Source of the DNA: Flavobacteriales bacterium
Lineage (GTDB): Bacteria; Bacteroidota; Bacteroidia; Flavobacteriales_D; Crocinitomicaceae
Direction: 5' to 3'
DNA length: 64,000 nucleotides
Assembly: GCA_947462255.1 (NCBI GenBank)
Contig: CANHOA010000007.1
Coordinates: 1-64,000, forward strand
The notes beneath the pieces were generated by a model. The model was not told the origin of the DNA. It was given only the letters and a program-made list of their open reading frames with translations, and made no database searches. The translations under genes and the position numbers were made by a program. Position 1 is the stretch's first letter. The number at the start of each line of letters is the position of its first letter. Shown one piece after another: positions 1 through 64,000 of the stretch.

Positions 1-450
1 ACATCTGTGCTTCGAAAAGCCATTTGCCCAGTAATTGCTGTTGATCAAAAAGTAAAATTTAAATCAATAAAAAAAATTGTTTTTGCTTGTGATTACGCAA
101 ATGAAAACAATGCTAAAATATTAAAACCACTGAAAGAAATTGCGAACCTATTCGACGCACATATTTATGTTCTAAAAATAGCAGGACAATTTGAAATTTG
201 TCCGTCTCCTGAAGAACTAGAATTAAAGTTTAAAGATATGAAAAAGTCATTAAAGGATTTCGAACATACATACCATTGTGCCTATAATGTAAATGTTGTA
301 GATGGCATTAATGAATTTGTAGAGACCAAAAAAATTGACATGGTCGTTATGATTCCGCAAAGATACACCCTAATTGATTACATCTTTCACACGCCAGAAA
401 CCAAAAAAATGGCATTTCATTCAAAAGTCCCGCTTTTAGCACTTCATTAA
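1..450 (+). CDS. Universal stress protein, C-terminal part (5' end cut off)
   Basis: The reading frame is open from base 1, so the gene begins before the window; the GTG at 7 is not a convincing start. The first residues (TSVLRKAICPVIAV) look like the closing strand of one UspA domain, and the following IKKIVFACDYAN begins a second one, so this is probably a tandem two-domain Usp of the kind common in Bacteroidota. The second domain has the usual alternating strand/helix order but no clear G-2x-G-9x-G(S/T) ATP loop near the end, where HSKVPLLALH closes the fold. Cytoplasmic; role in stress is known for the family only. Confidence 0.8.
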   Translation, partial: TSVLRKAICPVIAVDQKVKFKSIKKIVFACDYANENNAKILKPLKEIANLFDAHIYVLKIAGQFEICPSPEELELKFKDMKKSLKDFEHTYHCAYNVNVVDGINEFVETKKIDMVVMIPQRYTLIDYIFHTPETKKMAFHSKVPLLALH

Positions 451-466
451 TCCAAAAAAAGAAAAT

Positions 467-835
467 ATGACTATTTCATTAAGAAAAAATCGCAAACTAA
501 AAGAAATTCAACATGAATTCAACACTATTTTCCCGTATTTAAGAATAGATTTTTTTAATGTCCTACACAAGACTGAAGAAGTTACATCAAATAATTTTAT
601 TATCGATAACGAGAAGATGATCGGTGAATATGTGAAAAGGAATGACGTCGAAAAGATGTCGGTCGATCCAAAGATGACCGTTAGCCATTTTGAACAAAGT
701 TTTAATCCTTTAGGGATTGGGGTGCAAGTATTTCGTAAATCAGGCAAAATCTGGCTGGAAACAGGTGCTACTGATTCGTGGTCGCTTGAAGATCAAAACA
801 AAGAAGGAGAATCCATTACAAATCAATATAATTAA
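467..835 (+). CDS. Small conserved hypothetical protein, 122 aa
   Basis: I do not recognise a named family with certainty. The protein is soluble, with no signal peptide or membrane segment. The C-terminal half (PLGIGVQVFRKSGKIWLET, then TDSWSLEDQNKEGE) looks like a compact strand-rich module that I associate with short Bacteroidota proteins encoded near stress genes. It begins 17 nt after the Usp gene and ends 27 nt before hsp20, so the three are probably co-transcribed. Function unknown; a stress-related role is inferred from position only. Confidence 0.7.
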   Translation: MTISLRKNRKLKEIQHEFNTIFPYLRIDFFNVLHKTEEVTSNNFIIDNEKMIGEYVKRNDVEKMSVDPKMTVSHFEQSFNPLGIGVQVFRKSGKIWLETGATDSWSLEDQNKEGESITNQYN

Positions 836-861
836 TTATTAACCCACAAAAATTAGAAAAC

Positions 862-1299
862 ATGACACTTGTAAAAACAAACCAAAAAGAAAACACATCT
901 TTATTTACAGATTTTTTTGACACAACAAATTTTTTTAGTAGAAATTTAGGTTTTAATAGCTTTGGGCGAAATATGCCTGCTGTAAATATCAAAGAAACTA
1001 ATAAAGATTTTAATCTAGAATTTGTAGCTCCTGGTTTTAAAAAGGAAGATATTAAAGTTTCAATTGATGATAATATTTTAACCATCAGTGCTGAAAAGGA
1101 AAATGAAAAACAAGAAAATTCAGAAAGATATACAAGAAAAGAATACTCGTACAATTCATTTTCTAGGGCATTTTCACTTCCTGAAAGTGTAAATTTTGAT
1201 AAAATTGATGCCAACTATTCAGATGGAGTTTTAAAATTAAGTATACCAAAAAAAGTAGTTGCAAAATCCATAGAAAAAAAAGAAATAAAAGTTTTGTAA
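862..1299 (+). CDS. Small heat shock protein, Hsp20/alpha-crystallin family
   Basis: A 145-residue ATP-independent holdase chaperone. The alpha-crystallin domain runs from about residue 33 (PAVNIKETNKDFNLEF) to about 135, with the typical strands APGFKKEDIKVSIDDNILTISAEKE and the closing DGVLKLSIPKK signature of the family. The short N-terminal arm contains FFDTTNFF and a conserved aromatic patch, and the C-terminus (KSIEKKEIKVL) holds an IxV-like tail motif that in this family docks neighbouring dimers. Length is normal. It follows the small unknown gene by 27 nt and is probably the last gene of a stress operon, with an inverted repeat 27 nt downstream. Confidence 0.93.
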   Translation: MTLVKTNQKENTSLFTDFFDTTNFFSRNLGFNSFGRNMPAVNIKETNKDFNLEFVAPGFKKEDIKVSIDDNILTISAEKENEKQENSERYTRKEYSYNSFSRAFSLPESVNFDKIDANYSDGVLKLSIPKKVVAKSIEKKEIKVL

Positions 1300-1326
1300 T
1301 ATAAAGTAAATCATAAAATAATTAAG

Positions 1327-1388
1327 GAAATCCTCTCTGAATATAATTGTCGTCTAATAATAAACACAATTGTACTCGAGAAGATTTC
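1327..1388 (+). terminator. Imperfect long inverted repeat after hsp20
   Basis: Left arm 1327-1350 (GAAATC, TCTC, ATAATTGT) pairs with right arm 1366-1388 (ACAATTGT, GAGA, GATTTC) around a 15-nt loop, with a few bulges. It is followed by a short T-containing run but not a long U tract, so it could be a weak terminator or an mRNA 3' stabiliser rather than a strong intrinsic terminator. Confidence 0.4.
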
Positions 1389-1426
1389 TTTATATTAAAA
1401 TAGTTCGAAAATAATTGCCTTTTTTA

Positions 1427-1457
1427 CTTGATAGAACACCACTATAAATTAAATTTG
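1427..1457 (+). promoter_or_regulatory. Probable promoter of the nuo operon
   Basis: CTTG at 1427-1430 is followed after 19 nt by TAAATTTG at 1450-1457, matching the Bacteroidota sigma-A pattern TTTG-N19-TAnnTTTG at the spacing expected. It leaves a leader of about 100 nt before nuoA. It is the only good match in the 263-bp gap between hsp20 and nuoA. Confidence 0.5.
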
Positions 1458-1562
1458 TAAAAATTTTTTTTGATTCATAGGATTGAAAAAAAAAAATAAA
1501 TTTTGTTTATTTTTCAAATAGTATTGTTAATGAGAAGGTTAAGTTCTAATAAAAGCTAAAAA

Positions 1563-1937
1563 ATGACAGAGCAATCCTCTAATGTAGATTACATTCCATT
1601 ATTGCTTCAAGCCTCTGTTGCAGCAGCCTTTGTTATTTTTACCTTGTTTGTTACCCACATTTTAATGCCGCGATTGAATGCCAAAAAGAAAGATGAAAAC
1701 TTTGAATGCGGTATAGAATCTCAAGGAAACGCTCGCTTTCCTGTGTCAATTCGTTATTTCATGACTGCCATATTGTTTGTTCTTTTTGATGTGGAAGTGA
1801 TTTTCTTTTATCCATATGCAGTTAATTTTTACCAATTAAAGTTAGAGGGGCTTCTAGCAGTCATTATGTTTGTTAGCTTCTTTTTAATTGGATTTCTTTA
1901 CGTTCTTAAAAAAGGTGCTTTAGAATGGGAAAAATAG
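1563..1937 (+). CDS. nuoA: NADH-quinone oxidoreductase subunit A
   Basis: Membrane-arm subunit of complex I, 124 aa, with three predicted membrane segments at about residues 12-32, 66-86 and 93-115. The loop after helix 1 carries the conserved acidic/cysteine patch DENFECGIES, characteristic of NuoA/ND3, and FDVEVIFFYP marks helix 2. It is the first gene of a 14-gene operon and overlaps nuoB by 13 nt, which implies translational coupling. Confidence 0.95.
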   Translation: MTEQSSNVDYIPLLLQASVAAAFVIFTLFVTHILMPRLNAKKKDENFECGIESQGNARFPVSIRYFMTAILFVLFDVEVIFFYPYAVNFYQLKLEGLLAVIMFVSFFLIGFLYVLKKGALEWEK

Positions 1938-2479
1938 ATGATGATAAGGTTATTAATGGGGAAGGATATCAATTAACTACCCTAGACAAAGCTGTTGGAC
2001 TTGCAAGATCCAACTCAGTTTGGCCCCTACCTTTCGCAACTTCATGTTGTGGAATTGAGTTTATGGCCACTATGGGGAGTGCTTACGATATGTCGAGGTT
2101 TGGAATGGAGCGTTTATCGTTTTCTCCAAGACAGGCTGATTTATTAATCGTTGCCGGAACGATATCCAAAAAATTAGGTCCTATTCTGAAACAAGTTTAC
2201 GAACAAATGGCAGAGCCAAAATGGGTGCTTTCTGTTGGAGCTTGTGCGTCATCAGGTGGTATTTTTGATACGTATAGTGTACTTCAAGGGATTGATAGAA
2301 TTATCCCAGTAGATGTTTATGTTCCTGGTTGTCCACCTCGCCCTGAACAAATTATCGATGGCGTTATGAATATTCACAAACTTGTTAAAAAAGAATCCTT
2401 GAGACGCAGGTATAGTTCAGAATACAAGGACTTAATGAGCGATTATAAAATTGAAATAAAAGATAATGATGCTAAGTAA
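1925..2479 (+). CDS. nuoB: NADH-quinone oxidoreductase subunit B (N2 cluster)
   Basis: Peripheral-arm subunit that holds the terminal [4Fe-4S] cluster N2, next to the quinone site. Ligand cysteines are visible in the tandem ATSCCGIEF motif, in SVGACASSGG and in VPGCPPRPE. The start overlaps nuoA by 13 nt, and nuoC begins 14 nt before its stop. The 184-aa length is usual; the C-terminal tail after residue 160 is charged and variable. Confidence 0.96.
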   Translation: MGKIDDDKVINGEGYQLTTLDKAVGLARSNSVWPLPFATSCCGIEFMATMGSAYDMSRFGMERLSFSPRQADLLIVAGTISKKLGPILKQVYEQMAEPKWVLSVGACASSGGIFDTYSVLQGIDRIIPVDVYVPGCPPRPEQIIDGVMNIHKLVKKESLRRRYSSEYKDLMSDYKIEIKDNDAK

Positions 2480-2972
2480 CGAAGATCTTCAATCGCAAGT
2501 AGAAGCGCTTTTTGGTGCTGATATTCTTCATAGTGAGATTAACTTTGACATCCTTTCGATCGAGGTAGCTGCTGATAAAATCCATTCCATTATCGCCCAA
2601 CTGCAAAACGATGAAATGCTACGATTTGAGTTTTTAACCTTACTCGGAGGTGTGCATTACCCTGAGCAGGTTGACCGCGAATTTGCTGTTGTTTATCATC
2701 TTCATAGTTGGAAACATAAAATAAGGGTACGATTGAAAGCTTTTTTGCCCTTAAGCAATCCCTCAATTGACAGCATTACGGATCTTTATCCTTGTGCCAA
2801 TTGGATGGAAAGAGAAACGTACGATTTTTATGGGATTACTTTTGCTAATCACCCAGATTTAAGGAGAATATTGAATGAAGACTCGATGGACTATTTTCCT
2901 TTAAGGAAAGAATACGCCTTAGAGGATGCAACGAGAGAAGATAAAGATGATCGCTTTTTTGGGCGTTTTTAA
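2466..2972 (+). CDS. nuoC: NADH-quinone oxidoreductase subunit C (30 kDa)
   Basis: 168-aa peripheral-arm subunit. The family signature is seen at WMERETYDFYGITFANHPDLRRIL and the C-terminal YFPLRKEYALED. There are two in-frame ATGs (2466 and 2469); both overlap nuoB, so the choice changes one residue. It is separate from nuoD here, unlike the fused NuoCD of E. coli. It lies 9 nt upstream of nuoD. Confidence 0.95.
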   Translation: MMLSNEDLQSQVEALFGADILHSEINFDILSIEVAADKIHSIIAQLQNDEMLRFEFLTLLGGVHYPEQVDREFAVVYHLHSWKHKIRVRLKAFLPLSNPSIDSITDLYPCANWMERETYDFYGITFANHPDLRRILNEDSMDYFPLRKEYALEDATREDKDDRFFGRF

Positions 2973-2981
2973 TTAAATACA

Positions 2982-4214
2982 ATGAGTAAAGAAAAAGAAA
3001 AGGTATCGAATAGTGCTGCTGAATTCTATAATTCAAAAGAAACAATCGATGGTGATATTGCCACAATTAATTTTGGTCCTACACACCCCGCAACTCACGG
3101 TATTTTTCAAAATATTCTGAAAGTCGATGGTGAAAAAATCATTTCCTCAGAACAAACAGTTGGCTACATTCATCGAGCATTTGAAAAATTAGCTGAACGA
3201 AGACCTTACAACCAAATCACCCCAATTACCGACCGATTAAACTATTGTTCGTCCCCCATCAATAATTTGGGTTGGCACATGACGGTAGAAAAATTAATTC
3301 AAGCGGAAATTCCCAAGCGTGTTGATTACATGAGGGTTATCATAATGGAATTAGCAAGAATAGCAGATCACCTTATTTGTGATTCCGTTGTTGGTGTTGA
3401 CACTGGTGCACTTACTAGCTTTTTCTATCCCTTTCAAGAAAGAGAAAAAATTTATGAGTTGTACGAGGAAATCTGTGGCGCACGGCTAACAACTAATATT
3501 GGTCGTATCGGAGGATTTGAACGTGATTTTACTCCGGTATTTCACACGAAACTAAAATCGTTTTTAAAAACATTTCCGAAGGCATTTAGCGAATGGGATT
3601 CTATGCTTGCACGAAATAGAATATTCATGGATAGAACCCGAGGAACAGGACCTATATCTCCAGAAAGGGCTCTCGCCTACGGTTTTACAGGACCTAACCT
3701 TCGCGCAGCTGGTGTAGATTATGATGTACGCGTTATGCATCCCTACTCATCATATGAAGATTTTGACTTTATTATTCCTGTGGGAGTAAATGGCGATACC
3801 TACGATCGATTCATGGTGCGACAAGAAGAAATAAGGCAAAGTATTCGAATCATTGAACAAGCGTATGGTAACCTCCCTGAAGGTAATTATAAAGCGGATG
3901 TTCCTGACTTTTATCTACCAGATAAAGCGGATGTTTACAACAATATGGAAGCACTTATCTACCATTTTAAAATTGTGATGGGGGAAATGGAAATACCTAG
4001 AGGAGAAATATATCACAGTGTAGAAGGAGGAAATGGAGAACTAGGTTACTACCTCATCAGCGATGGTGGAAGAACACCATACAGATTGCAATTTAGAAGA
4101 CCTTGTTTCATTTATTATCAAGCTTATCCGGAAATGATTACTGGTCAAACCATAAGCGATGCAGTTATTACCTTAAGTAGTATGAATGTAATTGCAGGAG
4201 AATTAGATGCCTAA
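2982..4214 (+). CDS. nuoD: NADH-quinone oxidoreductase subunit D (49 kDa)
   Basis: Quinone-site subunit derived from the [NiFe]-hydrogenase large subunit. FGPTHPATHGIFQ near residue 31 contains the conserved His that lines the quinone head-group pocket, HRAFEKLAERRPYNQ and PITDRLNYCSSPINN follow, and the C-terminus is the family-typical VITLSSMNVIAGELDA (LD-R motif seen as ELDA). Length 410 aa is normal. The extra N-terminal 20 residues are polar. It overlaps nuoE by 8 nt. Confidence 0.96.
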   Translation: MSKEKEKVSNSAAEFYNSKETIDGDIATINFGPTHPATHGIFQNILKVDGEKIISSEQTVGYIHRAFEKLAERRPYNQITPITDRLNYCSSPINNLGWHMTVEKLIQAEIPKRVDYMRVIIMELARIADHLICDSVVGVDTGALTSFFYPFQEREKIYELYEEICGARLTTNIGRIGGFERDFTPVFHTKLKSFLKTFPKAFSEWDSMLARNRIFMDRTRGTGPISPERALAYGFTGPNLRAAGVDYDVRVMHPYSSYEDFDFIIPVGVNGDTYDRFMVRQEEIRQSIRIIEQAYGNLPEGNYKADVPDFYLPDKADVYNNMEALIYHFKIVMGEMEIPRGEIYHSVEGGNGELGYYLISDGGRTPYRLQFRRPCFIYYQAYPEMITGQTISDAVITLSSMNVIAGELDA

Positions 4215-4749
4215 TATGAAAAGAGAAAATAACATAGCTCAAACTGCCGCTGAATTCAATGGATTTAGTAAAGAAACGATAGCAAAATTTAACGAAATTA
4301 AAAATCATTTTCCAGTCGGAAAAGAAAAAAGTGCCATTATTAGAATGTTGCATTTAGCGCAAACTGAAGTGGGTTGGTTGAGTACTGAGGCAATGGATGC
4401 GGTAGCTACTTTCCTTAATATTCAAACCATTGAAGTGTACGAAGTAGCCACATTCTATACCATGTTCCATGTTAATCCAGTAGGAAAACATGTATTTGAA
4501 GTGTGTAGAACGGGACCATGTATGTTGGTCGGAAGCGATCAAATCATTGACTATATTTCGGAAAAATTAAATATTAAAGTCGGAGAAACAACAGCTGATG
4601 GAGAATTTACCTTAAAAACGGTAGAATGTCTTGGCGCTTGCGGCTATGCTCCTGTACTACAATGCAAATATAAATTTCATGAAAACCTTACAAAAGATAA
4701 GGTAGACGAATTAATTGAGGCGTACCGTTCAGGAATAATTGAAAATTAA
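4207..4749 (+). CDS. nuoE: NADH-quinone oxidoreductase subunit E (24 kDa)
   Basis: Carries the [2Fe-2S] cluster N1a beside the FMN in NuoF. The four ligands are visible as C-x4-C in CRTGPCML and C-x3-C in CLGACGYAP. The helical N-terminal part includes the conserved WLSTEAMDAVATFL and YEVATFYTMFH. Two ATGs are possible, at 4207 and 4216; the upstream one overlaps nuoD. The length of 180 aa fits the family. Confidence 0.95.
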   Translation: MPNMKRENNIAQTAAEFNGFSKETIAKFNEIKNHFPVGKEKSAIIRMLHLAQTEVGWLSTEAMDAVATFLNIQTIEVYEVATFYTMFHVNPVGKHVFEVCRTGPCMLVGSDQIIDYISEKLNIKVGETTADGEFTLKTVECLGACGYAPVLQCKYKFHENLTKDKVDELIEAYRSGIIEN

Positions 4750-4755
4750 ATAGGA

Positions 4756-6099
4756 ATGAAAAACAGGAAATTACTTCTTGAAAATGTGCACATCCCTGGG
4801 ATCGAAACATATGATGTCTATCGAAAAAATGGAGGCTACCGATCTGTTGAAAAAGCTATAAAAAGCTTGACGCCAGACGAAGTGGTGGAAGAAGTTAAAA
4901 AATCTGGACTGCGAGGACGCGGAGGAGCAGGATTTCCAACTGGAATGAAATGGTCGTTCTTGGCGAAACCGGAAGGAATCCCTCGTTACTTAGTTTGTAA
5001 TGCCGATGAATCGGAACCTGGTACGTTTAAAGATCGTTATTTGATGGAGAAAATACCTCACTTGCTAGTGGAGGGTATGATTACCGCAAGTTATGCACTC
5101 GGTGCGAATACGTCATACATTTATATTCGAGGAGAATTTATGTACATTCTTCATATCCTAGAAAAGGCAATTGCTGAAGCGTACGACAATGGATTCTTAG
5201 GAAAAAACATTCTTGGAAAAGGCTACGATTTAGACTTATTTGTTGTGCCCGGTGGAGGAGCTTACATCTGCGGAGAAGAAACTGCATTATTGGAATCATT
5301 GGAAGGGAAAAGAGGTAATCCAAGAATAAAACCTCCGTTTCCAGCTGTTAAAGGTCTTTGGGGAGCGCCAACTGTCGTAAATAATGTGGAAACAATAGCT
5401 GCTGTCGTTCCAATTGTAAATGATGGTGGTGAAGCATATGCGGCTATCGGAATTGGTAAAAGTACAGGTACTAAATTAATTTCTGCCTGTGGGAATCTTG
5501 TAAAACCTGGCGTTTATGAAATTGATCTCGGTCTGTCTATAGAAGAATTTATCTATGGTGATGACTATTGTCAAGGTATAGCTAATAACAAAAGACTAAA
5601 AGCATGTGTTCCGGGAGGTTCTTCGGTGCCTATCCTACCCCACTATCTTGTTACCAAGACAGCTAATGGCGATGATCGATTAATGTCATATGAAAGTTTG
5701 GCTGAAGGAGCATTCGCCTCAGGTTCTATGCTTGGATCAGGTGGATTTATTGTTTTTGATGAAGACCAATGTATTGTCAGAAATACGTGGAATTTTACGC
5801 GTTTCTATGCCCATGAGTCGTGTGGACAATGTTCGCCGTGTAGAGAAGGAACTGGTTGGATGGAAAAAGTGCTTTACCGACTGGAAACAGGAAACGGTAA
5901 TCTGCGAGATATCGATCTATTAGCCGAAATTAATAAGAAAATTGAAGGGAATACAATCTGTCCGCTTGGCGATGCTGCTGCATGGCCTGTGGCTGCTGCC
6001 ATTCGTCATTTTAGAGACGAATTTGAATGGCATGTAAGTCATAAAGAAGAGGCAATAAAAAGAAATTATGGTTTGTCGAAAGAACCAATGTTAGCATAG
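4756..6099 (+). CDS. nuoF: NADH-quinone oxidoreductase subunit F (NADH/FMN)
   Basis: Entry point for NADH electrons. GLRGRGGAGFPTGMKW (about residues 52-67) is the FMN/NADH-binding glycine loop, YICGEETALLESLEGKRGNPR lies in the nucleotide fold, and ESCGQCSPCREGTGW near residue 355 plus a distal Cys (NTICPLGD) bind [4Fe-4S] cluster N3. Length 447 aa is typical. Six bases separate it from nuoE, and nuoG follows by 9 nt. Confidence 0.97.
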   Translation: MKNRKLLLENVHIPGIETYDVYRKNGGYRSVEKAIKSLTPDEVVEEVKKSGLRGRGGAGFPTGMKWSFLAKPEGIPRYLVCNADESEPGTFKDRYLMEKIPHLLVEGMITASYALGANTSYIYIRGEFMYILHILEKAIAEAYDNGFLGKNILGKGYDLDLFVVPGGGAYICGEETALLESLEGKRGNPRIKPPFPAVKGLWGAPTVVNNVETIAAVVPIVNDGGEAYAAIGIGKSTGTKLISACGNLVKPGVYEIDLGLSIEEFIYGDDYCQGIANNKRLKACVPGGSSVPILPHYLVTKTANGDDRLMSYESLAEGAFASGSMLGSGGFIVFDEDQCIVRNTWNFTRFYAHESCGQCSPCREGTGWMEKVLYRLETGNGNLRDIDLLAEINKKIEGNTICPLGDAAAWPVAAAIRHFRDEFEWHVSHKEEAIKRNYGLSKEPMLA

Positions 6100-6108
6100 A
6101 AATTAATT

Positions 6109-7071
6109 ATGATGAAAGTTACAATTGACGATATTGAGGTTGAAGTTGAAGCTGGAACAAGCATCTTAAATGCTGCACGAAAAATAGGTGGCGAAGTGGT
6201 GCCTCCTGCGATGTGCTACTACAGTAAATTACCCGGAACAGGTGGTAAATGTAGAACATGCTTGGTGGAAGTTGCCGCTGGGTCAACAGCAGATCCAAGA
6301 CCAATGCCAAAATTAGTCGCTTCTTGTTCTACACCAGTAATGGACGGAATGATTGTTAAAAATAAAACAAGTCAGCGTGTTCATGAAGGACGTAGCGCTG
6401 TGGTAGAATTTTTATTAATTAATCATCCCTTAGATTGCCCCGTTTGTGACCAGGCTGGAGAATGTAATCTGCAGGATCTAGGCTACGAACATGGATCTGT
6501 AAAAACACGCTACGAAGAAGAACGGAGAACGTTCGACCCTATAGATATTGGAGATAAAATTAAATTACACATGAATCGCTGCATTCTGTGTTACCGATGC
6601 GTAGAAGTAGCCAATCAGCTGACTGAAAAACGAGTGCATGGTGTGATGCATCGCGGCGAACATGCCGAAATAAGTACCTATATTGAACACGCTATTGACA
6701 ATGAATTTTCTGGAAATATGATTGATGTTTGTCCGGTTGGGGCATTAACGGATCGTACGTTTAGATTTAAAAGCCGTGTGTGGTTCCTAAAACCAATGGA
6801 AGCTGAATGCGATTGTACTAAATGTGCAGGGAAAGTAGTATTGTGGATGTTTGGAAAGGAAATTTATCGGGTAACGGGTCGCAAAGATCAGTATGGTGAA
6901 ATTGAAACCATCGATAATAAAACAGCATGGATTTGCAACGAATGTCGATACGATAAAAAAGACCTTGCAAAGTGGAAAGTGATTGGGCCAAGAGTTATTG
7001 ATAGACATTCTGTCATTTCTCAAGGAAAATATGAAACAAGTATCAATTCTCCTATTAAAAAAATCAATTAA
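6109..7071 (+). CDS. nuoG: NADH-quinone oxidoreductase subunit G, short form
   Basis: At 320 aa this is about one third of E. coli NuoG. It retains the ferredoxin-like [2Fe-2S] domain (CYYSKLPGTGGKCRTCLVEV), the His/Cys [4Fe-4S] motif (HPLDCPVCDQAGECNLQD), and the cysteines NRCILCYRCVE with a distal ICPVG-like DVCPVGALTD. A final zinc- or cluster-like C-x-C-x2-C...C-x2-C region (ECDCTKC and ICNEC) follows, but the large molybdopterin-like domain is absent. The stop overlaps the nuoH start by one base and no remnant lies downstream, so the short form is native and not a broken gene. Similar short NuoG proteins are known to me from Flavobacteriia. Confidence 0.92.
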   Translation: MMKVTIDDIEVEVEAGTSILNAARKIGGEVVPPAMCYYSKLPGTGGKCRTCLVEVAAGSTADPRPMPKLVASCSTPVMDGMIVKNKTSQRVHEGRSAVVEFLLINHPLDCPVCDQAGECNLQDLGYEHGSVKTRYEEERRTFDPIDIGDKIKLHMNRCILCYRCVEVANQLTEKRVHGVMHRGEHAEISTYIEHAIDNEFSGNMIDVCPVGALTDRTFRFKSRVWFLKPMEAECDCTKCAGKVVLWMFGKEIYRVTGRKDQYGEIETIDNKTAWICNECRYDKKDLAKWKVIGPRVIDRHSVISQGKYETSINSPIKKIN

Positions 7072-8105
7072 TGGATACAGGCTTATTAATTGAAAAACTT
7101 ATTTTAGCCATTCTACTTTTTGTAGTTTCATTAGGTATTGCTGCCTACTCTACCTATTTTGAACGAAAATTAGCTGCGTGGATTCAAGACCGTGTTGGAC
7201 CAGATCGGGCCGGACCATTTGGTATCCTACAACCTATTGCGGATGGTGTTAAAATGTTCATGAAAGAAGATTTTACGCCAACAAATGCTGATCGTTGGCT
7301 CTTTATTCTTGGTCCAGGAATTGCGATGTTTACCGCATTAATGACAAGTGCTGTTATTCCTTGGGGAACTGATATCACACTCTTCGGACGCACAATAGCC
7401 CTGCAAGTCGCCGACCTAAATATTGGCATTCTCTTTATCTTTGGAATCATCTCCATTGGAGTTTATGGCATCATGATCGGTGGATGGGCTTCCAATAATA
7501 AATATTCTAGATTTGGTGCTATTCGTGCATCATCACAAATGATCTCCTATGAATTAGCGATGGGGATTTCAGCGATTACCATCATCATGTTATCCGGTGG
7601 TCTTGGACTTAACGACATTGTTAAAGCACAGCATGGGATGAATTGGAATATATTTTATCAACCAGTTTGTTTCTTAGTCTTCTTTATTTGTGCCTTAGCT
7701 GAAACTAATCGTGCACCTTTTGACCTTCCTGAGTGCGAATCAGAATTAATTGGCGGTTATCATACCGAATATAGTTCGATGAAACTTGGCTTGTTCCTAT
7801 TTGCAGAATATGTTGCCATGTTTGTGTCATCAGCCCTTATTTCCATCTTGTTTTTTGGAGGCTACAATTTTCCAGGGATGGATAACTTTAGTGGGAACAC
7901 ATTAGCGCTTTTAAGTGTTGCTGCATTTTTCACCAAAACGTTTTTAATGATTTTCCTATTTATGTGGATTCGATGGACAATACCTCGTTTTAGGTTTGAT
8001 CAATTAATGCATTTAGGATGGAAGGTACTGATTCCAATTTCAATCATCAATATGTTGGTAACTGGAATTGTCATTGCATTCAATGAGGGATGGATAAAAT
8101 TTTAA
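7071..8105 (+). CDS. nuoH: NADH-quinone oxidoreductase subunit H
   Basis: Membrane subunit that with NuoB and NuoD forms the quinone tunnel. 344 aa, eight or nine membrane helices. AAWIQDRVGPDRAGPFGILQPIADGVKMF is the highly conserved first loop, and ETNRAPFDLPECESELIGGYHTEYSS the acidic loop that couples quinone reduction to proton pumping. The start ATG shares one base with the nuoG stop codon. Confidence 0.97.
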   Translation: MDTGLLIEKLILAILLFVVSLGIAAYSTYFERKLAAWIQDRVGPDRAGPFGILQPIADGVKMFMKEDFTPTNADRWLFILGPGIAMFTALMTSAVIPWGTDITLFGRTIALQVADLNIGILFIFGIISIGVYGIMIGGWASNNKYSRFGAIRASSQMISYELAMGISAITIIMLSGGLGLNDIVKAQHGMNWNIFYQPVCFLVFFICALAETNRAPFDLPECESELIGGYHTEYSSMKLGLFLFAEYVAMFVSSALISILFFGGYNFPGMDNFSGNTLALLSVAAFFTKTFLMIFLFMWIRWTIPRFRFDQLMHLGWKVLIPISIINMLVTGIVIAFNEGWIKF

Positions 8106-8109
8106 TAAA

Positions 8110-8652
8110 ATGGAGAGCTTAACAAATAGAAAAAAAGTGGTTTCGGATAAGCCAATGACTTTTATGGAAAAGTTATACCTCCCAGCCATTATTAAAGGAA
8201 TGTTTATTACCTTGAAACACATGTTCAAGAAAAATAATACCATAAAATACCCGGAAGAACAACGTGTATTTGCACCAGTTTATCGTGGGATGCATGTCCT
8301 TAAAAGAGATGAACAAGGACGAGAAAATTGCACCGCTTGTGGATTATGCGCCGTAGCATGCCCTGCTGAAGCAATTACCATGGTGGCAGGCGAACGACAA
8401 AAAGGTGAAGAGGGACTTTATCGGGAAGAAAAGTATGCGGAAATCTATGAAATTAATATGTTGCGTTGCATTTTTTGTGGATTATGTGAAGAAGCATGCC
8501 CCAAAGAAGCCGTATTTCTAACCGATAGAATTGTACCAACTGAATTTGAACGAAACGAATTTATTTACGGTAAAGACGTATTGGTTGAACCCTTGAATGA
8601 TAGAATTGATGTTACTAAACGCCAACATACTGGCACAAGAAGCGAAATATGA
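8110..8652 (+). CDS. nuoI: NADH-quinone oxidoreductase subunit I (2x[4Fe-4S])
   Basis: 8Fe ferredoxin-like subunit carrying clusters N6a and N6b. Both cluster motifs are complete: CTACGLCAVACP and CIFCGLCEEACP. An amphipathic N-terminal helix (LPAIIKGMFITLKHMF) sits on the membrane. It lies 4 nt after nuoH and its stop overlaps the start of nuoJ (ATGA). Confidence 0.96.
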   Translation: MESLTNRKKVVSDKPMTFMEKLYLPAIIKGMFITLKHMFKKNNTIKYPEEQRVFAPVYRGMHVLKRDEQGRENCTACGLCAVACPAEAITMVAGERQKGEEGLYREEKYAEIYEINMLRCIFCGLCEEACPKEAVFLTDRIVPTEFERNEFIYGKDVLVEPLNDRIDVTKRQHTGTRSEI

Positions 8653-9161
8653 GTGTTGAATTACTAAGTTTAATTATTGGAGGCTTGACCATTGGAGCAG
8701 CGCTAATGGTGGTGATTAGTAAACACCCCATTCGAAGTGTGCTATTTCTTGTCGTTACATTTTTCCTTATTTCTTCCCTGTACATTTTGATGAATGCGCA
8801 ATTCTTAGCCATCGTTAATATCATCGTTTATGCAGGAGCAATTATGGTTTTATTCCTATTTGTTCTCATGCTCTTAAACCTTAACAAAGAAAGTGAGCCA
8901 AAAACACCCAAATTAGCCCTCTTTTCATCAGTACTAGCAAGTGGAATACTTTTATTAGTGCTCATTGCAGCATTTAAAGATAGCCTTAGATTACAGCATG
9001 TGCGGTTGCCTCAGCAGAAACAGATTGGATTAGTTGAAAATTTAGGCAAGTTACTTTTTGATGAATACATAGTTGCATTCGAAGTTTCTTCGATTTTATT
9101 TATTGCTTCAATGGTGGGAGCCATTTTGTTGGCAAAACGCGAAAAACCAATTATTGATTAA
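8649..9161 (+). CDS. nuoJ: NADH-quinone oxidoreductase subunit J
   Basis: 170-aa membrane subunit with five predicted helices. [23 protein letters not shown] is the conserved helix 3 segment, including the Y-A-G-A-I-M region that undergoes the pi-bulge change in complex I. The start overlaps nuoI by 4 nt and nuoK starts one base after the stop codon. Confidence 0.94.
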
Positions 9162-9162
9162 T

Positions 9163-9489
9163 ATGAATCCTACTGATCCAACCTTCGGAACCTCCATTGA
9201 TTTCTATGTGATATTAGCTAGTATTTTATTCACTATTGGCGCATTTGGGGTTTTGATACGAAGAAATATGATTGTTTTATTAATGTGTATTGAGCTAATG
9301 CTTAATGCTGTGAATTTACTTTTAGTAGCATTTTCAACCTATTATGGAAAAGGTGATGCACAAATATTTGTCTTTTTCATCATTGTGGTAGCGGCAGCAG
9401 AAGCAACAATTGGACTTTCAATTCTTATTATGGCCTACCGAAATCAAAAGTCAACGGATGCAGGATTATTTACAAATTTAAACGGTTAA
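9163..9489 (+). CDS. nuoK: NADH-quinone oxidoreductase subunit K
   Basis: 108-aa antiporter-like membrane subunit with three helices. The conserved acidic residues in helices 2 and 3 are seen in [16 protein letters not shown] and [15 protein letters not shown]. The frame stays open upstream to 9073, but ATG 9163 is chosen: it falls one base after the nuoJ stop and gives the usual family length, whereas the upstream extension would lie inside nuoJ. Confidence 0.94.
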
Positions 9490-9493
9490 CTAA

Positions 9494-11425
9494 ATGGCAG
9501 TAGATAAATTAATACTGATTTTATTAGCCTTGCCTTTGTTAGGAGCATTGGTCAATGGAACCATTGGGAAAAAACTTCCGAATTTGCTTGTTGGTGGAAT
9601 TGCTACTGGTGTTATGCTTCTTTCTTTTGTATGTGCATTACTGGTTTTTAATCAAACAAATGATACCAAGATTATTCAATTGTTTACCTTATTATCCCTA
9701 GATGATTTTGCAATTAATGCTAGCCTACAGGTAGATTCTTTATCGATCTGGATGACCTTAATTGTTACCGGTGTGGGGACCTTGATTCATGTGTTTTCGA
9801 TTGGATATATGAGCCACGACAAAGGTTTTTATAAGTTCTTTACCTACCTGAATCTCTTTATTTTTGCGATGCTACTGCTCATTTTAGGCAGTAACTATTT
9901 CGTGCTATTCTTTGGTTGGGAAGGCGTTGGAATCTGCTCCTACCTACTCATTGGTTTCCATTACAGCGATGCTGAAAAAGGAATCGCAAATAGCATTGCT
10001 GCCCGTAAAGCATTTATTATGAATCGAATTGGTGATGCTGGGTTACTTATTGGTTTATTTTTGATTCTTGCTCAGTTTCACACCCTAGAATTTACAGCAA
10101 TTGCTGAGAAAATAGCGGTCGATCCTTCGCTGATTAATGGATCCATAATAGGCATAACAATTTGTTTGTTCATTGCCGCTACAGGAAAAAGTGCGCAAAT
10201 TCCTCTTTTTACGTGGTTGCCAGACGCCATGGCAGGACCAACACCTGTTTCTGCTTTAATCCATGCGGCAACAATGGTAACTGCAGGTATTTACTTGGTT
10301 GTGCGTTCCAATTTCTTATTCGAATTGGCTCCGCTAACAAAAGATATCATTCTTTGGATTGGTTTCGCTACGTCTATGGTCGCTGCTTTTATTGCTATGC
10401 GTCAAAATGATATTAAAAAAGTGCTTGCATACTCTACGGTATCACAATTAGGTTTAATGTTTGTTGCCCTAGGAATGGGTGCTTATACCGTTGCTATTTT
10501 TCACGTTACAACACATGCCTTTTTTAAAGCCCTTCTTTTCTTAGGATCTGGTAGTGTTATTCATGCTATGTCTGATGAACAAGATATTCGCCTAATGGGT
10601 GGACTTAGAAAAAAACTTCCTATCACGCACCTTACTTTTTTAATAGGAACACTCGCCATTGCAGGATTTCCATTGCTTTCAGGCTTTTATTCTAAAGATG
10701 AGATCTTAGGTCATGCCCTTGAACATAGTCCGATACTTTATGGTACACTGATGATTTCAGTTGCTTTAACTGCAGCATATATGTTTCGTCTTTATTTCCT
10801 TGTCTTTCATGGTGAATTTAGAGGTGGGGAAACACTTGGATCGCACGTCCATGAAAGCAAACCTATAATGACAATGCCTTTGGTCGTATTAGCAATATTA
10901 TCTGTATTTGGTGGATTGCTGAACTTACCTGGAATCTTTTTATCGAAAGGAACGCATTGGCTAAGTCATTTTTTAGTTGCCCATACCGCTGGACTAGAAA
11001 AATTAAAAGAAGCACATGCTGAACCGAATACAACGATGGCTTTAATGGCAGTTGCTAGCACCATGACAATTATCATTCTTATTTGGGCGTATAACAATTA
11101 CGCCAAGAAAAAGAAAATAGCCCTTGCCGATAATGAATTAATGGGTTGGCAATTATGGTCTAATTCAAAATTGTATCTTGATGAATTGTATGACTTACTT
11201 TTTGTAAAACCAATAGAATGGTTATCAAAAACATGCTACGCTATCGTTGAGATTAAAGTATTGAATCAAGGTGTTTTTGGCTTAGCCAACTTGTTCGGTA
11301 AAACAGGATCATTGATCCGAAATTGGCAGACAGGACTCTTGTCTAATTATCTTTTTTGGATGGTTTTTGGTTTAATTGGATTGATTAGTTACTACATAAT
11401 AAAATTACAATTTTGGAACTTTTAA
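9494..11425 (+). CDS. nuoL: NADH-quinone oxidoreductase subunit L
   Basis: Distal antiporter-like proton-pumping subunit, 643 aa, about 16 helices. The characteristic segments are FFGWEGVGICSYLLIGFHY with the helix-5 glutamate, GKSAQIPLFTWLPDAMAGPTPVSALIHAATMVTAG with the helix-7 lysine, and HAFFKALLFLGSGSVIHAM. The C-terminal part contains the lateral amphipathic helix region typical of NuoL before a final helix. It overlaps nuoM by 13 nt. Confidence 0.97.
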   Translation: MAVDKLILILLALPLLGALVNGTIGKKLPNLLVGGIATGVMLLSFVCALLVFNQTNDTKIIQLFTLLSLDDFAINASLQVDSLSIWMTLIVTGVGTLIHVFSIGYMSHDKGFYKFFTYLNLFIFAMLLLILGSNYFVLFFGWEGVGICSYLLIGFHYSDAEKGIANSIAARKAFIMNRIGDAGLLIGLFLILAQFHTLEFTAIAEKIAVDPSLINGSIIGITICLFIAATGKSAQIPLFTWLPDAMAGPTPVSALIHAATMVTAGIYLVVRSNFLFELAPLTKDIILWIGFATSMVAAFIAMRQNDIKKVLAYSTVSQLGLMFVALGMGAYTVAIFHVTTHAFFKALLFLGSGSVIHAMSDEQDIRLMGGLRKKLPITHLTFLIGTLAIAGFPLLSGFYSKDEILGHALEHSPILYGTLMISVALTAAYMFRLYFLVFHGEFRGGETLGSHVHESKPIMTMPLVVLAILSVFGGLLNLPGIFLSKGTHWLSHFLVAHTAGLEKLKEAHAEPNTTMALMAVASTMTIIILIWAYNNYAKKKKIALADNELMGWQLWSNSKLYLDELYDLLFVKPIEWLSKTCYAIVEIKVLNQGVFGLANLFGKTGSLIRNWQTGLLSNYLFWMVFGLIGLISYYIIKLQFWNF

Positions 11426-12852
11426 TATTACCATTGATTTTAGGATTGGTTATGCTCATCCTTCCGTCTGGTTGGTGTAAACTAGTTGGTGGTTTGGGTT
11501 CATTAGCATCCCTAGCAATAGCTATCTTTCACCTGATGAGCTTTGACCCATTAACGCAAGTAGTTTTGAACAGCTCTATTGATAAAATGGCCTTTGGACT
11601 TACCTTAAATTTTGGGTATGATTCTCTAGGATTAGTCATGATAATGCTAACAAATGCCATAATTCCTCTTATTTTACTAAGCAATTGGAATCGAGAATTA
11701 GCCGGAAATAAATTATTTACAGCACTTGTCTTCTTCATGCAACTCGGATTACTAGGTGTCTTTACAGCACAAGATGGCATTATGTTTTACATATTCTGGG
11801 AATTTACACTACTGCCTATCTTCCTTATTTTATATTGGTTTGGTGCTAAAGAAAATAATAAAGTGCTTTTCAAATTCTTTATCTACACCTTAGTGGGATC
11901 ACTAGCCATGTTATTATCTTTTATTGCTTTAGGAATCAATGCACAATCATTTGCTTACCAAGATTTAGTCAATGTGCAGCTCTCTCAAAAAATGGCTTGT
12001 TGGGTGATGAGCGGTTTCCTATTAGCATTCGCGATAAAAATTCCTCTTTTCCCTTTTCATACTTGGCAGCCGGCTACCTACACCTCTTCACCAATGGCAG
12101 GAACGATGTTGCTTTCAGCCTTAATGTTGAAAATGGCACTTTATGGAATGATGAAATGGATGCTTCCGCTTACATCTGAGGGAATTGAAGTAATGAAATG
12201 GCCCGTTATTATACTTGGTGCTATTGGCATTGTTTACGGAGCCGTTATTGCCATAAAACAAAATGATATTAAAACCTTGTTTGCCTTTGCTTCCATTAGC
12301 CACCTTGGCCTAATTGCAGCGGGAATAATGGTATTTAACACATCAGCATGGAGCGGTGCAATTATTCAAATCATCAACCATAGCTTGATTTCTATTGGCT
12401 TATTCTTAGCAGCTGATATTCTTGAAAAAAGAACTGGTACCAGAAAACTAGATGAACTTGGGGGAATTGCTAAAATTGCCCCACGCTTTGGGTTTTGGTT
12501 TGCAGCAATTGTATTTGCCGCTTTATCGATTCCTTTTTCGGCAGGCTTTATCGGAGAGTTTATCTTAATTAAAGAACTTTTTAGTTTTCATGTTCTTATC
12601 GGTATTCTTGCTGTATCATCACTCATATTGGGTGCCGTTTACATGCTTCGATCGTACCAATTAAGTATGTTTGGTCCAACAAAATTGACAAGTTTTCAAG
12701 ATTTAACGTGGAATGAAACGGCGGTATTTGTCGTTTTATCAATATCGATTCTAATAATTGGGTTATTTTCTACATATATCATAGACTATACAGCGCCCGC
12801 AATTCGAGTATTGACTGCTATTACACCATTTAATCAACTTATCATAGAATAA
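11413..12852 (+). CDS. nuoM: NADH-quinone oxidoreductase subunit M (TTG start)
   Basis: Antiporter-like proton-pumping subunit, 479 aa, 14 helices. FYIFWEFTLLPIFLILYWFG contains the conserved glutamate and AIKIPLFPFHTWQPATYTSSPMAGTMLLSA the lysine-bearing helix 7 loop. The frame contains no ATG before 11452 and ATG 11452 would remove most of helix 1 (LLILPLILGLVMLILP), so TTG at 11413, overlapping nuoL by 13 nt, is the likely start. Confidence 0.95.
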   Translation: MELLILPLILGLVMLILPSGWCKLVGGLGSLASLAIAIFHLMSFDPLTQVVLNSSIDKMAFGLTLNFGYDSLGLVMIMLTNAIIPLILLSNWNRELAGNKLFTALVFFMQLGLLGVFTAQDGIMFYIFWEFTLLPIFLILYWFGAKENNKVLFKFFIYTLVGSLAMLLSFIALGINAQSFAYQDLVNVQLSQKMACWVMSGFLLAFAIKIPLFPFHTWQPATYTSSPMAGTMLLSALMLKMALYGMMKWMLPLTSEGIEVMKWPVIILGAIGIVYGAVIAIKQNDIKTLFAFASISHLGLIAAGIMVFNTSAWSGAIIQIINHSLISIGLFLAADILEKRTGTRKLDELGGIAKIAPRFGFWFAAIVFAALSIPFSAGFIGEFILIKELFSFHVLIGILAVSSLILGAVYMLRSYQLSMFGPTKLTSFQDLTWNETAVFVVLSISILIIGLFSTYIIDYTAPAIRVLTAITPFNQLIIE

Positions 12853-12853
12853 T

Positions 12854-14206
12854 ATGGATGCTTTAATTGTGATATTTATTACAGGATTAATTGGTTTATT
12901 TACAGGCCTACTTAAGAAACCTACGCTTAATTTAATTATTACCCTTTGTGGTTTAGCAGTTGCCTTTGCACTCCAATTAAATTATGGTTTTTATAAATCT
13001 CCCTTTGCGAATTATCAAGTCCTTGAATTTAATGTTCCCCAACTCTATTTTAGTCTCCTTGCAATTCTTTTCACCGCCGTTATTGTAGTTGGTGGATTTG
13101 GTTATTTTAAGCGCGACGCAAGTCATACTGGCGATTACTATGGCTTATTATTATTTTCTCTTTGTGGAGCAATCTGCTTAATTGGATTTACCGATTTATT
13201 TATGTTCTTCTTAGGATTGGAAATATTATCCATTCCTATTTATGTAATGGTTGGAATAAAAAAACAGGATGTGCTTTCTGCAGAGGCATCAATTAAGTAC
13301 TTTTTTACTGGGGCTTTTGCTACTGCCATTTTATTATTCGGTATTGCTTTACTCTATGGTGCAACAGGTTCATTCAATCTTATTGAAATCCGGTCGCTTA
13401 TTCAATCCGGGGAATATCATACTAGCTATCTATTGATTGGAATGCTATTCATGCTCGGCGCTTTTTTATTCAAAGTTGGCGCAGTACCTTTTCATTTTTG
13501 GGGACCAGATGTATACCAAGGTGCACCAGAAATTGTAACTGCTTTTATGGCTACAGTGGTAAAGTTAGCCGCCTTGTTTGCCTTTTATTCATTATTTAAT
13601 ATCACTTTTCAGGAACTTGGTTATTTTTGGATTGGGGCGCTTTATTTTGCCATTGCCTTATCGTTATTCTTAGGTTATCTGGGGGCATTAAAACAAACGA
13701 AATTCAAAAGACTTCTTGCTTATTCAAGCATTAGTAATACCGGTTATGCCTTGTTTGCATTGCTATCCACCTCCCATTCTTCCCTTGCTAGCCTTTTGAT
13801 TTTCTTAGTGGGATATGGATTTTCTACTATTGCTCTACTTACGATTAGCATGGCAATTAGTAATGAGGACGATGAAATTGCTGCTTTCAAAGGAATTGGA
13901 TATAAACATCCGTTTATCGGATTCATCATGCTTATTTCATTATTGTCATTGGCGGGAATTCCACCACTAACTGGCTTCTTTGGAAAGTTCTCCTTACTCA
14001 TGAATGCTTATAACAATCATCTTTGGCTTGTAATTTTAGCATTAATCAGCTCAGCAATTGGAGCCTTTCTTTACCTGCGTTTGATTGTTCTTTCGCTAAC
14101 AAAAGATGAAAGTGACAAAACTATCGCATTAAATTTTTGGCAGTACTTCGTCTTGAGTATTTGTGCCATTGGTATACTTGGGGGTGGATTCATTCTGGCG
14201 ATATAA
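12854..14206 (+). CDS. nuoN: NADH-quinone oxidoreductase subunit N
   Basis: Antiporter-like proton-pumping subunit, 450 aa, 13-14 helices. FFLGLEILSIPIYVMVG carries the conserved glutamate, GAVPFHFWGPDVYQGAPEIVTAFMATVVKLAA the lysine region, and LLSLAGIPPLTGFFGKF the late conserved loop. It is the last gene of the operon; no strong terminator is visible in the 96-bp gap before the convergent FISUMP gene. Confidence 0.96.
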   Translation: MDALIVIFITGLIGLFTGLLKKPTLNLIITLCGLAVAFALQLNYGFYKSPFANYQVLEFNVPQLYFSLLAILFTAVIVVGGFGYFKRDASHTGDYYGLLLFSLCGAICLIGFTDLFMFFLGLEILSIPIYVMVGIKKQDVLSAEASIKYFFTGAFATAILLFGIALLYGATGSFNLIEIRSLIQSGEYHTSYLLIGMLFMLGAFLFKVGAVPFHFWGPDVYQGAPEIVTAFMATVVKLAALFAFYSLFNITFQELGYFWIGALYFAIALSLFLGYLGALKQTKFKRLLAYSSISNTGYALFALLSTSHSSLASLLIFLVGYGFSTIALLTISMAISNEDDEIAAFKGIGYKHPFIGFIMLISLLSLAGIPPLTGFFGKFSLLMNAYNNHLWLVILALISSAIGAFLYLRLIVLSLTKDESDKTIALNFWQYFVLSICAIGILGGGFILAI

Positions 14207-14302
14207 TCCTTTATTCATAGATTTACCTGCTAACATTAATTGACTAAAGATAGGTAATTAACTCGCTCATTTTTGATTTAGATGGTATAAAGAACAGTTA
14301 GT

Positions 14303-15052
14303 TTAATTGTGTTTTTTTAATTTTTCTTGATACAGCTCATATTCCGACTTTACAGCGTCTGAATCAGTAATAATAACTGGTTCAATTCCATAAATACAAC
14401 GAACATAAAAACCGGTGCGCTTATTTTCTTTTTTAAACAACATATCATTTAGCTGTGATTGGAAATAAATTGAATAACTTGAATACGCATTGCTTTTGGA
14501 ATAACCGTAATAGGTAATCGTATCTCTTGACCAAAGCCCAACCGAATTACCTATACCAGCAAAGGAGCCATTTAGCATACGCGAACCGCCGGGTAAAATA
14601 GACATGCCATATTGATCTTCCCCCACTCCATTATCAGTCCATGAATGAGTGCTTTTCAACTTGATACCTGATACTCCTAAATCTTGATAGTTGTAAATGC
14701 CGCGTTTTAAAAAATTATAGAGAATAGCCCAATCTATATCATTGGCTACTCTAAAACCTTCTGGAGCTAAGCCTCTCGGATCTGCCATTGCAAACCAATT
14801 ATAAATTGCACCGTATGTTTCCCCATTTCGTGGGTCATTATTGTAATAGCAATAAGCTGGTACTCCATTAGAATGGCAACGAATCCATTCGTCATTATTT
14901 GTTACGTATCGAATTGGATCTCCATTTCGGAAAGTGACTACATTCAAATTCGTAGTAGCCCAGGTCTGTAAATCAATTTGTGTAAGCACTAATTGCTGGG
15001 CAGAATAAACTCCACCAAAGAGAAAAAATAAAAGAGCAATCCTATAGTTCAT
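14303..15052 (-). CDS. Secreted FISUMP-domain protein
   Basis: 249 aa with an N-terminal signal peptide (MNYRIALLFFLFGGVYSAQ). The body matches the Fibrobacter succinogenes major paralogous (FISUMP) domain: WATTNLNVVTFRNGD at about 31-45, then AIYNWFAMADPRGLAPEGFRV, DIDWAILYNFL, LKSTHSWTD and the closing KRTGFYVRCIYG. The domain is common in secreted and surface proteins of Bacteroidota and its function is not established. The C-terminal tail (YELYQEKLKKHN) is short and charged, with no T9SS domain. It stands alone, convergent to nuoN and divergent from the receptor at 15201. Confidence 0.82.
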   Translation of the reverse strand: MNYRIALLFFLFGGVYSAQQLVLTQIDLQTWATTNLNVVTFRNGDPIRYVTNNDEWIRCHSNGVPAYCYYNNDPRNGETYGAIYNWFAMADPRGLAPEGFRVANDIDWAILYNFLKRGIYNYQDLGVSGIKLKSTHSWTDNGVGEDQYGMSILPGGSRMLNGSFAGIGNSVGLWSRDTITYYGYSKSNAYSSYSIYFQSQLNDMLFKKENKRTGFYVRCIYGIEPVIITDSDAVKSEYELYQEKLKKHN

Positions 15053-15153
15053 TATTGCTATAAAGAAATATAATTTAAAAGTTACATAAAGAGCAGAGAA
15101 TTAGTTGCGATTAATCCGTAAATCATTTGAATCAATATACCATTTTTATGGTA

Positions 15154-15184
15154 TTGATAAATCACATAAGCGAAGCTAATTTTG
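15154..15184 (+). promoter_or_regulatory. Probable promoter of the FecA-like receptor
   Basis: TTG at 15154-15156 and TAATTTTG at 15177-15184, 20 nt apart, fit the Bacteroidota promoter pattern. The ATG follows at 15201. Confidence 0.5.
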
Positions 15185-15200
15185 TGCTCTAATAACGAGA

Positions 15201-17654
15201 ATGAAAACCATTTACCTTCTTTTTTTAATTTTTTGCACCTTTCATTGCGATCAATTTTATTCTCAAACATTCAAAATTTATGGAGTAATTTACGCAAACG
15301 AATCAGCCTATTTTCCCAAAGCAAAAATTGAAATTGACAGCCTAGATAAAGTAGTATATTCTGATCCAGAAGGCAAATTCGAGATTGATGGACTTTCAAA
15401 AGGAAGTTACCATCTAAAAGTCTCTTACAAAGGATATGAAAGTCAAATTTCTACTGTTACCCTTGTTGATTCTAATAAAACGGTCAATTTTGTGATGGGG
15501 GAATCGGTTATGAATTTTCCAGAAGTTATTCTTTTGCACCTTTCGTTAACCGGCGGTGATAAAGGCATTAAAGATTTACCCGGTTCGGCTTACTACTTAT
15601 CTCCAAAGGAGCTACAGAAATTTTCTTACACCGATCCAAATAGACTATTAAAAACGGTTCCAGGCGTTAATATTCAAGAAGAAGATGGATTTGGCCTACG
15701 CCCAAATATAGGACTTCGTGGCTCTGGAGTGCAAAGATCAAGTAAAATTACCATCATGGAAGATGGGATTCTAATGGCACCAGCCCCCTACTCAGCTCCG
15801 TCTGCTTATTATTTTCCAAGTATTGGAAGAATGCAAGGTGTTGAAATTTTAAAAGGAAGTGCCCAAATTAAATATGGCCCATACACAACAGGAGGAGCTA
15901 TTAATTTAATATCAACGCAATTACCGAAAGATTTTCAAGTAAAGATTAATGTAATTGGAGGAAGCTATTGGTCTAGGAATGTACATGCTTTTATTGGAAA
16001 CTCACACGAACGAATCGCATATGCCATTGAAGTTTTTAACTACGGATCAAACGGTTTTAAAGTCTTGGATGGTGGTGGAAATACAGGCTTTCAAAAGTCA
16101 GATTATGTTGGGAAACTGCAACTAAATTCTAAGAAAAGTGCTAAAATTCAACAATCCTTAACATTTAAAGCCGGTTTGGTGAATGAAATGGCGAGTGAAA
16201 CATATGTAGGGCTTTCAAAAGAAGATTTTTATGCAAATGCGTATCGTAGGTATGCTAGTTCCCAGAAAGATGTTATGAATGCAGCGCAATCGCAATTTTC
16301 TGCGATGCACTATGTCCAAGCAAAAAAATGGCTATCCATCACTTCTACAGTTTATCGAACTAACTTTCATCGAAACTGGTATAAATTAGATGCCGTTAAA
16401 GATAGTCTCGGATCAAAAATTGGAATCGCTGACATTCTTCAAAACCCGAATCAATATGCGGAACAATTTGCAATTATGAAAGGTCAAAATAGTTTAAATG
16501 ATGATGCCTTATTTGTAAAAGGTAATAATAGAACGTATTACGGTCAAGGAATTCAATCCATTATTGGTTTTGATTTTAAATCAAAAAACACCACCCATGA
16601 TATCGATTTAGGCATTAGGTACCATCAAGATGGTATGGATAGGTTCCAAAATGAAGACAAGTACAAGATGACAAATAATGTGATGTTGCAAACTAGTGCG
16701 GGTGAATTAGGACGAGAAAGTAATAAACTTGCTTTTGCGAGCGCGCTAGCTACTTATCTTCAATATAAACTAAATTGGAAAATGTTTACGGTAACCGCAG
16801 GACTAAGAAATGAAAACATATTCCTTCAAGAAAAAGATTATGGTAAAAATGACCCCGAAAGGAACGGTACAGCATTAATCATAAAAGAAAACAAGATTAA
16901 TATATTTATTCCAGGGCTAGCTCTTGACCTTAAGATAAATAAGGACTTGTCATCATTTATTGGAGTTCATAAGGGCTTTGCACCGCCATCAGCTCAAGCT
17001 GAATCAAAGGCAGAAGAAAGCGTTAACCTAGAGGCTGGATTGAAATTAAATAAAAAAGTATGGTCTGGACAACTTGTCGCTTATTTTAATGCCTATGAAA
17101 ATTTATTAGGTGCTGATTTAGCTGCCTCAGGTGGAGCTGGAACTGGCGAATTATATAATGGAGGTAAATCTAAAGCGCAAGGAATTGAATTATTGGCTAC
17201 CTACAACTTTGGTAGCCTTATCTCGAAAAAAATACAAATGCCACTCACGCTCAGTTACACGTATACAGATGCGCGATTCTTATCAGATTTCAATAGTACC
17301 TTTGAAGATTGGGGGAATGTAAATTATGGCGATGAACTACCCTATTTGTCTAAACACCAATTGAATACAAGTATTTCTGTAGAAATTAAAAAAGTTGATC
17401 TAAACCTTAATGCAAAGTATAATAGTCCAATGAGAGCTATTGCTGGACAAGGAAATATCGATGAAAATTCCCTAATCCCATCCTATTTTACAGTAGATGC
17501 AAGCGCAAATTACAAAGTCAATAAAAATATTAGCGTATTTGCTAGTGTCACCAATCTAACGAATCAAATCTACATTGTTTCCTCTCGTCCAGCGGGACTT
17601 AGACCAGGAATGCCGAGAGCCATTCAAATTGGGCTAAAAGCAGCGATTAATTAA
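15201..17654 (+). CDS. TonB-dependent outer-membrane receptor, FecA-like
   Basis: 817 aa with a signal peptide (LFLIFCTFHCDQFYSQ). Residues about 24-100 form a carboxypeptidase-regulatory-like domain (KIYGVIYANESAYFPKAKIEI...VNFVMG). The plug follows (DPNRLLKTVPGVNIQEEDGFGLRPNIGLRGSG, RMQGVEILKGSAQIKYGPYTTGGAIN), which resembles FecA-type ferric citrate receptors; the barrel occupies the rest and ends in GLKAAIN rather than a terminal Phe. Substrate is inferred to be a metal chelate, with no siderophore genes nearby to confirm it. Monocistronic as far as can be seen. Confidence 0.88.
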   Translation: MKTIYLLFLIFCTFHCDQFYSQTFKIYGVIYANESAYFPKAKIEIDSLDKVVYSDPEGKFEIDGLSKGSYHLKVSYKGYESQISTVTLVDSNKTVNFVMGESVMNFPEVILLHLSLTGGDKGIKDLPGSAYYLSPKELQKFSYTDPNRLLKTVPGVNIQEEDGFGLRPNIGLRGSGVQRSSKITIMEDGILMAPAPYSAPSAYYFPSIGRMQGVEILKGSAQIKYGPYTTGGAINLISTQLPKDFQVKINVIGGSYWSRNVHAFIGNSHERIAYAIEVFNYGSNGFKVLDGGGNTGFQKSDYVGKLQLNSKKSAKIQQSLTFKAGLVNEMASETYVGLSKEDFYANAYRRYASSQKDVMNAAQSQFSAMHYVQAKKWLSITSTVYRTNFHRNWYKLDAVKDSLGSKIGIADILQNPNQYAEQFAIMKGQNSLNDDALFVKGNNRTYYGQGIQSIIGFDFKSKNTTHDIDLGIRYHQDGMDRFQNEDKYKMTNNVMLQTSAGELGRESNKLAFASALATYLQYKLNWKMFTVTAGLRNENIFLQEKDYGKNDPERNGTALIIKENKINIFIPGLALDLKINKDLSSFIGVHKGFAPPSAQAESKAEESVNLEAGLKLNKKVWSGQLVAYFNAYENLLGADLAASGGAGTGELYNGGKSKAQGIELLATYNFGSLISKKIQMPLTLSYTYTDARFLSDFNSTFEDWGNVNYGDELPYLSKHQLNTSISVEIKKVDLNLNAKYNSPMRAIAGQGNIDENSLIPSYFTVDASANYKVNKNISVFASVTNLTNQIYIVSSRPAGLRPGMPRAIQIGLKAAIN

Positions 17655-17729
17655 TCGCTATAATTAACAATACACCTTAGAGTGCATGACTCGCGAAAAA
17701 TAGTTTCTACTTATTTTGCTAGCTAAAGC

Positions 17730-17737
17730 TATCTTTG
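17730..17737 (+). promoter_or_regulatory. Promoter -7 box just before the helicase start
   Basis: TATCTTTG matches TAnnTTTG and ends only 4 nt before the first ATG of the helicase gene, so the transcript would have almost no leader. A -33 element at the ideal spacing is not obvious; TTTC at 17704-17707 is 22 nt upstream. Confidence 0.4.
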
Positions 17738-17741
17738 CATC

Positions 17742-19064
17742 ATGATGTTAAACGATACAAGAGTTGCAAACATTCTGTCATCCATAGGATTCTCAGCTTT
17801 AAATGCCTTACAAGAAGAAACACTTGAACATAGCAAAACCAATGATAAACTACTAATTTTATCGCAAACAGGGTCTGGAAAAACCTTTGCTTTTTTATTG
17901 CCCCTCTATCTTCGTTTAGAACCAAACTTGAATGAAATTCAAGCGGTTATTTTAGCACCTTCACGAGAATTATCCATTCAAATCGAACAAGTTTTTCGCG
18001 CTATGAAAACCAATTTCAAAGTGCTCACTTGTTATGGTGGACATTCAATAAACGTTGAAAAGAAGAGTTTAAATCAAGCTCCTAGCGTGTTAATAGGTAC
18101 GCCTGGAAGAATTTGTGATCACATATCAAGAAACACAGTTGATTTATCAAATGTTACGCAATTTGTGGTGGATGAATATGATAAAAGCTTAGAATTTGGC
18201 TTCGAGGAACAACTAAAATTCATCTATCAACAATTTAATAATTTAAAATATACAACACTCGTTTCGGCAACAGAACACAAAGAATTTCCTTCCTATATTG
18301 AATTTCGCTCTCCTAAAATAATTAACCATCTTTCCAATTCAAATGATCCTGATATTGTGTTTTGGCAGTTACCCGTTCGAAACGCTACCAAATTTGAGCG
18401 CCTATTCAAACTATTATGCTCATTTAAAGGAGAATTAACGATCGTGTTCTGTAATTTTAGGGAGAGCACTGAACGTGTTTGTGATTTCCTACAGGAAAAA
18501 GGCTACGAATCCATCGTTTATCATGGTGGCATGGAGCAAGATGAGCGTGAAAAAGCACTGATAAAGTTTAGGAATGGCACCCACCACACCCTAATTTGTA
18601 CTGACCTAGGATCGAGAGGATTAGATATTCCTGAAATCCAACATGTAGTGCATTTTCAATTTCCACAAAACGAGGAAGCATTTATACATCGCAATGGACG
18701 AACTGCTAGAATGACTGCCACGGGATCTTCCTATTTATTCGTCAACAAGGAAGAAAGAACACCAGATTATATCAAGTCTTCACATCCGGAATTCGTCATG
18801 GCTAATATAAGCTGTGCGCCAGTAAAAAGTCCGTGGATAACACTCTATTTCAGCGGCGGAAAAAAAGACAAAATCAATAAAATTGACATTGTTGGATTTC
18901 TTAGTCAAAAAGGAGCCTTAGCAAAAGATGATATTGGATTAATTATTGTGCAAGACTTTAGTTCTTATGTTGCTGTAAAAGAAAAACAGGTTTCTATACT
19001 TTTGGATAAAATTCGGCATGAAAAAGTAAAAGGTAGAAAGTTGAAAATTGATATTGCAAAATAA
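17742..19064 (+). CDS. DbpA-like DEAD-box RNA helicase
   Basis: 440 aa. The helicase core is complete: Q-motif region ALQEETL, motif I SQTGSGKT (about 41-48), Ia PSRELSIQ, Ib GTPGRI, motif II VDEYD at 144-147 (Tyr in place of the Ala of DEAD), III SAT, V TDLGSRGLDIP, VI HRNGRTAR. The C-terminal about 75 residues (WITLYFSGGKKDKINKIDIV...DDIGLIIV...SYVAVKE...KGRKLKI) match the RRM-like domain of DbpA, which in E. coli binds hairpin 92 of 23S rRNA. A role in 50S assembly is therefore likely. ATGs at 17742 and 17745 are both possible. Confidence 0.9.
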   Translation: MMLNDTRVANILSSIGFSALNALQEETLEHSKTNDKLLILSQTGSGKTFAFLLPLYLRLEPNLNEIQAVILAPSRELSIQIEQVFRAMKTNFKVLTCYGGHSINVEKKSLNQAPSVLIGTPGRICDHISRNTVDLSNVTQFVVDEYDKSLEFGFEEQLKFIYQQFNNLKYTTLVSATEHKEFPSYIEFRSPKIINHLSNSNDPDIVFWQLPVRNATKFERLFKLLCSFKGELTIVFCNFRESTERVCDFLQEKGYESIVYHGGMEQDEREKALIKFRNGTHHTLICTDLGSRGLDIPEIQHVVHFQFPQNEEAFIHRNGRTARMTATGSSYLFVNKEERTPDYIKSSHPEFVMANISCAPVKSPWITLYFSGGKKDKINKIDIVGFLSQKGALAKDDIGLIIVQDFSSYVAVKEKQVSILLDKIRHEKVKGRKLKIDIAK

Positions 19065-19153
19065 TTAAACTACTGATCAACTAATCACCGTAACGTTTGT
19101 AACTTTTACACGTATTTTTACTTAAACGTCACATTAATTATTCTTTGTAGTTT

Positions 19154-21193
19154 ATGCGTAAAATTTTACCAGTAATTATTATCGTATTTTTCTCGTTCAC
19201 AAAAGCTAAGGCCCAATTAGATCCGTGCATTACAACGGATAAAAAACAAAAGAAATCGATTGAGGAAATAAATAAGGTTCAAGATTTTGATAAAGCAAGT
19301 ATCCTTTTAAAGGAAAGCATACGATTATTCCCTGATAATGCCGAGCTATTATTTATTTACGCTAAAAGAGCGTATGCGTTTTCCATGCTTTGTTTTGACA
19401 AGCAAGAAACAATATCAAAAGGAGAACAAAACTTAAAATTAGCATTGGTCCTGTATCAACTTTCACAAAAAAAATGTCAATATTACCATGCAGATTGCGC
19501 CTATTATATTGGCTCTATATTTTTATCGAATGGAGATAAAGTTAAAGCGGCACTATCACTTCAAGAATTTATCGATTTTCCACAGGATGATTTTACACGA
19601 TTACCCGTAGATAATGATATAAAAAGAAGTCAAGTCCAAAAATTTCTGGCTGAATATGCTGATGAAAAGGCCTTATTTGATAATCCTGTTCCATTTGATC
19701 CAAAAAAGATTGCAAATGTGAGTTCAGAGGTTGATGAATACTTCCCCATGATTTCTCCCGATAATGATTTATTGTTTTTTACCCGTAAAGTAGATCGCAC
19801 TAACCTGGGAGATCTTGATAGTTACATCAAAGAAGAATTTACTGTAGCGTCAAGAGTTGGAATATTAAGTGATTTTTCTTTTGGAGATCCACTACCCAAG
19901 CCTTTTAACGATGGAAGTTTTGAAAATTATGGAACCGCCAGTTTATCCGTTGATAATAAAGAAATGATAATTTGCGCCTGTAAAAATGAAGTCGTCTATA
20001 AACAAAATTACCTGAATTGCGATTTATATACAACCACGTATTCACGAAGTGGTAAAGGTGGGAATGATTTCACTTGGTCACCATTGATCAATATGGGGCC
20101 AGGTATTAATACAAAAGATGGATGGGAAGCCCAGCCTGCACTTTCAGCCGATGGAAAATTATTATTTTATACAACGCTAAGAAAAGGATCAAGAGATAAT
20201 GATATCTATTATAGTGAGCGACTATCAAACGGAACGTGGTCAATTGGAAAACCATTTGACATTGTAAATACAGCTGGGAAGGATAAAAGCCCTTTCTTTC
20301 ATCAAGATGGAGAAACCTTGTATTTTGTTTCGGCAAGCACAGATGAGCGAAGAGGCATTGGTGGATTGGATATCTTCTACATCAGAAAAGAACAAGACAA
20401 ATGGTCTAAACCAAAAAATATTGGCTTTCCAATAAATACAACATATGATGAATTAGGGCTTTTTGTTTCAACCAATGGAAAATTAGCGTATTATTCAAGC
20501 CTTAAAGACGGTAATTGGAATATTTATTCGTTTGAATTGTATCCGGAAGCTAGACCAAAAGAAGTAGTAATTTTAAAAGGAGAGATTTTAAACGAAAATA
20601 ATCAAGGAATAACAGACGCTGAAGTTGAAATTACGAATCACGAAACTGGCGAAAAAACGAGCTTTAAAGTAAATGGCGATGATGGAAAATATGCCGTTGT
20701 CGTAAAAGTAAATGAACCTGGTGATTTGATTCTTTCGGTAAAAAAAGATGGCTTTGCGTTCAATGCAAAAGTATTGGATGTAAAAGAGTTGAAAGAATCA
20801 TCGGAAGCTATTCCAACATCAAACTTTGTTATAGAAGAACTAAAGGAAGGTAAAACGTACAACATCAATGATATTCTTTTTGAAACAGATTCGTATGATA
20901 TACCAAATAGGGCTAAAACAATATTGAGTGGATTTTCAGACTATTTAAAAGACAATCCAACACTTAAAATAGCTATTCATGGCCATACTGATGATATTGG
21001 CGATGCGAATAAGAATCTTACACTTTCGATCAATAGATCACAAGCTGTAAAAGATTTTCTCGTTGAAAAAGGAATAGATATAACTCGAATAAATTCGGAA
21101 GGATTTGGGGAGTCTAAACCCAAAGTTTCAAATAATAGTGATGAAAATAGAGCCGTTAATAGAAGAACGGAATTTCAGCTGTTAGCAGATTAA
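19154..21193 (+). CDS. PorE-like OmpA-family protein (TPR, PD40 propeller, CRD, OmpA)
   Basis: 679 aa with signal peptide (LPVIIIVFFSFTKAKAQ). Domain order: helical/TPR-like residues 25-170; WD40-like PD40 propeller about 190-470 (repeated SxDnxxLfFtR-type strands, e.g. PALSADGKLLFYTTLRKGSRDNDIYY); carboxypeptidase-regulatory-like domain 475-550; OmpA peptidoglycan-binding domain 565-679 (HGHTDDIGDANKNLTLSINRSQAVKDFL, NRAVNRRTEF). This order is that of PorE, the periplasmic T9SS component of Porphyromonas gingivalis. Calling it PorE itself is inference; a second protein of the same order lies at 47743. Confidence 0.88.
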   Translation: MRKILPVIIIVFFSFTKAKAQLDPCITTDKKQKKSIEEINKVQDFDKASILLKESIRLFPDNAELLFIYAKRAYAFSMLCFDKQETISKGEQNLKLALVLYQLSQKKCQYYHADCAYYIGSIFLSNGDKVKAALSLQEFIDFPQDDFTRLPVDNDIKRSQVQKFLAEYADEKALFDNPVPFDPKKIANVSSEVDEYFPMISPDNDLLFFTRKVDRTNLGDLDSYIKEEFTVASRVGILSDFSFGDPLPKPFNDGSFENYGTASLSVDNKEMIICACKNEVVYKQNYLNCDLYTTTYSRSGKGGNDFTWSPLINMGPGINTKDGWEAQPALSADGKLLFYTTLRKGSRDNDIYYSERLSNGTWSIGKPFDIVNTAGKDKSPFFHQDGETLYFVSASTDERRGIGGLDIFYIRKEQDKWSKPKNIGFPINTTYDELGLFVSTNGKLAYYSSLKDGNWNIYSFELYPEARPKEVVILKGEILNENNQGITDAEVEITNHETGEKTSFKVNGDDGKYAVVVKVNEPGDLILSVKKDGFAFNAKVLDVKELKESSEAIPTSNFVIEELKEGKTYNINDILFETDSYDIPNRAKTILSGFSDYLKDNPTLKIAIHGHTDDIGDANKNLTLSINRSQAVKDFLVEKGIDITRINSEGFGESKPKVSNNSDENRAVNRRTEFQLLAD

Positions 21194-21199
21194 AAAAAG

Positions 21200-21556
21200 T
21201 TATTTAACAAACTTTTTCTTCTCTCTAATACGAGCAGATTTACCAGTTCGTTCACGGAAATAGAATATTCTTGCTCGCCTAACTGCACCACGCTTAACAA
21301 TAGATATAGCATCTAAAAAAGGTGATGAAATAGGGAAAATACGTTCTACACCAATATTTCCAGACATTTTTCGAACGGTAAAGGTTTCGGTAAGACCCGA
21401 GCCTCTGCGCTGTAAAACGACACCCTGGAATTGCTGAATACGCTCTTTAACACCTTCCTTAATTTTATATGATACTATGATTGTATCGCCTGCTCCAAAA
21501 ATGGGTAAATCATTGGCAGCTACAATTTCTTTTTGAATTTCACTAATAAGGTTCAT
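21200..21556 (-). CDS. rplS: 50S ribosomal protein L19
   Basis: 118 aa, matching L19 along its length: GDTIIVSYKIKEGVKERIQQFQGVVLQRRGSG, TFTVRKMSGNIGVERIFPISSPF and the C-terminal RRARIFYFRERTGKSARI. It is convergent with the PorE-like gene, 6 nt apart. It is not beside trmD and rpsP as in many bacteria; those neighbours lie elsewhere (rpsP-rimM at 42.2-43.5 kb). A near-consensus -7 box (TAATATTG, minus strand 21601-21594) precedes it. Confidence 0.97.
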   Translation of the reverse strand: MNLISEIQKEIVAANDLPIFGAGDTIIVSYKIKEGVKERIQQFQGVVLQRRGSGLTETFTVRKMSGNIGVERIFPISSPFLDAISIVKRGAVRRARIFYFRERTGKSARIREKKKFVK

Positions 21557-21671
21557 GACAACTATTTTTATCCCTTAATCTCTAATGGGGGTGCAATATT
21601 ACAAAATAAATCTTAAAGTATAGAAAGAATAAAAGAAAAAATTTCGGATTTGATAAAAAAAGCAATTATTC

Positions 21672-22103
21672 TCAAGACAATAACACAAAGAGAATCAAAA
21701 AGAATAAAACCAAGGAGTAAATCACAATTAATTGCTTGGTTTCAACACCGCCTCCCTTAGGGATGGATGGCTTATTTTTATCCGAATTTGATGGAGGTGA
21801 GGTTTTATTATTATTTTTTTGTTCAGATGTATCGTCTTTTAATACTGGGGATATTCTATATTTTGCCCATTTCAATTCGTATGAAGCGCCTAATTGAACG
21901 TAATCGCCACTTCCCAATAAGGTGTATCCTTTTAGACGCTTTCCATTAACAAAAGTGCCAGCTTCCGAATTTAGATCAGTAATAAAAACATTTCCTGATG
22001 CATCACCAAATAATTCCAAATGAAACAAGGATACGTCCTCGTTATGAACAACAATATCATTTTTATCTGACCTGCCTATTTTTAGCTGAATTTTTTCACT
22101 CAT
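21672..22103 (-). CDS. FHA-domain protein with C-terminal membrane anchor
   Basis: 143 aa. Residues 5-80 form a forkhead-associated domain: KIGRSDKNDIVVHNEDVSLFHLEL includes the Gly-Arg-Ser and the Ser...His positions that bind phosphothreonine, then DLNSEAGTFVNGKRL. A low-complexity Lys/Ser/Asn/Pro linker (about 90-120) leads to one membrane helix (QLIVIYSLVLFFLILFVLL) at the very C-terminus, so the FHA domain probably faces the cytoplasm. No Ser/Thr kinase or phosphatase lies nearby, so its partner is unknown. Divergent from parA. Confidence 0.85.
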   Translation of the reverse strand: MSEKIQLKIGRSDKNDIVVHNEDVSLFHLELFGDASGNVFITDLNSEAGTFVNGKRLKGYTLLGSGDYVQLGASYELKWAKYRISPVLKDDTSEQKNNNKTSPPSNSDKNKPSIPKGGGVETKQLIVIYSLVLFFLILFVLLS

Positions 22104-22266
22104 TTACTTTGATTCAAAAATAAATAAATAACGATGATCTAAAATATGATGATATACCTTGATTACACAATTATAAACAAAATTAGCTAAAATCAGTTAA
22201 TAAAATTTAAGTAATTTAGTGAAAAAGCATTCAAACTTCAATTAATTTTATACTCTAAAAAAAAAC

Positions 22267-23079
22267 ATGGGGAAGGTAATAGCAATAGCAAACCAAAAAG
22301 GGGGCGTAGGAAAAACAACCACAGCAATTAATTTAGGCGGCTGTTTGGGTGTATTAGAATATAAAACATTAATTATTGATGCTGACCCTCAAGCCAATTC
22401 AACCTCAGGCACAGGCTTTGACCCTAAATCAGTTCGTAATATTTATGATTGCCTCGTTAATGAATTGGATCCAAAAGAAGCGATACTTAGTACTCAAAAT
22501 CCAAATTTAGATATTCTACCGTCGCATATTGATTTAGTTGGAGCTGAATTGGAAATGATAAATTTACCGAACAGAGAATACCTTCTCGAAAAAGCAATCG
22601 CGAAAATAAAGGATGATTATGATTTTATTTTAATCGATTGTTCACCTTCTCTTGGTCTGATAACAATCAATGCACTTGTCGCTGCAGATTCCGTTATGAT
22701 CCCCGTTCAATGTGAATATTTCGCTTTAGAAGGACTAAGTAAATTACTCAATACAATTAAAATTGTTCAAGCAAGATTAAAACCGAATCTCGAAATAGAA
22801 GGAATGATTTTGACCATGTACGATACTCGATTGCGCTTAGCAAATCAGGTAGTTGATGAAGTAAAAACCCACTTTCAAGAATTGGTATTCGATACAATTA
22901 TCCATAGAAATACAACACTAACTGAAGCTTCTAGCCATGGCGCAACTGTTATCATGCACGATGCTGCATCAAGGGGCACTATAAATTACCTGAATTTTGC
23001 TCGTGAATTATTACAAAAAAATAATCTGACGAAGATTGGCAATGATGAAAAAATAATTGAACTCGATAATGAGCAATAA
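22267..23079 (+). CDS. parA: Chromosome partitioning ATPase ParA/Soj
   Basis: 270-aa deviant-Walker ATPase that moves ParB-bound origins. ANQKGGVGKTTTAINLG is the Walker A' motif, LIIDADPQANSTSG Walker A'/switch I and DFILIDCSPSLGLITINAL Walker B. It overlaps parB by 11 nt, the usual chromosomal arrangement. The C-terminal tail beyond residue 250 is variable. Presence of parAB suggests the replication origin may not be far, but no DnaA-box cluster or dnaA was seen here. Confidence 0.96.
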   Translation: MGKVIAIANQKGGVGKTTTAINLGGCLGVLEYKTLIIDADPQANSTSGTGFDPKSVRNIYDCLVNELDPKEAILSTQNPNLDILPSHIDLVGAELEMINLPNREYLLEKAIAKIKDDYDFILIDCSPSLGLITINALVAADSVMIPVQCEYFALEGLSKLLNTIKIVQARLKPNLEIEGMILTMYDTRLRLANQVVDEVKTHFQELVFDTIIHRNTTLTEASSHGATVIMHDAASRGTINYLNFARELLQKNNLTKIGNDEKIIELDNEQ

Positions 23080-23959
23080 TCATAAAAAACAGCCAGCACT
23101 CGGAAGAGGACTAGGTGCCCTTTTAACGAATGTTGATACAGACATAACCTCCTTGACTGGAGCTACACTTGGATCGATTTCCTTGTTGCCTATTCATTCG
23201 ATAGAAACTAATCCGTTTAATCCGCGTGAATACTTCCAAAAAGAAGCCTTGGATGAGTTAGCGGTTTCTATTGGTACTCATGGCATTATACAACCACTTA
23301 CCGTTCGTAAATTGGGACGTGATAAATACCAACTTATTTCCGGAGAAAGACGCTTTAGGGCCGCCCAATTAGCGGGATTAATCGAAGTGCCTGCGTACAT
23401 ACGCGTTGCTAACGATCAAGCAATGCTCGAAATGGCGCTTGTTGAAAACATCCAACGTGAAGATCTTAACGCCATTGAAATAGGAATATCGTATCAACGA
23501 TTGATAGAAGAATGTGCTTTAACACAAGAACAATTAGGTGAAAAAATAGCTAAATCAAGGTCTAATGTTACGAATCATCTCCGCTTATTAAAGCTACCTG
23601 CTGCGATTCAGGCTGGAGTGAGAGATGGTTTAATTTCTATGGGGCACGCTAGAGCGCTAGTTTCTGTGTCGGATGAAGCAGAACAGATGAGGCGATTTAA
23701 TCAGATCCATGAGGATGGTTTGTCAGTTAGGGAACTTGAACAGCTTTTGAAAAAACCCAAAAACCAAGCACCAATAAATAATTTGAATGTGTCAACGAAA
23801 CTATCGTCACTTCAAATGGTATTTATCGAAGAATTAGAAAAACGACTTGCCGCAAATGTGAGCATTCAAAAAAATGGAAAAGGTCAAGGTAAATTAATTG
23901 TTCCTTTCAAATCAGATGACGATTTTAAACGAATTATTTCTCTACTGAACGGAGAATGA
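23069..23959 (+). CDS. parB: Chromosome partitioning protein ParB/Spo0J
   Basis: 296 aa. N-terminal ALGRGLGALLTN is the ParA-interacting, ATPase-stimulating motif of chromosomal ParB; the CTP-binding/ParB-N domain holds TNPFNPREYF, GIIQPLTVR, GERRFRAAQLAG and ENIQREDLN; a helix-turn-helix (LTQEQLGEKIAKSRSNVTNHLRLL) binds parS; the C-terminus dimerises. ATG 23069 is chosen over the in-frame TTG 12 nt upstream. The stop overlaps the next gene (ATGA). No parS-like TGTTNCACGTGAAACA was noticed. Confidence 0.95.
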   Translation: MSNNHKKQPALGRGLGALLTNVDTDITSLTGATLGSISLLPIHSIETNPFNPREYFQKEALDELAVSIGTHGIIQPLTVRKLGRDKYQLISGERRFRAAQLAGLIEVPAYIRVANDQAMLEMALVENIQREDLNAIEIGISYQRLIEECALTQEQLGEKIAKSRSNVTNHLRLLKLPAAIQAGVRDGLISMGHARALVSVSDEAEQMRRFNQIHEDGLSVRELEQLLKKPKNQAPINNLNVSTKLSSLQMVFIEELEKRLAANVSIQKNGKGQGKLIVPFKSDDDFKRIISLLNGE

Positions 23960-24498
23960 AATATGTAGCGCTACTTAGTGTATTTATACCGTTCTTAACC
24001 TTTGGGCAATTAAAACCTAGCTCCGAGGCCGATACAAATTCTTATTATTTTAAAAAAGCATTATTTCTTTCCGCTTGTGTGCCAGGCGCTGGCCAAGTGT
24101 ATAATTCAATCAACATGCAAAATGGAAGAAAAAATGCCTACTGGAAAGTACCATTAATCTATGCAGGAATAGGTGCTACTGGGTATTTTTTAATTTCAAA
24201 TCAGAAAATGAAAAATGTATTGAAAGATGAATATACATTAAGACAAAATGGTGGGGGAAGTCAAGATTGGGCGCAATATGATGACCAAGCTATACTTTCT
24301 ATTTATCAGCAATATTTAGATTGGCGCGATTTATCCATTCTAGCGCTCGGGGCTGTTTACTTTATTCAAATTGTTGATGCAGGTGTAGAAGCACATTTTA
24401 TAAAATTTGATGTAAGTGATCAATTAAGCTTAACAGTTGATCCAAGTTTAATGAACTTAAATTCGCCCGGGTTTACGTTTAAAATGTCATTTCGTTAA
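23956..24498 (+). CDS. DUF5683 family membrane protein
   Basis: 180 aa with a signal peptide (MKYVALLSVFIPFLTFGQ) and two hydrophobic segments (VPLIYAGIGATGYFLI and ILALGAVYFIQIVDAGVEAHF). FLSACVPGAGQVYNSINMQNGRKNAYWKVP near residue 40 is the hallmark of this Bacteroidota family, which is often encoded next to parB and dapB. Function unknown. It overlaps parB by 4 nt, so it belongs to the parAB operon. Confidence 0.85.
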   Translation: MKYVALLSVFIPFLTFGQLKPSSEADTNSYYFKKALFLSACVPGAGQVYNSINMQNGRKNAYWKVPLIYAGIGATGYFLISNQKMKNVLKDEYTLRQNGGGSQDWAQYDDQAILSIYQQYLDWRDLSILALGAVYFIQIVDAGVEAHFIKFDVSDQLSLTVDPSLMNLNSPGFTFKMSFR

Positions 24499-24509
24499 TT
24501 TAAATCGCT

Positions 24510-24517
24510 TATTTTTG
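24510..24517 (+). promoter_or_regulatory. Promoter -7 box just before dapB
   Basis: TATTTTTG fits TAnnTTTG and ends 6 nt before the dapB ATG, again predicting a very short leader. No convincing -33 element at 19-20 nt upstream. Confidence 0.35.
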
Positions 24518-24523
24518 CTTCCT

Positions 24524-25243
24524 ATGAATATTGCGCTAATTGGATATGGTAAAATGGGCAAAGCAATCGAAAAGATTGCCCTCGAAAAAGGGCATCAGGT
24601 AATTGTGATTGTAGATAGCAAAAAGACCATTGAAAATGCAAATTTTAATGGCGTTGATGTAGCAATAGAATTTACACGCCCTGAAATAGCGCTTAAACAC
24701 ATGCTGTTTTGTTTGGAAATTGGTGTGCCAATTGTTGTTGGAACAACCGCTTGGAAAGAAGATCTTCCTGCTATTACAGATAAGGTCAACAAACAGAATG
24801 GGGCCTTAGTACACGCCAGTAATTTTAGCATTGGGGTTAATTTATTCTTTGAAATGAATAATAAACTTGCCCAAATCATGCAAGACCATACAGAATATAA
24901 TGTGAGCATTAAAGAAACGCATCACACCCAAAAATTGGATAAACCAAGTGGGACAGCACTTAGTTTAGCAGAAGGAATTATTGAAAATAATGAACATTAT
25001 TCTAATTGGAAATTAGTAGAAACGGATCACGAAAAAAACTCAAATGAATTCTTTATTCAATCCATTAGAGAAGAAAATGTTCCTGGAACACATTTAATTA
25101 GCTACGAATCACAAATCGATAGCATTCATTTCGAACATGTTGCTCATACAAGAGATGGTTTTGCTCTTGGTGCTATTGTCGCTGCTGAATGGCTTCAAAA
25201 TAAAAAAGGTATTTTTACCATGAAAGATGTTTTACAACATTAA
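24524..25243 (+). CDS. dapB: 4-hydroxy-tetrahydrodipicolinate reductase
   Basis: NAD(P)H-dependent reductase of the lysine/diaminopimelate pathway. The N-terminal Rossmann motif is IGYGKMGKAI; the catalytic region is the family signature ETHHTQKLDKPSGTALSLA (His and Lys of the active site). Length 239 aa is normal. ATG 24524 is preferred to the in-frame TTG at 24515 because the glycine loop must sit close to the N-terminus and the promoter box overlaps the TTG. Confidence 0.95.
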   Translation: MNIALIGYGKMGKAIEKIALEKGHQVIVIVDSKKTIENANFNGVDVAIEFTRPEIALKHMLFCLEIGVPIVVGTTAWKEDLPAITDKVNKQNGALVHASNFSIGVNLFFEMNNKLAQIMQDHTEYNVSIKETHHTQKLDKPSGTALSLAEGIIENNEHYSNWKLVETDHEKNSNEFFIQSIREENVPGTHLISYESQIDSIHFEHVAHTRDGFALGAIVAAEWLQNKKGIFTMKDVLQH

Positions 25244-25255
25244 TTTATATAACCT

Positions 25256-27109
25256 ATGAGCTTTTTATTCTTTTATATCTTAATCTTAGTTCACCCATAC
25301 CTCGCCATGTGGTGGAAATCTTTTCCAAAAGCAGGAAGAAAAGAATGGGAAGCATTAATTCCTGGTTATAACTACTTTGTGGTTTTCAAAATCACGTGCG
25401 GAAAACCGTTTTGGGCATTACTCATGCTTATTCCCGGAGTTCACCTTGTTATGCTTGCTGTTGCAAATGCTAGTTATTTAAAACGATTTGGCTACTATTC
25501 CTTTACCGATACCTTGCAAGCCATCTTTTTTCCGTACCTATTGAGCTACAATGCCACAAGCGATCAAGCTGTATTTGGAAAAGAAACAAACTGGTCAAAT
25601 TCCAAAGAAATTGAAACTAGAAAATGGAGCGATCACATTGCTTTATTCCTTTCTTTGCCAATCATTGGCCATATCCTCACCATTGGAATTAGTGCCATAT
25701 CGCGCGATAAACCTGGAAATAAATCTCGTGTGAAAGAATGGGGAGATTCCATTATTTTTGCCCTAGTTGCTGCTAGCATTATCCGTACGTACGTTTTTGA
25801 ACCTTTTCAAATTCCAACGGGATCGATGGAAAAAACTATGCTGGTAGGGGATTTTTTATTCGTAAACAAATTAGCCTATGGACCTAAAGTACCCGTTACC
25901 CCACTCTCCTATCCACTCGTGCATAATAATGTTCCTTGGATAAATATTCAATCCTACACCACCATAGAAAAAGGAAGCTATTTTAGACTACCAGGATTTG
26001 GCAAAGTAAATCGTAATGATGTGGTAGTTTTTAATTACCCTTCTGGCGATACAGCAATCTATGACCCCCGAGTACCAGAAGGACTAATGGGCCACGATTA
26101 CCACGGCGTGCTCATTTCAGAAGCGCTCTTTTATTGGAGATCGACGAAAAACGCCTCTTTTTCAAGTGATTCCGCATATTATAATTTCATGAATAAATTT
26201 GGTCAAGAATTTATTGACAACATTGGCTATTGGAAAAAAATGGCACGCCAAGGCATGCAGAATGGCGAAACCTACTCAAGAGGTGGTATGCCCGAAAAAG
26301 GGCTCGATTATATTGAGCACAAGGGCCTTATTTACAGACCTGTAGACAAACGGGAAAATTACATCAAGCGCTGCGTAGGTATTCCTGGCGATTTTCTTGA
26401 AGTGAAAGGCTCAATATTATATGTAAATGGCAAACCCGGGTGGATAGCTCCGAACCAATGCATCCAATACAAAGTAATGAAAAGTAACCTTGCTTTTCCA
26501 ATGCAAAATGAAATGTGTGAACGCTTTGGTCTTGAAAATGATCCAAATGGTGCTCGAATTGATTTTGAAGACCGATACCCAGAATTTTATTTGCTTAACC
26601 TAACCCTTGCAGAAAAGAAGAAAATTCAACAAGCTTTTCCAGAGGCGAAATTTGAAATTTATATCCCAACGGATCGAGCTGATAAATATGGAGCCAAGCC
26701 GACTGTTCAACAGATGATTGAAAATCTTAATATTTTCCCTAAGGATTTTTATGTCAACAACACGATGACAGATTTTGAAAAGTTTCAAGTGCCAAGAAAA
26801 GGCCAAACTATTTCAATTTCAAAAAGCAATATTGCATGGTATCGGCGCATTATTTCAGCCTATGAAGGTCATACCTTGGTAGAGAAAAAAGATGGGTCCA
26901 TTTTAATTGATGGGAAGAAAGTGAGTAGCTACACCTTTGGGATGAATTACTATTGGTTAATGGGAGACAATCGCTATAATTCAGCAGATTCTAGAGTTTG
27001 GGGATTTGTTCCAGAAGATCATGTGGTGGGAAGAGCCTCTTTAGTTTGGTTTTCTAAGAGTCCATACAAAGGCATCAGATGGGATCGCTTGTTTAAGTTT
27101 ATTCATTAA
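25256..27109 (+). CDS. lepB: Signal peptidase I, long Bacteroidota form
   Basis: 617 aa, nearly twice E. coli LepB. The N-terminal 150 residues hold several hydrophobic segments (FLFFYILILVHPYLAMWW, WALLMLIPGVHLVMLAVA, HIALFLSLPIIGHILTIGI) seen in this lineage. The serine is Ser190 in PFQIPTGSMEKTMLVGD, the general-base lysine Lys371 in YIKRCVGIPGDF, and box E is MGDNRYNSADSRVWGFVP. Large insertions lie between the Ser and Lys boxes (about 240-350) and before box E (400-560). Acts on exported precursors at the inner membrane. One-base overlap with the next gene. Confidence 0.93.
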   Translation: MSFLFFYILILVHPYLAMWWKSFPKAGRKEWEALIPGYNYFVVFKITCGKPFWALLMLIPGVHLVMLAVANASYLKRFGYYSFTDTLQAIFFPYLLSYNATSDQAVFGKETNWSNSKEIETRKWSDHIALFLSLPIIGHILTIGISAISRDKPGNKSRVKEWGDSIIFALVAASIIRTYVFEPFQIPTGSMEKTMLVGDFLFVNKLAYGPKVPVTPLSYPLVHNNVPWINIQSYTTIEKGSYFRLPGFGKVNRNDVVVFNYPSGDTAIYDPRVPEGLMGHDYHGVLISEALFYWRSTKNASFSSDSAYYNFMNKFGQEFIDNIGYWKKMARQGMQNGETYSRGGMPEKGLDYIEHKGLIYRPVDKRENYIKRCVGIPGDFLEVKGSILYVNGKPGWIAPNQCIQYKVMKSNLAFPMQNEMCERFGLENDPNGARIDFEDRYPEFYLLNLTLAEKKKIQQAFPEAKFEIYIPTDRADKYGAKPTVQQMIENLNIFPKDFYVNNTMTDFEKFQVPRKGQTISISKSNIAWYRRIISAYEGHTLVEKKDGSILIDGKKVSSYTFGMNYYWLMGDNRYNSADSRVWGFVPEDHVVGRASLVWFSKSPYKGIRWDRLFKFIH

Positions 27110-27708
27110 TGGCGGTTTTTCCTTGCGCCTACTTTCCCTCTATCAGTTACTTAAAATTACTGTACAAATTCCAGCCCTGCACGATTGATTTAAAAGAAAA
27201 CTTTGTGAAGCAAAGTATTCGAAATAGGTGTGAAATACTCAGTGCCAATGGAAGACTTAAGTTAATTGTACCTATACAGCATAACAAATTAATAAAAGTT
27301 AGCTCAGGAGAAATTAAAATCGATTACACAGATAGATGGCAAACCAATCATTGCAGAGCCATTCATTCTGCCTATGCTCACGCCCCGTATTTTGAAGATT
27401 ATTTTCCAGCTGTAAAAGAGTGCATCATGGAAGTTCATGACTTACTTTGCCACAAGAATATCGCCATACTAGCGCTTTTTGGTGAGTTATTAGATCTTCA
27501 ATTTGACCATCACTTAGCACATACCTATACAAAGGAAACGAAAGATGACTTTCGCTCATATGATTTTTTTCTTCCAGAAGAAGGTGTTAAACCGTACCAA
27601 CAAGTATTTAGCTATACGAAGGCGTTTGAGGAGAACCTCTCTTTACTAGACTTAGTTTTTAATGAAGGTCCTTTTGCAAGAAATTGGATTCTTACAAACC
27701 AAAAATAA
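27109..27708 (+). CDS. WbqC family protein
   Basis: 199 aa. FPCAYFPSISYLKLLYK at the N-terminus, RNRCEILSANGRLKLIVPIQ, and IDYTDRWQTNHCRAIHSAYAHAPYFEDYFP are recognisable WbqC features. Family members occur in O-antigen and sugar-modification clusters as well as singly, and the reaction is unproven. The start shares a base with the lepB stop, so it is co-translated with lepB, a linkage common in Bacteroidota. The 3' end overlaps the convergent gene by 17 bp. Confidence 0.88.
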   Translation: MAVFPCAYFPSISYLKLLYKFQPCTIDLKENFVKQSIRNRCEILSANGRLKLIVPIQHNKLIKVSSGEIKIDYTDRWQTNHCRAIHSAYAHAPYFEDYFPAVKECIMEVHDLLCHKNIAILALFGELLDLQFDHHLAHTYTKETKDDFRSYDFFLPEEGVKPYQQVFSYTKAFEENLSLLDLVFNEGPFARNWILTNQK

Positions 27709-28657
27709 GAGAATTAGTCGACTTCTTTTGAAACAGTCTATTCCAATTCACCCTTACTATAGAATTATTAATTAAATCGTTGTTGGATATGAATAAATCG
27801 CCTAAGGCGTTGAATGTCATACCTGATGGGTTAGAAAATGCTCTGTCGGTTAAAACTGCCATGTTTACCAATTCACCAAATTGATTGAAAACAGCTATGG
27901 TTTTATCTACAGAAGACAAAATATAAATTTCATTTGTTTTAGGATGAACAGCGATGGCTGTTGGAATAAAAGATAATCCGTGAATGGTATCACCGAATTC
28001 ATCTTGCTTAAAAAATCCTATTTTAACATTGTTTTTTTCTGCAAAAGCATCTAAATCTTCTACATCAAAAGTAAATAATGGCTCTTCAATAAATTGAGTT
28101 TTATTCAGATTGTACGTATAAACCGCTCGTTTAGAATTTTCAATATCATTTAAGGGAACATCTTTTATAATAAATAAACGATGAGTTATGGCATGCAAAC
28201 AAATTCCCCCACTCTTAAAATCGGTATTGCCATCCACTAACTTAACAGTACTGATAGAGTCAAAGGGTGCATGCGAGCGATAGACTGACATGTCATCGTC
28301 AAATAAAAACAAGCTAGAATCAACCACTATAACATCCCTAAATGGCTTCAATAGACCAAAATTTAAGGGGCTACTTACCCGATTGGAATCAATGTTGTAT
28401 AAAACTACGTTGCCAGTTTGAGATTGAATACAGACATAATTGGCGCTATCAATCATTGAAAGATGGGTCAATGGAGCATTTCCCATTGGTAATTGTTGAA
28501 TCGAATTAGCGTGCTCTAAATCAAAATAGCCATCTTCCTTTTGAAAAGAAATTGCTTTTTCGTGATAATAGGATTTTGCACCAAATTTTACAATGGATTT
28601 TGCTGCAATAACGGAAAGGATTGCAAGGACAAATGAGAAAAAATACTGTTTCTTCAA
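27692..28657 (-). CDS. Exported beta-propeller protein, SdiA-regulated-like
   Basis: 321 aa with a signal sequence or single anchor (FFSFVLAILSVIAAKSIV). The rest has propeller-like strand repeats; the C-terminal half, AIAVHPKTNEIYILSSVDKTIAVFNQFGELVN...NPSGMTFNALGDLFISNN, is like the SdiA-regulated/NHL type. No catalytic residues can be named. It is a single gene facing away from the outer membrane protein at 28812. Assignment by fold style only. Confidence 0.65.
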   Translation of the reverse strand: MKKQYFFSFVLAILSVIAAKSIVKFGAKSYYHEKAISFQKEDGYFDLEHANSIQQLPMGNAPLTHLSMIDSANYVCIQSQTGNVVLYNIDSNRVSSPLNFGLLKPFRDVIVVDSSLFLFDDDMSVYRSHAPFDSISTVKLVDGNTDFKSGGICLHAITHRLFIIKDVPLNDIENSKRAVYTYNLNKTQFIEEPLFTFDVEDLDAFAEKNNVKIGFFKQDEFGDTIHGLSFIPTAIAVHPKTNEIYILSSVDKTIAVFNQFGELVNMAVLTDRAFSNPSGMTFNALGDLFISNNDLINNSIVRVNWNRLFQKKSTNSLIFGL

Positions 28658-28751
28658 GATTTGAAAATTTCATAACAAATGTACGATTTTTTAATTTAAA
28701 CCAAAATAAAACAACTAATTACAGGTATTTTTCATAAAATTGCTTGTAATA

Positions 28752-28782
28752 TTTATTAACAATAAAAACTAACTTAACTTTG
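28752..28782 (+). promoter_or_regulatory. Probable promoter of the 28812 barrel gene
   Basis: TTTA at 28752-28755, 19 nt, then TAACTTTG at 28775-28782; the -7 box is a perfect match to TAnnTTTG. ATG at 28812 gives a leader of about 25 nt. Confidence 0.5.
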
Positions 28783-28811
28783 TACAGGTATTCATAATAA
28801 ATTTTTAATGT

Positions 28812-29492
28812 ATGACATCAAAACTATTTTTAAGTTCTTTGTTGGTATTCCTAGTTTCTAATCTACAAAGCCAAGTAAGTTTAAGTTTAGGAACAGGAGT
28901 TTTGAAGGGATTTGGAGTTCCTAAAACGTTCTATGGCTTTCAAGGTGGATTTGAATTACCCAAAAATAACGACGTTACCTTTTACGCCAGATTAGGGTAT
29001 TATTTTCCAAGGAATGAAGGCGACACCATGACGGCCAATGTTACTGCTATTGATTTAACGACTAGCCCGTATAACCTTAGTGTAAATTACCTAAGCTCCA
29101 CAAACTATACTACTATTGAAGGAGGAACACGCTATTATCTCGGTAATGATTACGATAACGGTTTTTCAATTTATGGTGGTAGCAACTTCATGCTAATCAT
29201 TAATTCAGTTAAAAACAACTACGAGAAATTAGATTATACAGGACAATATGAATGGGAGAATAATTATGAGCTTCCCCAAAATACGGAAGATAAAGGGAAA
29301 ATTATAAGCATTGCCTTAGGCTTACAAGGCGGAGTGAAATATACTTTTCCAGCAAGAGGAACTATTTTTGCCGACCTTACGGGAAGCTATGCGATATTTG
29401 GAAAGGCAAGTAATCAGACAGCTGCTAATTCTAATCTATACGCCCCAATGATTTTTTCTTTCAATGTAGGGTATCGTAAAGATTTATATTAA
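28812..29492 (+). CDS. Outer-membrane beta-barrel protein
   Basis: 226 aa with a signal peptide (LFLSSLLVFLVSNLQSQ). The mature part alternates polar and hydrophobic residues in strand-sized segments (DVTFYARLGYYFP, YTTIEGGTRYYLG, FSIYGGSNFMLI, GTIFADLTGSYAIFG) and ends in MIFSFNVGYRKDLY, with an aromatic C-terminal residue typical for outer-membrane barrels. No closer assignment is possible. The stop overlaps the convergent aroK stop by 4 bp. Confidence 0.75.
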   Translation: MTSKLFLSSLLVFLVSNLQSQVSLSLGTGVLKGFGVPKTFYGFQGGFELPKNNDVTFYARLGYYFPRNEGDTMTANVTAIDLTTSPYNLSVNYLSSTNYTTIEGGTRYYLGNDYDNGFSIYGGSNFMLIINSVKNNYEKLDYTGQYEWENNYELPQNTEDKGKIISIALGLQGGVKYTFPARGTIFADLTGSYAIFGKASNQTAANSNLYAPMIFSFNVGYRKDLY

Positions 29493-30013
29493 GATCCTTT
29501 AATCTTCGCAATAAGTAGATTCGCTTGTTCTTCAATGGGTAAGTCACCGTTGCTAACACAATCAGCTTTTTTATAAAAAATTTCCCGTTCGTTTAATAAA
29601 CTGGTAATGGTTTCTACTAATTCTTCGTTAGGAACAGCGGAAATTAATGGTCGATCGTGTTTCTGCTCTAATAAGCGAGCATATAACACCGTAGGACTAC
29701 ACTCCAAGTAAATAACAAGGCCTATTTTTAAAAGAGTTTCCAAATTATTATTGTGGCAGGGTAAGCCCCCACCTACTGCACAAACAAATGAGCTTTCTGC
29801 TGATACTAAGTTTAGCCAATCCGATTCTTTCTGCCGAAAATACTCCCATGAATGCTGTTGGACGATCTCAGTCACAGATTTCCCCTCCATCCGCTCAATA
29901 ACTTCATCAGAATCGATAAATGGACAATCCATTTGAGCTGCTAGATGCTTGCCCAAAGAAGTTTTACCTGCAGCCATGAAACCAATAAGAAATAGTCTAT
30001 TTTGGGAATCCAA
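29489..30013 (-). CDS. aroK: Shikimate kinase
   Basis: Phosphorylates shikimate in aromatic amino acid synthesis. 174 aa, usual length. Walker A is GFMAAGKTSLGKHLA; DSDEVIE holds the shikimate-binding Asp and Mg ligand; EYFRQKESDW and the CAVGGGLP loop (GGG) bind shikimate; LLEQKHDRPLI is the lid with the catalytic Arg. Faces away from tRNA-Lys. Confidence 0.95.
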   Translation of the reverse strand: MDSQNRLFLIGFMAAGKTSLGKHLAAQMDCPFIDSDEVIERMEGKSVTEIVQQHSWEYFRQKESDWLNLVSAESSFVCAVGGGLPCHNNNLETLLKIGLVIYLECSPTVLYARLLEQKHDRPLISAVPNEELVETITSLLNEREIFYKKADCVSNGDLPIEEQANLLIAKIKGS

Positions 30014-30090
30014 TCTATGAAGTTTAAAAATTGAAAATCAGTGAATTAAAAAATTTATCTTAAAAAAGAGCGAATTTACCAATTTAATGA

Positions 30091-30121
30091 TTTGATAAAC
30101 AAAATAATCAATGTATATTTG
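30091..30121 (+). promoter_or_regulatory. Promoter of tRNA-Lys
   Basis: TTTG at 30091-30094 and TATATTTG at 30114-30121 are separated by exactly 19 nt, a full match to the Bacteroidota housekeeping consensus. The tRNA begins 16 nt later. Confidence 0.8.
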
Positions 30122-30136
30122 CACCCCAAATTGATT

Positions 30137-30209
30137 GATTCCTTAGCTCAGCTGGTAGAGCAATACACTTTTAATGTATGGGCCCTGGGTTCGAATCCCA
30201 GAGGGATCA
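30137..30209 (+). tRNA. tRNA-Lys (anticodon TTT)
   Basis: 73 nt. Acceptor stem GATTCCT (30137-30143) pairs with AGGGATC (30202-30208) with one G-U; D arm GCTC/GAGC at 30146-30149 and 30158-30161; anticodon stem ATACA/TGTAT with loop CTTTTAA (30068-74 of the arm, at 30168-30174) gives anticodon TTT at 30170-30172; T arm CTGGG/CCCAG with TTCGAAT. Discriminator A at 30209. The genomic 3' end continues CAA, so CCA must be added after transcription. Confidence 0.97.
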
Positions 30210-30210
30210 C

Positions 30211-30261
30211 AAAAAGAGAGTGAGAAGCAGAGCGAGAGCGATGATTTCTTACTCTCTTTTT
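30211..30261 (+). terminator. Hairpin terminator of tRNA-Lys
   Basis: AAAAAGAGAGT (30211-30221) is a perfect 11-bp complement of ACTCTCTTTTT (30251-30261), with a 29-nt loop and a T5 run at the end. It starts two bases after the tRNA and so probably ends its transcript. The same hairpin recurs at 30572-30644 with a longer loop. Confidence 0.65.
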
Positions 30262-30266
30262 ACTTC
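30231..30266 (+). repeat. 36-bp direct repeat, copy 1 of 3
   Basis: Begins AGCGAGAGCGATGATTTC and ends at TTTTTACTTC. Copies at 30231-30266, 30308-30343 (one mismatch) and 30614-30649. Copies 1 and 3 form the 3' half of the hairpins that follow the tRNA end and its duplicate; copy 2 lacks the partner arm. Confidence 0.9.
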
Positions 30267-30267
30267 A

Positions 30268-30295
30268 TTCTCTTTCTCTTTCTCTTTCTCTTTCT
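30268..30295 (+). repeat. Hexanucleotide tandem repeat (TTCTCT)
   Basis: About 4.7 tandem units of TTCTCT between the first and second 36-bp repeats. Non-coding; likely to vary in length by slippage. Confidence 0.9.
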
Positions 30296-30307
30296 GTTAT
30301 TTTTTAT

Positions 30308-30343
30308 AGCGAGAGCGATGATTTCTTGCTCTCTTTTTACTTC
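30308..30343 (+). repeat. 36-bp direct repeat, copy 2 of 3
   Basis: Same as 30231-30266 apart from one A-to-G change, which breaks the ACTCTC arm to GCTCTC. No AAAAAGAGAGT arm lies just upstream. Confidence 0.9.
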
Positions 30344-30371
30344 GAACTCATTCTCTTTCTGTTACTTGAAT

Positions 30372-30452
30372 AAAGCCCAAACTATGCGTAGCATAGTGGA
30401 CTCTATGCTTGGACTGAGCCAAAGACAGGGTTCATGAAATACTCCCAGAGGG
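30372..30452 (+). repeat. 81-bp direct repeat, copy 1
   Basis: Begins AAAGCCCAAACTATGCG and ends TACTCCCAGAGGG; the second copy is 114 bp further on (30486-30566) with two differences. Inside is a small perfect palindrome, CTATGC-GTA-GCATAG, followed by another CTATGC that could pair alternatively. The last 10 bases (TCCCAGAGGG) equal part of the tRNA-Lys 3' end. Confidence 0.9.
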
Positions 30453-30485
30453 CAGGAACTTGTTCCTGTAAGCGAGAAAAATAGA

Positions 30486-30566
30486 AAAGCCCAAACTATG
30501 CGTAGCATAGTGGACGCTATGCTTGGACTGAACCAAAGACAGGGTTCATGAAATACTCCCAGAGGG
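30486..30566 (+). repeat. 81-bp direct repeat, copy 2
   Basis: Second copy of 30372-30452; at its right end it runs straight into the 30-base copy of the tRNA-Lys 3' end. Confidence 0.9.
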
Positions 30567-30649
30567 ATCACAAAAAGAGAGTGAGACCGCGCAGGAGCAC
30601 CGAAGGTAAACAGAGCGAGAGCGATGATTTCTTACTCTCTTTTTACTTC
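30557..30649 (+). repeat. Duplicate of tRNA-Lys 3' end plus terminator
   Basis: 30557-30586 is identical over 30 bases to 30196-30225, which covers the T-arm 3' strand, the acceptor 3' strand and the left terminator arm. The right arm ACTCTCTTTTT recurs at 30634-30644. The loop is 51 nt instead of 29 because of an extra CCGCGCAGGAGCACCGAAG-type insertion. No other part of a tRNA is present, so it is a partial copy. The remaining non-coding stretch to 30741 shows nothing further. Confidence 0.85.
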
Positions 30650-30741
30650 GTTGAAGTTCTGTATTAATTAATGCTAAAGTTCAGGATTTATCAACGTTTC
30701 AATGGATTTTATCTATTCTTTGCTGACATTATACACAATGC

Positions 30742-31224
30742 CTAAAGTTTTTTATAATAGCCCTTTGTAATCAACTGCATTGTTCTTAGTAATGGATATT
30801 GTTCGGGAATAGCATTTTCAGCCATAATTCCTTTTTCTATAACTTTAGCTTGGATTTCTTTCACAAATTCATCGATAGATATTATTTTTCCACCGCCAAT
30901 AGTATTTCTGGTCTTTGGGTGGGTTATTAGAATAGCTATCTGTTCAATCTCGACATCATCTTTTAGCCATTTAAAGATAGAATCCGTTATGTACTTTTTT
31001 CCAGCGTCGAATTTTTTACTAAACCGTTTTTCTCTTTTATCCCAACTATCAGCATCTAATGATGGCTCGAAGTGAATTAAATGATTGGTATTTGGATTAT
31101 ATGCAATGATATCTAACTCCATTTCCCAACCACCACCTTGTAGTCTGCCTACTTTAATATTATGTTTGACTAAATAACCAAGCCAATCATAGTATTCATA
31201 TACGAGTTGTTCTAAGTGAGTCAT
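30742..31224 (-). CDS. Unrecognised protein with PD-(D/E)xK-like motif
   Basis: 160 aa, soluble, no signal peptide. The N-terminal part contains EYYDWLGYLVKHN, then EMELDIIAYNPNTNHLIHFEPS: an E, then D followed by two strands and HFE, which resembles the E...D...ExK core of restriction-endonuclease-like folds, although the final Lys is replaced by Pro-Ser. KREKRFSKKFDAGKKYI is basic and could touch nucleic acid. IAILITHPKTRN and a C-terminal helix follow. The function is not known; nuclease-like is inference. It lies 92 bp downstream of, and on the same strand as, the 850-aa gene, and 92 bp from the repeat cluster. Confidence 0.6.
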   Translation of the reverse strand: MTHLEQLVYEYYDWLGYLVKHNIKVGRLQGGGWEMELDIIAYNPNTNHLIHFEPSLDADSWDKREKRFSKKFDAGKKYITDSIFKWLKDDVEIEQIAILITHPKTRNTIGGGKIISIDEFVKEIQAKVIEKGIMAENAIPEQYPLLRTMQLITKGYYKKL

Positions 31225-31315
31225 GATATTATATAGTTAATTGTATGTAATGTCAGCTAAGGTTTACTTGTAGGAGCATATCCGATGGGTTGAGCTTACA
31301 TGCTGTTAAAAGGCC

Positions 31316-33868
31316 TTAAATTATTTCAAGAATTTCTGGTTTAGTTATGTAGGATGTTCCATTTATGTGAGAACCGAAGCCAACTTTTTCCCAAAAACGA
31401 TTGTCTCCTCTATCAAAATAAGTTCTAAGGACAGGGTCGGCAGAATCAAATCCCCCCCCCTTTTGTAGCCAAGTATACTCCAAATAAGTTATAGCTTCTC
31501 CTTTTTTTAATTTAGATTTTTCTTTACTGTAATGATATGCTTTAAACTCAACTATTGAACCCTTTTTTATGATTCTTTTGCTATTAAATTCGGAAATAAT
31601 ATCGCTTTTTATTTTTACTGCAAATTTTATTGTTTGAATAGTTATACCTAAATATAATAAAATATTCCTTGCAGCTATATTTTCGCCGCCATCACAATTG
31701 TTTTTAGAGTTTAAATAAAATAGCTGAAGATATTTTAAATGGTTTAAGTTTTTTACTTTAACCAAAACTTGATCTTCAATTATTTTACCTTCTTTTGCTA
31801 TTTTAATTAAAGGTTCAATATCATTTTCTGAAAATGAATTTTGTTTAATTAAAAATAGTTCCTCAATATTTTTACCTTTATTATGACAAAATCCATTATT
31901 ATCAACTAAGAATTCCTCACCGCTCTGAATGATAAAGAACCAATTAGGTACTTTTGCGGTTTTAATTTGACTATAATATCCTTTTTTCTTAAAATTATCC
32001 AAGACAATATTTCCAGACTGATCAATCAAATAATCGAAATAATCTCCATAGCCTTTTTGAAGCCCAAAATAAAAACCAAATTTACTAATATCTTCATAAT
32101 CATGGTCGACTTTAATATCCTTCCAATCACCGGTTAACCAGTCTATTAAAAGTAACTCAGAATGATTATAATTTTTAATAAATAAAGAGGTGAGTGTATT
32201 GTAATTATCAGCATAACCCTTTGGTTTTCCCAGTGAATAAATTGTTTGGTTGTTTTTTAGACTTACTATCTCTTTGTAATCATCATCAAGCCAAAAATAT
32301 TTTTCTCCAATTTCATTATAAGACCCAAAGTCTTTAACTATATGATTTCCTAAAGTATCAATGCAAAATAGCTTGGTGTATTTTTCAAATTCACTAATCT
32401 GCTTACCATCCTTAAAATACTTTACGAATGTTTTATCTTTAATTTCATAAAAATAAGTGTCAAATTTAACTTCAAAATAACCCTTAAAAACTCTTGTGAC
32501 ACTTTCGCCTTGTTTTAAAGTAAAATCAAGTTTAAATTCCTCAAGTGATTCTGTTTTTTCAATAAATCGAAAATATCTAGAATTAGTATTTTTCTCAAAT
32601 ACTATACTAAAATTATTATCACCCAAATATGAGCACCAACTATATGAATCAATTAAAACTTTACCATTTAAATACAAGAGCTGTTTTTTATCTCCTGCTG
32701 TTTCAAAAAAACCATAACCAATAGTAGATACATTGTTAAAATTTGATTTATAGAATGTTTTGTTTTCTAAATCAATAAATGATTGTTTTTCATTTGTTAC
32801 CTTTACAGGTATCAATCCACGATAGCTGTGCTCAAAATAAAATCTTTCTTTTGATTTTAATTGATTAAAAATCTCTTTTCTAGATTTTTCTATATAGTAA
32901 TTATTTGTATCATTTTGATCAATTCGTTTAAAGCCATTTAAAACTTCTTCGCCAAGTTTATTTATCATTATATCACTACTCGAGCTAAGATAAACAAACG
33001 CAACTCCATTATCAAAAAAAGGTCCTGCATATTTATATTTGGGCTTTATTACCCAATTCATTTTAATATCTACGTACCCCCATAACTTTTCACCTTCCTT
33101 ACTTTGATAGGGTATTAATACAGATTTTAGAATGTCTTCTTTCCTTTTTCTTTCAATTTCAGTAACTAATTCAGCGTCTTTTCTTTTTTTATCTTCAAGA
33201 TGCTTTAATTCTTCATCTTTTCTTTTCTGGGCCTCTTGAATTATATGATTCTTTTGTCTCTCCTCCTCCTCTTGAGCCGCTATTTTTGCTAATTTAAAAT
33301 TTAGTTCATGTTCTTTTTTAGCTAATTCTTCTTCCTTTATTTTTAGCAGATCTTCTTTACTTTGAGTTTTGTTTACTTTAATTTCTTCGGTAAGAATTTT
33401 TGCTTTTCCTTGCTTCTTAATTATTTCAGATTTTAATGCTGAAAATTCACAAACCGTTTTAAGAGCTAATGCGATAAATTCAGGAAGTATTGAACTTATC
33501 TTCTCAAATAATTGATTAAGTGCGGGATTTTCATTCAAGTTTACTTTCCAAACCAATCGGATTCCATTTTCATTTTTAATTATATGGTTTACATTATCTT
33601 TTGACAAAGCCTCAACTTTGTTTAAGATTTCATTAAATCCAACAGTCGGTTCAGCAGAATAAAATCCCAAATGCACTTCCGTTTCGCCTTTATCGTTTGG
33701 CTCCTGAACTCGCCATGAAATATCTTCCCAGTATGGTTTGTCTTGATGAATCTTTGCAAGCCATTGTTTTTTTTGAGGAGCATAAGTTACTTTACTAATC
33801 TTTGTATCTGTAAGAGCGTCAACCTTTAAAGAAATTCTCTTTAAAAGATCTATTGCATTTTGTTCCAT
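31316..33868 (-). CDS. Large unrecognised protein: N-domain, coiled coil, WG repeats
   Basis: 850 aa, no signal peptide. Residues 1-160 are a mixed domain (VTYAPQKKQWLAKI, VHLGFYSAEP, RLVWKVNLNEN). About 165-250 is a charged coiled coil rich in Glu/Lys/Gln (KEEELAKKEHELNFKLAK). From about 255 strand-rich repeats begin; LWGYVDIKMNWVIKPKYKYAGPFFDNGVAFV is a recognisable WG (KWG) repeat, and later ones are diverged. A C-terminal module from about 750 holds IIKKGSIVEFKAYHYS and a G9 nucleotide tract (codons about 800-803). Its base composition looks poorer in G+C than the flanking genes. Function unknown; with the gene at 30742 it may form an accessory unit. Confidence 0.7.
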   Translation of the reverse strand: MEQNAIDLLKRISLKVDALTDTKISKVTYAPQKKQWLAKIHQDKPYWEDISWRVQEPNDKGETEVHLGFYSAEPTVGFNEILNKVEALSKDNVNHIIKNENGIRLVWKVNLNENPALNQLFEKISSILPEFIALALKTVCEFSALKSEIIKKQGKAKILTEEIKVNKTQSKEDLLKIKEEELAKKEHELNFKLAKIAAQEEEERQKNHIIQEAQKRKDEELKHLEDKKRKDAELVTEIERKRKEDILKSVLIPYQSKEGEKLWGYVDIKMNWVIKPKYKYAGPFFDNGVAFVYLSSSSDIMINKLGEEVLNGFKRIDQNDTNNYYIEKSRKEIFNQLKSKERFYFEHSYRGLIPVKVTNEKQSFIDLENKTFYKSNFNNVSTIGYGFFETAGDKKQLLYLNGKVLIDSYSWCSYLGDNNFSIVFEKNTNSRYFRFIEKTESLEEFKLDFTLKQGESVTRVFKGYFEVKFDTYFYEIKDKTFVKYFKDGKQISEFEKYTKLFCIDTLGNHIVKDFGSYNEIGEKYFWLDDDYKEIVSLKNNQTIYSLGKPKGYADNYNTLTSLFIKNYNHSELLLIDWLTGDWKDIKVDHDYEDISKFGFYFGLQKGYGDYFDYLIDQSGNIVLDNFKKKGYYSQIKTAKVPNWFFIIQSGEEFLVDNNGFCHNKGKNIEELFLIKQNSFSENDIEPLIKIAKEGKIIEDQVLVKVKNLNHLKYLQLFYLNSKNNCDGGENIAARNILLYLGITIQTIKFAVKIKSDIISEFNSKRIIKKGSIVEFKAYHYSKEKSKLKKGEAITYLEYTWLQKGGGFDSADPVLRTYFDRGDNRFWEKVGFGSHINGTSYITKPEILEII
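31452..31460 (-). repeat. Homopolymer G9 tract inside the 850-aa gene
   Basis: Nine C on the plus strand (nine G in the coding strand) encode the last base of Lys and Gly-Gly-Gly. It is in frame as given; gain or loss of one base would replace about the last 48 residues. Confidence 0.9.
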
Positions 33869-34098
33869 GATTTAGCTTTTTCATTGTTTAATCCCGACCT
33901 TATTTAGGATAGGTTTAATTCAAATATATAATATATTTATGGTGTTCGTTGCAATTGGATTACAAAATTTTTAAGGAGTATTAATTGGTTCATATTTCAG
34001 CGCCCTTATAAATTTATAGTGGTGTAAAATCTTAAGTAAATAATAATCTTTGTAACTTTCGCAAAGGAAAATATTATCACTTATAGATTAGAATACAA

Positions 34099-34857
34099 AT
34101 GTTTCTATTTATCGATCGGTACAAATTAGGAATTCTCACTGCCTTTGCGGTTTATATTGGCTTTTTCATGTACCTTGAAATGCAAACCTACACCCGTTAT
34201 TTTCCAATTATTCCTTTTAATGATGAGCCATTAGTTGAATTACAAAAGGAGGAATTATTGCTTACACCAGAACAAATTCAGATACAGCAAGATTTAAATT
34301 CGGGTGATTTAAAAAATATTTCTAGAGATCAAAATGATTCACGCGAACGCTCGAGCGAAAATTGGCAAGAAAATAAATCGGCTAAAGAAATTGAGCAATC
34401 CGTAAAAGATTATGAAAAAAGCTTGTACCAAGATAATGGTGGTGAACTCGAAAGAGCCAAAATTCTTAAAGAAAGTGAACAACGAAAAAATGATTTAAAA
34501 AAACAAGCACCCTTGAAAACTGATAATAGTGAGAGCAGTGGTTCAAAAACTGCTTATGCTGGAAATGTTATGGTGAGTTGGTCTTTAAGTCAACGAACTG
34601 CTCATCTAAATAACAATTGGTATGTTCGAAATCCTGGTTATACTTGTGGCCAAGGTTCATCAGGTAAAATCACCGTACAAATCAAGGTAAACCAAAATGG
34701 ATCAGTGATTGATGCAATTGTTTTATCATCAGGAGGTGCGAGTGACTGCATGACACAACAAGCGATTAAATATGCTAAACTATCTCGGTTTAATTATTCA
34801 AAAACAGCAGCAACCAGCCAAGTTGGGACCATTACATATACCTTCGTTTCTCAATAA
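34099..34857 (+). CDS. TonB-family protein
   Basis: 252 aa. One N-terminal membrane helix (LGILTAFAVYIGFFMYLEM) anchors it in the inner membrane. The long periplasmic linker (about 50-150) is rich in Gln, Glu, Lys and Ser rather than Pro. The C-terminal 80 residues (WYVRNPGYTCGQGSSGKITVQIKVNQNGSVIDAIVLSSGGASDCMTQ...AKLSRFNYS) are a TonB C-terminal domain of the type common in Bacteroidota. No exbB or exbD adjoins it. It could serve the receptors in this window, or be a TonB-like protein with another role. Confidence 0.75.
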   Translation: MFLFIDRYKLGILTAFAVYIGFFMYLEMQTYTRYFPIIPFNDEPLVELQKEELLLTPEQIQIQQDLNSGDLKNISRDQNDSRERSSENWQENKSAKEIEQSVKDYEKSLYQDNGGELERAKILKESEQRKNDLKKQAPLKTDNSESSGSKTAYAGNVMVSWSLSQRTAHLNNNWYVRNPGYTCGQGSSGKITVQIKVNQNGSVIDAIVLSSGGASDCMTQQAIKYAKLSRFNYSKTAATSQVGTITYTFVSQ

Positions 34858-34888
34858 AGTCGCTCAATTTAATCTTTACTGCTCTATC

Positions 34889-36205
34889 TTACGATACGAT
34901 TTCGCCATATAAATCGAAATGATCAGCACTTGTAATTTGAATATCAGCAAAATCCCCTATTCGAATAAAATTGTCCGCTGTTTTCTTTACCAAAACTTCA
35001 TTGTCTACTTCGGGAGAGTCGAATTCTGTTCTTCCAATGAAATAATCTCCCTCAACACGATCAAAAAGTACTGAGAATATTTTCCCAACTTTAAGCTGAT
35101 TCAATTCGTAACTAATTCCTGCCTGCAATTCCATTATGGCATCTGCACGTTCTTTTTTAACCTTTGCAGGAACATCATCCTCTAATAAGTATGCAGAAGT
35201 ATTTTCTTCGTGAGAATAGGTAAAGATCCCTAAACGATCAAATTTACTGCGTTTAACCCACTCATACATTTCTTGAAAATCAGCCTCCGTTTCACCTGGA
35301 TATCCAGCAATCAGTGTTGTTCGTAATGCAATCCCTGGAACTTTAGCTCGAATCTCCGAAATCAATGCTTCCGTTTTCTCACGTGTAGTTCCCCTTTTCA
35401 TCGATTGCAAGATACGTGTTGAACCGTGCTGCAAAGGCATGTCTAGATAATTACAAATATTCTTCTTTTCCCTCATTACGTCCAATACCTCCATCGGAAA
35501 ACCACTTGGGAAAGCATAATGCAGACGAATCCAAGCGATTCCTTCCACTTCAGATAATTGTGTTAACAAATCTGCTAATGCGCGCTTTTTGTACAAATCC
35601 AAACCATAATACGTTAAATCTTGCGCGATCAACATTAACTCCTTCACCCCTTTTGCGGCGAGTGATTTTGCTTGAAGTATCAAATCTTCAATTGGAGTGG
35701 AAAGATGCTTGCCCCGCATAATTGGAATGGCACAGAAAGAACAAGGGCGATCACAACCCTCCGCAATCTTAAAATAAGCATAATGAGAAGGGGTCGTTAA
35801 TAAACGCTCACCCACTAATTCGTGCTTGTAATCAGCTTTTAATGTTTTCAGTAACCTTGGCAAATCACGTGTGCCAAAATAAGCATCAACCTCCGGAATT
35901 TCCTTTTCTAAATCATCTTTATAGCGTTCAGAGAGACAGCCCGTCACGTAAACCTTATCGACTAAACCTTCTTTTTTTGCTTCTGCAAAACGGATTATGG
36001 TATCAATAGATTCCTGCTTAGCATTATCAATGAAGCCACAGGTGTTGATAATCACAACAGACGAATCGTCGTGCATCGATTCATGTTCAACATCAAAATT
36101 ATTTGCTTTCAGTTGTGCCATTAGAACCTCTGAATCATAAAGATTCTTCGAACATCCTAGCGTAACAACATTAACTTTATTCTTCTTTAAGGTTTTTGTT
36201 TTCAT
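34889..36205 (-). CDS. rimO: Ribosomal protein S12 methylthiotransferase
   Basis: Radical-SAM methylthiotransferase acting on the conserved Asp of S12. 438 aa. The UPF0004 domain begins VVTLGCSKNLYDSEVLMAQL with cluster-binding Cys, INTCGFI and TGCLSERY; the radical SAM CxxxCxxC is CDRPCSFCAIPIMRGKH; the C-terminal TRAM domain starts about residue 375. The S12 form is favoured over MiaB by GCSKN and by LIAQDLTYYG. Convergent with the TonB-like gene. Confidence 0.95.
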   Translation of the reverse strand: MKTKTLKKNKVNVVTLGCSKNLYDSEVLMAQLKANNFDVEHESMHDDSSVVIINTCGFIDNAKQESIDTIIRFAEAKKEGLVDKVYVTGCLSERYKDDLEKEIPEVDAYFGTRDLPRLLKTLKADYKHELVGERLLTTPSHYAYFKIAEGCDRPCSFCAIPIMRGKHLSTPIEDLILQAKSLAAKGVKELMLIAQDLTYYGLDLYKKRALADLLTQLSEVEGIAWIRLHYAFPSGFPMEVLDVMREKKNICNYLDMPLQHGSTRILQSMKRGTTREKTEALISEIRAKVPGIALRTTLIAGYPGETEADFQEMYEWVKRSKFDRLGIFTYSHEENTSAYLLEDDVPAKVKKERADAIMELQAGISYELNQLKVGKIFSVLFDRVEGDYFIGRTEFDSPEVDNEVLVKKTADNFIRIGDFADIQITSADHFDLYGEIVS

Positions 36206-36316
36206 GTATTAATCTTACCACAAAGGTAAACCAACAAAATGAAAAGAATAGCTATTTTGAAACAATTGAAATTATTTAGTGATTTTAAACTTAATGGTAT
36301 TAATTTTGAATTCTAA

Positions 36317-36772
36317 ATGAAAAATTCGATAATGAAATTTATTCTCATTTTAATTTGTAGTAGCCTTTTTGTAGCGTGTAAATGCCAAAAAAAGATTGTA
36401 GAACAAAATAACATGAACAACCAAGAGACACTTCTTATCGGCAAAGTAGAAATGCATAGTGATTCATCCGATGTGATTAAGATAGAAGATGCGAAAATTG
36501 TTGGGAACAAGTTAGAAATCAAGGTAAGTTATGGTGGTGGTTGCGAAAATCATTCGTTTGAATTAATCGGCAGTCCAAACATTTCGAAATCTCTCCCGCC
36601 TATCCGATCGATTCAATTGATTCATAGTGCTAATAAAGATGCCTGTAAAGCCCTTATCATTAAAGAGATGGCTTTTGATATTTCTGCTTTTACTTATAAA
36701 AAAGAGAGCGGAAACACCATATATTTGCAGTTAGGTGGCTGGGATGAAAAACTACTTTACACTTACCCTTGA
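36317..36772 (+). CDS. Lipoprotein of unknown function
   Basis: 151 aa. A type II signal peptide is clear: ILILICSSLFVACKCQ with the lipobox FVAC. The start is either ATG 36317 or ATG 36332; both leave the lipobox intact. The mature protein includes VEMHSDSSDVIKIEDAKIVGNKLEIKVSYGGGCENHSFELIGSP, a pattern I recall in short Bacteroidota lipoproteins, but with no known role. Its stop is adjacent to the TlyA-family gene, so the two may be cotranscribed. Confidence 0.75.
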   Translation: MKNSIMKFILILICSSLFVACKCQKKIVEQNNMNNQETLLIGKVEMHSDSSDVIKIEDAKIVGNKLEIKVSYGGGCENHSFELIGSPNISKSLPPIRSIQLIHSANKDACKALIIKEMAFDISAFTYKKESGNTIYLQLGGWDEKLLYTYP

Positions 36773-36775
36773 TTG

Positions 36776-37513
36776 ATGGATATTAGGCTTGATAAATTAT
36801 TAGTTGACCGAAATTTAGCTCAAAATAGGACGAAAGCGGAAGAAATAATCACAACATACGGGGTGCTCGTCAATGGTAAACTTTTCAATAAGATTGGAAA
36901 GAAATTCCCCATTGATGCCGAAATTAGATTGGTGATTTCTGATGATCGATGGTCTTCTATTCACGCTCAAAAATTAATTGAAGCGCTCTCGAAATGGAAA
37001 TTAAGCATAAAGAATATGTCGTGGTTTGAAATAGCCATGGAGCCATGTGCAGCTTCTGAGGTGCTTCTTAGCGAAGGCGCAAAAAATAGCATTTGTTTAG
37101 TCGAACATAATGTTTTAATAAAAGAACGATTTAAAGATCAAAAAAATCTTGTCCTACTGCAGCATACTCCCTTGAGATCCTTATCGAATGAACTAATTCC
37201 TGAGCCATTAGACGGAATGATTATCGATACGCTAACTCCCCTAAATGAAGTTCTTCCATTTATCACTCCTTTCCTTCGCCCTAAGGGAATTGCTATTCTG
37301 ATTATTAAGCCCCAAATTGAATTAGATAAGTCGAAACTTAACAAAATAGGAACGATAGCACAAAGTAAATACTTTCCTTTATTAAAGGAGCAGTGCATTG
37401 AACTTGCCTTGAGAAACCAGTTAGTTTTAAGCGATTATAAGTTGTCGCCGCTGCTTGGCGAAAATGGAAATAAAGAATTTATGGGCTTGTTTTTTAAAAA
37501 AGATAGTGTCTAA
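36776..37513 (+). CDS. TlyA-family S4/FtsJ-like protein, degenerate SAM site
   Basis: 245 aa. Residues 1-60 form an S4 RNA-binding domain (MDIRLDKLLVDRNLAQNRTKAEEIITTYGVLVNG). The rest aligns with the FtsJ/RrmJ-like methyltransferase domain of TlyA, which 2'-O-methylates rRNA, but where TlyA has DxGASTGGFTD this protein has FEIAMEPCAASEVLL; the later segments IIDTLTPL and IIKPQIEL stand where VDVSFISL and KPQFE are usual. It probably binds RNA but may not bind SAM. ATG 36776 is preferred to the TTG directly before it. Confidence 0.75.
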   Translation: MDIRLDKLLVDRNLAQNRTKAEEIITTYGVLVNGKLFNKIGKKFPIDAEIRLVISDDRWSSIHAQKLIEALSKWKLSIKNMSWFEIAMEPCAASEVLLSEGAKNSICLVEHNVLIKERFKDQKNLVLLQHTPLRSLSNELIPEPLDGMIIDTLTPLNEVLPFITPFLRPKGIAILIIKPQIELDKSKLNKIGTIAQSKYFPLLKEQCIELALRNQLVLSDYKLSPLLGENGNKEFMGLFFKKDSV

Positions 37514-37572
37514 ATCTAAGGGCTCTTTCGGCTACTGAGCTTGTCCAAGTATGCCCAATGAATTTGTATCAC

Positions 37573-37628
37573 ACCCTTTCAGGATTATGAACTATTGGAC
37601 ACATTATTCGATTGATACAAAAATCATT
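37573..37628 (+). repeat. 56-bp imperfect direct repeat, left copy
   Basis: Aligns without gaps to 38085-38140 with 7 mismatches. Begins ACCC and shares AGGATTAT, AACTAT, CACATTA and CGATTGATA in order. The two copies bracket about 450 bp. Confidence 0.85.
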
Positions 37629-37684
37629 ATTTACCTTAGATAAACTCTTTTGTCCGATATAAATCTGACCTTATATTCTTTGTC

Positions 37685-37704
37685 CTTTTGTCTTGATACA
37701 AAAG
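37685..37704. repeat. Short palindromic hairpin
   Basis: CTTTTGT and ACAAAAG form a 7-bp perfect stem around a 6-nt loop. Similar motifs are frequent between genes of Flavobacteria, by my recollection. Confidence 0.7.
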
Positions 37705-37967
37705 AACGAAAAAATCAAGTCGCTGATTATTCTTCTACGCCTAGGCGCAACACTCCACTCTCGCAATAAGACCGTTTCAGCGATCTCTGCGAGCTGCTTT
37801 ACGGTGCCCTTATTTCAATTCGCTTCACTTTATCAGAATAAAAGGCGACAGAAAAAAAAAAAAAAAAACGAATTTATTTTTTTTAAATGAAAGCTTGCAT
37901 AAGAGAGTGATTGTATTGAACTAAGACTTGGGATAAAGTGCCTCGCGGCCACTTTCGAGTTTTTTTG

Positions 37968-38018
37968 CTACTTTTTTCGCGGGCCTTCGAGAGCCTCAGT
38001 CGCCTCAAAAAAAAGTAG
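37968..38018. repeat. Inverted repeat with 10-bp arms
   Basis: CTACTTTTTT (37968-37977) pairs with AAAAAAGTAG (38009-38018). The intervening 31 bases are GC-rich and can fold further (GGCC...GAGCC). Confidence 0.75.
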
Positions 38019-38084
38019 GGTAAGTAGCAGCGAAGCTAACAAGTCAAGGCCGAATACTTTCGCCGCGTCGTTCGCTAATATCAA

Positions 38085-38140
38085 ACCCATTAAGGATTAT
38101 CAACTATAGCACACATTAATCGATTGATAAAAAAATCATT
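38085..38140 (+). repeat. 56-bp imperfect direct repeat, right copy
   Basis: Partner of 37573-37628, 49 of 56 positions equal. Confidence 0.85.
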
Positions 38141-38185
38141 AAGTCCAGCATCGCAAAGTAATATTAACCTTTAATCCGGGGATTA

Positions 38186-38217
38186 TTTGATAGAACTTGA
38201 ACAATTAACTATTTTTG
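38186..38217 (+). promoter_or_regulatory. Probable promoter of the 38248 gene
   Basis: TTTG at 38186-38189 and TATTTTTG at 38210-38217 with 20 nt between, one more than the ideal. ATG follows at 38248. Confidence 0.55.
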
Positions 38218-38247
38218 CACACCTACTATCTTTCCACAAAGAAAAAT

Positions 38248-38613
38248 ATGACGATTGACAAACTATTTCATGCCATTACTGACATTGAGTTTCAATACAA
38301 ACGATTCATCAAAACAAAAGAATTTGAAGATGAATCTCTTATGCGTTTTGATATCATATCGGCAGAAATTTGCCAGCAAATAATTAAAATGGCCTTAAAT
38401 GATGCCATTACCGAGGAGGCAAAAAATCTAGGTAGGATAGATATTAATTATCTACCACAAGTAGGTTTTGGAAGAAAGGTGTTGAATGCTATTACCTTTG
38501 GTTACTCGACTAAAAAATACCTTCAAAAAGAACGGCTAAACTATTTGTATGGAGCAATTCATGCTCGCAATAGATTGTTTCAACTGGTTGAATTGCACTT
38601 GAAAGAAGAGTAA
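38248..38613 (+). CDS. Small hypothetical protein, 121 aa
   Basis: Soluble, mostly helical by composition, no signal peptide. Segments such as LFHAITDIEFQYKRFIKTKEF, AEICQQIIKMALNDA and FGRKVLNAITFGYSTKKYLQKERLNYLYGAIHARNRLFQL show heptad-like hydrophobic spacing. I do not recognise the family. ATG 38248 is chosen rather than the TTG at 38215 because the promoter box overlaps the TTG. It has its own promoter and is convergent with the CotH-type gene, 6 nt apart. Confidence 0.65.
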   Translation: MTIDKLFHAITDIEFQYKRFIKTKEFEDESLMRFDIISAEICQQIIKMALNDAITEEAKNLGRIDINYLPQVGFGRKVLNAITFGYSTKKYLQKERLNYLYGAIHARNRLFQLVELHLKEE

Positions 38614-38619
38614 AAAAAT

Positions 38620-40872
38620 CTAACGCTTTACAATAGAATGAGTGGTTTGAATGCCATTTTGTTCAATCGATAAAAAATAAAGTCCACTCTTCCAATCCGT
38701 AGTATTTACCGTATAGGAATTCGAATAAACGTTATCCGATATGATTGTACGACCTTGTAGATCTATTACTGAAAAGGCCATTTCAAGGTCTAATCCTGGT
38801 TCAATAATGAAATAGTCTTGGAAAGGGATTGGATATACTTTAGCGGAAATACTTTGCTCATTAATACCAACAAAGCAATTATTTGATGCGTCAAATGTTG
38901 GTGTAGCAGCCGCAAAAACTAAGCCGCCATCCGGACATCTTGCATAAGAAATATCGGTTGTTTGAAAACTAAATCCAACCGCATCGTACATCGTTAGTCC
39001 ATTGCTAAAATAGATGCTCTCGCCCGTAGAACCGAGCTTAAAATTGGTATGCAAACCAACTTGATTGGTATCGTCATCTGCCCAAACAATTAAATAATCA
39101 TTGGGAAGAATAATACTGCCAGCGGGAAACGACCATTTCATATAATTTGTAGCGTTATCAGATAAATAAAGTCCAGATAAATCAAAGGCGGTGCTTGTTG
39201 TATTGTATAACTCAATCCAATCATCACTTTCGCCATAATTATCAAAAGCTGTAGTGGAGTTAGAAGCCATGATTTCGTTTATCAATACATTTCCAACTTG
39301 AGGAATCGGAACGGATAAAGTCAAGGTATGGAACTCATGTTCTGCGCGTTGTGGACTAAATAATCCGGCCACATTATTATCAGCATAAATATAATACTCA
39401 AATACAGGTCCATCTGCTAAAACTTGGTATCCATAAACATGGTCTCCGGCTATGCCATCACCATGTGCCCCATCATCAAACATTAATACGCGATTAAATT
39501 TCAATGGATGAGAGGTCCGATAACCTATATAAACTTCTGTTTCGTTTGAACAAGTTGCCGTAATATAAAACGTAGAATTAATCGTAGGTGAAAGAACACT
39601 TGAAGCATAAGCTGTAATCACTGGGGCAACAAGTGAATAATTCGCATTGGTAGTTAAGTAAGAAATCCTGGCTGCCATGAGTTGTTGAATACCCGGAATT
39701 GTGCCACCACCTCCTCCTCCACTCGCTACTGAGGTGGTCAAAGAATTAGTAAATTGGGCAAAGGTGTAGAACTTATAAGGATCTGCTTGAACCGACGTAT
39801 TAATGGTGGTGCGTAATGTGTTAGCGCTTGTTAAATAATCGCCAGATATAAAAATTTCTTGTACTATGGTTCGTAAATGCGCCATATACATGCGTTTATA
39901 CATGGGATCACTTAGGATTTTCTTTATTAATGGATGAATCGAAGAAGTGCTATTGGACATAGGGTCTAGGGTTGTCGAAACGGTAGTTCCGGAACCAGTT
40001 CCACCTGGAAAACCGCCAAAACTCATGTTTAAATCCCAAACAGTAGTCACAAAACGATCATTGATGTCACGGTATAAATAATAATTTTGGCGAAATGCCC
40101 CGTTGTATGAATCTAAATTAACCAAGACGTTGTTATAGGCTAACATCCATATGGCGCGGTCAATGTCTAACTTTGTTTCTATTTGGGTGAAATTATTATT
40201 CAAGACAGTAATCATATCAACTAAGTCGGACCAACCATAAGTAGACTTTAACTCATAACCCTGAGCATAAGAAGCTGTATCGCTATTAATGTAATTTAAA
40301 TCAGGGCTAATGGTACTTCCCGGACCAGCACCTCCAACGGGATTACATTTAAAAAAAGATCCGTTTGAGCTATAAAAATGCGCCGCATTAAAATCGTCTG
40401 AAATGTCCTCAGCGTTGGAATATAATCCACGCAATGAACCATTAACATATACGTTCGCGAAATTCGCTTTTGGACAATCCATGTACTGCTCTAAAATGGC
40501 GTAGGATAATACTTCTCGAATCATGGAAGGATCGCGGTAGCCATTTTGTAATTTGATGTCAACATAACCTAAATAATCTTGGGTCCCCTTAATGTAATCC
40601 AATTTGATATGAAATGGATTTTTATTATTAGTTGGATTGTAGGTACTGTTTCCTTTGTATTTAACCCCAACACTATCAAACGAAACCCCATTAATTCGAA
40701 CAGAATCCGCCACAATATAGGATTCCGTTGTTGCCGCAGCATCTAATTGAGCATCCCAATTCGAAAAGGAGAAAAATACTTCGATATTTTGAATCACACT
40801 TCGATCGTAGAAGTTTTGAGAAATAGAATTAAATGATAGTAAAAGTGAGAAATAAATTAAGGTAGATTTCAT
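38620..40872 (-). CDS. Secreted CotH-family protein with lamin-tail and T9SS domains
   Basis: 750 aa. Signal peptide STLIYFSLLLSFNSISQ. Residues about 30-400 are a CotH kinase-like domain (GVKYKGNSTYNPTNNKNPFHIKLDY, YVNGSLRGLYSNAEDI, VTTVWDLNMSFGG). A strand-rich middle part follows, then a lamin-tail domain about 530-640 (VLINEIMASNSTTAFDNYGESDDWIELYNT). The last 75 residues (VYPIPFQDYFIIEP...SGLYFLSIEQNGIQTTHSIVKR) are a type A T9SS sorting domain, so the protein should reach the cell surface. In CotH proteins the WDxD pair is common; here it reads WDLN, so activity is uncertain. Confidence 0.87.
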   Translation of the reverse strand: MKSTLIYFSLLLSFNSISQNFYDRSVIQNIEVFFSFSNWDAQLDAAATTESYIVADSVRINGVSFDSVGVKYKGNSTYNPTNNKNPFHIKLDYIKGTQDYLGYVDIKLQNGYRDPSMIREVLSYAILEQYMDCPKANFANVYVNGSLRGLYSNAEDISDDFNAAHFYSSNGSFFKCNPVGGAGPGSTISPDLNYINSDTASYAQGYELKSTYGWSDLVDMITVLNNNFTQIETKLDIDRAIWMLAYNNVLVNLDSYNGAFRQNYYLYRDINDRFVTTVWDLNMSFGGFPGGTGSGTTVSTTLDPMSNSTSSIHPLIKKILSDPMYKRMYMAHLRTIVQEIFISGDYLTSANTLRTTINTSVQADPYKFYTFAQFTNSLTTSVASGGGGGGTIPGIQQLMAARISYLTTNANYSLVAPVITAYASSVLSPTINSTFYITATCSNETEVYIGYRTSHPLKFNRVLMFDDGAHGDGIAGDHVYGYQVLADGPVFEYYIYADNNVAGLFSPQRAEHEFHTLTLSVPIPQVGNVLINEIMASNSTTAFDNYGESDDWIELYNTTSTAFDLSGLYLSDNATNYMKWSFPAGSIILPNDYLIVWADDDTNQVGLHTNFKLGSTGESIYFSNGLTMYDAVGFSFQTTDISYARCPDGGLVFAAATPTFDASNNCFVGINEQSISAKVYPIPFQDYFIIEPGLDLEMAFSVIDLQGRTIISDNVYSNSYTVNTTDWKSGLYFLSIEQNGIQTTHSIVKR

Positions 40873-41092
40873 AAAAGTAGAATTACTAATTAATAAAGCA
40901 TTGAATAGATTGATTGTTTAGATGCTCAAATTTACAAAAACCTTCGAATTAGTTAATATTAATTTAACATTGGGTAATTTTTAGCCAAAATTAAAAGCAG
41001 TGATGAAACTATTAATGATTAAATTAAGATATTGACACGGTTTTTGTTCAAAATTACTGTCGAAATTAACCGCTACACTAAAATTATAGGAC

Positions 41093-41100
41093 TACATTTG
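41093..41100 (+). promoter_or_regulatory. -7 box upstream of the GH3 lipoprotein
   Basis: TACATTTG matches TAnnTTTG, 15 nt before the ATG at 41116. No clear -33 box at the expected distance. Confidence 0.35.
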
Positions 41101-41115
41101 AAATCAAACAACATT

Positions 41116-42249
41116 ATGATAAAAACATTCCTTGTCGCCATCCTTTCACTAAGCTTCGCTTGTGGATGCGCACAGTCACCTAAAAAAGAAAAAAGAGTTC
41201 AAGCTAAAACGAGCTATAATTTCGAATTAAAAGATTATCTATCCGATAATCAATCCCTAAATGATGAAGTTACTCGAATCTTTAACACACTCGACGATAC
41301 GTCAATTGTTGCGCAATTAATTATGCCGGCGGTAGGGAAATATGGACAAACAAGAGCAACGATTGAAAAGCATATTTCGCAAAGAATTATAGGTGGAGTG
41401 CTCATGTTAAATGGAAGTAAGGAAGAGTTCACCACAATGATTAAAGATTTTGAAGCCACCAATAAACAACTTGGTGCCTTGCCTTTCTTATACAGTGCAG
41501 ATGCAGAACCAAGTTTAGTGAATCGAAAGATTAGTGGATCCACGCCTGTAAAGAAGGCAGCCGAAATTATGTCTCTTGAAGAAGTTATTGCTACCACACT
41601 TTCAATAGCTAAAGACCTAAACGAAATAGGCATTAATTACAACTTTTCGCCTGTTGTGGATGTTGCAGGTAATGCAACTGTTGGTTATCGTGGCTTTGGC
41701 TCTAAACCCGACCAACTTATACCTTGGTCTTGGGCCTTCATTGAAAATACTCAAAAACAAAATATAATAGCTACTGCCAAACATTTCCCAGGTCATGGTT
41801 TGGTAAGTGGAGATACGCATCTTTCGCTGCAAAGTATCGACGGCGAACTGAAAGAAATAAAAAACTATCCCGCGTTAATTAGCAGTGGAGTTCTTTCTAT
41901 TATGGTGGCGCACATTGCCGTTGTAAACAATGAAAAATATAATACCAACGGGCTACCTGCTACTTGTTCCGATAAAATCGTGAACCAACTCTTGAAAAAA
42001 GAGCTTGGATTCAAGGGTTTAATTGTGACAGATGCTATGAATATGGGCGGCGTAGTAAATGTGCCTCAAAGTGCGAGTAAATCAATCTCAGCTGGTTGTG
42101 ATATTATTTTAATGCCAGTAGATGCTGCTAAGACACATAAGGAAATCTTGGAGTTATATAAAAACGATAAGGCTTTCAAAATGCGAGTGGATGAATCAGC
42201 GAAGAAAGTAATAAGAATGAAAATAGCCTTAGGACTAATTTCTAATTGA
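41116..42249 (+). CDS. Glycoside hydrolase family 3 lipoprotein, NagZ-like
   Basis: 377 aa. The signal peptide with lipobox (FLVAILSLSFACGC) fixes the start at ATG 41116; the frame continues 84 nt upstream but would bury the signal. The GH3 catalytic barrel shows FSPVVDVAG, ATAKHFPGHGLVSGDTHLSL (the His/Asp loop typical of NagZ-type N-acetylhexosaminidases) and GLIVTDAMNMGGV with the nucleophile Asp. The second GH3 domain is missing, as in NagZ. A role in trimming peptidoglycan or chitin-like GlcNAc is likely, in the periplasm or outer membrane. Convergent overlap of 8 bp with rimM. Confidence 0.87.
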   Translation: MIKTFLVAILSLSFACGCAQSPKKEKRVQAKTSYNFELKDYLSDNQSLNDEVTRIFNTLDDTSIVAQLIMPAVGKYGQTRATIEKHISQRIIGGVLMLNGSKEEFTTMIKDFEATNKQLGALPFLYSADAEPSLVNRKISGSTPVKKAAEIMSLEEVIATTLSIAKDLNEIGINYNFSPVVDVAGNATVGYRGFGSKPDQLIPWSWAFIENTQKQNIIATAKHFPGHGLVSGDTHLSLQSIDGELKEIKNYPALISSGVLSIMVAHIAVVNNEKYNTNGLPATCSDKIVNQLLKKELGFKGLIVTDAMNMGGVVNVPQSASKSISAGCDIILMPVDAAKTHKEILELYKNDKAFKMRVDESAKKVIRMKIALGLISN

Positions 42250-42769
42250 TATACAAATCAATAAGGCCTTCTGGTGCTTTTATTTCAAGTATGCTATCTG
42301 TTCGTCTTACCCGATGAATTAATCCATCAAAGATCGGAATCAAAATTTCAAGGCCATTAAAATCAATCTTTAATAAGGGATTAGCGGAATGGTCAATTAC
42401 CTCGATGATTACACCTATGTTTCCCTTTTTCATGTCTATAACTTGAAATCCAATGACCTCATGATCATAAAAGGAATCCTCACCTAAATCTGGCAATGAC
42501 GTTTCTGGAATATAAATATTCTTTTTCAAGAGACGTTTGGCTGCGGCCTCATCGTCCACACCCTTAAATTTAACGGTAATAAATCCTTTATTTTTTAACT
42601 TAACATGTTCGATAAAAAATGGAGTTAAACAGGAATCAATATCTAGAACAAACATTGAACTTTCAAGGTATTCACTCGAATCAGTAACGTCTAAAAACAA
42701 AGAGACCTCACCTTTAAATCCGTGAAGTCTCGCTACTTGTCCTATATAAATACAATCTTCTTTTTGCAT
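42242..42769 (-). CDS. rimM: 16S rRNA processing protein RimM
   Basis: 175 aa; assists 30S head assembly by binding S19. IYIGQVARLHGFKGEVSLFLDVTD is the RimM N-terminal signature, and YDHEVIGFQVIDMKKGNIGVIIEVIDHSANPLLKI and ILIPIFDGLIHRVRRTDSILEIKAPEGLIDL the PRC-barrel. The frame remains open upstream through rpsP, but ATG 42769, 4 nt after the rpsP stop, is the start that fits the family. Confidence 0.94.
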   Translation of the reverse strand: MQKEDCIYIGQVARLHGFKGEVSLFLDVTDSSEYLESSMFVLDIDSCLTPFFIEHVKLKNKGFITVKFKGVDDEAAAKRLLKKNIYIPETSLPDLGEDSFYDHEVIGFQVIDMKKGNIGVIIEVIDHSANPLLKIDFNGLEILIPIFDGLIHRVRRTDSILEIKAPEGLIDLYIN

Positions 42770-42773
42770 GCAA

Positions 42774-43520
42774 TTATTCAGCGGCAGGTGCCTCTTCAGC
42801 ACTTGGCTCGTCTGCTTCTGGCGCTTCTTCTGCAACTGTTTCTTCAGCAACAACTTCTTCTGCAACCGCCTCTTCAGCAACTACTTCTTCTGCAACCGCC
42901 TCTTCAGCAACAGCTTCTTCTGCTACAGCTTCTTCTGCTACAGCTTCTTCAGCAACTGCCTCTTCTGCAACAACTTCTTCAGCAACCGCTTCGTCTGAAA
43001 CTGCTTCTTCTGAAACTACTTCTTCTGAAACCGCTTCGTCAGCAACTACTTCTTCTTCAATAACTGTATTCTTAGCTTCTATCATAGCCGCTTTAGCAAT
43101 ATTTGCTTCTACTTCGGCCTTCATTCTATTTGCCTTTTCTTTACTTGCTGATTTAGAAAGTGAATCTTTTTTACCTTCAATCTTTCCGTCTTTTTCTTGA
43201 AGCCATTGGGTAAATTTCGCTTCTGCTTGTTCTAATGTTAAAGCGCCTTTTGCTACTCCTTTTAATAAATGGTTCTTATGAAGAACACCTTTATAGGATA
43301 AAATAGCGCGAGCCGTTTCAGACATTTCAGCTCCTTTTTGAACCCAAGCTAATGTGTTATCGAAATTAATATCAATCACAGCAGGATTGGCTACTGGATT
43401 ATACGTTCCTAATTTTTCAATGAATCTACCATCTCTTTTCGCTCTGCTATCTGCTGCTACTAAGTGAAAAAAAGCTTTTCCTTTTTTTCCGTGACGTTGA
43501 AGTCTAATTCGTGTTGCCAT
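42774..43520 (-). CDS. rpsP: 30S ribosomal protein S16 with long acidic tail
   Basis: 248 aa, about three times the usual bacterial S16. Residues 1-85 are the normal protein (MATRIRLQRHGKKGKAFFHLVAADSRAKRDGRFIEKLGTYNP). An extension of about 70 residues follows, of a kind found in Bacteroidota S16, then 15 tandem acidic pentapeptides of the form E-A/V-V-A/S-E (157-231) and a final Glu/Ala/Pro-rich tail. It is followed by rimM after 4 nt, the conserved rpsP-rimM pairing. Confidence 0.95.
   Translation of the reverse strand: MATRIRLQRHGKKGKAFFHLVAADSRAKRDGRFIEKLGTYNPVANPAVIDINFDNTLAWVQKGAEMSETARAILSYKGVLHKNHLLKGVAKGALTLEQAEAKFTQWLQEKDGKIEGKKDSLSKSASKEKANRMKAEVEANIAKAAMIEAKNTVIEEEVVADEAVSEEVVSEEAVSDEAVAEEVVAEEAVAEEAVAEEAVAEEAVAEEAVAEEVVAEEAVAEEVVAEETVAEEAPEADEPSAEEAPAAE
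42828..43052 (-). repeat. 15-bp coding minisatellite in rpsP, 15 units
   Basis: Encodes EVVAD, EAVSE, EVVSE, EAVSD, then mostly EAVAE and EVVAE pentads. Units are related but not identical in DNA; synonymous differences (GCA ACT, GCT ACA, GCA ACC) show that most copies are not fresh duplicates, although a 30-bp two-unit block occurs twice and one 15-bp unit is repeated exactly. Confidence 0.93.
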
Positions 43521-43541
43521 ATTTTATTTTTTTTACAATTT

Positions 43542-43556
43542 GAGGTCCGAAACCTC
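43542..43556 (-). promoter_or_regulatory. Small hairpin in the rpsP leader
   Basis: GAGGT and ACCTC form a 5-bp stem with a 5-nt loop, about 20 nt before the rpsP start. It may be a regulatory leader structure; this is inference only. Confidence 0.3.
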
Positions 43557-43580
43557 GGTTTATAATTTATTTTAAGGGTG

Positions 43581-43588
43581 CAAAGATA
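43581..43588 (-). promoter_or_regulatory. -7 box of the rpsP-rimM promoter
   Basis: TATCTTTG on the minus strand, followed by GCACCC, a context seen repeatedly at promoters here. Leader of about 60 nt to rpsP. No clear -33 element found. Confidence 0.5.
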
Positions 43589-43640
43589 GGTTATTTATTT
43601 TGGGTTTAAATACATTGAACCCTATTTTTAAGAAAAATAG

Positions 43641-46043
43641 TTAATTCCGATCTAATTTATAGGTGTATTGCACCATAAGACATCGAGGCTGTTCTATTTT
43701 TAAGGGCCGTAAAGAGTAACTGCGATTGAATATATTACTTGCAATCAAAGCGACTTTATGAGAAGGGCTAAAGGTGTATGAAAGGCGCGTATCAAAAATC
43801 CAATTACCGAAGCGATGTGCATTAAAATAGTCCATGTAACGAATGTTTTGCTTATCGCCTCCAGAATTGGCGGTGGTTTCCTCAAAATCTTTAATAATCG
43901 CATCCATATTGACAATCTTACTAAAATACTTCGCGCTCAAACCAAGCGAAAATTTAGAAAAAATCGTTGCTTCAGCATCAAATTTAAGATTATGTAAAAA
44001 GCGGTATTTTAATATTTGACTTGCCGAATCCATCGATGTTGTATTGTAGCTGTATTGACGATTAATATCATCAACAGCATAAACATAATCAGGATTGAGC
44101 GTCTTAGGAACGATATAATTGTAGCCCGTCAAAAAAGTGAGTTCGAAATTTTTAGAAAACTTCGCTGTACCTACAAATGAAACATCTATTCCAATCACAC
44201 GCGAAGCCCCTGTATTAAGAAATTTGAATCCTGCAAAGGATGCTGGAGCATTAGCGACATCCCAAATACCAAACATATATTCAATCGTATTTTGATATTC
44301 CTGCCAAAAAGCTGCAGCATCTAAATACGCCAACATTTTTCCCAACTTAATCCCTTGCTTGAAACCAACTTCAGCATTCCAACTACTTTCGGGTAATAAA
44401 TCTGGGTTAGGAAAAACCCCGAAATTACCAACACCTGTTTTTATAAATCGCTCGGTAATGGTTGGAAATCGGTATCCCTGTCCAAACGAAGCCCTAAGAT
44501 ATGATTCTTGGTAAATTTTTAGGTTGGCACCCGCTCTAAAAATTGGCTTAAAAGCAGTTACATTATTATTGAGCTGAAAATATTCTAAACGAGCACCTGC
44601 GGAAAGTGTCAGCAGCTTCTCAACCTTATGTTCAATTTGAGTGTAGGCCGATAAATTTAATAACTGGTTATTTGGCGATCCGGAACCCACATAAATGTTA
44701 GCGAACGAATTGGTAAATGTAGAGGTGATTCCTCCAATGAAATCGATGCCTTTTAATTGCGCATACGACTTTTGGAACATATAATCAGCGTAATAAGTGG
44801 TGGCTGAATTGGATTGATTGGCTGTGCGCTTATTGTCAGCATGTAAAATGCGTGTTCTTAAATAATGACGACCATCGGTTTCGGTTAGAAATTGTACAAA
44901 TGGATCGAGGTTAAAAATAAACTGATCTTGCAAAAAGACTGCCCCAGGATAGGCTCGGTATAAGCCAGACGAATCATCTAACCAAGCAAATGACATATTA
45001 CTTCTCGCTACCATGATATTCCCATTAACACCATAGTTTAATCCTTTGATTTTTTTGGAACGATACCTCAAATTAAAATTCAAACGTGCGCGCTGAGAAG
45101 CCATTTGTTTATCGGTAAAATTAGAGATGGTGTCAATGACATATTGTCCCGGTTTTGGAGCTCCAATATACCCATGATCATAATTTACATTAGCTCCCAA
45201 AACAACATCTAGGTTTCCTTTTTTTTCTGAATGCAAGACATTTACCCCTGAAATTAAGGGGACTCCTGTCCACCAAGCTGCCCCATCAATTGAAGGATTG
45301 GAATAAAATCCTGAATACAGATTCACTTTCGTTAATGGCTTTGCCTTAGGATAAGCTGTACGGATATGAATTGAACCAGACAAGGCAGAACTTCCAGATA
45401 ATACGGAAGCAGCTCCTTTAATGACCTCAATTTGGCTAATATTCTCAACAGGAATAAATCCCCACTCAGGTCGACCAGCATCGCCAGAAAGCATCGGCAT
45501 ATCATCAACCATAACGGCTACCTTTGAACCTACGCCAAAAGTAAAGCCACTTCCACCTCTTATCTGTGGTTCACCATCCAAAATATTTAATCCAGGTGTT
45601 TGATCCAAAGCGGTTTCGATACTTCTTGTATTTTTATTTTCAATCAGCTCAGGCTTCAATACTACCATCGTGACAGTTTGTTCCTCTAAGGGCTTGTCAA
45701 ATTTTCCAACACTAACCTTTACTTGCTCAAATTCCAACACAAAAGGCTCCAAGGTAATGTTATGCTTAAGAACTTGACCTTCAATGAGTAGAAAATTTGA
45801 TGTATCTGATTTCATTCCAGAATACTTGCAAAGCAATTTGATATTACCAGCTGGTAAAGACAAGGAATAATTACCTTGATCATCGCTTACTGCACCAATC
45901 GTAATGTCTTTCTTATAAATGACAGATGCACCAACAATTATATTGCCCTTTGTATCCAACACTCTTCCTTCTATTGTTCCATTTTGTGCGAAACAAGAAA
46001 AGGAATAGAAAAAACTAAATAAGATGGAAAAACGAAAAACCAT
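43641..46043 (-). CDS. TonB-dependent receptor with carboxypeptidase-like N-domain
   Basis: 800 aa. Signal peptide FSILFSFFYSFSCFAQ; residues 20-105 a carboxypeptidase-regulatory-like domain (GTIEGRVLDTKGNIIVGASVIYKKD); plug with TRSIETALDQTPGLNILDGEPQIRGGSGF and ISQIEVIKGAASVLSGSSALSGSIHIRT; then a 22-strand barrel ending in VQYTYKLDRN. Substrate unknown. The gene follows the PCMD-like secreted protein by 6 nt on the same strand, so the two probably act together at the outer membrane. Confidence 0.9.
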   Translation of the reverse strand: MVFRFSILFSFFYSFSCFAQNGTIEGRVLDTKGNIIVGASVIYKKDITIGAVSDDQGNYSLSLPAGNIKLLCKYSGMKSDTSNFLLIEGQVLKHNITLEPFVLEFEQVKVSVGKFDKPLEEQTVTMVVLKPELIENKNTRSIETALDQTPGLNILDGEPQIRGGSGFTFGVGSKVAVMVDDMPMLSGDAGRPEWGFIPVENISQIEVIKGAASVLSGSSALSGSIHIRTAYPKAKPLTKVNLYSGFYSNPSIDGAAWWTGVPLISGVNVLHSEKKGNLDVVLGANVNYDHGYIGAPKPGQYVIDTISNFTDKQMASQRARLNFNLRYRSKKIKGLNYGVNGNIMVARSNMSFAWLDDSSGLYRAYPGAVFLQDQFIFNLDPFVQFLTETDGRHYLRTRILHADNKRTANQSNSATTYYADYMFQKSYAQLKGIDFIGGITSTFTNSFANIYVGSGSPNNQLLNLSAYTQIEHKVEKLLTLSAGARLEYFQLNNNVTAFKPIFRAGANLKIYQESYLRASFGQGYRFPTITERFIKTGVGNFGVFPNPDLLPESSWNAEVGFKQGIKLGKMLAYLDAAAFWQEYQNTIEYMFGIWDVANAPASFAGFKFLNTGASRVIGIDVSFVGTAKFSKNFELTFLTGYNYIVPKTLNPDYVYAVDDINRQYSYNTTSMDSASQILKYRFLHNLKFDAEATIFSKFSLGLSAKYFSKIVNMDAIIKDFEETTANSGGDKQNIRYMDYFNAHRFGNWIFDTRLSYTFSPSHKVALIASNIFNRSYSLRPLKIEQPRCLMVQYTYKLDRN

Positions 46044-46049
46044 TAAAAA

Positions 46050-47009
46050 TTAATCTACGATAAATTTAAGGGTACCGGCCTTACCCGAAAGTAATTGATA
46101 ACGAGCGAAATGCACACCAGAATTAAGTTTAACGGACACGTTATTTTTCATAGCCCCTTCAAATTCTATTCCGCCAAGCACATTAACGATAGATAGTTGT
46201 CCGTCAATAATTTGGTCAGAAAAAAATTGTACACCAGAAGCATCAGAATAATTTACTGTTAATGCTAAGTCAGTATTAGTAGTAATTCCTGCACCCGAAT
46301 TATAAATCAATTGGATGTCATCAATCAATACTTCGTCATTGGCAGCTCCACCACCTGGCGTTGAATTGGTAGCAAAGGTAACGAGTATGTATTCCGCTAT
46401 CAGGCCAGGAGTGACAGTTGGTACAAAAGGAGCAGAAAATCGAGCCCAGGCCCCATTCGTAGGACTGTAGTTAAGAGCGGCATCAGCCAAAACATGCGGT
46501 TGAGATAAAGCATCTATTGGATCGCGCGTATCGTAAGCGTCGTGAACTATGGCATGCACTCTGGCCATTTGACTACCCGACCCTGCTTGGGTATATTTTG
46601 CCCAAAATACGATAGAATCAGGAATACTTGCACAAGTCTCAGAAAAGTTAGGATCTGCAATCGAGGAATAGTTATAGTTTGCTGCGTTTGCAGGTGTTGT
46701 ACTTCCCATGTTGATGCGTCCGCAAGTCATGGTGCCATTGGCTGTAATTCCTAAAACGGAAGTCGACCAAATTCGTGCGCAATACATCCCTGAAGCCCCA
46801 GCTCTGATGCTAGTTGATTGTTCAAGTTGCTTATTCGCAAATCCAGAGAAATTTCCTGATCCTGTTTTAAATCCGTTCCAGTTATCTGGCTCTTCGGTGG
46901 GAGCACCCACGTTAGACCATAACTCGAGGTTACTATTACCAATTTGAGTTTGCCCAAAAAGAAAACCAATAAACAATGTAAACGCTAAGAAAGTAGTAAT
47001 TTTGGTCAT
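46050..47009 (-). CDS. Secreted PCMD-like protein
   Basis: 319 aa with a signal peptide (TTFLAFTLFIGFLFGQ). The main part (NSNLELWSNVGAPTEEPDNWNGF, GASGMYCARIWS, DSIVFWAKYT, VLIDDIQLIYN) resembles the Bacteroidota putative carbohydrate-metabolism (PCMD) jelly-roll domain. The C-terminal 70 residues (ALTVNYSDASGVQFFSD...VKLNSGVHFARYQLLSGKAGTLKFIVD) look like a diverged T9SS type A sorting domain. It is the first gene of a pair with the TonB receptor. Binding of a carbohydrate or other ligand is inferred. Confidence 0.7.
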   Translation of the reverse strand: MTKITTFLAFTLFIGFLFGQTQIGNSNLELWSNVGAPTEEPDNWNGFKTGSGNFSGFANKQLEQSTSIRAGASGMYCARIWSTSVLGITANGTMTCGRINMGSTTPANAANYNYSSIADPNFSETCASIPDSIVFWAKYTQAGSGSQMARVHAIVHDAYDTRDPIDALSQPHVLADAALNYSPTNGAWARFSAPFVPTVTPGLIAEYILVTFATNSTPGGGAANDEVLIDDIQLIYNSGAGITTNTDLALTVNYSDASGVQFFSDQIIDGQLSIVNVLGGIEFEGAMKNNVSVKLNSGVHFARYQLLSGKAGTLKFIVD

Positions 47010-47123
47010 AATTTATAATTTAAGATTAAAACAAATATAAATAAAATACGATAGCTTGATCCAAAAATAAACTAAAAATGAACCTAATCTTATCTCTACT
47101 TTAGTAAAGTATTAAAAAATAAA

Positions 47124-47732
47124 ATGATTTCAACCGAAAAATATCCGATAATGGAACACTTTTTCACCATTCAAGGTGAAGGAACCTATTCAGGCAGAGC
47201 AGCTTATTTCATTCGTATTGCAGGCTGTGATGTTGGCTGTGTTTGGTGCGATGTAAAAGAAAGTTGGGATAAAGACCAGCATACAACCATGACCATCAAA
47301 GAAATCATTGAAAAAGTTACTGAAAGCAAAACAGATTTTGTTGTCATTACTGGAGGCGAACCAGCGATGTATGACTTACGTCCATTGGTTGATCAATTGA
47401 AATCGCTGGGAATTACCATCGCGATAGAAACATCTGGTTGTTATCCGCTGCAAGGCGATGTAGACTGGTATTGTTTTTCACCAAAAAAGTTCAAGGCGCC
47501 CTGTGATGAAGCTTATTTGCGAGCTAATGAATTAAAAGTAATCATTAGCCATCCTTCCGATTTAGAATGGGCGAATAAGCATGCAGAAAAAGTATTGGAT
47601 AGCTGCCACTTATTTCTTCAACCTGAATGGTCAAAGACTGAAAAATTACTACCTTTAATAATAAGTTATGTGAAGGGTAACCTGAAGTGGAAAATCTCGT
47701 TACAGACTCATAAATACATGAATATTCCATAA
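47124..47732 (+). CDS. queE: 7-carboxy-7-deazaguanine synthase
   Basis: Radical-SAM enzyme of queuosine and deazapurine synthesis. 202 aa. FTIQGEGTYSGRAAYFIRIAGCDVGCVWCDVKESWD contains the C-x3-C-x2-C cluster motif and the QGEG substrate loop; VVITGGEPAMYDL binds SAM. Length fits. No queC, queD or queF is in the window. It is followed after 10 nt by the PorE-like gene. Confidence 0.93.
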   Translation: MISTEKYPIMEHFFTIQGEGTYSGRAAYFIRIAGCDVGCVWCDVKESWDKDQHTTMTIKEIIEKVTESKTDFVVITGGEPAMYDLRPLVDQLKSLGITIAIETSGCYPLQGDVDWYCFSPKKFKAPCDEAYLRANELKVIISHPSDLEWANKHAEKVLDSCHLFLQPEWSKTEKLLPLIISYVKGNLKWKISLQTHKYMNIP

Positions 47733-47742
47733 AGAAATCAAT

Positions 47743-49764
47743 ATGCTGAAAGTTACAATATTCCTTTTTTCGATTCTATTTATTCATCTTTCATCTTCAG
47801 CTCAATTTCGGTATTCAACAAAGAGTAAAAAAGCGATAAAGCTTTTGGTGGCTGCCCAAAAAGCACCTGGAGAGAGCTTAGATCCAAAAACAAGAGGTCC
47901 AAATTACAGAGAAGGCCTTTTTCTTTTAGAACAATCCTTAAAAAAAGACCCAAACTTTTGGGAAGCGCATATCCTTTCTGCTCAATTTAACGAAAGTTTA
48001 AATTTATATACACAGGCTATTTATCATTACGAATCTGCCTTAATAATTAATCCTGAGCATTCGATATATGGATCAACTCACTACCATTTAGCAGCACTGT
48101 TCTTGGCGGAAGGAGCATATGATAAGGCGTTGAAATACGCCAATATATTTCTGAAAAACGAAAATGCAGGTGAAGAATTTGTAAGAAATGCCAAAATAAT
48201 GCAACAAAATGCTAATTTTGCGATTCTTGCCCTAAAAAACCCAAAGAGTTTTTTCCCAATAAACATTGGTGAAGGAATAAATACAGCAGATCCAGAATAT
48301 TACCCAACCATCACAGTAGACGGAAAAACCTTGCTGTTTACAAGAAGAATAGCAGATAATCGTGTAAAAGGCTACCAAGAGCAAGAAGATTTTTTTGTCT
48401 CCAATTTGGGAAATGATAGTGTATGGAAAAAATCAACTCCCATGACAAGTAATGTAAATACAATAAATAATGAAGGTGCCCCTACCATTTCGGCAGATGG
48501 AAAGAGTTTAATCTTTGTAGCTTGCTCAGACGAAACTGGAACGTATTACGGCGAAAACAGGAGCGGTAAAGGCAGTTGCGATTTATTTTACACTAAAAAG
48601 CTTGGGAAGAGCTGGCTAAATCCCATTAATTTACCAGGTGGCGTAAATACATCGCATTGGGAATCACAACCTTCTTTGTCTGCTGACGGAAAAACACTCT
48701 ATTTCATAAGAGGCATGCGTGGTAAAAACGCGAATGGCAATAGTGATATTTATGTCGCTTATTTGCAAAGCGATGGCAATTGGAGCAATTCACTTCGATT
48801 ACCTGATTTCATTAATACACCATTTGCAGAAGAATCAGTTTGTATACATCCTGATGGTAAAACACTCTATTTTGCATCAAGGGGACATATTGGAATGGGA
48901 GGATCAGATTTGTTTGTAAGCAAAATGGATGCAAACGGTAATTGGGGAAAACCAATGAATCTAGGTTATCCAATCAATACCATGTATGATGAAAATTCAT
49001 TACTCGTTTCTCCTACCGGTGATATTGCATTTTTTGCATCCGATAGAACCGGAGGCTATGGCGATTTAGATATTTATTACTTTGTGTTACCAGAAGAATA
49101 TAGACCTACAAAAACCTTATATTTTGACGGGAATGTTTTTGATCAATTAAGCCGATTGCCATTACCAGGTCATTTTCAACTGACCGATATAGAAAGCGGC
49201 GAACTCGTAATTATTTCTGATGCCGATAAAGTAGATGGTTCTTTTATGGTTGCTTTACCCGTTAATAGAGAATATGCGATACAAGTCACTCAAAATGGTT
49301 ATGCTCCCTATTCGCTTAATTTTAATTTAAAAATACCAGATGGATCAGATCATTATCATTTGGACATTCCGATGAATCCCTTAACAAGTTCAACAGAAAA
49401 TGTACTCGCTAATGTATTTTTTGACTTAGGAAAAGCCACCTTGCGCAAAGAGTCTGCCATAGAATTAAAAAACTTAGGCGCTTTCTTGAAGCGAAACCCG
49501 AGCTTAAAAATTGAATTGGGTGGACATACCGATTCGAGAGGAAATGATACCGATAATATTTTGCTTTCTACTGAACGAGCAAAAACAGTGTATAATTACT
49601 TAATCACAAATGAAGGAATTGCAGCCAATCGACTAAGTTATAAAGGCTATGGTAAAACACAAGTCATTATCACCGATAAAACCATCGAATCCCTAAAATC
49701 ACTAGAGGAAAAGGAATTAGCGCATCAAAAAAATAGACGAACAGTATATAAAATTATTAATTAA
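47743..49764 (+). CDS. PorE-like OmpA-family protein, second copy
   Basis: 673 aa with signal peptide (IFLFSILFIHLSSSAQ). TPR-like helices 25-160 (FWEAHILSAQFNESLNLYTQAIYHYESAL); PD40 propeller about 185-460 (PTISADGKSLIFVACSDETG, PSLSADGKTLYFIRGMRG, CIHPDGKTLYFASRGHIGMGGSDLFV); short carboxypeptidase-like domain about 465-545; OmpA domain 555-673 (FFDLGKATLRKESAIELK, GGHTDSRGNDTDNILLSTERAKTVYNYL). Same order as the protein at 19154 and as PorE of P. gingivalis. The stop overlaps the next gene by one base. Confidence 0.88.
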   Translation: MLKVTIFLFSILFIHLSSSAQFRYSTKSKKAIKLLVAAQKAPGESLDPKTRGPNYREGLFLLEQSLKKDPNFWEAHILSAQFNESLNLYTQAIYHYESALIINPEHSIYGSTHYHLAALFLAEGAYDKALKYANIFLKNENAGEEFVRNAKIMQQNANFAILALKNPKSFFPINIGEGINTADPEYYPTITVDGKTLLFTRRIADNRVKGYQEQEDFFVSNLGNDSVWKKSTPMTSNVNTINNEGAPTISADGKSLIFVACSDETGTYYGENRSGKGSCDLFYTKKLGKSWLNPINLPGGVNTSHWESQPSLSADGKTLYFIRGMRGKNANGNSDIYVAYLQSDGNWSNSLRLPDFINTPFAEESVCIHPDGKTLYFASRGHIGMGGSDLFVSKMDANGNWGKPMNLGYPINTMYDENSLLVSPTGDIAFFASDRTGGYGDLDIYYFVLPEEYRPTKTLYFDGNVFDQLSRLPLPGHFQLTDIESGELVIISDADKVDGSFMVALPVNREYAIQVTQNGYAPYSLNFNLKIPDGSDHYHLDIPMNPLTSSTENVLANVFFDLGKATLRKESAIELKNLGAFLKRNPSLKIELGGHTDSRGNDTDNILLSTERAKTVYNYLITNEGIAANRLSYKGYGKTQVIITDKTIESLKSLEEKELAHQKNRRTVYKIIN

Positions 49765-50684
49765 TGCATTTATTAAGAGTTCTTCGCCCAATCAATTTAG
49801 CCATCATAGTTTTTACTATGTTGGGCGCAGCCTATTTTATTATATCAACGAACTCCTATCAATTCGTTCGTTTCCATGTAATCGATTTTAGTTTACTAAT
49901 TTTCTCAACCATATTAATTGCAGCAGCAGGTAATATTATTAACGACTACTTTGATATAAAAGCAGATCGAATCAATAAGCCAGATTCATTAATTATTGGA
50001 AAATATATTAAAAAAAGGTGGGCTATTTTATTACACTGGATTTTTAATGGCGTAGCAGTAGCCATATCAATTTATTTAAGCGTAAAATATGAGTCACTTT
50101 GGTTTATATTTATACATGTTGTTAGTGGTAATTTACTTTGGTTTTATAGCCTTAAATTAAAAAAGAAAGTGATTAGTGGAAATATTGTCATCGCCATTAT
50201 GACCGGAATAATACCACTCTTAACCGTTATCTTCTTCAAAGTAAGTAATGAATCAAACAGTGGATTTTCTCCATATCATGCTGATTCTTGGTCTGTTTTT
50301 ATCAACTACAATCTAATTTATCTTGTCGCCATTTGCGCTTTTTTTCTAAACCTATCAAGAGAAATTATAAAAGATATTCAAGATATGAAGGGTGATAAAG
50401 AGATACAAGTGAAATCATTGCCTATGGTAATAGGCGAACACAAAGCGTATTGGCTAGCCGCTGCAGTAGCACAATTAAGTGGAATCTTTTGTCTCATTGC
50501 TTTTTTTTACTTTAAATCCACATTCACAAACGAACTAATCATCTGGGCAATTTTCTTCGTAAGCGCAGGAATAAATTCATTATTATTCCTATTTCCTTTT
50601 ATTAAAAAATTAACTATTAAACATTGTAGCCTATTAATTAAGGTATCCCTTTTTATAGGCATTTGCGCACTCTATTTTTCTTAA
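49764..50684 (+). CDS. UbiA-family prenyltransferase
   Basis: 306 aa, about eight membrane helices. Both Asp-rich motifs are present: NDYFDIKADRINKPDS and DIQDMKGDKEIQVKSLP. Bacteroidota relatives are often annotated as geranylgeranylglycerol-phosphate geranylgeranyltransferase, but the family also makes menaquinone, heme O and chlorophyll-type products, so substrate is uncertain. Its ATG shares a base with the preceding stop and maf follows within 5 nt, so it lies in the queE-porE-like-ubiA-maf operon. Confidence 0.85.
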   Translation: MHLLRVLRPINLAIIVFTMLGAAYFIISTNSYQFVRFHVIDFSLLIFSTILIAAAGNIINDYFDIKADRINKPDSLIIGKYIKKRWAILLHWIFNGVAVAISIYLSVKYESLWFIFIHVVSGNLLWFYSLKLKKKVISGNIVIAIMTGIIPLLTVIFFKVSNESNSGFSPYHADSWSVFINYNLIYLVAICAFFLNLSREIIKDIQDMKGDKEIQVKSLPMVIGEHKAYWLAAAVAQLSGIFCLIAFFYFKSTFTNELIIWAIFFVSAGINSLLFLFPFIKKLTIKHCSLLIKVSLFIGICALYFS

Positions 50685-50688
50685 TGAC

Positions 50689-51252
50689 GTGAAAATTATA
50701 CTTGGCTCCCAATCGCCTCGAAGGCAAGAACTTTTGAGTGCACTCGGATTTGAATTCGAACTATTAATTCCCAATATCGATGAAGTTTATCCTCCCGATA
50801 CACCTATTGATAGTGTTGCAGCCTACATTGCGAAAAAAAAAGCGGAAGCTTTAATAGGAAGAATAAATGAACATGCTATATTGATTTGTGCAGATACTGT
50901 TGTCGTTTTAGACGGTAAAATAATTGGGAAACCTGAAAATCATTCCGAAGCAAAAGAAATGCTTGAAGATCTATCAGGAAAAACACATAAGGTAATTACA
51001 TCCTATTGCATTGTGAATAAAGACCAATACCATTGTAATTCAGTTGAAACACTCGTGACGTTTAACACATTAAAAGAAGATGAAATACACTATTATTTAG
51101 AAAACGGAAATCCTTACGATAAAGCGGGAGGCTATGGTATTCAGGATTGGATTGGCTGTATTGCCGTTCACAAAATCGTTGGCTCATACACCAACGTGAT
51201 GGGCTTTCCAACGGCAGAAATTTTTAGTGAGCTTAAAAAGTTAGGCGCATAA
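50689..51252 (+). CDS. maf: Maf-like nucleotide pyrophosphatase (GTG start)
   Basis: 187 aa. ILGSQSPRRQELLSALGFEFE is the Maf N-terminal signature; ICADTVVVLDGKIIGKP and DKAGGYGIQDWIGCIAVHKIVGSYTNVMGFP follow. Hydrolyses modified or non-canonical nucleotides such as dTTP/UTP derivatives. The only close ATG (50684) runs into a stop, so GTG 50689 is taken. A strong terminator follows. Confidence 0.93.
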   Translation: MKIILGSQSPRRQELLSALGFEFELLIPNIDEVYPPDTPIDSVAAYIAKKKAEALIGRINEHAILICADTVVVLDGKIIGKPENHSEAKEMLEDLSGKTHKVITSYCIVNKDQYHCNSVETLVTFNTLKEDEIHYYLENGNPYDKAGGYGIQDWIGCIAVHKIVGSYTNVMGFPTAEIFSELKKLGA

Positions 51253-51255
51253 AAA

Positions 51256-51280
51256 AAGGCGATTACTCGCCTTCTTTTAT
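51256..51280. terminator. Bidirectional intrinsic terminator
   Basis: AAGGCGA-TTAC-TCGCCTT is a perfect 7-bp stem with a tetraloop, followed by CTTTTAT on the plus strand and by a run of T7 on the minus strand. It sits between the convergent maf and OmpA genes and can end both transcripts. Confidence 0.88.
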
Positions 51281-51296
51281 AAATATACTTGAGTGC

Positions 51297-52607
51297 TTAT
51301 TGAACTACTTCAAACATCACCCTACGATTTTTAGCATCGCGCACTTCATTATCATCATCACTTTGAATCTCTAGGCTGCTTATAGTTGATCCGTTCGAGT
51401 CAACATCAATTCGGTCTTCAGTAATGCCTTGCTTAACAAAATAATTTTTAATGGCGTCAGCTCTCTGTCTTGCCATGTTGATTAACTCTTGATTTTGCTC
51501 CGCCACTTCGTCTTCTTTTTTATCATTATGACCTGTTATTTTAATTCGCATAGAAGGATTTTCATTCATGGCTGCAATAATATAATTGAAAGCCTCTTTA
51601 CCAGATGGCGTATAAGATTTCTTACCAAATCCGAAATAAGCAACTTGCTCCTTAATTTTTTGATCAATTGTCATCTTATCAGTAAGGATAGGTGTTTTAT
51701 CATAAATTAATGTTGAATAAACCTCCGCTACTTCTGCCGTATCTGCAGCATAACAATTACACTCTTCTTTGCTCTTAACTTCTTTAATTCGAACATTATC
51801 AATAAAGTAGTAAGAATGGGCAATTACCTCGTTTTCACTATCCTTAGGTTTTTTTTGAACTTCAACCTTCGTTTGATCATTCATTTCAAAATTCCCTATA
51901 ATGACACAAGTCTCATCCCCTTTTGCTTCATACATAGCACATACTTTTTCCCATCCAAAAAATCCAGTATACACTTTATTCTTATAATTGGATAGCGTAC
52001 GACCTGCTTCTCTAGCTATAATTCCTTCAATTTCTTGATCCGCATAATCTTTGGGACTAAACATCATTTGTATATTATTTGATGCATATTTTGAAGATTC
52101 ACCTAAGGACACTGAAAATTCAACACAATACTTCATTCCCTTGGTCATTTTGATTTGGTCTTTACCGACCATAAATGGAATTGTGATATAGGAACGTTCT
52201 TTGGATAATTTACCTGGCTTGTACGTTACAATTCCAGCATAGCCATCTCCTCCGCCTATTAGGTTTTTATCAAATAAATTTTTATCGGTTTCTGATAATC
52301 GTTCAGTAGATGCAGCAATTGGCTCCTCTTTACCGTAAATATTTTGGCCAGTACAAAAATCACCCGGAGAATTTTTATTAAAAATATCTGCACCTATTGA
52401 TGTTGGGGAACTAACGTTTTTTAACAATGCGATCTGCATTGGTTCAGAAATTGTGGCCTCTTCTTCAAATACTTCAAAAGTAAAATTCAAAAACGCTTTT
52501 GTTTTATCACCTTTACCATTACGCTGTTGCGCATTAAGGGAAAAACCTTGCAGGATAATCAAACTTATTGATAAAAATAATTTGATACTAGTAGCTTTAA
52601 ATTTCAT
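51297..52607 (-). CDS. OmpA-family outer-membrane protein
   Basis: 436 aa with a signal peptide ([18 protein letters not shown]). Residues 30-280 form a strand-rich domain with no named match ([29 protein letters not shown] and FIDNVRIKE resemble a jelly-roll). The OmpA peptidoglycan-binding domain is C-terminal from about 330: [38 protein letters not shown] and [16 protein letters not shown]. It overlaps the end of hemE by 11 nt and is probably cotranscribed with it. Confidence 0.83.
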
Positions 52608-53628
52608 AATTTTTAACAGTTTTAATGAATACTTTCACCTTTTCAGGGTCAATATCAGGATAAACTCCGTGACCCAAATTTACAATATGTCTTTGACTTT
52701 TAAACGATTTCAACAAATTTATTGTCTCTTTTTCAATAATTTCATTTGGAGCATACAAAACACAGGGGTCTAAATTGCCTTGTAAAGTCTTTGATTCCCC
52801 TACTAATTCTCGTACTATTCCTATATCCATATTCCAATCAAGACCTATTGTAGTGCAGTGAATAGCACTAATTTCGGGCAAAGAAGCAACAGCACCTTTC
52901 GAAAAAACAGTAAAGGGAACATTCGGAAATGCTTCAACAATCATTTTAATATAGTTTAAACCAAAAATTTGGTATTGCTCTCTACCTAAAATACCCGCCC
53001 AAGAATCAAATAATTGCAGGGCATCGGCACCAGCTTCAAGTTGTAATTTGAGGTAGGTAATTGTAACCTCGGTTATCCGCCTTAACAATTCGTGTGCCAC
53101 AGCAGGCTGGGTATATAATAACTTTCTTGATTCTGAAAACGTCTTGGATCCTTTTCCTTCTACCATATAACAAAGAATTGTCCATGGAGCACCTGCAAAA
53201 CCTATTAAAGGAACTCTACCATTCAATTCTTTTTTGGTTATTTTTAGCGCTTCGAAAACATACGATAGCCTATCGGAAACGTCTATATTGACATCCAATA
53301 AATTTAATTGTTCCTTGGAACGTATTGTATTTTCAAACCAAGGTCCTTTTTGTTCCAACATTTGATACGGCAAGCCCATGGCTTCAGGTACAACTAGTAT
53401 ATCAGAAAAAATAATGGCCGCATCAACATCCAAATGATCAATTGGCTGAATAGTAACTTCTGCTGCCAATGCAGGTGTTTCAACTAATTCTTTAAATCCA
53501 GACAATGTGGCTCGAAGCGCCCTATATTCAGGTAAAATACGTCCTGCTTGACGCATTAACCAAACAGGATAGCGTTCAATTGCTTCTCCTCTTGCAGCAC
53601 GCAGAAATAAATCATTTTTAAATTCCAT
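52597..53628 (-). CDS. hemE: Uroporphyrinogen decarboxylase
   Basis: 343 aa; decarboxylates uroporphyrinogen III to coproporphyrinogen [22 protein letters not shown] is the substrate-binding signature, [14 protein letters not shown] contains the catalytic Asp, and [18 protein letters not shown] is the C-terminal motif. ATG 53628 is chosen over the in-frame TTG nine bases upstream, which overlaps the promoter box. Confidence 0.95.
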
Positions 53629-53634
53629 TGTCTG

Positions 53635-53665
53635 CAAAGTTAAGGATTCGATTCAAAGGTTCAAT
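53635..53665 (-). promoter_or_regulatory. Promoter of hemE close to its start codon
   Basis: On the minus strand ATTG (53665-53662), 19 nt, then TAACTTTG (53642-53635). Only 6 nt separate the box from the ATG, so the transcript has little or no leader. Confidence 0.55.
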
Positions 53666-53684
53666 TATTTATACTTATAATTCT

Positions 53685-54350
53685 TTACCACGAAATTGGC
53701 TTCTGCTTATTCAAAATGAGGAAATCATTTGCCTTACTAAAATGCTTAGAACCAAGAAAACCTCTATAAACCGAAAGAGGTGAAGGATGAGGCGCTTTTA
53801 GAATCAAATGATTGGATTGTTCAATCAATGGTATTTTTTGTTGTGCCTTTGCTCCCCAAAGCATAAAAGCAATAGGATTATCTTGTGAAGCAAGAACTTG
53901 AATGATGGCATCAGTAAATTGCTCCCATCCTATCCGCGCATGGCTATCTGGCTTTCCTTTTTCAACAGTAAGGATAGTATTTAGCAACAAAACCCCTTGT
54001 TTAGCCCATGCAGATAAATCACCATTTAGTGGAATTTCCTTCCCAATATCATTTTTCAATTCATGAAAAATATTTCTCAAACTCTTAGGAATACTAGCAG
54101 TAGGATGAACAGAAAAGCATAGACCATTTGCGACACTTTCCGTTGGATATGGATCTTGACCAAGAATAACAACCTTAACATTTTCTTTTGCAGTTAAATT
54201 AAAGGCAGAAAAAACTTGGTTTTTAGGCGGAAAAATTTCGAGTGGATTAGCTTGATATCGTGCCTCAATGGTTTCGCATAAGCCTTTAAAATAGACTTTC
54301 ATTTCATCGTCAAGTACATCGAACCATTCTTTGTGGAGTAAATTATACAC
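53685..54350 (-). CDS. ung: Uracil-DNA glycosylase family 1
   Basis: 221 aa. Removes uracil from DNA. Motif A reads VVILGQDPYPTESVANGLCFSV: the catalytic GQDPY is intact, but the His that usually follows is Pro. Motif B is PHPSPLSVYRGFLGS, with the His and minor-groove loop typical of family 1. VLLLNTILTVEKGKPDSHARIGWEQFTD is also diagnostic. The start overlaps the 3' end of the PlsC gene by 8 nt. Confidence 0.94.
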   Translation of the reverse strand: MYNLLHKEWFDVLDDEMKVYFKGLCETIEARYQANPLEIFPPKNQVFSAFNLTAKENVKVVILGQDPYPTESVANGLCFSVHPTASIPKSLRNIFHELKNDIGKEIPLNGDLSAWAKQGVLLLNTILTVEKGKPDSHARIGWEQFTDAIIQVLASQDNPIAFMLWGAKAQQKIPLIEQSNHLILKAPHPSPLSVYRGFLGSKHFSKANDFLILNKQKPISW

Positions 54351-55683
54351 CTTGCTTTTTTAAAATCGAATCAATTGAAATTTTCAGACGATCAGCAGTA
54401 TCGTGAAAAGAAGATAAATCGAGCTTTCGAACTTTTAGATACCGGTAACAATGTACCGCATGATTTTTCCATGCGTAGGCCATTAAGCTATAAAACCAAA
54501 TAAAAAAGTAATAGGAAAAAGCAATTAAATATGCATAAACTGAACCTAGACAGGCAAAATAATGAGCAATTAAGAATATAAAAGGAATATTTACTAATCC
54601 AACTAGAGCCATAAGTATGATTAATTTAGAAGAACCCCAAAAGACTGGCCTCTTGAATACTTTTTCGACAAATCTTTTTACAAGTAAATACCATAAACCA
54701 GCATGAATTAGTCCTAGTAATGCAAAGGGTAAACTGACTAACATTATTAGCAAGCGTTTAGGAATACCCCAACTTTTAGTGGCATTAAGGTAACGTTCAT
54801 TTTCAGAAATGTTTAAAGAATCTAAGCCATTAAAATATGAAGTGACTTCGGATTTAACTTGATGTAATTGTGTTAATTCTTCTTCTGATTTATCGTTTAA
54901 TGAATTAGCTAACTGCCTTCCATACTGATAGCGTTCCTCTAAAGAATATGAATCATCATAACATAAAGGATCCATACCCCGCCTAGTTAACTTCATTGCA
55001 CGATCGTGAAATTCCAACCATTCTTCCTTTTCAACATGGATAATATTATTTTTAATTTCGGCATCTAAGAGTGTCGTTAAAACTGCGATAGTTCGACTTG
55101 GATTTTCTTCGTAATCGCTTCGGTAGTCATTTAAGCATATGGGTTCGGCCGAATTAAGTAATAATTCACTTCTTGCCATATTTGGGTCAGTATAATTACA
55201 TCCAATGGCAACTACATAAACTTTATGTTCCCAGTTCATTGCTTCTAAGGCAGAAAAACCAATACGAAAAGCTCCTTTTTTAATAGATTTAAGGCGTCGA
55301 ATAAATACCTCATCAGTAAATCCTTCGCCAAAAATTAAAATATTTCCATTTTTTCGAATCAGTTCATTTGTCTTCAAAAATACCTGCCTATTTTTTTCAC
55401 GAGTATCACCGCCATCTAATTGGCGATAAATAGGCAACATGTGTGCAGAGGTGAAAATTGGCATAAATAATGGCTTAAATACATCAGCTCTTGCCATAAA
55501 ATGAACAACTCGCTTCCCATAAAGTGCAATTGCAAGGGGATCCATAAATGCTGCTGGATGATTACTCACATAAATGGTTCTACCTAAGCCTTTTCTTTTT
55601 ACATTAAAAGTCCTAACCGTCTTAAAGTAAAGCCGCAAACCAAGATTAAATAATATCCAAAAGGATAAATAAACAAATTTCAT
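54343..55683 (-). CDS. PlsC-domain acyltransferase with extra membrane segments
   Basis: 446 aa. One N-terminal helix, then the acyltransferase domain with motif I NHPAAFMDP, LPIYRQLDGG, and LIFGEGFTDEVF. From about residue 290, three or four membrane segments follow (LLIMLVSLPFALLGLIHAGLWYLLV, LIILMALVGLVNIPFIFLI, YLIAFSYYFFIWFYSLMAY). That extended form is frequent in Bacteroidota and is distinct from the short E. coli PlsC; the acyl acceptor is not certain. ATG 55683 is chosen; the TTG 75 nt upstream would add an improbable stretch. Confidence 0.85.
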   Translation of the reverse strand: MKFVYLSFWILFNLGLRLYFKTVRTFNVKRKGLGRTIYVSNHPAAFMDPLAIALYGKRVVHFMARADVFKPLFMPIFTSAHMLPIYRQLDGGDTREKNRQVFLKTNELIRKNGNILIFGEGFTDEVFIRRLKSIKKGAFRIGFSALEAMNWEHKVYVVAIGCNYTDPNMARSELLLNSAEPICLNDYRSDYEENPSRTIAVLTTLLDAEIKNNIIHVEKEEWLEFHDRAMKLTRRGMDPLCYDDSYSLEERYQYGRQLANSLNDKSEEELTQLHQVKSEVTSYFNGLDSLNISENERYLNATKSWGIPKRLLIMLVSLPFALLGLIHAGLWYLLVKRFVEKVFKRPVFWGSSKLIILMALVGLVNIPFIFLIAHYFACLGSVYAYLIAFSYYFFIWFYSLMAYAWKNHAVHCYRYLKVRKLDLSSFHDTADRLKISIDSILKKQGV

Positions 55684-55836
55684 ATTCAAATGTAGCCAAA
55701 AACCATTAAAGCAAACATAAAAAAGCGCATCATTAAGGACATTGCTTTCAATTAACAATTACTATGGTAAAACTTTCTACCTATTATTATTTCGATAAGC
55801 TCGATATGAATAACTTAGTACTCAAGAAATTTGACA

Positions 55837-56802
55837 ATGAAAACAATAGGTATATTTTGTGGTGGCTTTTCCTCCGAATATGACATTTCACTAAAAAGTG
55901 CCGATACGATTAAAAAACATATCCCTGCCTCTTACTCAAGCTATAAAATTATTGTTTCAAAAGGAAAATGGGAGGTCGAAATGGAACAAGAAAATGTGCC
56001 ATTCAATCTAAATGATTGCAGTTTTTTTATCGGTGATACAAAAAAAATACTGGATGCAGCAATAGTTTATATTCATGGGGACCCTGGAGAAAATGGTAAA
56101 ATACAAGCCATGCTTGAACTTCATGACATTCAATATATTAATTCAGGGCCTTTAGCCTCCGCATTATCTTTCGATAAATGGTATTGCAATCAATTTTTAA
56201 GCGCCTTTGACATTCCAGTAGCAAAATCATTATTTTTATCGAAGGTTGACCAATATAATCCGAGTGAAATAGCTGCCTCTTTGGGTCTACCACTATTTAT
56301 AAAACCATCAGATTCTGGATCGTCGTATGGAATTTCGAAAGTTAAAACAATCGAAGAAATACCCAAGGCATTACAATTTTCTTTTAATGAAGGAAAAACT
56401 GTTGTTATTGAATCTTTTTTAGATGGGATAGAGGTTACATGCGGTGTTTATCGGTCAGTTCATGGGCTTGTTGCGCTTCCCTTAACTGAAATTGTTTCAG
56501 ATAACGAGTTTTTTGATTTTGAGGCAAAATACCAAGGAAAGTCAAGCGAAATAACACCCGCTCGTATTCCGGAGAATCTTACGCTTGAGGTGCAATCCAT
56601 GGCGAAAAAAATATATGAACTATTGCAACTAAAATCCATCGCTAGAATTGATTTTATGGTGGTAAATGATCGTCCTTATGTTATTGAAGTGAATACAACA
56701 CCGGGATTTTCTGCAGCATCCATCGTTCCTCAAATGCTATCAGTGGCAGGCATTCCATTAAGTGACTTTTGGGCGGAAATTATTTCTGTTGAATTAGATT
56801 AA
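55837..56802 (+). CDS. ddl: D-alanine--D-alanine ligase
   Basis: 321-aa ATP-grasp enzyme that makes the D-Ala-D-Ala of peptidoglycan. IFCGGFSSEYDISLKSA is the N-terminal loop, HGDPGENGKIQAMLE binds D-Ala, LPLFIKPSDSGSSYGISKV the ATP loop and VIEVNTTPGFSAASIVPQ the C-terminal Mg-binding signature. ATG 55837 gives the usual length. The stop overlaps the convergent dacB gene by 4 nt. Confidence 0.94.
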   Translation: MKTIGIFCGGFSSEYDISLKSADTIKKHIPASYSSYKIIVSKGKWEVEMEQENVPFNLNDCSFFIGDTKKILDAAIVYIHGDPGENGKIQAMLELHDIQYINSGPLASALSFDKWYCNQFLSAFDIPVAKSLFLSKVDQYNPSEIAASLGLPLFIKPSDSGSSYGISKVKTIEEIPKALQFSFNEGKTVVIESFLDGIEVTCGVYRSVHGLVALPLTEIVSDNEFFDFEAKYQGKSSEITPARIPENLTLEVQSMAKKIYELLQLKSIARIDFMVVNDRPYVIEVNTTPGFSAASIVPQMLSVAGIPLSDFWAEIISVELD

Positions 56803-58250
56803 TAATTCGCTAAGGCATTCAGTACCACCTCCATTTTATTTACTAATTGAGAAGTGGTACAAGAAAAATTATTAACACAAAAAGAAAAGGCTATTTTTTT
56901 TCCAGAAATTGTTTCTACATAACCACTGTAAGCCTTTGCTTTATCAAGTGAGCCACTTTTGGCAAATATTCTTCCTTCACCAACTTGCCCCTTACATAAA
57001 TTTTTAATGGTTCCCGATACCCCGGCGATTGGTAACGTTGACTTAAAATCAGCATAATTGGGTGATTTATACATATATGATAATAAGTCACAAAAATGAC
57101 TTGCAGAAATAGCATTTAAACGTGATAATCCACTACCATCATTAATTATCATCGTTGTAATATCAAGTTTTGGGGACCAATATTTTTTTAATTCATCAAT
57201 ACTAGCCTTGTTTGCACCATTTCCCTGCTTAACATAACCAACATAATTAAGCAATCCTTCAGCAAATAAATTCACGCTTTTATGATTTGTCCAATAAGCG
57301 ACTTCACCAACATTTTTTCCTAAATGTGAAAAAATCAACTTGAAATTATCGGCATAATCGTTTTTTAATGTTGTTGTTAACAGTCGATAACCCTTCGCAC
57401 ATTTTGAAATAGTAATGCCTTTTAATAATAAAACGCTCGCCCATTCTTTTACCAACTGATATTCGGGGTCTGGCATACTTCCTTTTACTTCGAAACCTTT
57501 CTTATTAGCAGGAATTTTACCATTTGCTTTGCGCTCATAAGAAAATGGATCCCCAAATATATTGCATTCATCACCACTAGAAGAGGAAGCAAAAACAGAA
57601 CAATCAAGTACTAAATTGTCTATTTTAGGATAAATACTCACTAGTTTGGCCTTGGTTCCAATTTTACCAGAATCAAAATATAATTTGAATAAATTATCAT
57701 AAAAATTTATCCCGGCATGTGGCGCCCCAAAATAATTACCAAGGTCATTAGTTTTCCAACCGTTGGGCGCTCCATCGTAACCAAATGATGAACCATCAGC
57801 AATTAAATACCCATCAATTTGCTTAATTCCTTTTGAAATTATAGAATCAGTCCATTGATTTAGAAAATCAAATTCATGTCCTGCCGCATTGAAATATTTA
57901 CTTCCCATTGAAACATCTCCAGCTCCTCTAATCCACACATTACCATGAAGAACTCCTTTTTCGTCAATGGGTCCATCCACATAGATACGAGTTAAGGGTG
58001 AATAGTTTTTACCCAGCACTTCGATCGCCGTTGCTGAAGCGAAAAGCTTGGTTGTTGAGGCGCAAATTAACCTTGAGTTTTCATTGTAATTAGCAACACT
58101 AATCCCTGACTCTAAATCCACAGCAAAAAAAGAGATGCTGCCATCCTTTAATAAAGGATCTTTAGTAAAATTTGTCAGCGCGTTTTGAGCCTGCTGCGCA
58201 TTCAAATAAAGAGCGTATGATAAAAAGATGAATAATATGTACTTTTGCAT
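56799..58250 (-). CDS. dacB: D-alanyl-D-alanine carboxypeptidase/endopeptidase (PBP4 type)
   Basis: 483 aa with a signal peptide (MQKYILFIFLSYALYLNAQ), which sets the start at ATG 58250. The penicillin-binding motifs are SxxK as ASTTKLF, SxN in GSGLSRLNAISA, and KSG in FAKSGSLDKAKAYSGYV. The large insert between SxxK and SxN is typical of the S13 family. Acts on peptidoglycan in the periplasm, in functional relation to the neighbouring convergent ddl. Confidence 0.92.
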   Translation of the reverse strand: MQKYILFIFLSYALYLNAQQAQNALTNFTKDPLLKDGSISFFAVDLESGISVANYNENSRLICASTTKLFASATAIEVLGKNYSPLTRIYVDGPIDEKGVLHGNVWIRGAGDVSMGSKYFNAAGHEFDFLNQWTDSIISKGIKQIDGYLIADGSSFGYDGAPNGWKTNDLGNYFGAPHAGINFYDNLFKLYFDSGKIGTKAKLVSIYPKIDNLVLDCSVFASSSSGDECNIFGDPFSYERKANGKIPANKKGFEVKGSMPDPEYQLVKEWASVLLLKGITISKCAKGYRLLTTTLKNDYADNFKLIFSHLGKNVGEVAYWTNHKSVNLFAEGLLNYVGYVKQGNGANKASIDELKKYWSPKLDITTMIINDGSGLSRLNAISASHFCDLLSYMYKSPNYADFKSTLPIAGVSGTIKNLCKGQVGEGRIFAKSGSLDKAKAYSGYVETISGKKIAFSFCVNNFSCTTSQLVNKMEVVLNALANY

Positions 58251-58322
58251 GCCGTTATTTTTTTTGTGAAATTCGGAATTAAATAGGAAAATAATCAATA
58301 AAAAGTTGATTTATCAAAAATA

Positions 58323-59513
58323 ATGGCCAAGAATAAAAAAATAAAAATTCTACGCATCATCAATCGATTTAATGTCGGTGGACCCATACACAATGCTGTT
58401 ATGTTGAGCGCCTTTATGCCAGATGAATATGAAACCTTATTGGTAGGCGGACATCCTGAAGAAAATGAGGCTAGTTCCATTCATATTGCAGAAAAATACG
58501 GTATAAAACCGATGCTATTGGATGATATGAAACGTCAACCCAACTATATAAATGATAAAAAGGCATTAAAGCAGCTTAAAGAAATCATTTTAGCCTTTAA
58601 ACCAGATATTGTTCATACGCATGCTTCAAAAGCAGGTGCATTAGGACGAAAAGCAGCCTTTGATTGTAAGGTGCCAATAATAGTTCATACTTTTCATGGT
58701 CACGTATTTCATTCCTATTTCAGCTGGTGGAAAACAAAATTATATCAAACAATTGAAAAGCGACTTGCAAAAAAAACAACAGGCATTATTGCAATCTCGG
58801 AGATTCAAAAAAATGAATTGTCGTTAAAATATAAGATTTGTAACCCTGAAAAAATCGAAATAATACAACTAGGATTTGATTTAAGGCCATTTAATGAAAA
58901 TAAAACGGAGCATCGAAAGAAAACAAGAGCCTCTTTGGGATTACAAGATGCCGAAATAGCCGTAGCAATTATTGGCCGTTTGGCGCCCATAAAAAATCAT
59001 GATATGTTTTTAGCGTGTATCAGTGCCGTACATAAAAAGACAACTAAAAAAGTAGTTTACTTTATTGTTGGAGGAGGAGAAGATTTTACAAGCATCGATG
59101 AAAAAGTGAGCGTTTTAAAAGCCAAGGGAATGGACATTAGAATGACCTCTTGGATAAAAGATATTGACATTTTTAATGCAGGCATGGATGTTATTTGTCT
59201 TACTTCAAAAAATGAAGGTACGCCGGTAAGTATTATTGAAGCACAGGCAGCGGGCATCCCATTTGTTGCGACTAATGTTGGGGGAATAAAAGATATTGTT
59301 TCCGAAAATAATACTGGCTATTTAATTGAATTAAATGATTATGAGGCATTCATCGAAAAATTACTACATTTAATCGAAAATGAAAATAAACGGCAAGAAA
59401 TGTCACAAAAAGGTTGGTCTTTCGTAGAAGAAAAATTTCAATACAATACTTTAATTGCTAAAACTGACTCTTATTACAAATTGTTATTAAATCAAAAGAA
59501 TATATGCGTTTAA
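58323..59513 (+). CDS. Glycosyltransferase family 4
   Basis: 396 aa, GT-B fold. The donor-domain motif SKNEGTPVSIIEAQAAGIPFVATNVGG is characteristic of GT4 retaining enzymes; the N-terminal half shows RFNVGGPIHNAVMLSAF and DIVHTHASKAGALGRKAA. It is followed by the Wza-like gene (overlap of 10 nt) and thus belongs to the surface polysaccharide cluster. Donor and acceptor are unknown. Confidence 0.9.
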   Translation: MAKNKKIKILRIINRFNVGGPIHNAVMLSAFMPDEYETLLVGGHPEENEASSIHIAEKYGIKPMLLDDMKRQPNYINDKKALKQLKEIILAFKPDIVHTHASKAGALGRKAAFDCKVPIIVHTFHGHVFHSYFSWWKTKLYQTIEKRLAKKTTGIIAISEIQKNELSLKYKICNPEKIEIIQLGFDLRPFNENKTEHRKKTRASLGLQDAEIAVAIIGRLAPIKNHDMFLACISAVHKKTTKKVVYFIVGGGEDFTSIDEKVSVLKAKGMDIRMTSWIKDIDIFNAGMDVICLTSKNEGTPVSIIEAQAAGIPFVATNVGGIKDIVSENNTGYLIELNDYEAFIEKLLHLIENENKRQEMSQKGWSFVEEKFQYNTLIAKTDSYYKLLLNQKNICV

Positions 59514-60289
59514 ATACAATTCTAAATCTCAGTATAATTAGCGTATTCTCATTGTTTCTTTTTACTGCTTGTTCAACCATGAATAGCACTGAAATGTTTC
59601 GCATATCAAAGAAAACCAACTTTACATATGATTCAATACCCTATGGCGCTATAGATGAGCACAAAATTAGTTTAGGCGATCGTTTTAGCTTTTCGTTTTC
59701 AACTAATAACGGAGAAAAAATATTAGTTGGTGCCACAGGTATTTCAAATTCAGCTAAAATAAACGAATCAAATACTACAAGCCAACTTCAAGATTATTTA
59801 GTTCAACAAGATGGAACCGTAGAATTGCCGATAGTAGGAACTATCAATGTAGCGGGCATGAGCACTCGAGCACTTGAGGATCAACTTGAAGCATCCCTTG
59901 CAAAAGACTATTTACTTCCATTTGTTCAAATAAGGTTAACTAACCAACGCGTAACGATTTTCCCTGGTAAAAATACAGCTCAAGTTATTACCTTGCAGAA
60001 TACGAACACATCATTAATCGAAGTGATTGCCTTAGCAAATGGCATTCGTGATGACGGGCGTGCTGACTCCATCAAGTTAATACGAAAAAAAGATAATCAA
60101 CGAATGATTTATAAAATTGATCTATCGACAATTGAAGGATTAAAATACGGCGAAATGTTAGTTCAAAGCAATGATTGTATTTATATTGATAGTAATCCTA
60201 GAGTTACCAGAGAAATTTTGAAAGAAATTGCACCATGGCTGAGTGTTTTTTCAAGTTCATTAGCTATTTACGCCATTTTTACCAAATAG
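59504..60289 (+). CDS. Polysaccharide export lipoprotein, Wza-like
   Basis: 261 aa. Type II signal peptide with lipobox FTACST. The polysaccharide export domain (HKISLGDRFSFSFSTNNGEK ... QQDGTVELPIVGTINVAGMSTRALEDQLEASL) is followed by one SLBB region (FPGKNTAQVITLQNTNTSLIEVIALANGI). The C-terminal WLSVFSSSLAIYAIFTK is a hydrophobic helix. It is expected to form the outer-membrane channel together with the Wzc-like protein 9 nt downstream. Confidence 0.9.
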   Translation: MRLNTILNLSIISVFSLFLFTACSTMNSTEMFRISKKTNFTYDSIPYGAIDEHKISLGDRFSFSFSTNNGEKILVGATGISNSAKINESNTTSQLQDYLVQQDGTVELPIVGTINVAGMSTRALEDQLEASLAKDYLLPFVQIRLTNQRVTIFPGKNTAQVITLQNTNTSLIEVIALANGIRDDGRADSIKLIRKKDNQRMIYKIDLSTIEGLKYGEMLVQSNDCIYIDSNPRVTREILKEIAPWLSVFSSSLAIYAIFTK

Positions 60290-60298
60290 ATCGAACGA

Positions 60299-62686
60299 AT
60301 GCCAATCAAACTACTCAACAAAGAATTTAATGCACTCATATTAAATAATGTTCTTCGAAAGCATTGGTATAAGCCAGTTGTATTAGTAGTTTTTGGGATA
60401 ATTACTGCTTTTATTTATTTACGCTATTCCAAACAAACCTATGAGTCAAGCTCGATAATACAACTTGTAGAAGAGGACAAAGTAAAAGATGTTTTAGGGG
60501 ATAAAGGAATCGTTCAAGCTTCAACAGATATATCAAAGGAGGTAGAATTTTTACGTTCAGACGTTCTTTTTGATGCTGTACTCGATAAATTAAACATGAA
60601 TGTTAGTTTATTTTCTGAAGGAAAATTACTTACTAAAGACCTTTATGGAAGCGCACCGTTTTCAATCATTTTACATTCGCTCCGCGATTCTTCATTTTGC
60701 GGAAAAAGAATCGATCTATCTATAGATAGTGATGCCCTCTTGTTAACATATAAATGTAATGGAAAAATAATTAAAACGAAAGGACACATTAATGAAATGA
60801 TAAAAACGAATCATTTTGAATTATCAATTGAGGCGAATAGCGAAAAAGAAGTGTTTGAAATAATCAAAAATAACAATCTGTATTTTAAATTCAACAATCA
60901 AAAAATATTGAGAGATGAAATGAAAAGCGGATTAAATATTGAGCAACTAGATCCAAATGCAAAAACAATAAAGATTTCCTTTTCAAATAATAATCCCATA
61001 ATATGCTACAACGTTGTCGAGAATTTAATCAATTCTTATATAAATTTTGACAAGATAAATAAGCAGACAAAAACAAATCAAACCATTTTTTTTATCAATC
61101 AACAATTAGATTCATTATCAAGAATATTAGAAGGTTCTCAAGATAGCCTCAGTAATTTTCAGCAAAATGAAAAAATATCGAATCCAGAAAGAGTGGAAAC
61201 TCAACTGTCAAATGAAATTAATGAATTAACGCTTAGTTTATTAGAAATTAATCGAGAAATTTCAATTTTAGTAATGATTAAAAACAAAATAAGCGTCGAT
61301 CCAAATCGCTTAGAAGTTTATCGTTTAATTCCCGAAATGGCTGGAAAGAAAAGTTTTGAAGCTAACCTAATAAGGCAAGTAGAAGAACTAAATCAATTAC
61401 TTGAGGCTCAAGAAGATTTATTGCGAGAGGTGACAAAGGATAATAATCAAAATAAAGTATTAAATGAACGCATTAAAAACAGGATTCTAACCATTAAACA
61501 AGGTGTTAATATTATTGATGACCGTCTGAAAAAGGACAGAGAAATCATTCAAGCGAGAATGAACGAACTGGAATCTACCTATTTTGATTTACCCGATAAA
61601 AAAATGGAGTTCGATCGCTTAAAATACATGCAAGAATTAAATAATAGATATTTTACCTTATTCACTGAAAAAAAGATAGAATACGAGTTGTCTAATGCAG
61701 GTTACTCTTCTTCAAACAGAATTTTAAATGCCCCAACTATCCCAATTGAAGCAATATATCCAAATAACAGACTGACCTATTTCCTTTTAGGCTTTTTGGG
61801 TTTACTTCTTGGACTTGGAACCATTATTTTTAAATACCTCACTTACAACGAAATAACAAGTATTCAAGATCTCCAAGCCTTATTGCCGAACGAAACAAAT
61901 ATACTTGGATCAGTACCAGTTCATAGAAAAAAGATGAATCACTCTCAAATTGTTGTAAGCGAAACATCAAAGTCTCGTTTGGCCGAATCAATTAGAAATA
62001 TTCGTTCCAACATGAGTTTTGTTAATAAAGATGCAAAAATAATTGCGGTATCCTCATCAGTTTCGGGAGAAGGAAAAACATTTATCATCTTAAATCTTGC
62101 CGGTCTTATTGCAGCGAGTGGAAAGAAAACATTAATTATTGACCTTGATTTAAGGAAGCCAAAAGTTCACCATGGATTTAATGTTGAAAATACGAATGGG
62201 ATGAGTAATTATATTTCTGGCTTATCTACCTTCGATGACGTTATTAAACATTCCGATTTTGCTAATTTAGATTTTATTACTTCCGGCTTAATCCCACCAA
62301 ACCCCTCCGAATTAATTCAAAGTAACGCGTTTAAAACTATTCTCAGCGATTTAAAAGAACGCTATGACATCATCCTTATTGATAATCCTCCAGTCGGCAT
62401 CGTTTCAGATGGAATTCATGTTCTTGCACAAGCGGATATTCCTATCTACGTCTTTAAAGCTAATTATTCAAAACGCATTTTTGCAGAGCGTGTAGAAGAA
62501 TTGTTTAAAGTTCAAAAAATACAAAAGCTTAATGTTATTTTAAACGGTGTTGAAAATAGTAATTCCATATATGGATATGGTTATCAATATTCCTACACAG
62601 ATTCAGGGTATTATACAGAAGATGAAGAAAGCGGTTTTTTTCTTTTTAATTGGATAAATAAAATAAAAAAGAAGTGGAAGAAATAA
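60299..62686 (+). CDS. Polysaccharide copolymerase/tyrosine autokinase, Wzc-like
   Basis: 795 aa. Membrane helices at about 25-42 and 500-520 flank a periplasmic Wzz domain with a long coiled coil (residues 255-430) and the helix-proximal GNVR-like region. The cytoplasmic BY-kinase has Walker A SSVSGEGKTF, A' LIIDLDLRKPK and B IILIDNPPVG. The C-terminal tail holds the Tyr cluster YGYGYQYSYTDSGYYTEDEE, expected to be autophosphorylated. It controls export and length of the polymer with the Wza-like protein. Confidence 0.93.
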   Translation: MPIKLLNKEFNALILNNVLRKHWYKPVVLVVFGIITAFIYLRYSKQTYESSSIIQLVEEDKVKDVLGDKGIVQASTDISKEVEFLRSDVLFDAVLDKLNMNVSLFSEGKLLTKDLYGSAPFSIILHSLRDSSFCGKRIDLSIDSDALLLTYKCNGKIIKTKGHINEMIKTNHFELSIEANSEKEVFEIIKNNNLYFKFNNQKILRDEMKSGLNIEQLDPNAKTIKISFSNNNPIICYNVVENLINSYINFDKINKQTKTNQTIFFINQQLDSLSRILEGSQDSLSNFQQNEKISNPERVETQLSNEINELTLSLLEINREISILVMIKNKISVDPNRLEVYRLIPEMAGKKSFEANLIRQVEELNQLLEAQEDLLREVTKDNNQNKVLNERIKNRILTIKQGVNIIDDRLKKDREIIQARMNELESTYFDLPDKKMEFDRLKYMQELNNRYFTLFTEKKIEYELSNAGYSSSNRILNAPTIPIEAIYPNNRLTYFLLGFLGLLLGLGTIIFKYLTYNEITSIQDLQALLPNETNILGSVPVHRKKMNHSQIVVSETSKSRLAESIRNIRSNMSFVNKDAKIIAVSSSVSGEGKTFIILNLAGLIAASGKKTLIIDLDLRKPKVHHGFNVENTNGMSNYISGLSTFDDVIKHSDFANLDFITSGLIPPNPSELIQSNAFKTILSDLKERYDIILIDNPPVGIVSDGIHVLAQADIPIYVFKANYSKRIFAERVEELFKVQKIQKLNVILNGVENSNSIYGYGYQYSYTDSGYYTEDEESGFFLFNWINKIKKKWKK

Positions 62687-63216
62687 AAACAACTATTGAT
62701 GATTTAATACTAATTAAACCCTCCGTTTATAGAGATGAGCGCGGTGAGTTTTTAGAGTCGTATAATGATATAAAATATCCGCCGCTAATTAAGGAATCCC
62801 ATTTTTCACAAGACAATCTATCTAAATCACATAAGCATGTTTTAAGAGGCTTGCACTTCCAATTACCGCCCTACGCGCAAGGTAAATTAGTCCAAGTATT
62901 AAGAGGTTGTGTTCTTGATGTCGCAGTAGACCTAAGAAAAAATAGCTCAACATTTGGAAAGCACTTTAGCGTCGAACTAAATGAAGATAATAAATTACAA
63001 TTATGGATTCCAGTGGGCTTTGCGCATGGATTTATAGCAAAAGAAGCGGGTACTATTTTCTCTTATAAGTGCAGCAATAGTTATTCTCCCTCTCACGAAA
63101 TGACATTACTGTGGAATGATTCTGAGCTAAATATTGATTGGGGATTTGAATCGCCAATCGTATCTTCAAAAGACCGCGATGGGATATTATTTAAAGATTT
63201 TAAGAGTCCATTTTAA
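62674..63216 (+). CDS. rfbC: dTDP-4-dehydrorhamnose 3,5-epimerase (GTG start)
   Basis: 180 aa, makes dTDP-4-keto-L-rhamnose. HVLRGLHFQLPPYAQGKLVQVLRGCVLDVAVDLRKNSSTFGKH carries the catalytic His and the family signature; IPVGFAHGF and the Tyr in FSYKCSNSY follow. No ATG is near, and GTG 62674 overlaps the previous gene by 13 nt. rfbA, rfbB and rfbD are not seen in the window and may lie beyond it. Confidence 0.92.
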   Translation: MEEIKTTIDDLILIKPSVYRDERGEFLESYNDIKYPPLIKESHFSQDNLSKSHKHVLRGLHFQLPPYAQGKLVQVLRGCVLDVAVDLRKNSSTFGKHFSVELNEDNKLQLWIPVGFAHGFIAKEAGTIFSYKCSNSYSPSHEMTLLWNDSELNIDWGFESPIVSSKDRDGILFKDFKSPF

Positions 63217-63219
63217 GGT

Positions 63220-64000
63220 ATGACGATACTCTATCATTATTTAATTTTCTGTGCAACAGGACTAATTTGTTCACTTATTTTCAATCGCCTCCTGATCAAT
63301 TTTTCAGCTTCCTTAGGGATACGAAATAAAAATGATATTACTGTGCGCTGGAGTAACCAATCTAGGCCATCATTAGGCGGGATAAGCTTGTTTTTAAGCT
63401 TTTTAGGCTTTGTAATTTTATATCTCTTTCTTAATCCATCCATTAATTTATTCAGCCAAATTGACTTTACGGGACTCTTTATCGCTGCTGGCCTTGCCTT
63501 TATGATGGGGCTTTTCGATGATGCATACAACACCCGCCCACTTATTAAATTAAGTATTCAAATCTGCTGCGGCCTTATTCTTTCCTATACTGGTAGCATG
63601 ATCGAAATTACTGCCTATCCCCTACTTAATATAACTATTACATCGTTATGGGTCGTCCTATTAATGAATTCATTAAATCTACTAGATAATATGGATGGAA
63701 TAACTGGTATAACCACTATTTTTATATTGATTGCTTGTTTATCAGTGAACCTTCTCCTTGGTATTGACAGCAACCAATTATGGAACTTAATGCTTCTTTC
63801 AGTAATTGGATCGCTAATTGGATTTTTAGTTTTTAATCATCCACCAGCAAAACTCTTTATGGGTGATTCAGGAAGTCAATATCTAGGTTTAATAGTCGCT
63901 TTTTTTTCCATTAAATTTATTTTTGGTGCTAACAGTATCGCTAATGCAATTCCTTTATGGCAAGTAATTATAGGTTTAACGGTATGTTTTAGCGCTCCAT
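63220..64000 (+). CDS. WecA/MraY-family sugar-phosphate transferase (3' end cut off)
   Basis: The frame opens at ATG 63220, 3 nt after rfbC, and stays open to the end of the window (260 codons seen). Repeated membrane helices and three loop motifs identify the polyprenyl-phosphate N-acetylhexosamine-1-phosphate transferase family: MGLFDDAYNTRP, NSLNLLDNMDGITGI and KLFMGDSGSQYLG. It is likely the initiating transferase of the polysaccharide, loading a sugar phosphate on undecaprenyl phosphate. The rest of the protein is outside. Confidence 0.9.
   Translation, partial: MTILYHYLIFCATGLICSLIFNRLLINFSASLGIRNKNDITVRWSNQSRPSLGGISLFLSFLGFVILYLFLNPSINLFSQIDFTGLFIAAGLAFMMGLFDDAYNTRPLIKLSIQICCGLILSYTGSMIEITAYPLLNITITSLWVVLLMNSLNLLDNMDGITGITTIFILIACLSVNLLLGIDSNQLWNLMLLSVIGSLIGFLVFNHPPAKLFMGDSGSQYLGLIVAFFSIKFIFGANSIANAIPLWQVIIGLTVCFSAP

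Follow-up and report, generated by a model that had tools for sequence, protein, structure and literature searches.

The tRNA-Lys locus studied here is best explained as an array of the type of the tRNA-linked repeats (TLRs) of E. coli, with an origin by template switching and a function as a read-through RNA; we put the probability of this reading at roughly 0.65. The sole tRNA gene detected in the window, i.e. in the whole 64,000-nt stretch of DNA that was analysed, is tRNA-Lys(ttt) (ARAGORN; Rfam tRNA match 30137–30209). In the proposed array this gene would be followed by a terminator (T1), two hairpin-rich units, each with an imitation of the T-arm and some tail bases, a full copy of the tRNA tail and a second terminator (T2). 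Coordinates are collected in Table 1.

Table 1. Features of the tRNA-Lys array, in window positions
Feature	Position	Strand	Evidence
tRNA-Lys(ttt) gene, with the proximal tail at 30196–30210	30137..30210	+	ARAGORN, Rfam, repeat D5
Proximal terminator T1, 'gcgagagcgat' loop type (in genomes G021 and G006 only behind the distal tail)	30211..30261	+	Inverted repeat I5, comparison with G021 and G006
T1 loop and right arm repeated	30308..30366	+	Repeat family D1, 88% to 30231–30289
Hairpin-rich unit 1, closed by a T-arm imitation with 10 tail bases (until about 30452)	30334..30449	+	R1 match, E 1.1e-8; D3
Hairpin-rich unit 2, ending in a T-arm imitation, then the full tail copy	30446..30563	+	R1 match, E 1.2e-16 (overlapping window sequence was among the building sequences of R1); D3
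Distal tail copy of tRNA-Lys (15 nt, exact), at +347	30557..30571	+	Repeat D5
Distal terminator T2, arms as in T1, longer loop (same type here in G021 and G006)	30572..30645	+	Inverted repeat I8, D1 copy 30614–30672

A sequence-only reading of this DNA had described thirty bases of tail and left terminator arm as copied exactly 361 bp downstream, with the right terminator arm also present there and a longer loop. Our repeat search confirms this: 30196–30225 and 30557–30586 are identical (repeat D5, 100%, spacing 361), and the repeat consists of 15 nt of tRNA-Lys tail and 15 nt of trailer. The arms of T1 (30211–30226 and 30246–30261) are 19 nt apart, those of T2 (30572–30586 and 30630–30644) 43 nt apart. 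The repeat of the tail with the left terminator arm is not a chance event, as an exact 30-mer repeat inside 455 nt is expected with a probability of roughly 1e-13 (an estimate from about 1e5 pairs times 4^-30). Three features had been overlooked in that reading. An 81-nt unit (D3) lies twice between the two tail copies, at 30372–30452 and 30486–30566, with 98% identity; an extra copy of the terminator loop region is found near 30308–30338; and other tRNAs of the window genome (G000) have tail copies of this kind as well. Both D3 units terminate in a T-arm with a changed loop and in tail bases, the second continues into the distal tail copy, and the full tail and second terminator come only after this last unit.

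Comparison of tRNA-Lys loci accounts for the length of the match. In G021 and G006 a GTCC-type terminator comes first after the gene, then a single unit, the tail copy and lastly a terminator of the 'gcgagagcgat' type, while the window genome has two units and the 'gcgagagcgat' terminator in both the proximal and the distal places. The match reaches 30 nt because the distal terminator type occupies the proximal place too. Upstream of tRNA-Lys in the window the domain scan of flanking proteins finds a shikimate kinase gene, which apparently precedes it in several relatives too (by eye), and the downstream sides vary. Elsewhere in the window we noticed a run of nine C at 31452–31460, near the 3' end of a minus-strand gene (31316–33868, one WG-repeat match), which is perhaps a slippage-prone tract.

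Tail copies are frequent behind the tRNA genes of the genus. We took five same-genus genomes (G000, G015, G002, G020 and G022) with 157 tRNAs, 150 of them with at least 300 nt downstream, and counted as a copy any exact match of at least 13 nt of the tRNA's last 20 nt within 700 nt downstream. A same-strand copy of its own tail follows 20 of the 150 genes (7/28, 5/31, 2/28, 3/33 and 3/30 in the order of genomes given), with matched lengths of 13–20 nt within the last 20 nt; no own-tail copy was found on the opposite strand or upstream of these 150 genes. Swapping tails between tRNAs gave a mean of 0.18 and a maximum of 2 in 50 rounds, the first 20 nt of the tRNA gave 1 copy downstream and 5 upstream, and the anticodon region gave 1. 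Beyond the genus, 3 of 30 tRNA genes in a genome of the same family (G135) and 2 of 31 in one of another family of the order (G026, where the tRNA-Asn repeats form three tandem copies) have such copies, again with none on the opposite strand or upstream. These counts support the suggestion of a tail-copying repeat family, as does the variation in presence and absence among relatives; the link to tRNA ends holds.

The copies are direct, lie downstream and start preferentially at T-loop position 58. Among 23 copies the first identical base is position 58 in 15, 57 in three, 62 in two and 60, 56 and 17 once each, so that 20 of the 23 begin at 56–60, and T-arm-like bases are retained upstream of the tail in many of them. 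Behind 15 of 22 tail copies stands a terminator-like signal, versus 28 of 750 random places; the 150 tRNAs themselves have one in 94 cases. Hairpins directly before the copy are in moderate excess only: arms of at least 6 stand there in 8/23 copies versus 15% of 804 background places, and arms of at least 5 in 13/23 versus 30%.

Several loci deserve mention in their own right. The distal tail behind tRNA-Arg(tct) of G015 (L114) is unlike the present tRNA and equals the tail of tRNA-Arg(tct) in G000, so it is possibly the fossil of a former tail. By eye, the tRNA-Asn tail copies of L116 (G015) and L137 (G002) carry different palindromes at the same T-loop place, and upstream of tRNA-Arg(tct) and tRNA-Met of G000 (L004 and L008) stand copied tRNA 5' ends that contain a palindrome. 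Frames resembling GIY-YIG endonucleases lie within tail-flanked blocks at tRNA-Phe of G015 (L115), where the block is tandemly repeated, and at tRNA-Asn of G000 (L030, G000:C28). A motif scan of the loci gave five such frames, three of which look real, at these same two tRNAs; G000 as a whole has 6 GIY-YIG matches, two of them at tRNA-Asn. We considered these endonucleases as drivers of the process and rejected them.

The hairpin-rich element itself was modelled from an alignment of sixteen units (covariance model R1). Its structure has 19 pairs in four helices, with 96.2% of cells paired versus 77.6% in shuffles (0/500 as high). Pairs with double changes number 12 versus 8.0 in shuffles (3/500), and the covariation score is 0.514 versus 0.175 (0/500), sliding giving no more than 0.168. 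In further pair types the alignment does not surpass the shuffles (181/500). Both-side changes occur in 21 cells of helix 1, and in the first two helices taken together double changes affect 49 cells and one-sided changes 7. As double changes so far exceed one-sided ones, selection on an RNA competes here with palindrome-correcting mutation as the explanation.

R1 matches 25 of 31 same-genus genomes (E up to 0.01). In an order-wide sample 59 of 299 genomes match (E up to 1e-4), of which 31, out of at least 45 sampled, belong to the genus, 20 to other genera of the family and 8, with weaker scores, to other families. The exact linker pattern occurs in 24 stretches that by title belong to Flavobacteriales (11), Crocinitomicaceae (2), Bacillales (five) and, with one each, Fluviicola, Cryomorphaceae, Flavobacteriia, Bacteroidetes, Chitinophaga and Chryseobacterium; the five from Bacillales (Fictibacillus, Paenibacillus) may be chance.

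The element is tied to tRNA trailers. In the five genomes with known tRNAs 24 of 30 R1 matches are located downstream of a tRNA. We examined 71 of 86 matches, the other 15 being duplicates from overlapping loci, echoes on the opposite strand and matches that were truncated, partial or weak; 54 of the 71 have a same-strand tRNA upstream. The element starts 41–46 nt past the tRNA end in 42 of these 54, and at 124–387 nt in the remaining 12. Eight of the 17 matches without a tRNA lie close to a contig end (L225, L231, L233). The other nine are spread over seven loci; by eye, five of these loci have a tRNA-like tail ahead of a terminator and two have a Met-like tail downstream of the element. It should be noted that the search made no use of tRNA positions, and that the set of matches leans to tRNA trailers since R1 was built from units behind tRNAs.

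A tail copy is not obligatory for the element, and the full tail is often missing. Sixteen of the 54 elements have 16–17 of 17 tail bases; the median is 10/17, compared with a mean of 8.75 for the tails of other tRNAs, and the own tail is strictly the best of 21 in 22 of the 54. Some tail copies in turn lack the modelled element, for instance those of Ser-gct in G000, those of Phe and Asn in G015, and the almost complete tRNA-Met copy in G002. Of the tail-copy loci in other genera, R1 matches two of three in G135 and, with a weak score, one of two in G026. Related internal elements stand behind Lys, Arg, Ser, Leu and Met tRNAs.

Filled and emptier sites occur among related species, and terminators and elements are common to different tRNA genes of one genome. 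The trailers of Arg-acg and Arg-tcg resemble each other within a genome, with 93% identity over 156 nt in G020 and 87% over 189 nt in G015. In G022 the tRNA-Arg(tcg) locus differs from that of G020 by an extra block with one more copy of the same unit. At tRNA-Ser(gga) of G022 the gene is followed by about 108 nt with a different terminator and by a second tail, and the sequence beyond aligns to the trailer of G020. To this extent the earlier idea of a nested insertion point holds, as in this one comparison a block and a tail do stand between the tRNA and a stretch that aligns to another species' trailer; the emptier site in G020 does not separate att integration from some other kind of insertion. 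In a comparison with 355 collected loci this Ser-gga insert has only one match elsewhere, of 43 nt at 84%. As a separate observation, the tRNA-His trailer of L041 (G000) holds the tail and terminator of tRNA-Met, 87% over 184 nt.

The closest known counterpart is found in E. coli. In the part of PMC8144298 used here, TLRs are said to have been first described in 1978 and to have 'no known function'; 22 of them, a count for which the paper cites Rudd 1999, lie at ten loci, and each has 18–19 bp at its 3' end that are identical to the last bases of the tRNA or rRNA gene upstream. According to the same part, rrA, rrB and rrF have a terminator on either side and are transcribed, with Hfq and CsrA as binding proteins, and the authors suggest that the TLR copy is an RNase E processing signal. 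Looking at E. coli K-12 ourselves, we find three exact repeats of the final 19 nt of tyrV, at +160, +338 and +516. The end of the rrnB 5S gene recurs at +156, where by eye a hairpin precedes the copy and a terminator follows it.

Like the TLRs (RtT/RttR behind tyrT-tyrV, RrA/RrB/RrF behind rRNA operons), the flavobacterial units lie on the same strand directly after the tRNA gene (or, in E. coli, also the 5S gene), repeat, in part of the cases, the end of the upstream gene at their own 3' end and occur one to several per locus. The tyrV copies start at the same T-loop base, 58, as the flavobacterial ones; a hairpin ahead of the tail copy and a terminator behind it are seen at rrnB too, and the position between two terminators is that of rrA, rrB and rrF. 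Both systems share the order tRNA, terminator, hairpins, tail copy, terminator. Set against the 18–19 bp of E. coli, the tail measures 15 nt (30 nt in all) at the window locus, and 13–20 nt in the tail copies, but 16–17 of 17 bases are found in just 16 of the 54 elements. The flavobacterial tails differ in mostly lacking CCA and in being kept in full by only part of the elements. Another difference is an internal complement to the tail: within the RttR unit (L267), 10 nt are complementary to the unit's own tail copy, and no such stretch is seen in the flavobacterial units (5.2 nt for own versus 5.0 nt for swapped tails, 22 copies).

The covariance models give no cross-match. Rfam RtT (RF00391) has three matches in the E. 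coli locus and none in nine flavobacterial loci, and R1 has none, with E up to 1, in L267 or in L356, which ends inside the rrB region. It appears, then, that the flavobacterial element has a TLR-type construction with no detectable homology to the E. coli TLRs, and we regard this reading of the family as quite probable. A literature search, mostly of papers outside subscription, recognised no such repeats outside E. coli.

How the tail came to be copied is a matter of weighing. One way would be that tRNA T-arms, which have approximately AATCC in common at 58–62, recombine or serve for template switching: a cassette from another tRNA's trailer would end in its own AATCC, and copying there would re-enter the tail of the recipient. 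Because copying would return at the shared AATCC, the tail would match the host tRNA from about position 58. We hold copying at these shared bases only tentatively, at a little under even odds. Simple tandem duplication, in which unequal exchange duplicates tRNA 3' ends with their trailers and decay and palindromes follow, with no function and no mobile unit, would account for the loci where the tail is repeated with the same terminator (Leu-gag in G000, Val and Met in G002, Phe in G015, Arg-acg in G020, Arg-tcg in G022), for the additional unit of G022 Arg-tcg and for the nearly whole, palindrome-containing tRNA-Met copy in G002. It is nevertheless unlikely, given that the copy boundary clusters at T-loop 58, that the G022 Ser-gga insert has a terminator differing from that of the trailer behind it and that one element family stands behind many different tRNAs. 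A mature tRNA tail that is reverse transcribed with a stop near base 58 was set aside, because the copies continue into the trailer and most tails have no CCA.

Integrative elements usually take the part of a tRNA gene from the T-loop to its end as their att segment. A tyrosine integrase working in trans could have used this part and left attL and attR copies, so that the units would be scars or minimal forms; the presence of an old trailer behind the distal tail agrees with this, and the direct downstream copy of a tRNA 3' part is what island ends also show (the part of PMC9897764 used here describes incomplete tRNA copies there). That the locus is an att-like scar, as had been proposed earlier, is nonetheless improbable: five flanking proteins contain no integrase domain, the units are only about 0.1–0.4 kb long and occur in tandem, in G026 Asn even in three copies, and related internal sequence is found at tRNAs with different tails. 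Still further down we place target-site duplication by a transposase or a Cas1-like integrase, with the tail duplicated at insertion. The recipient-specific tail at both ends, the hairpin excess next to the copy and the one Y1 transposase match in the genome (L248, G000:C2) would suit it, but the copied lengths vary, T-arm-like bases upstream of the tail are kept in many copies and the repeats seen by eye on either side of the transposase gene are different ones, of the AACCCTTTCAGGGTTG type. For this last reason the Y1 transposase was also rejected as the author of the palindromes. REP/REPIN-type sequences resemble the units in being small palindromes with variable paired arms; they differ from them in that the units have a fixed place behind tRNAs and a tail copy and that the Y1 match lies among other repeats.

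For the TLR-type array that we prefer, a function can be proposed from RrA, RrB and RrF of E. coli. Read-through of T1 would yield a small structured RNA, its 3' end processed at the tRNA-like tail before T2, and by this analogy we infer a read-through RNA with a tRNA-like 3' end. An RNA from a tRNA trailer is also a possible parallel to E. coli 3'ETS-leuZ (3' external transcribed spacer RNA; PMC8144298), for which the part of that paper used here mentions no tail copy.

A bolder and rather unlikely generalisation would see TLRs as minimal mobile elements that inhabit tRNA trailers in two or more phyla; a dedicated process would insert a hairpin cassette at T-loop 57|58 and copy the recipient's tail to the far end. 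If that were true, the tRNA would remain intact and the element would acquire a tRNA-like, processable 3' end. A repeated tRNA tail need not signal an integrated island. With a second TLR-like family, lacking detectable homology to the first and present in many related Flavobacteriales genomes, the origin of TLRs and the role of the tail as a processing signal become testable by comparison and by mapping of RNA ends.
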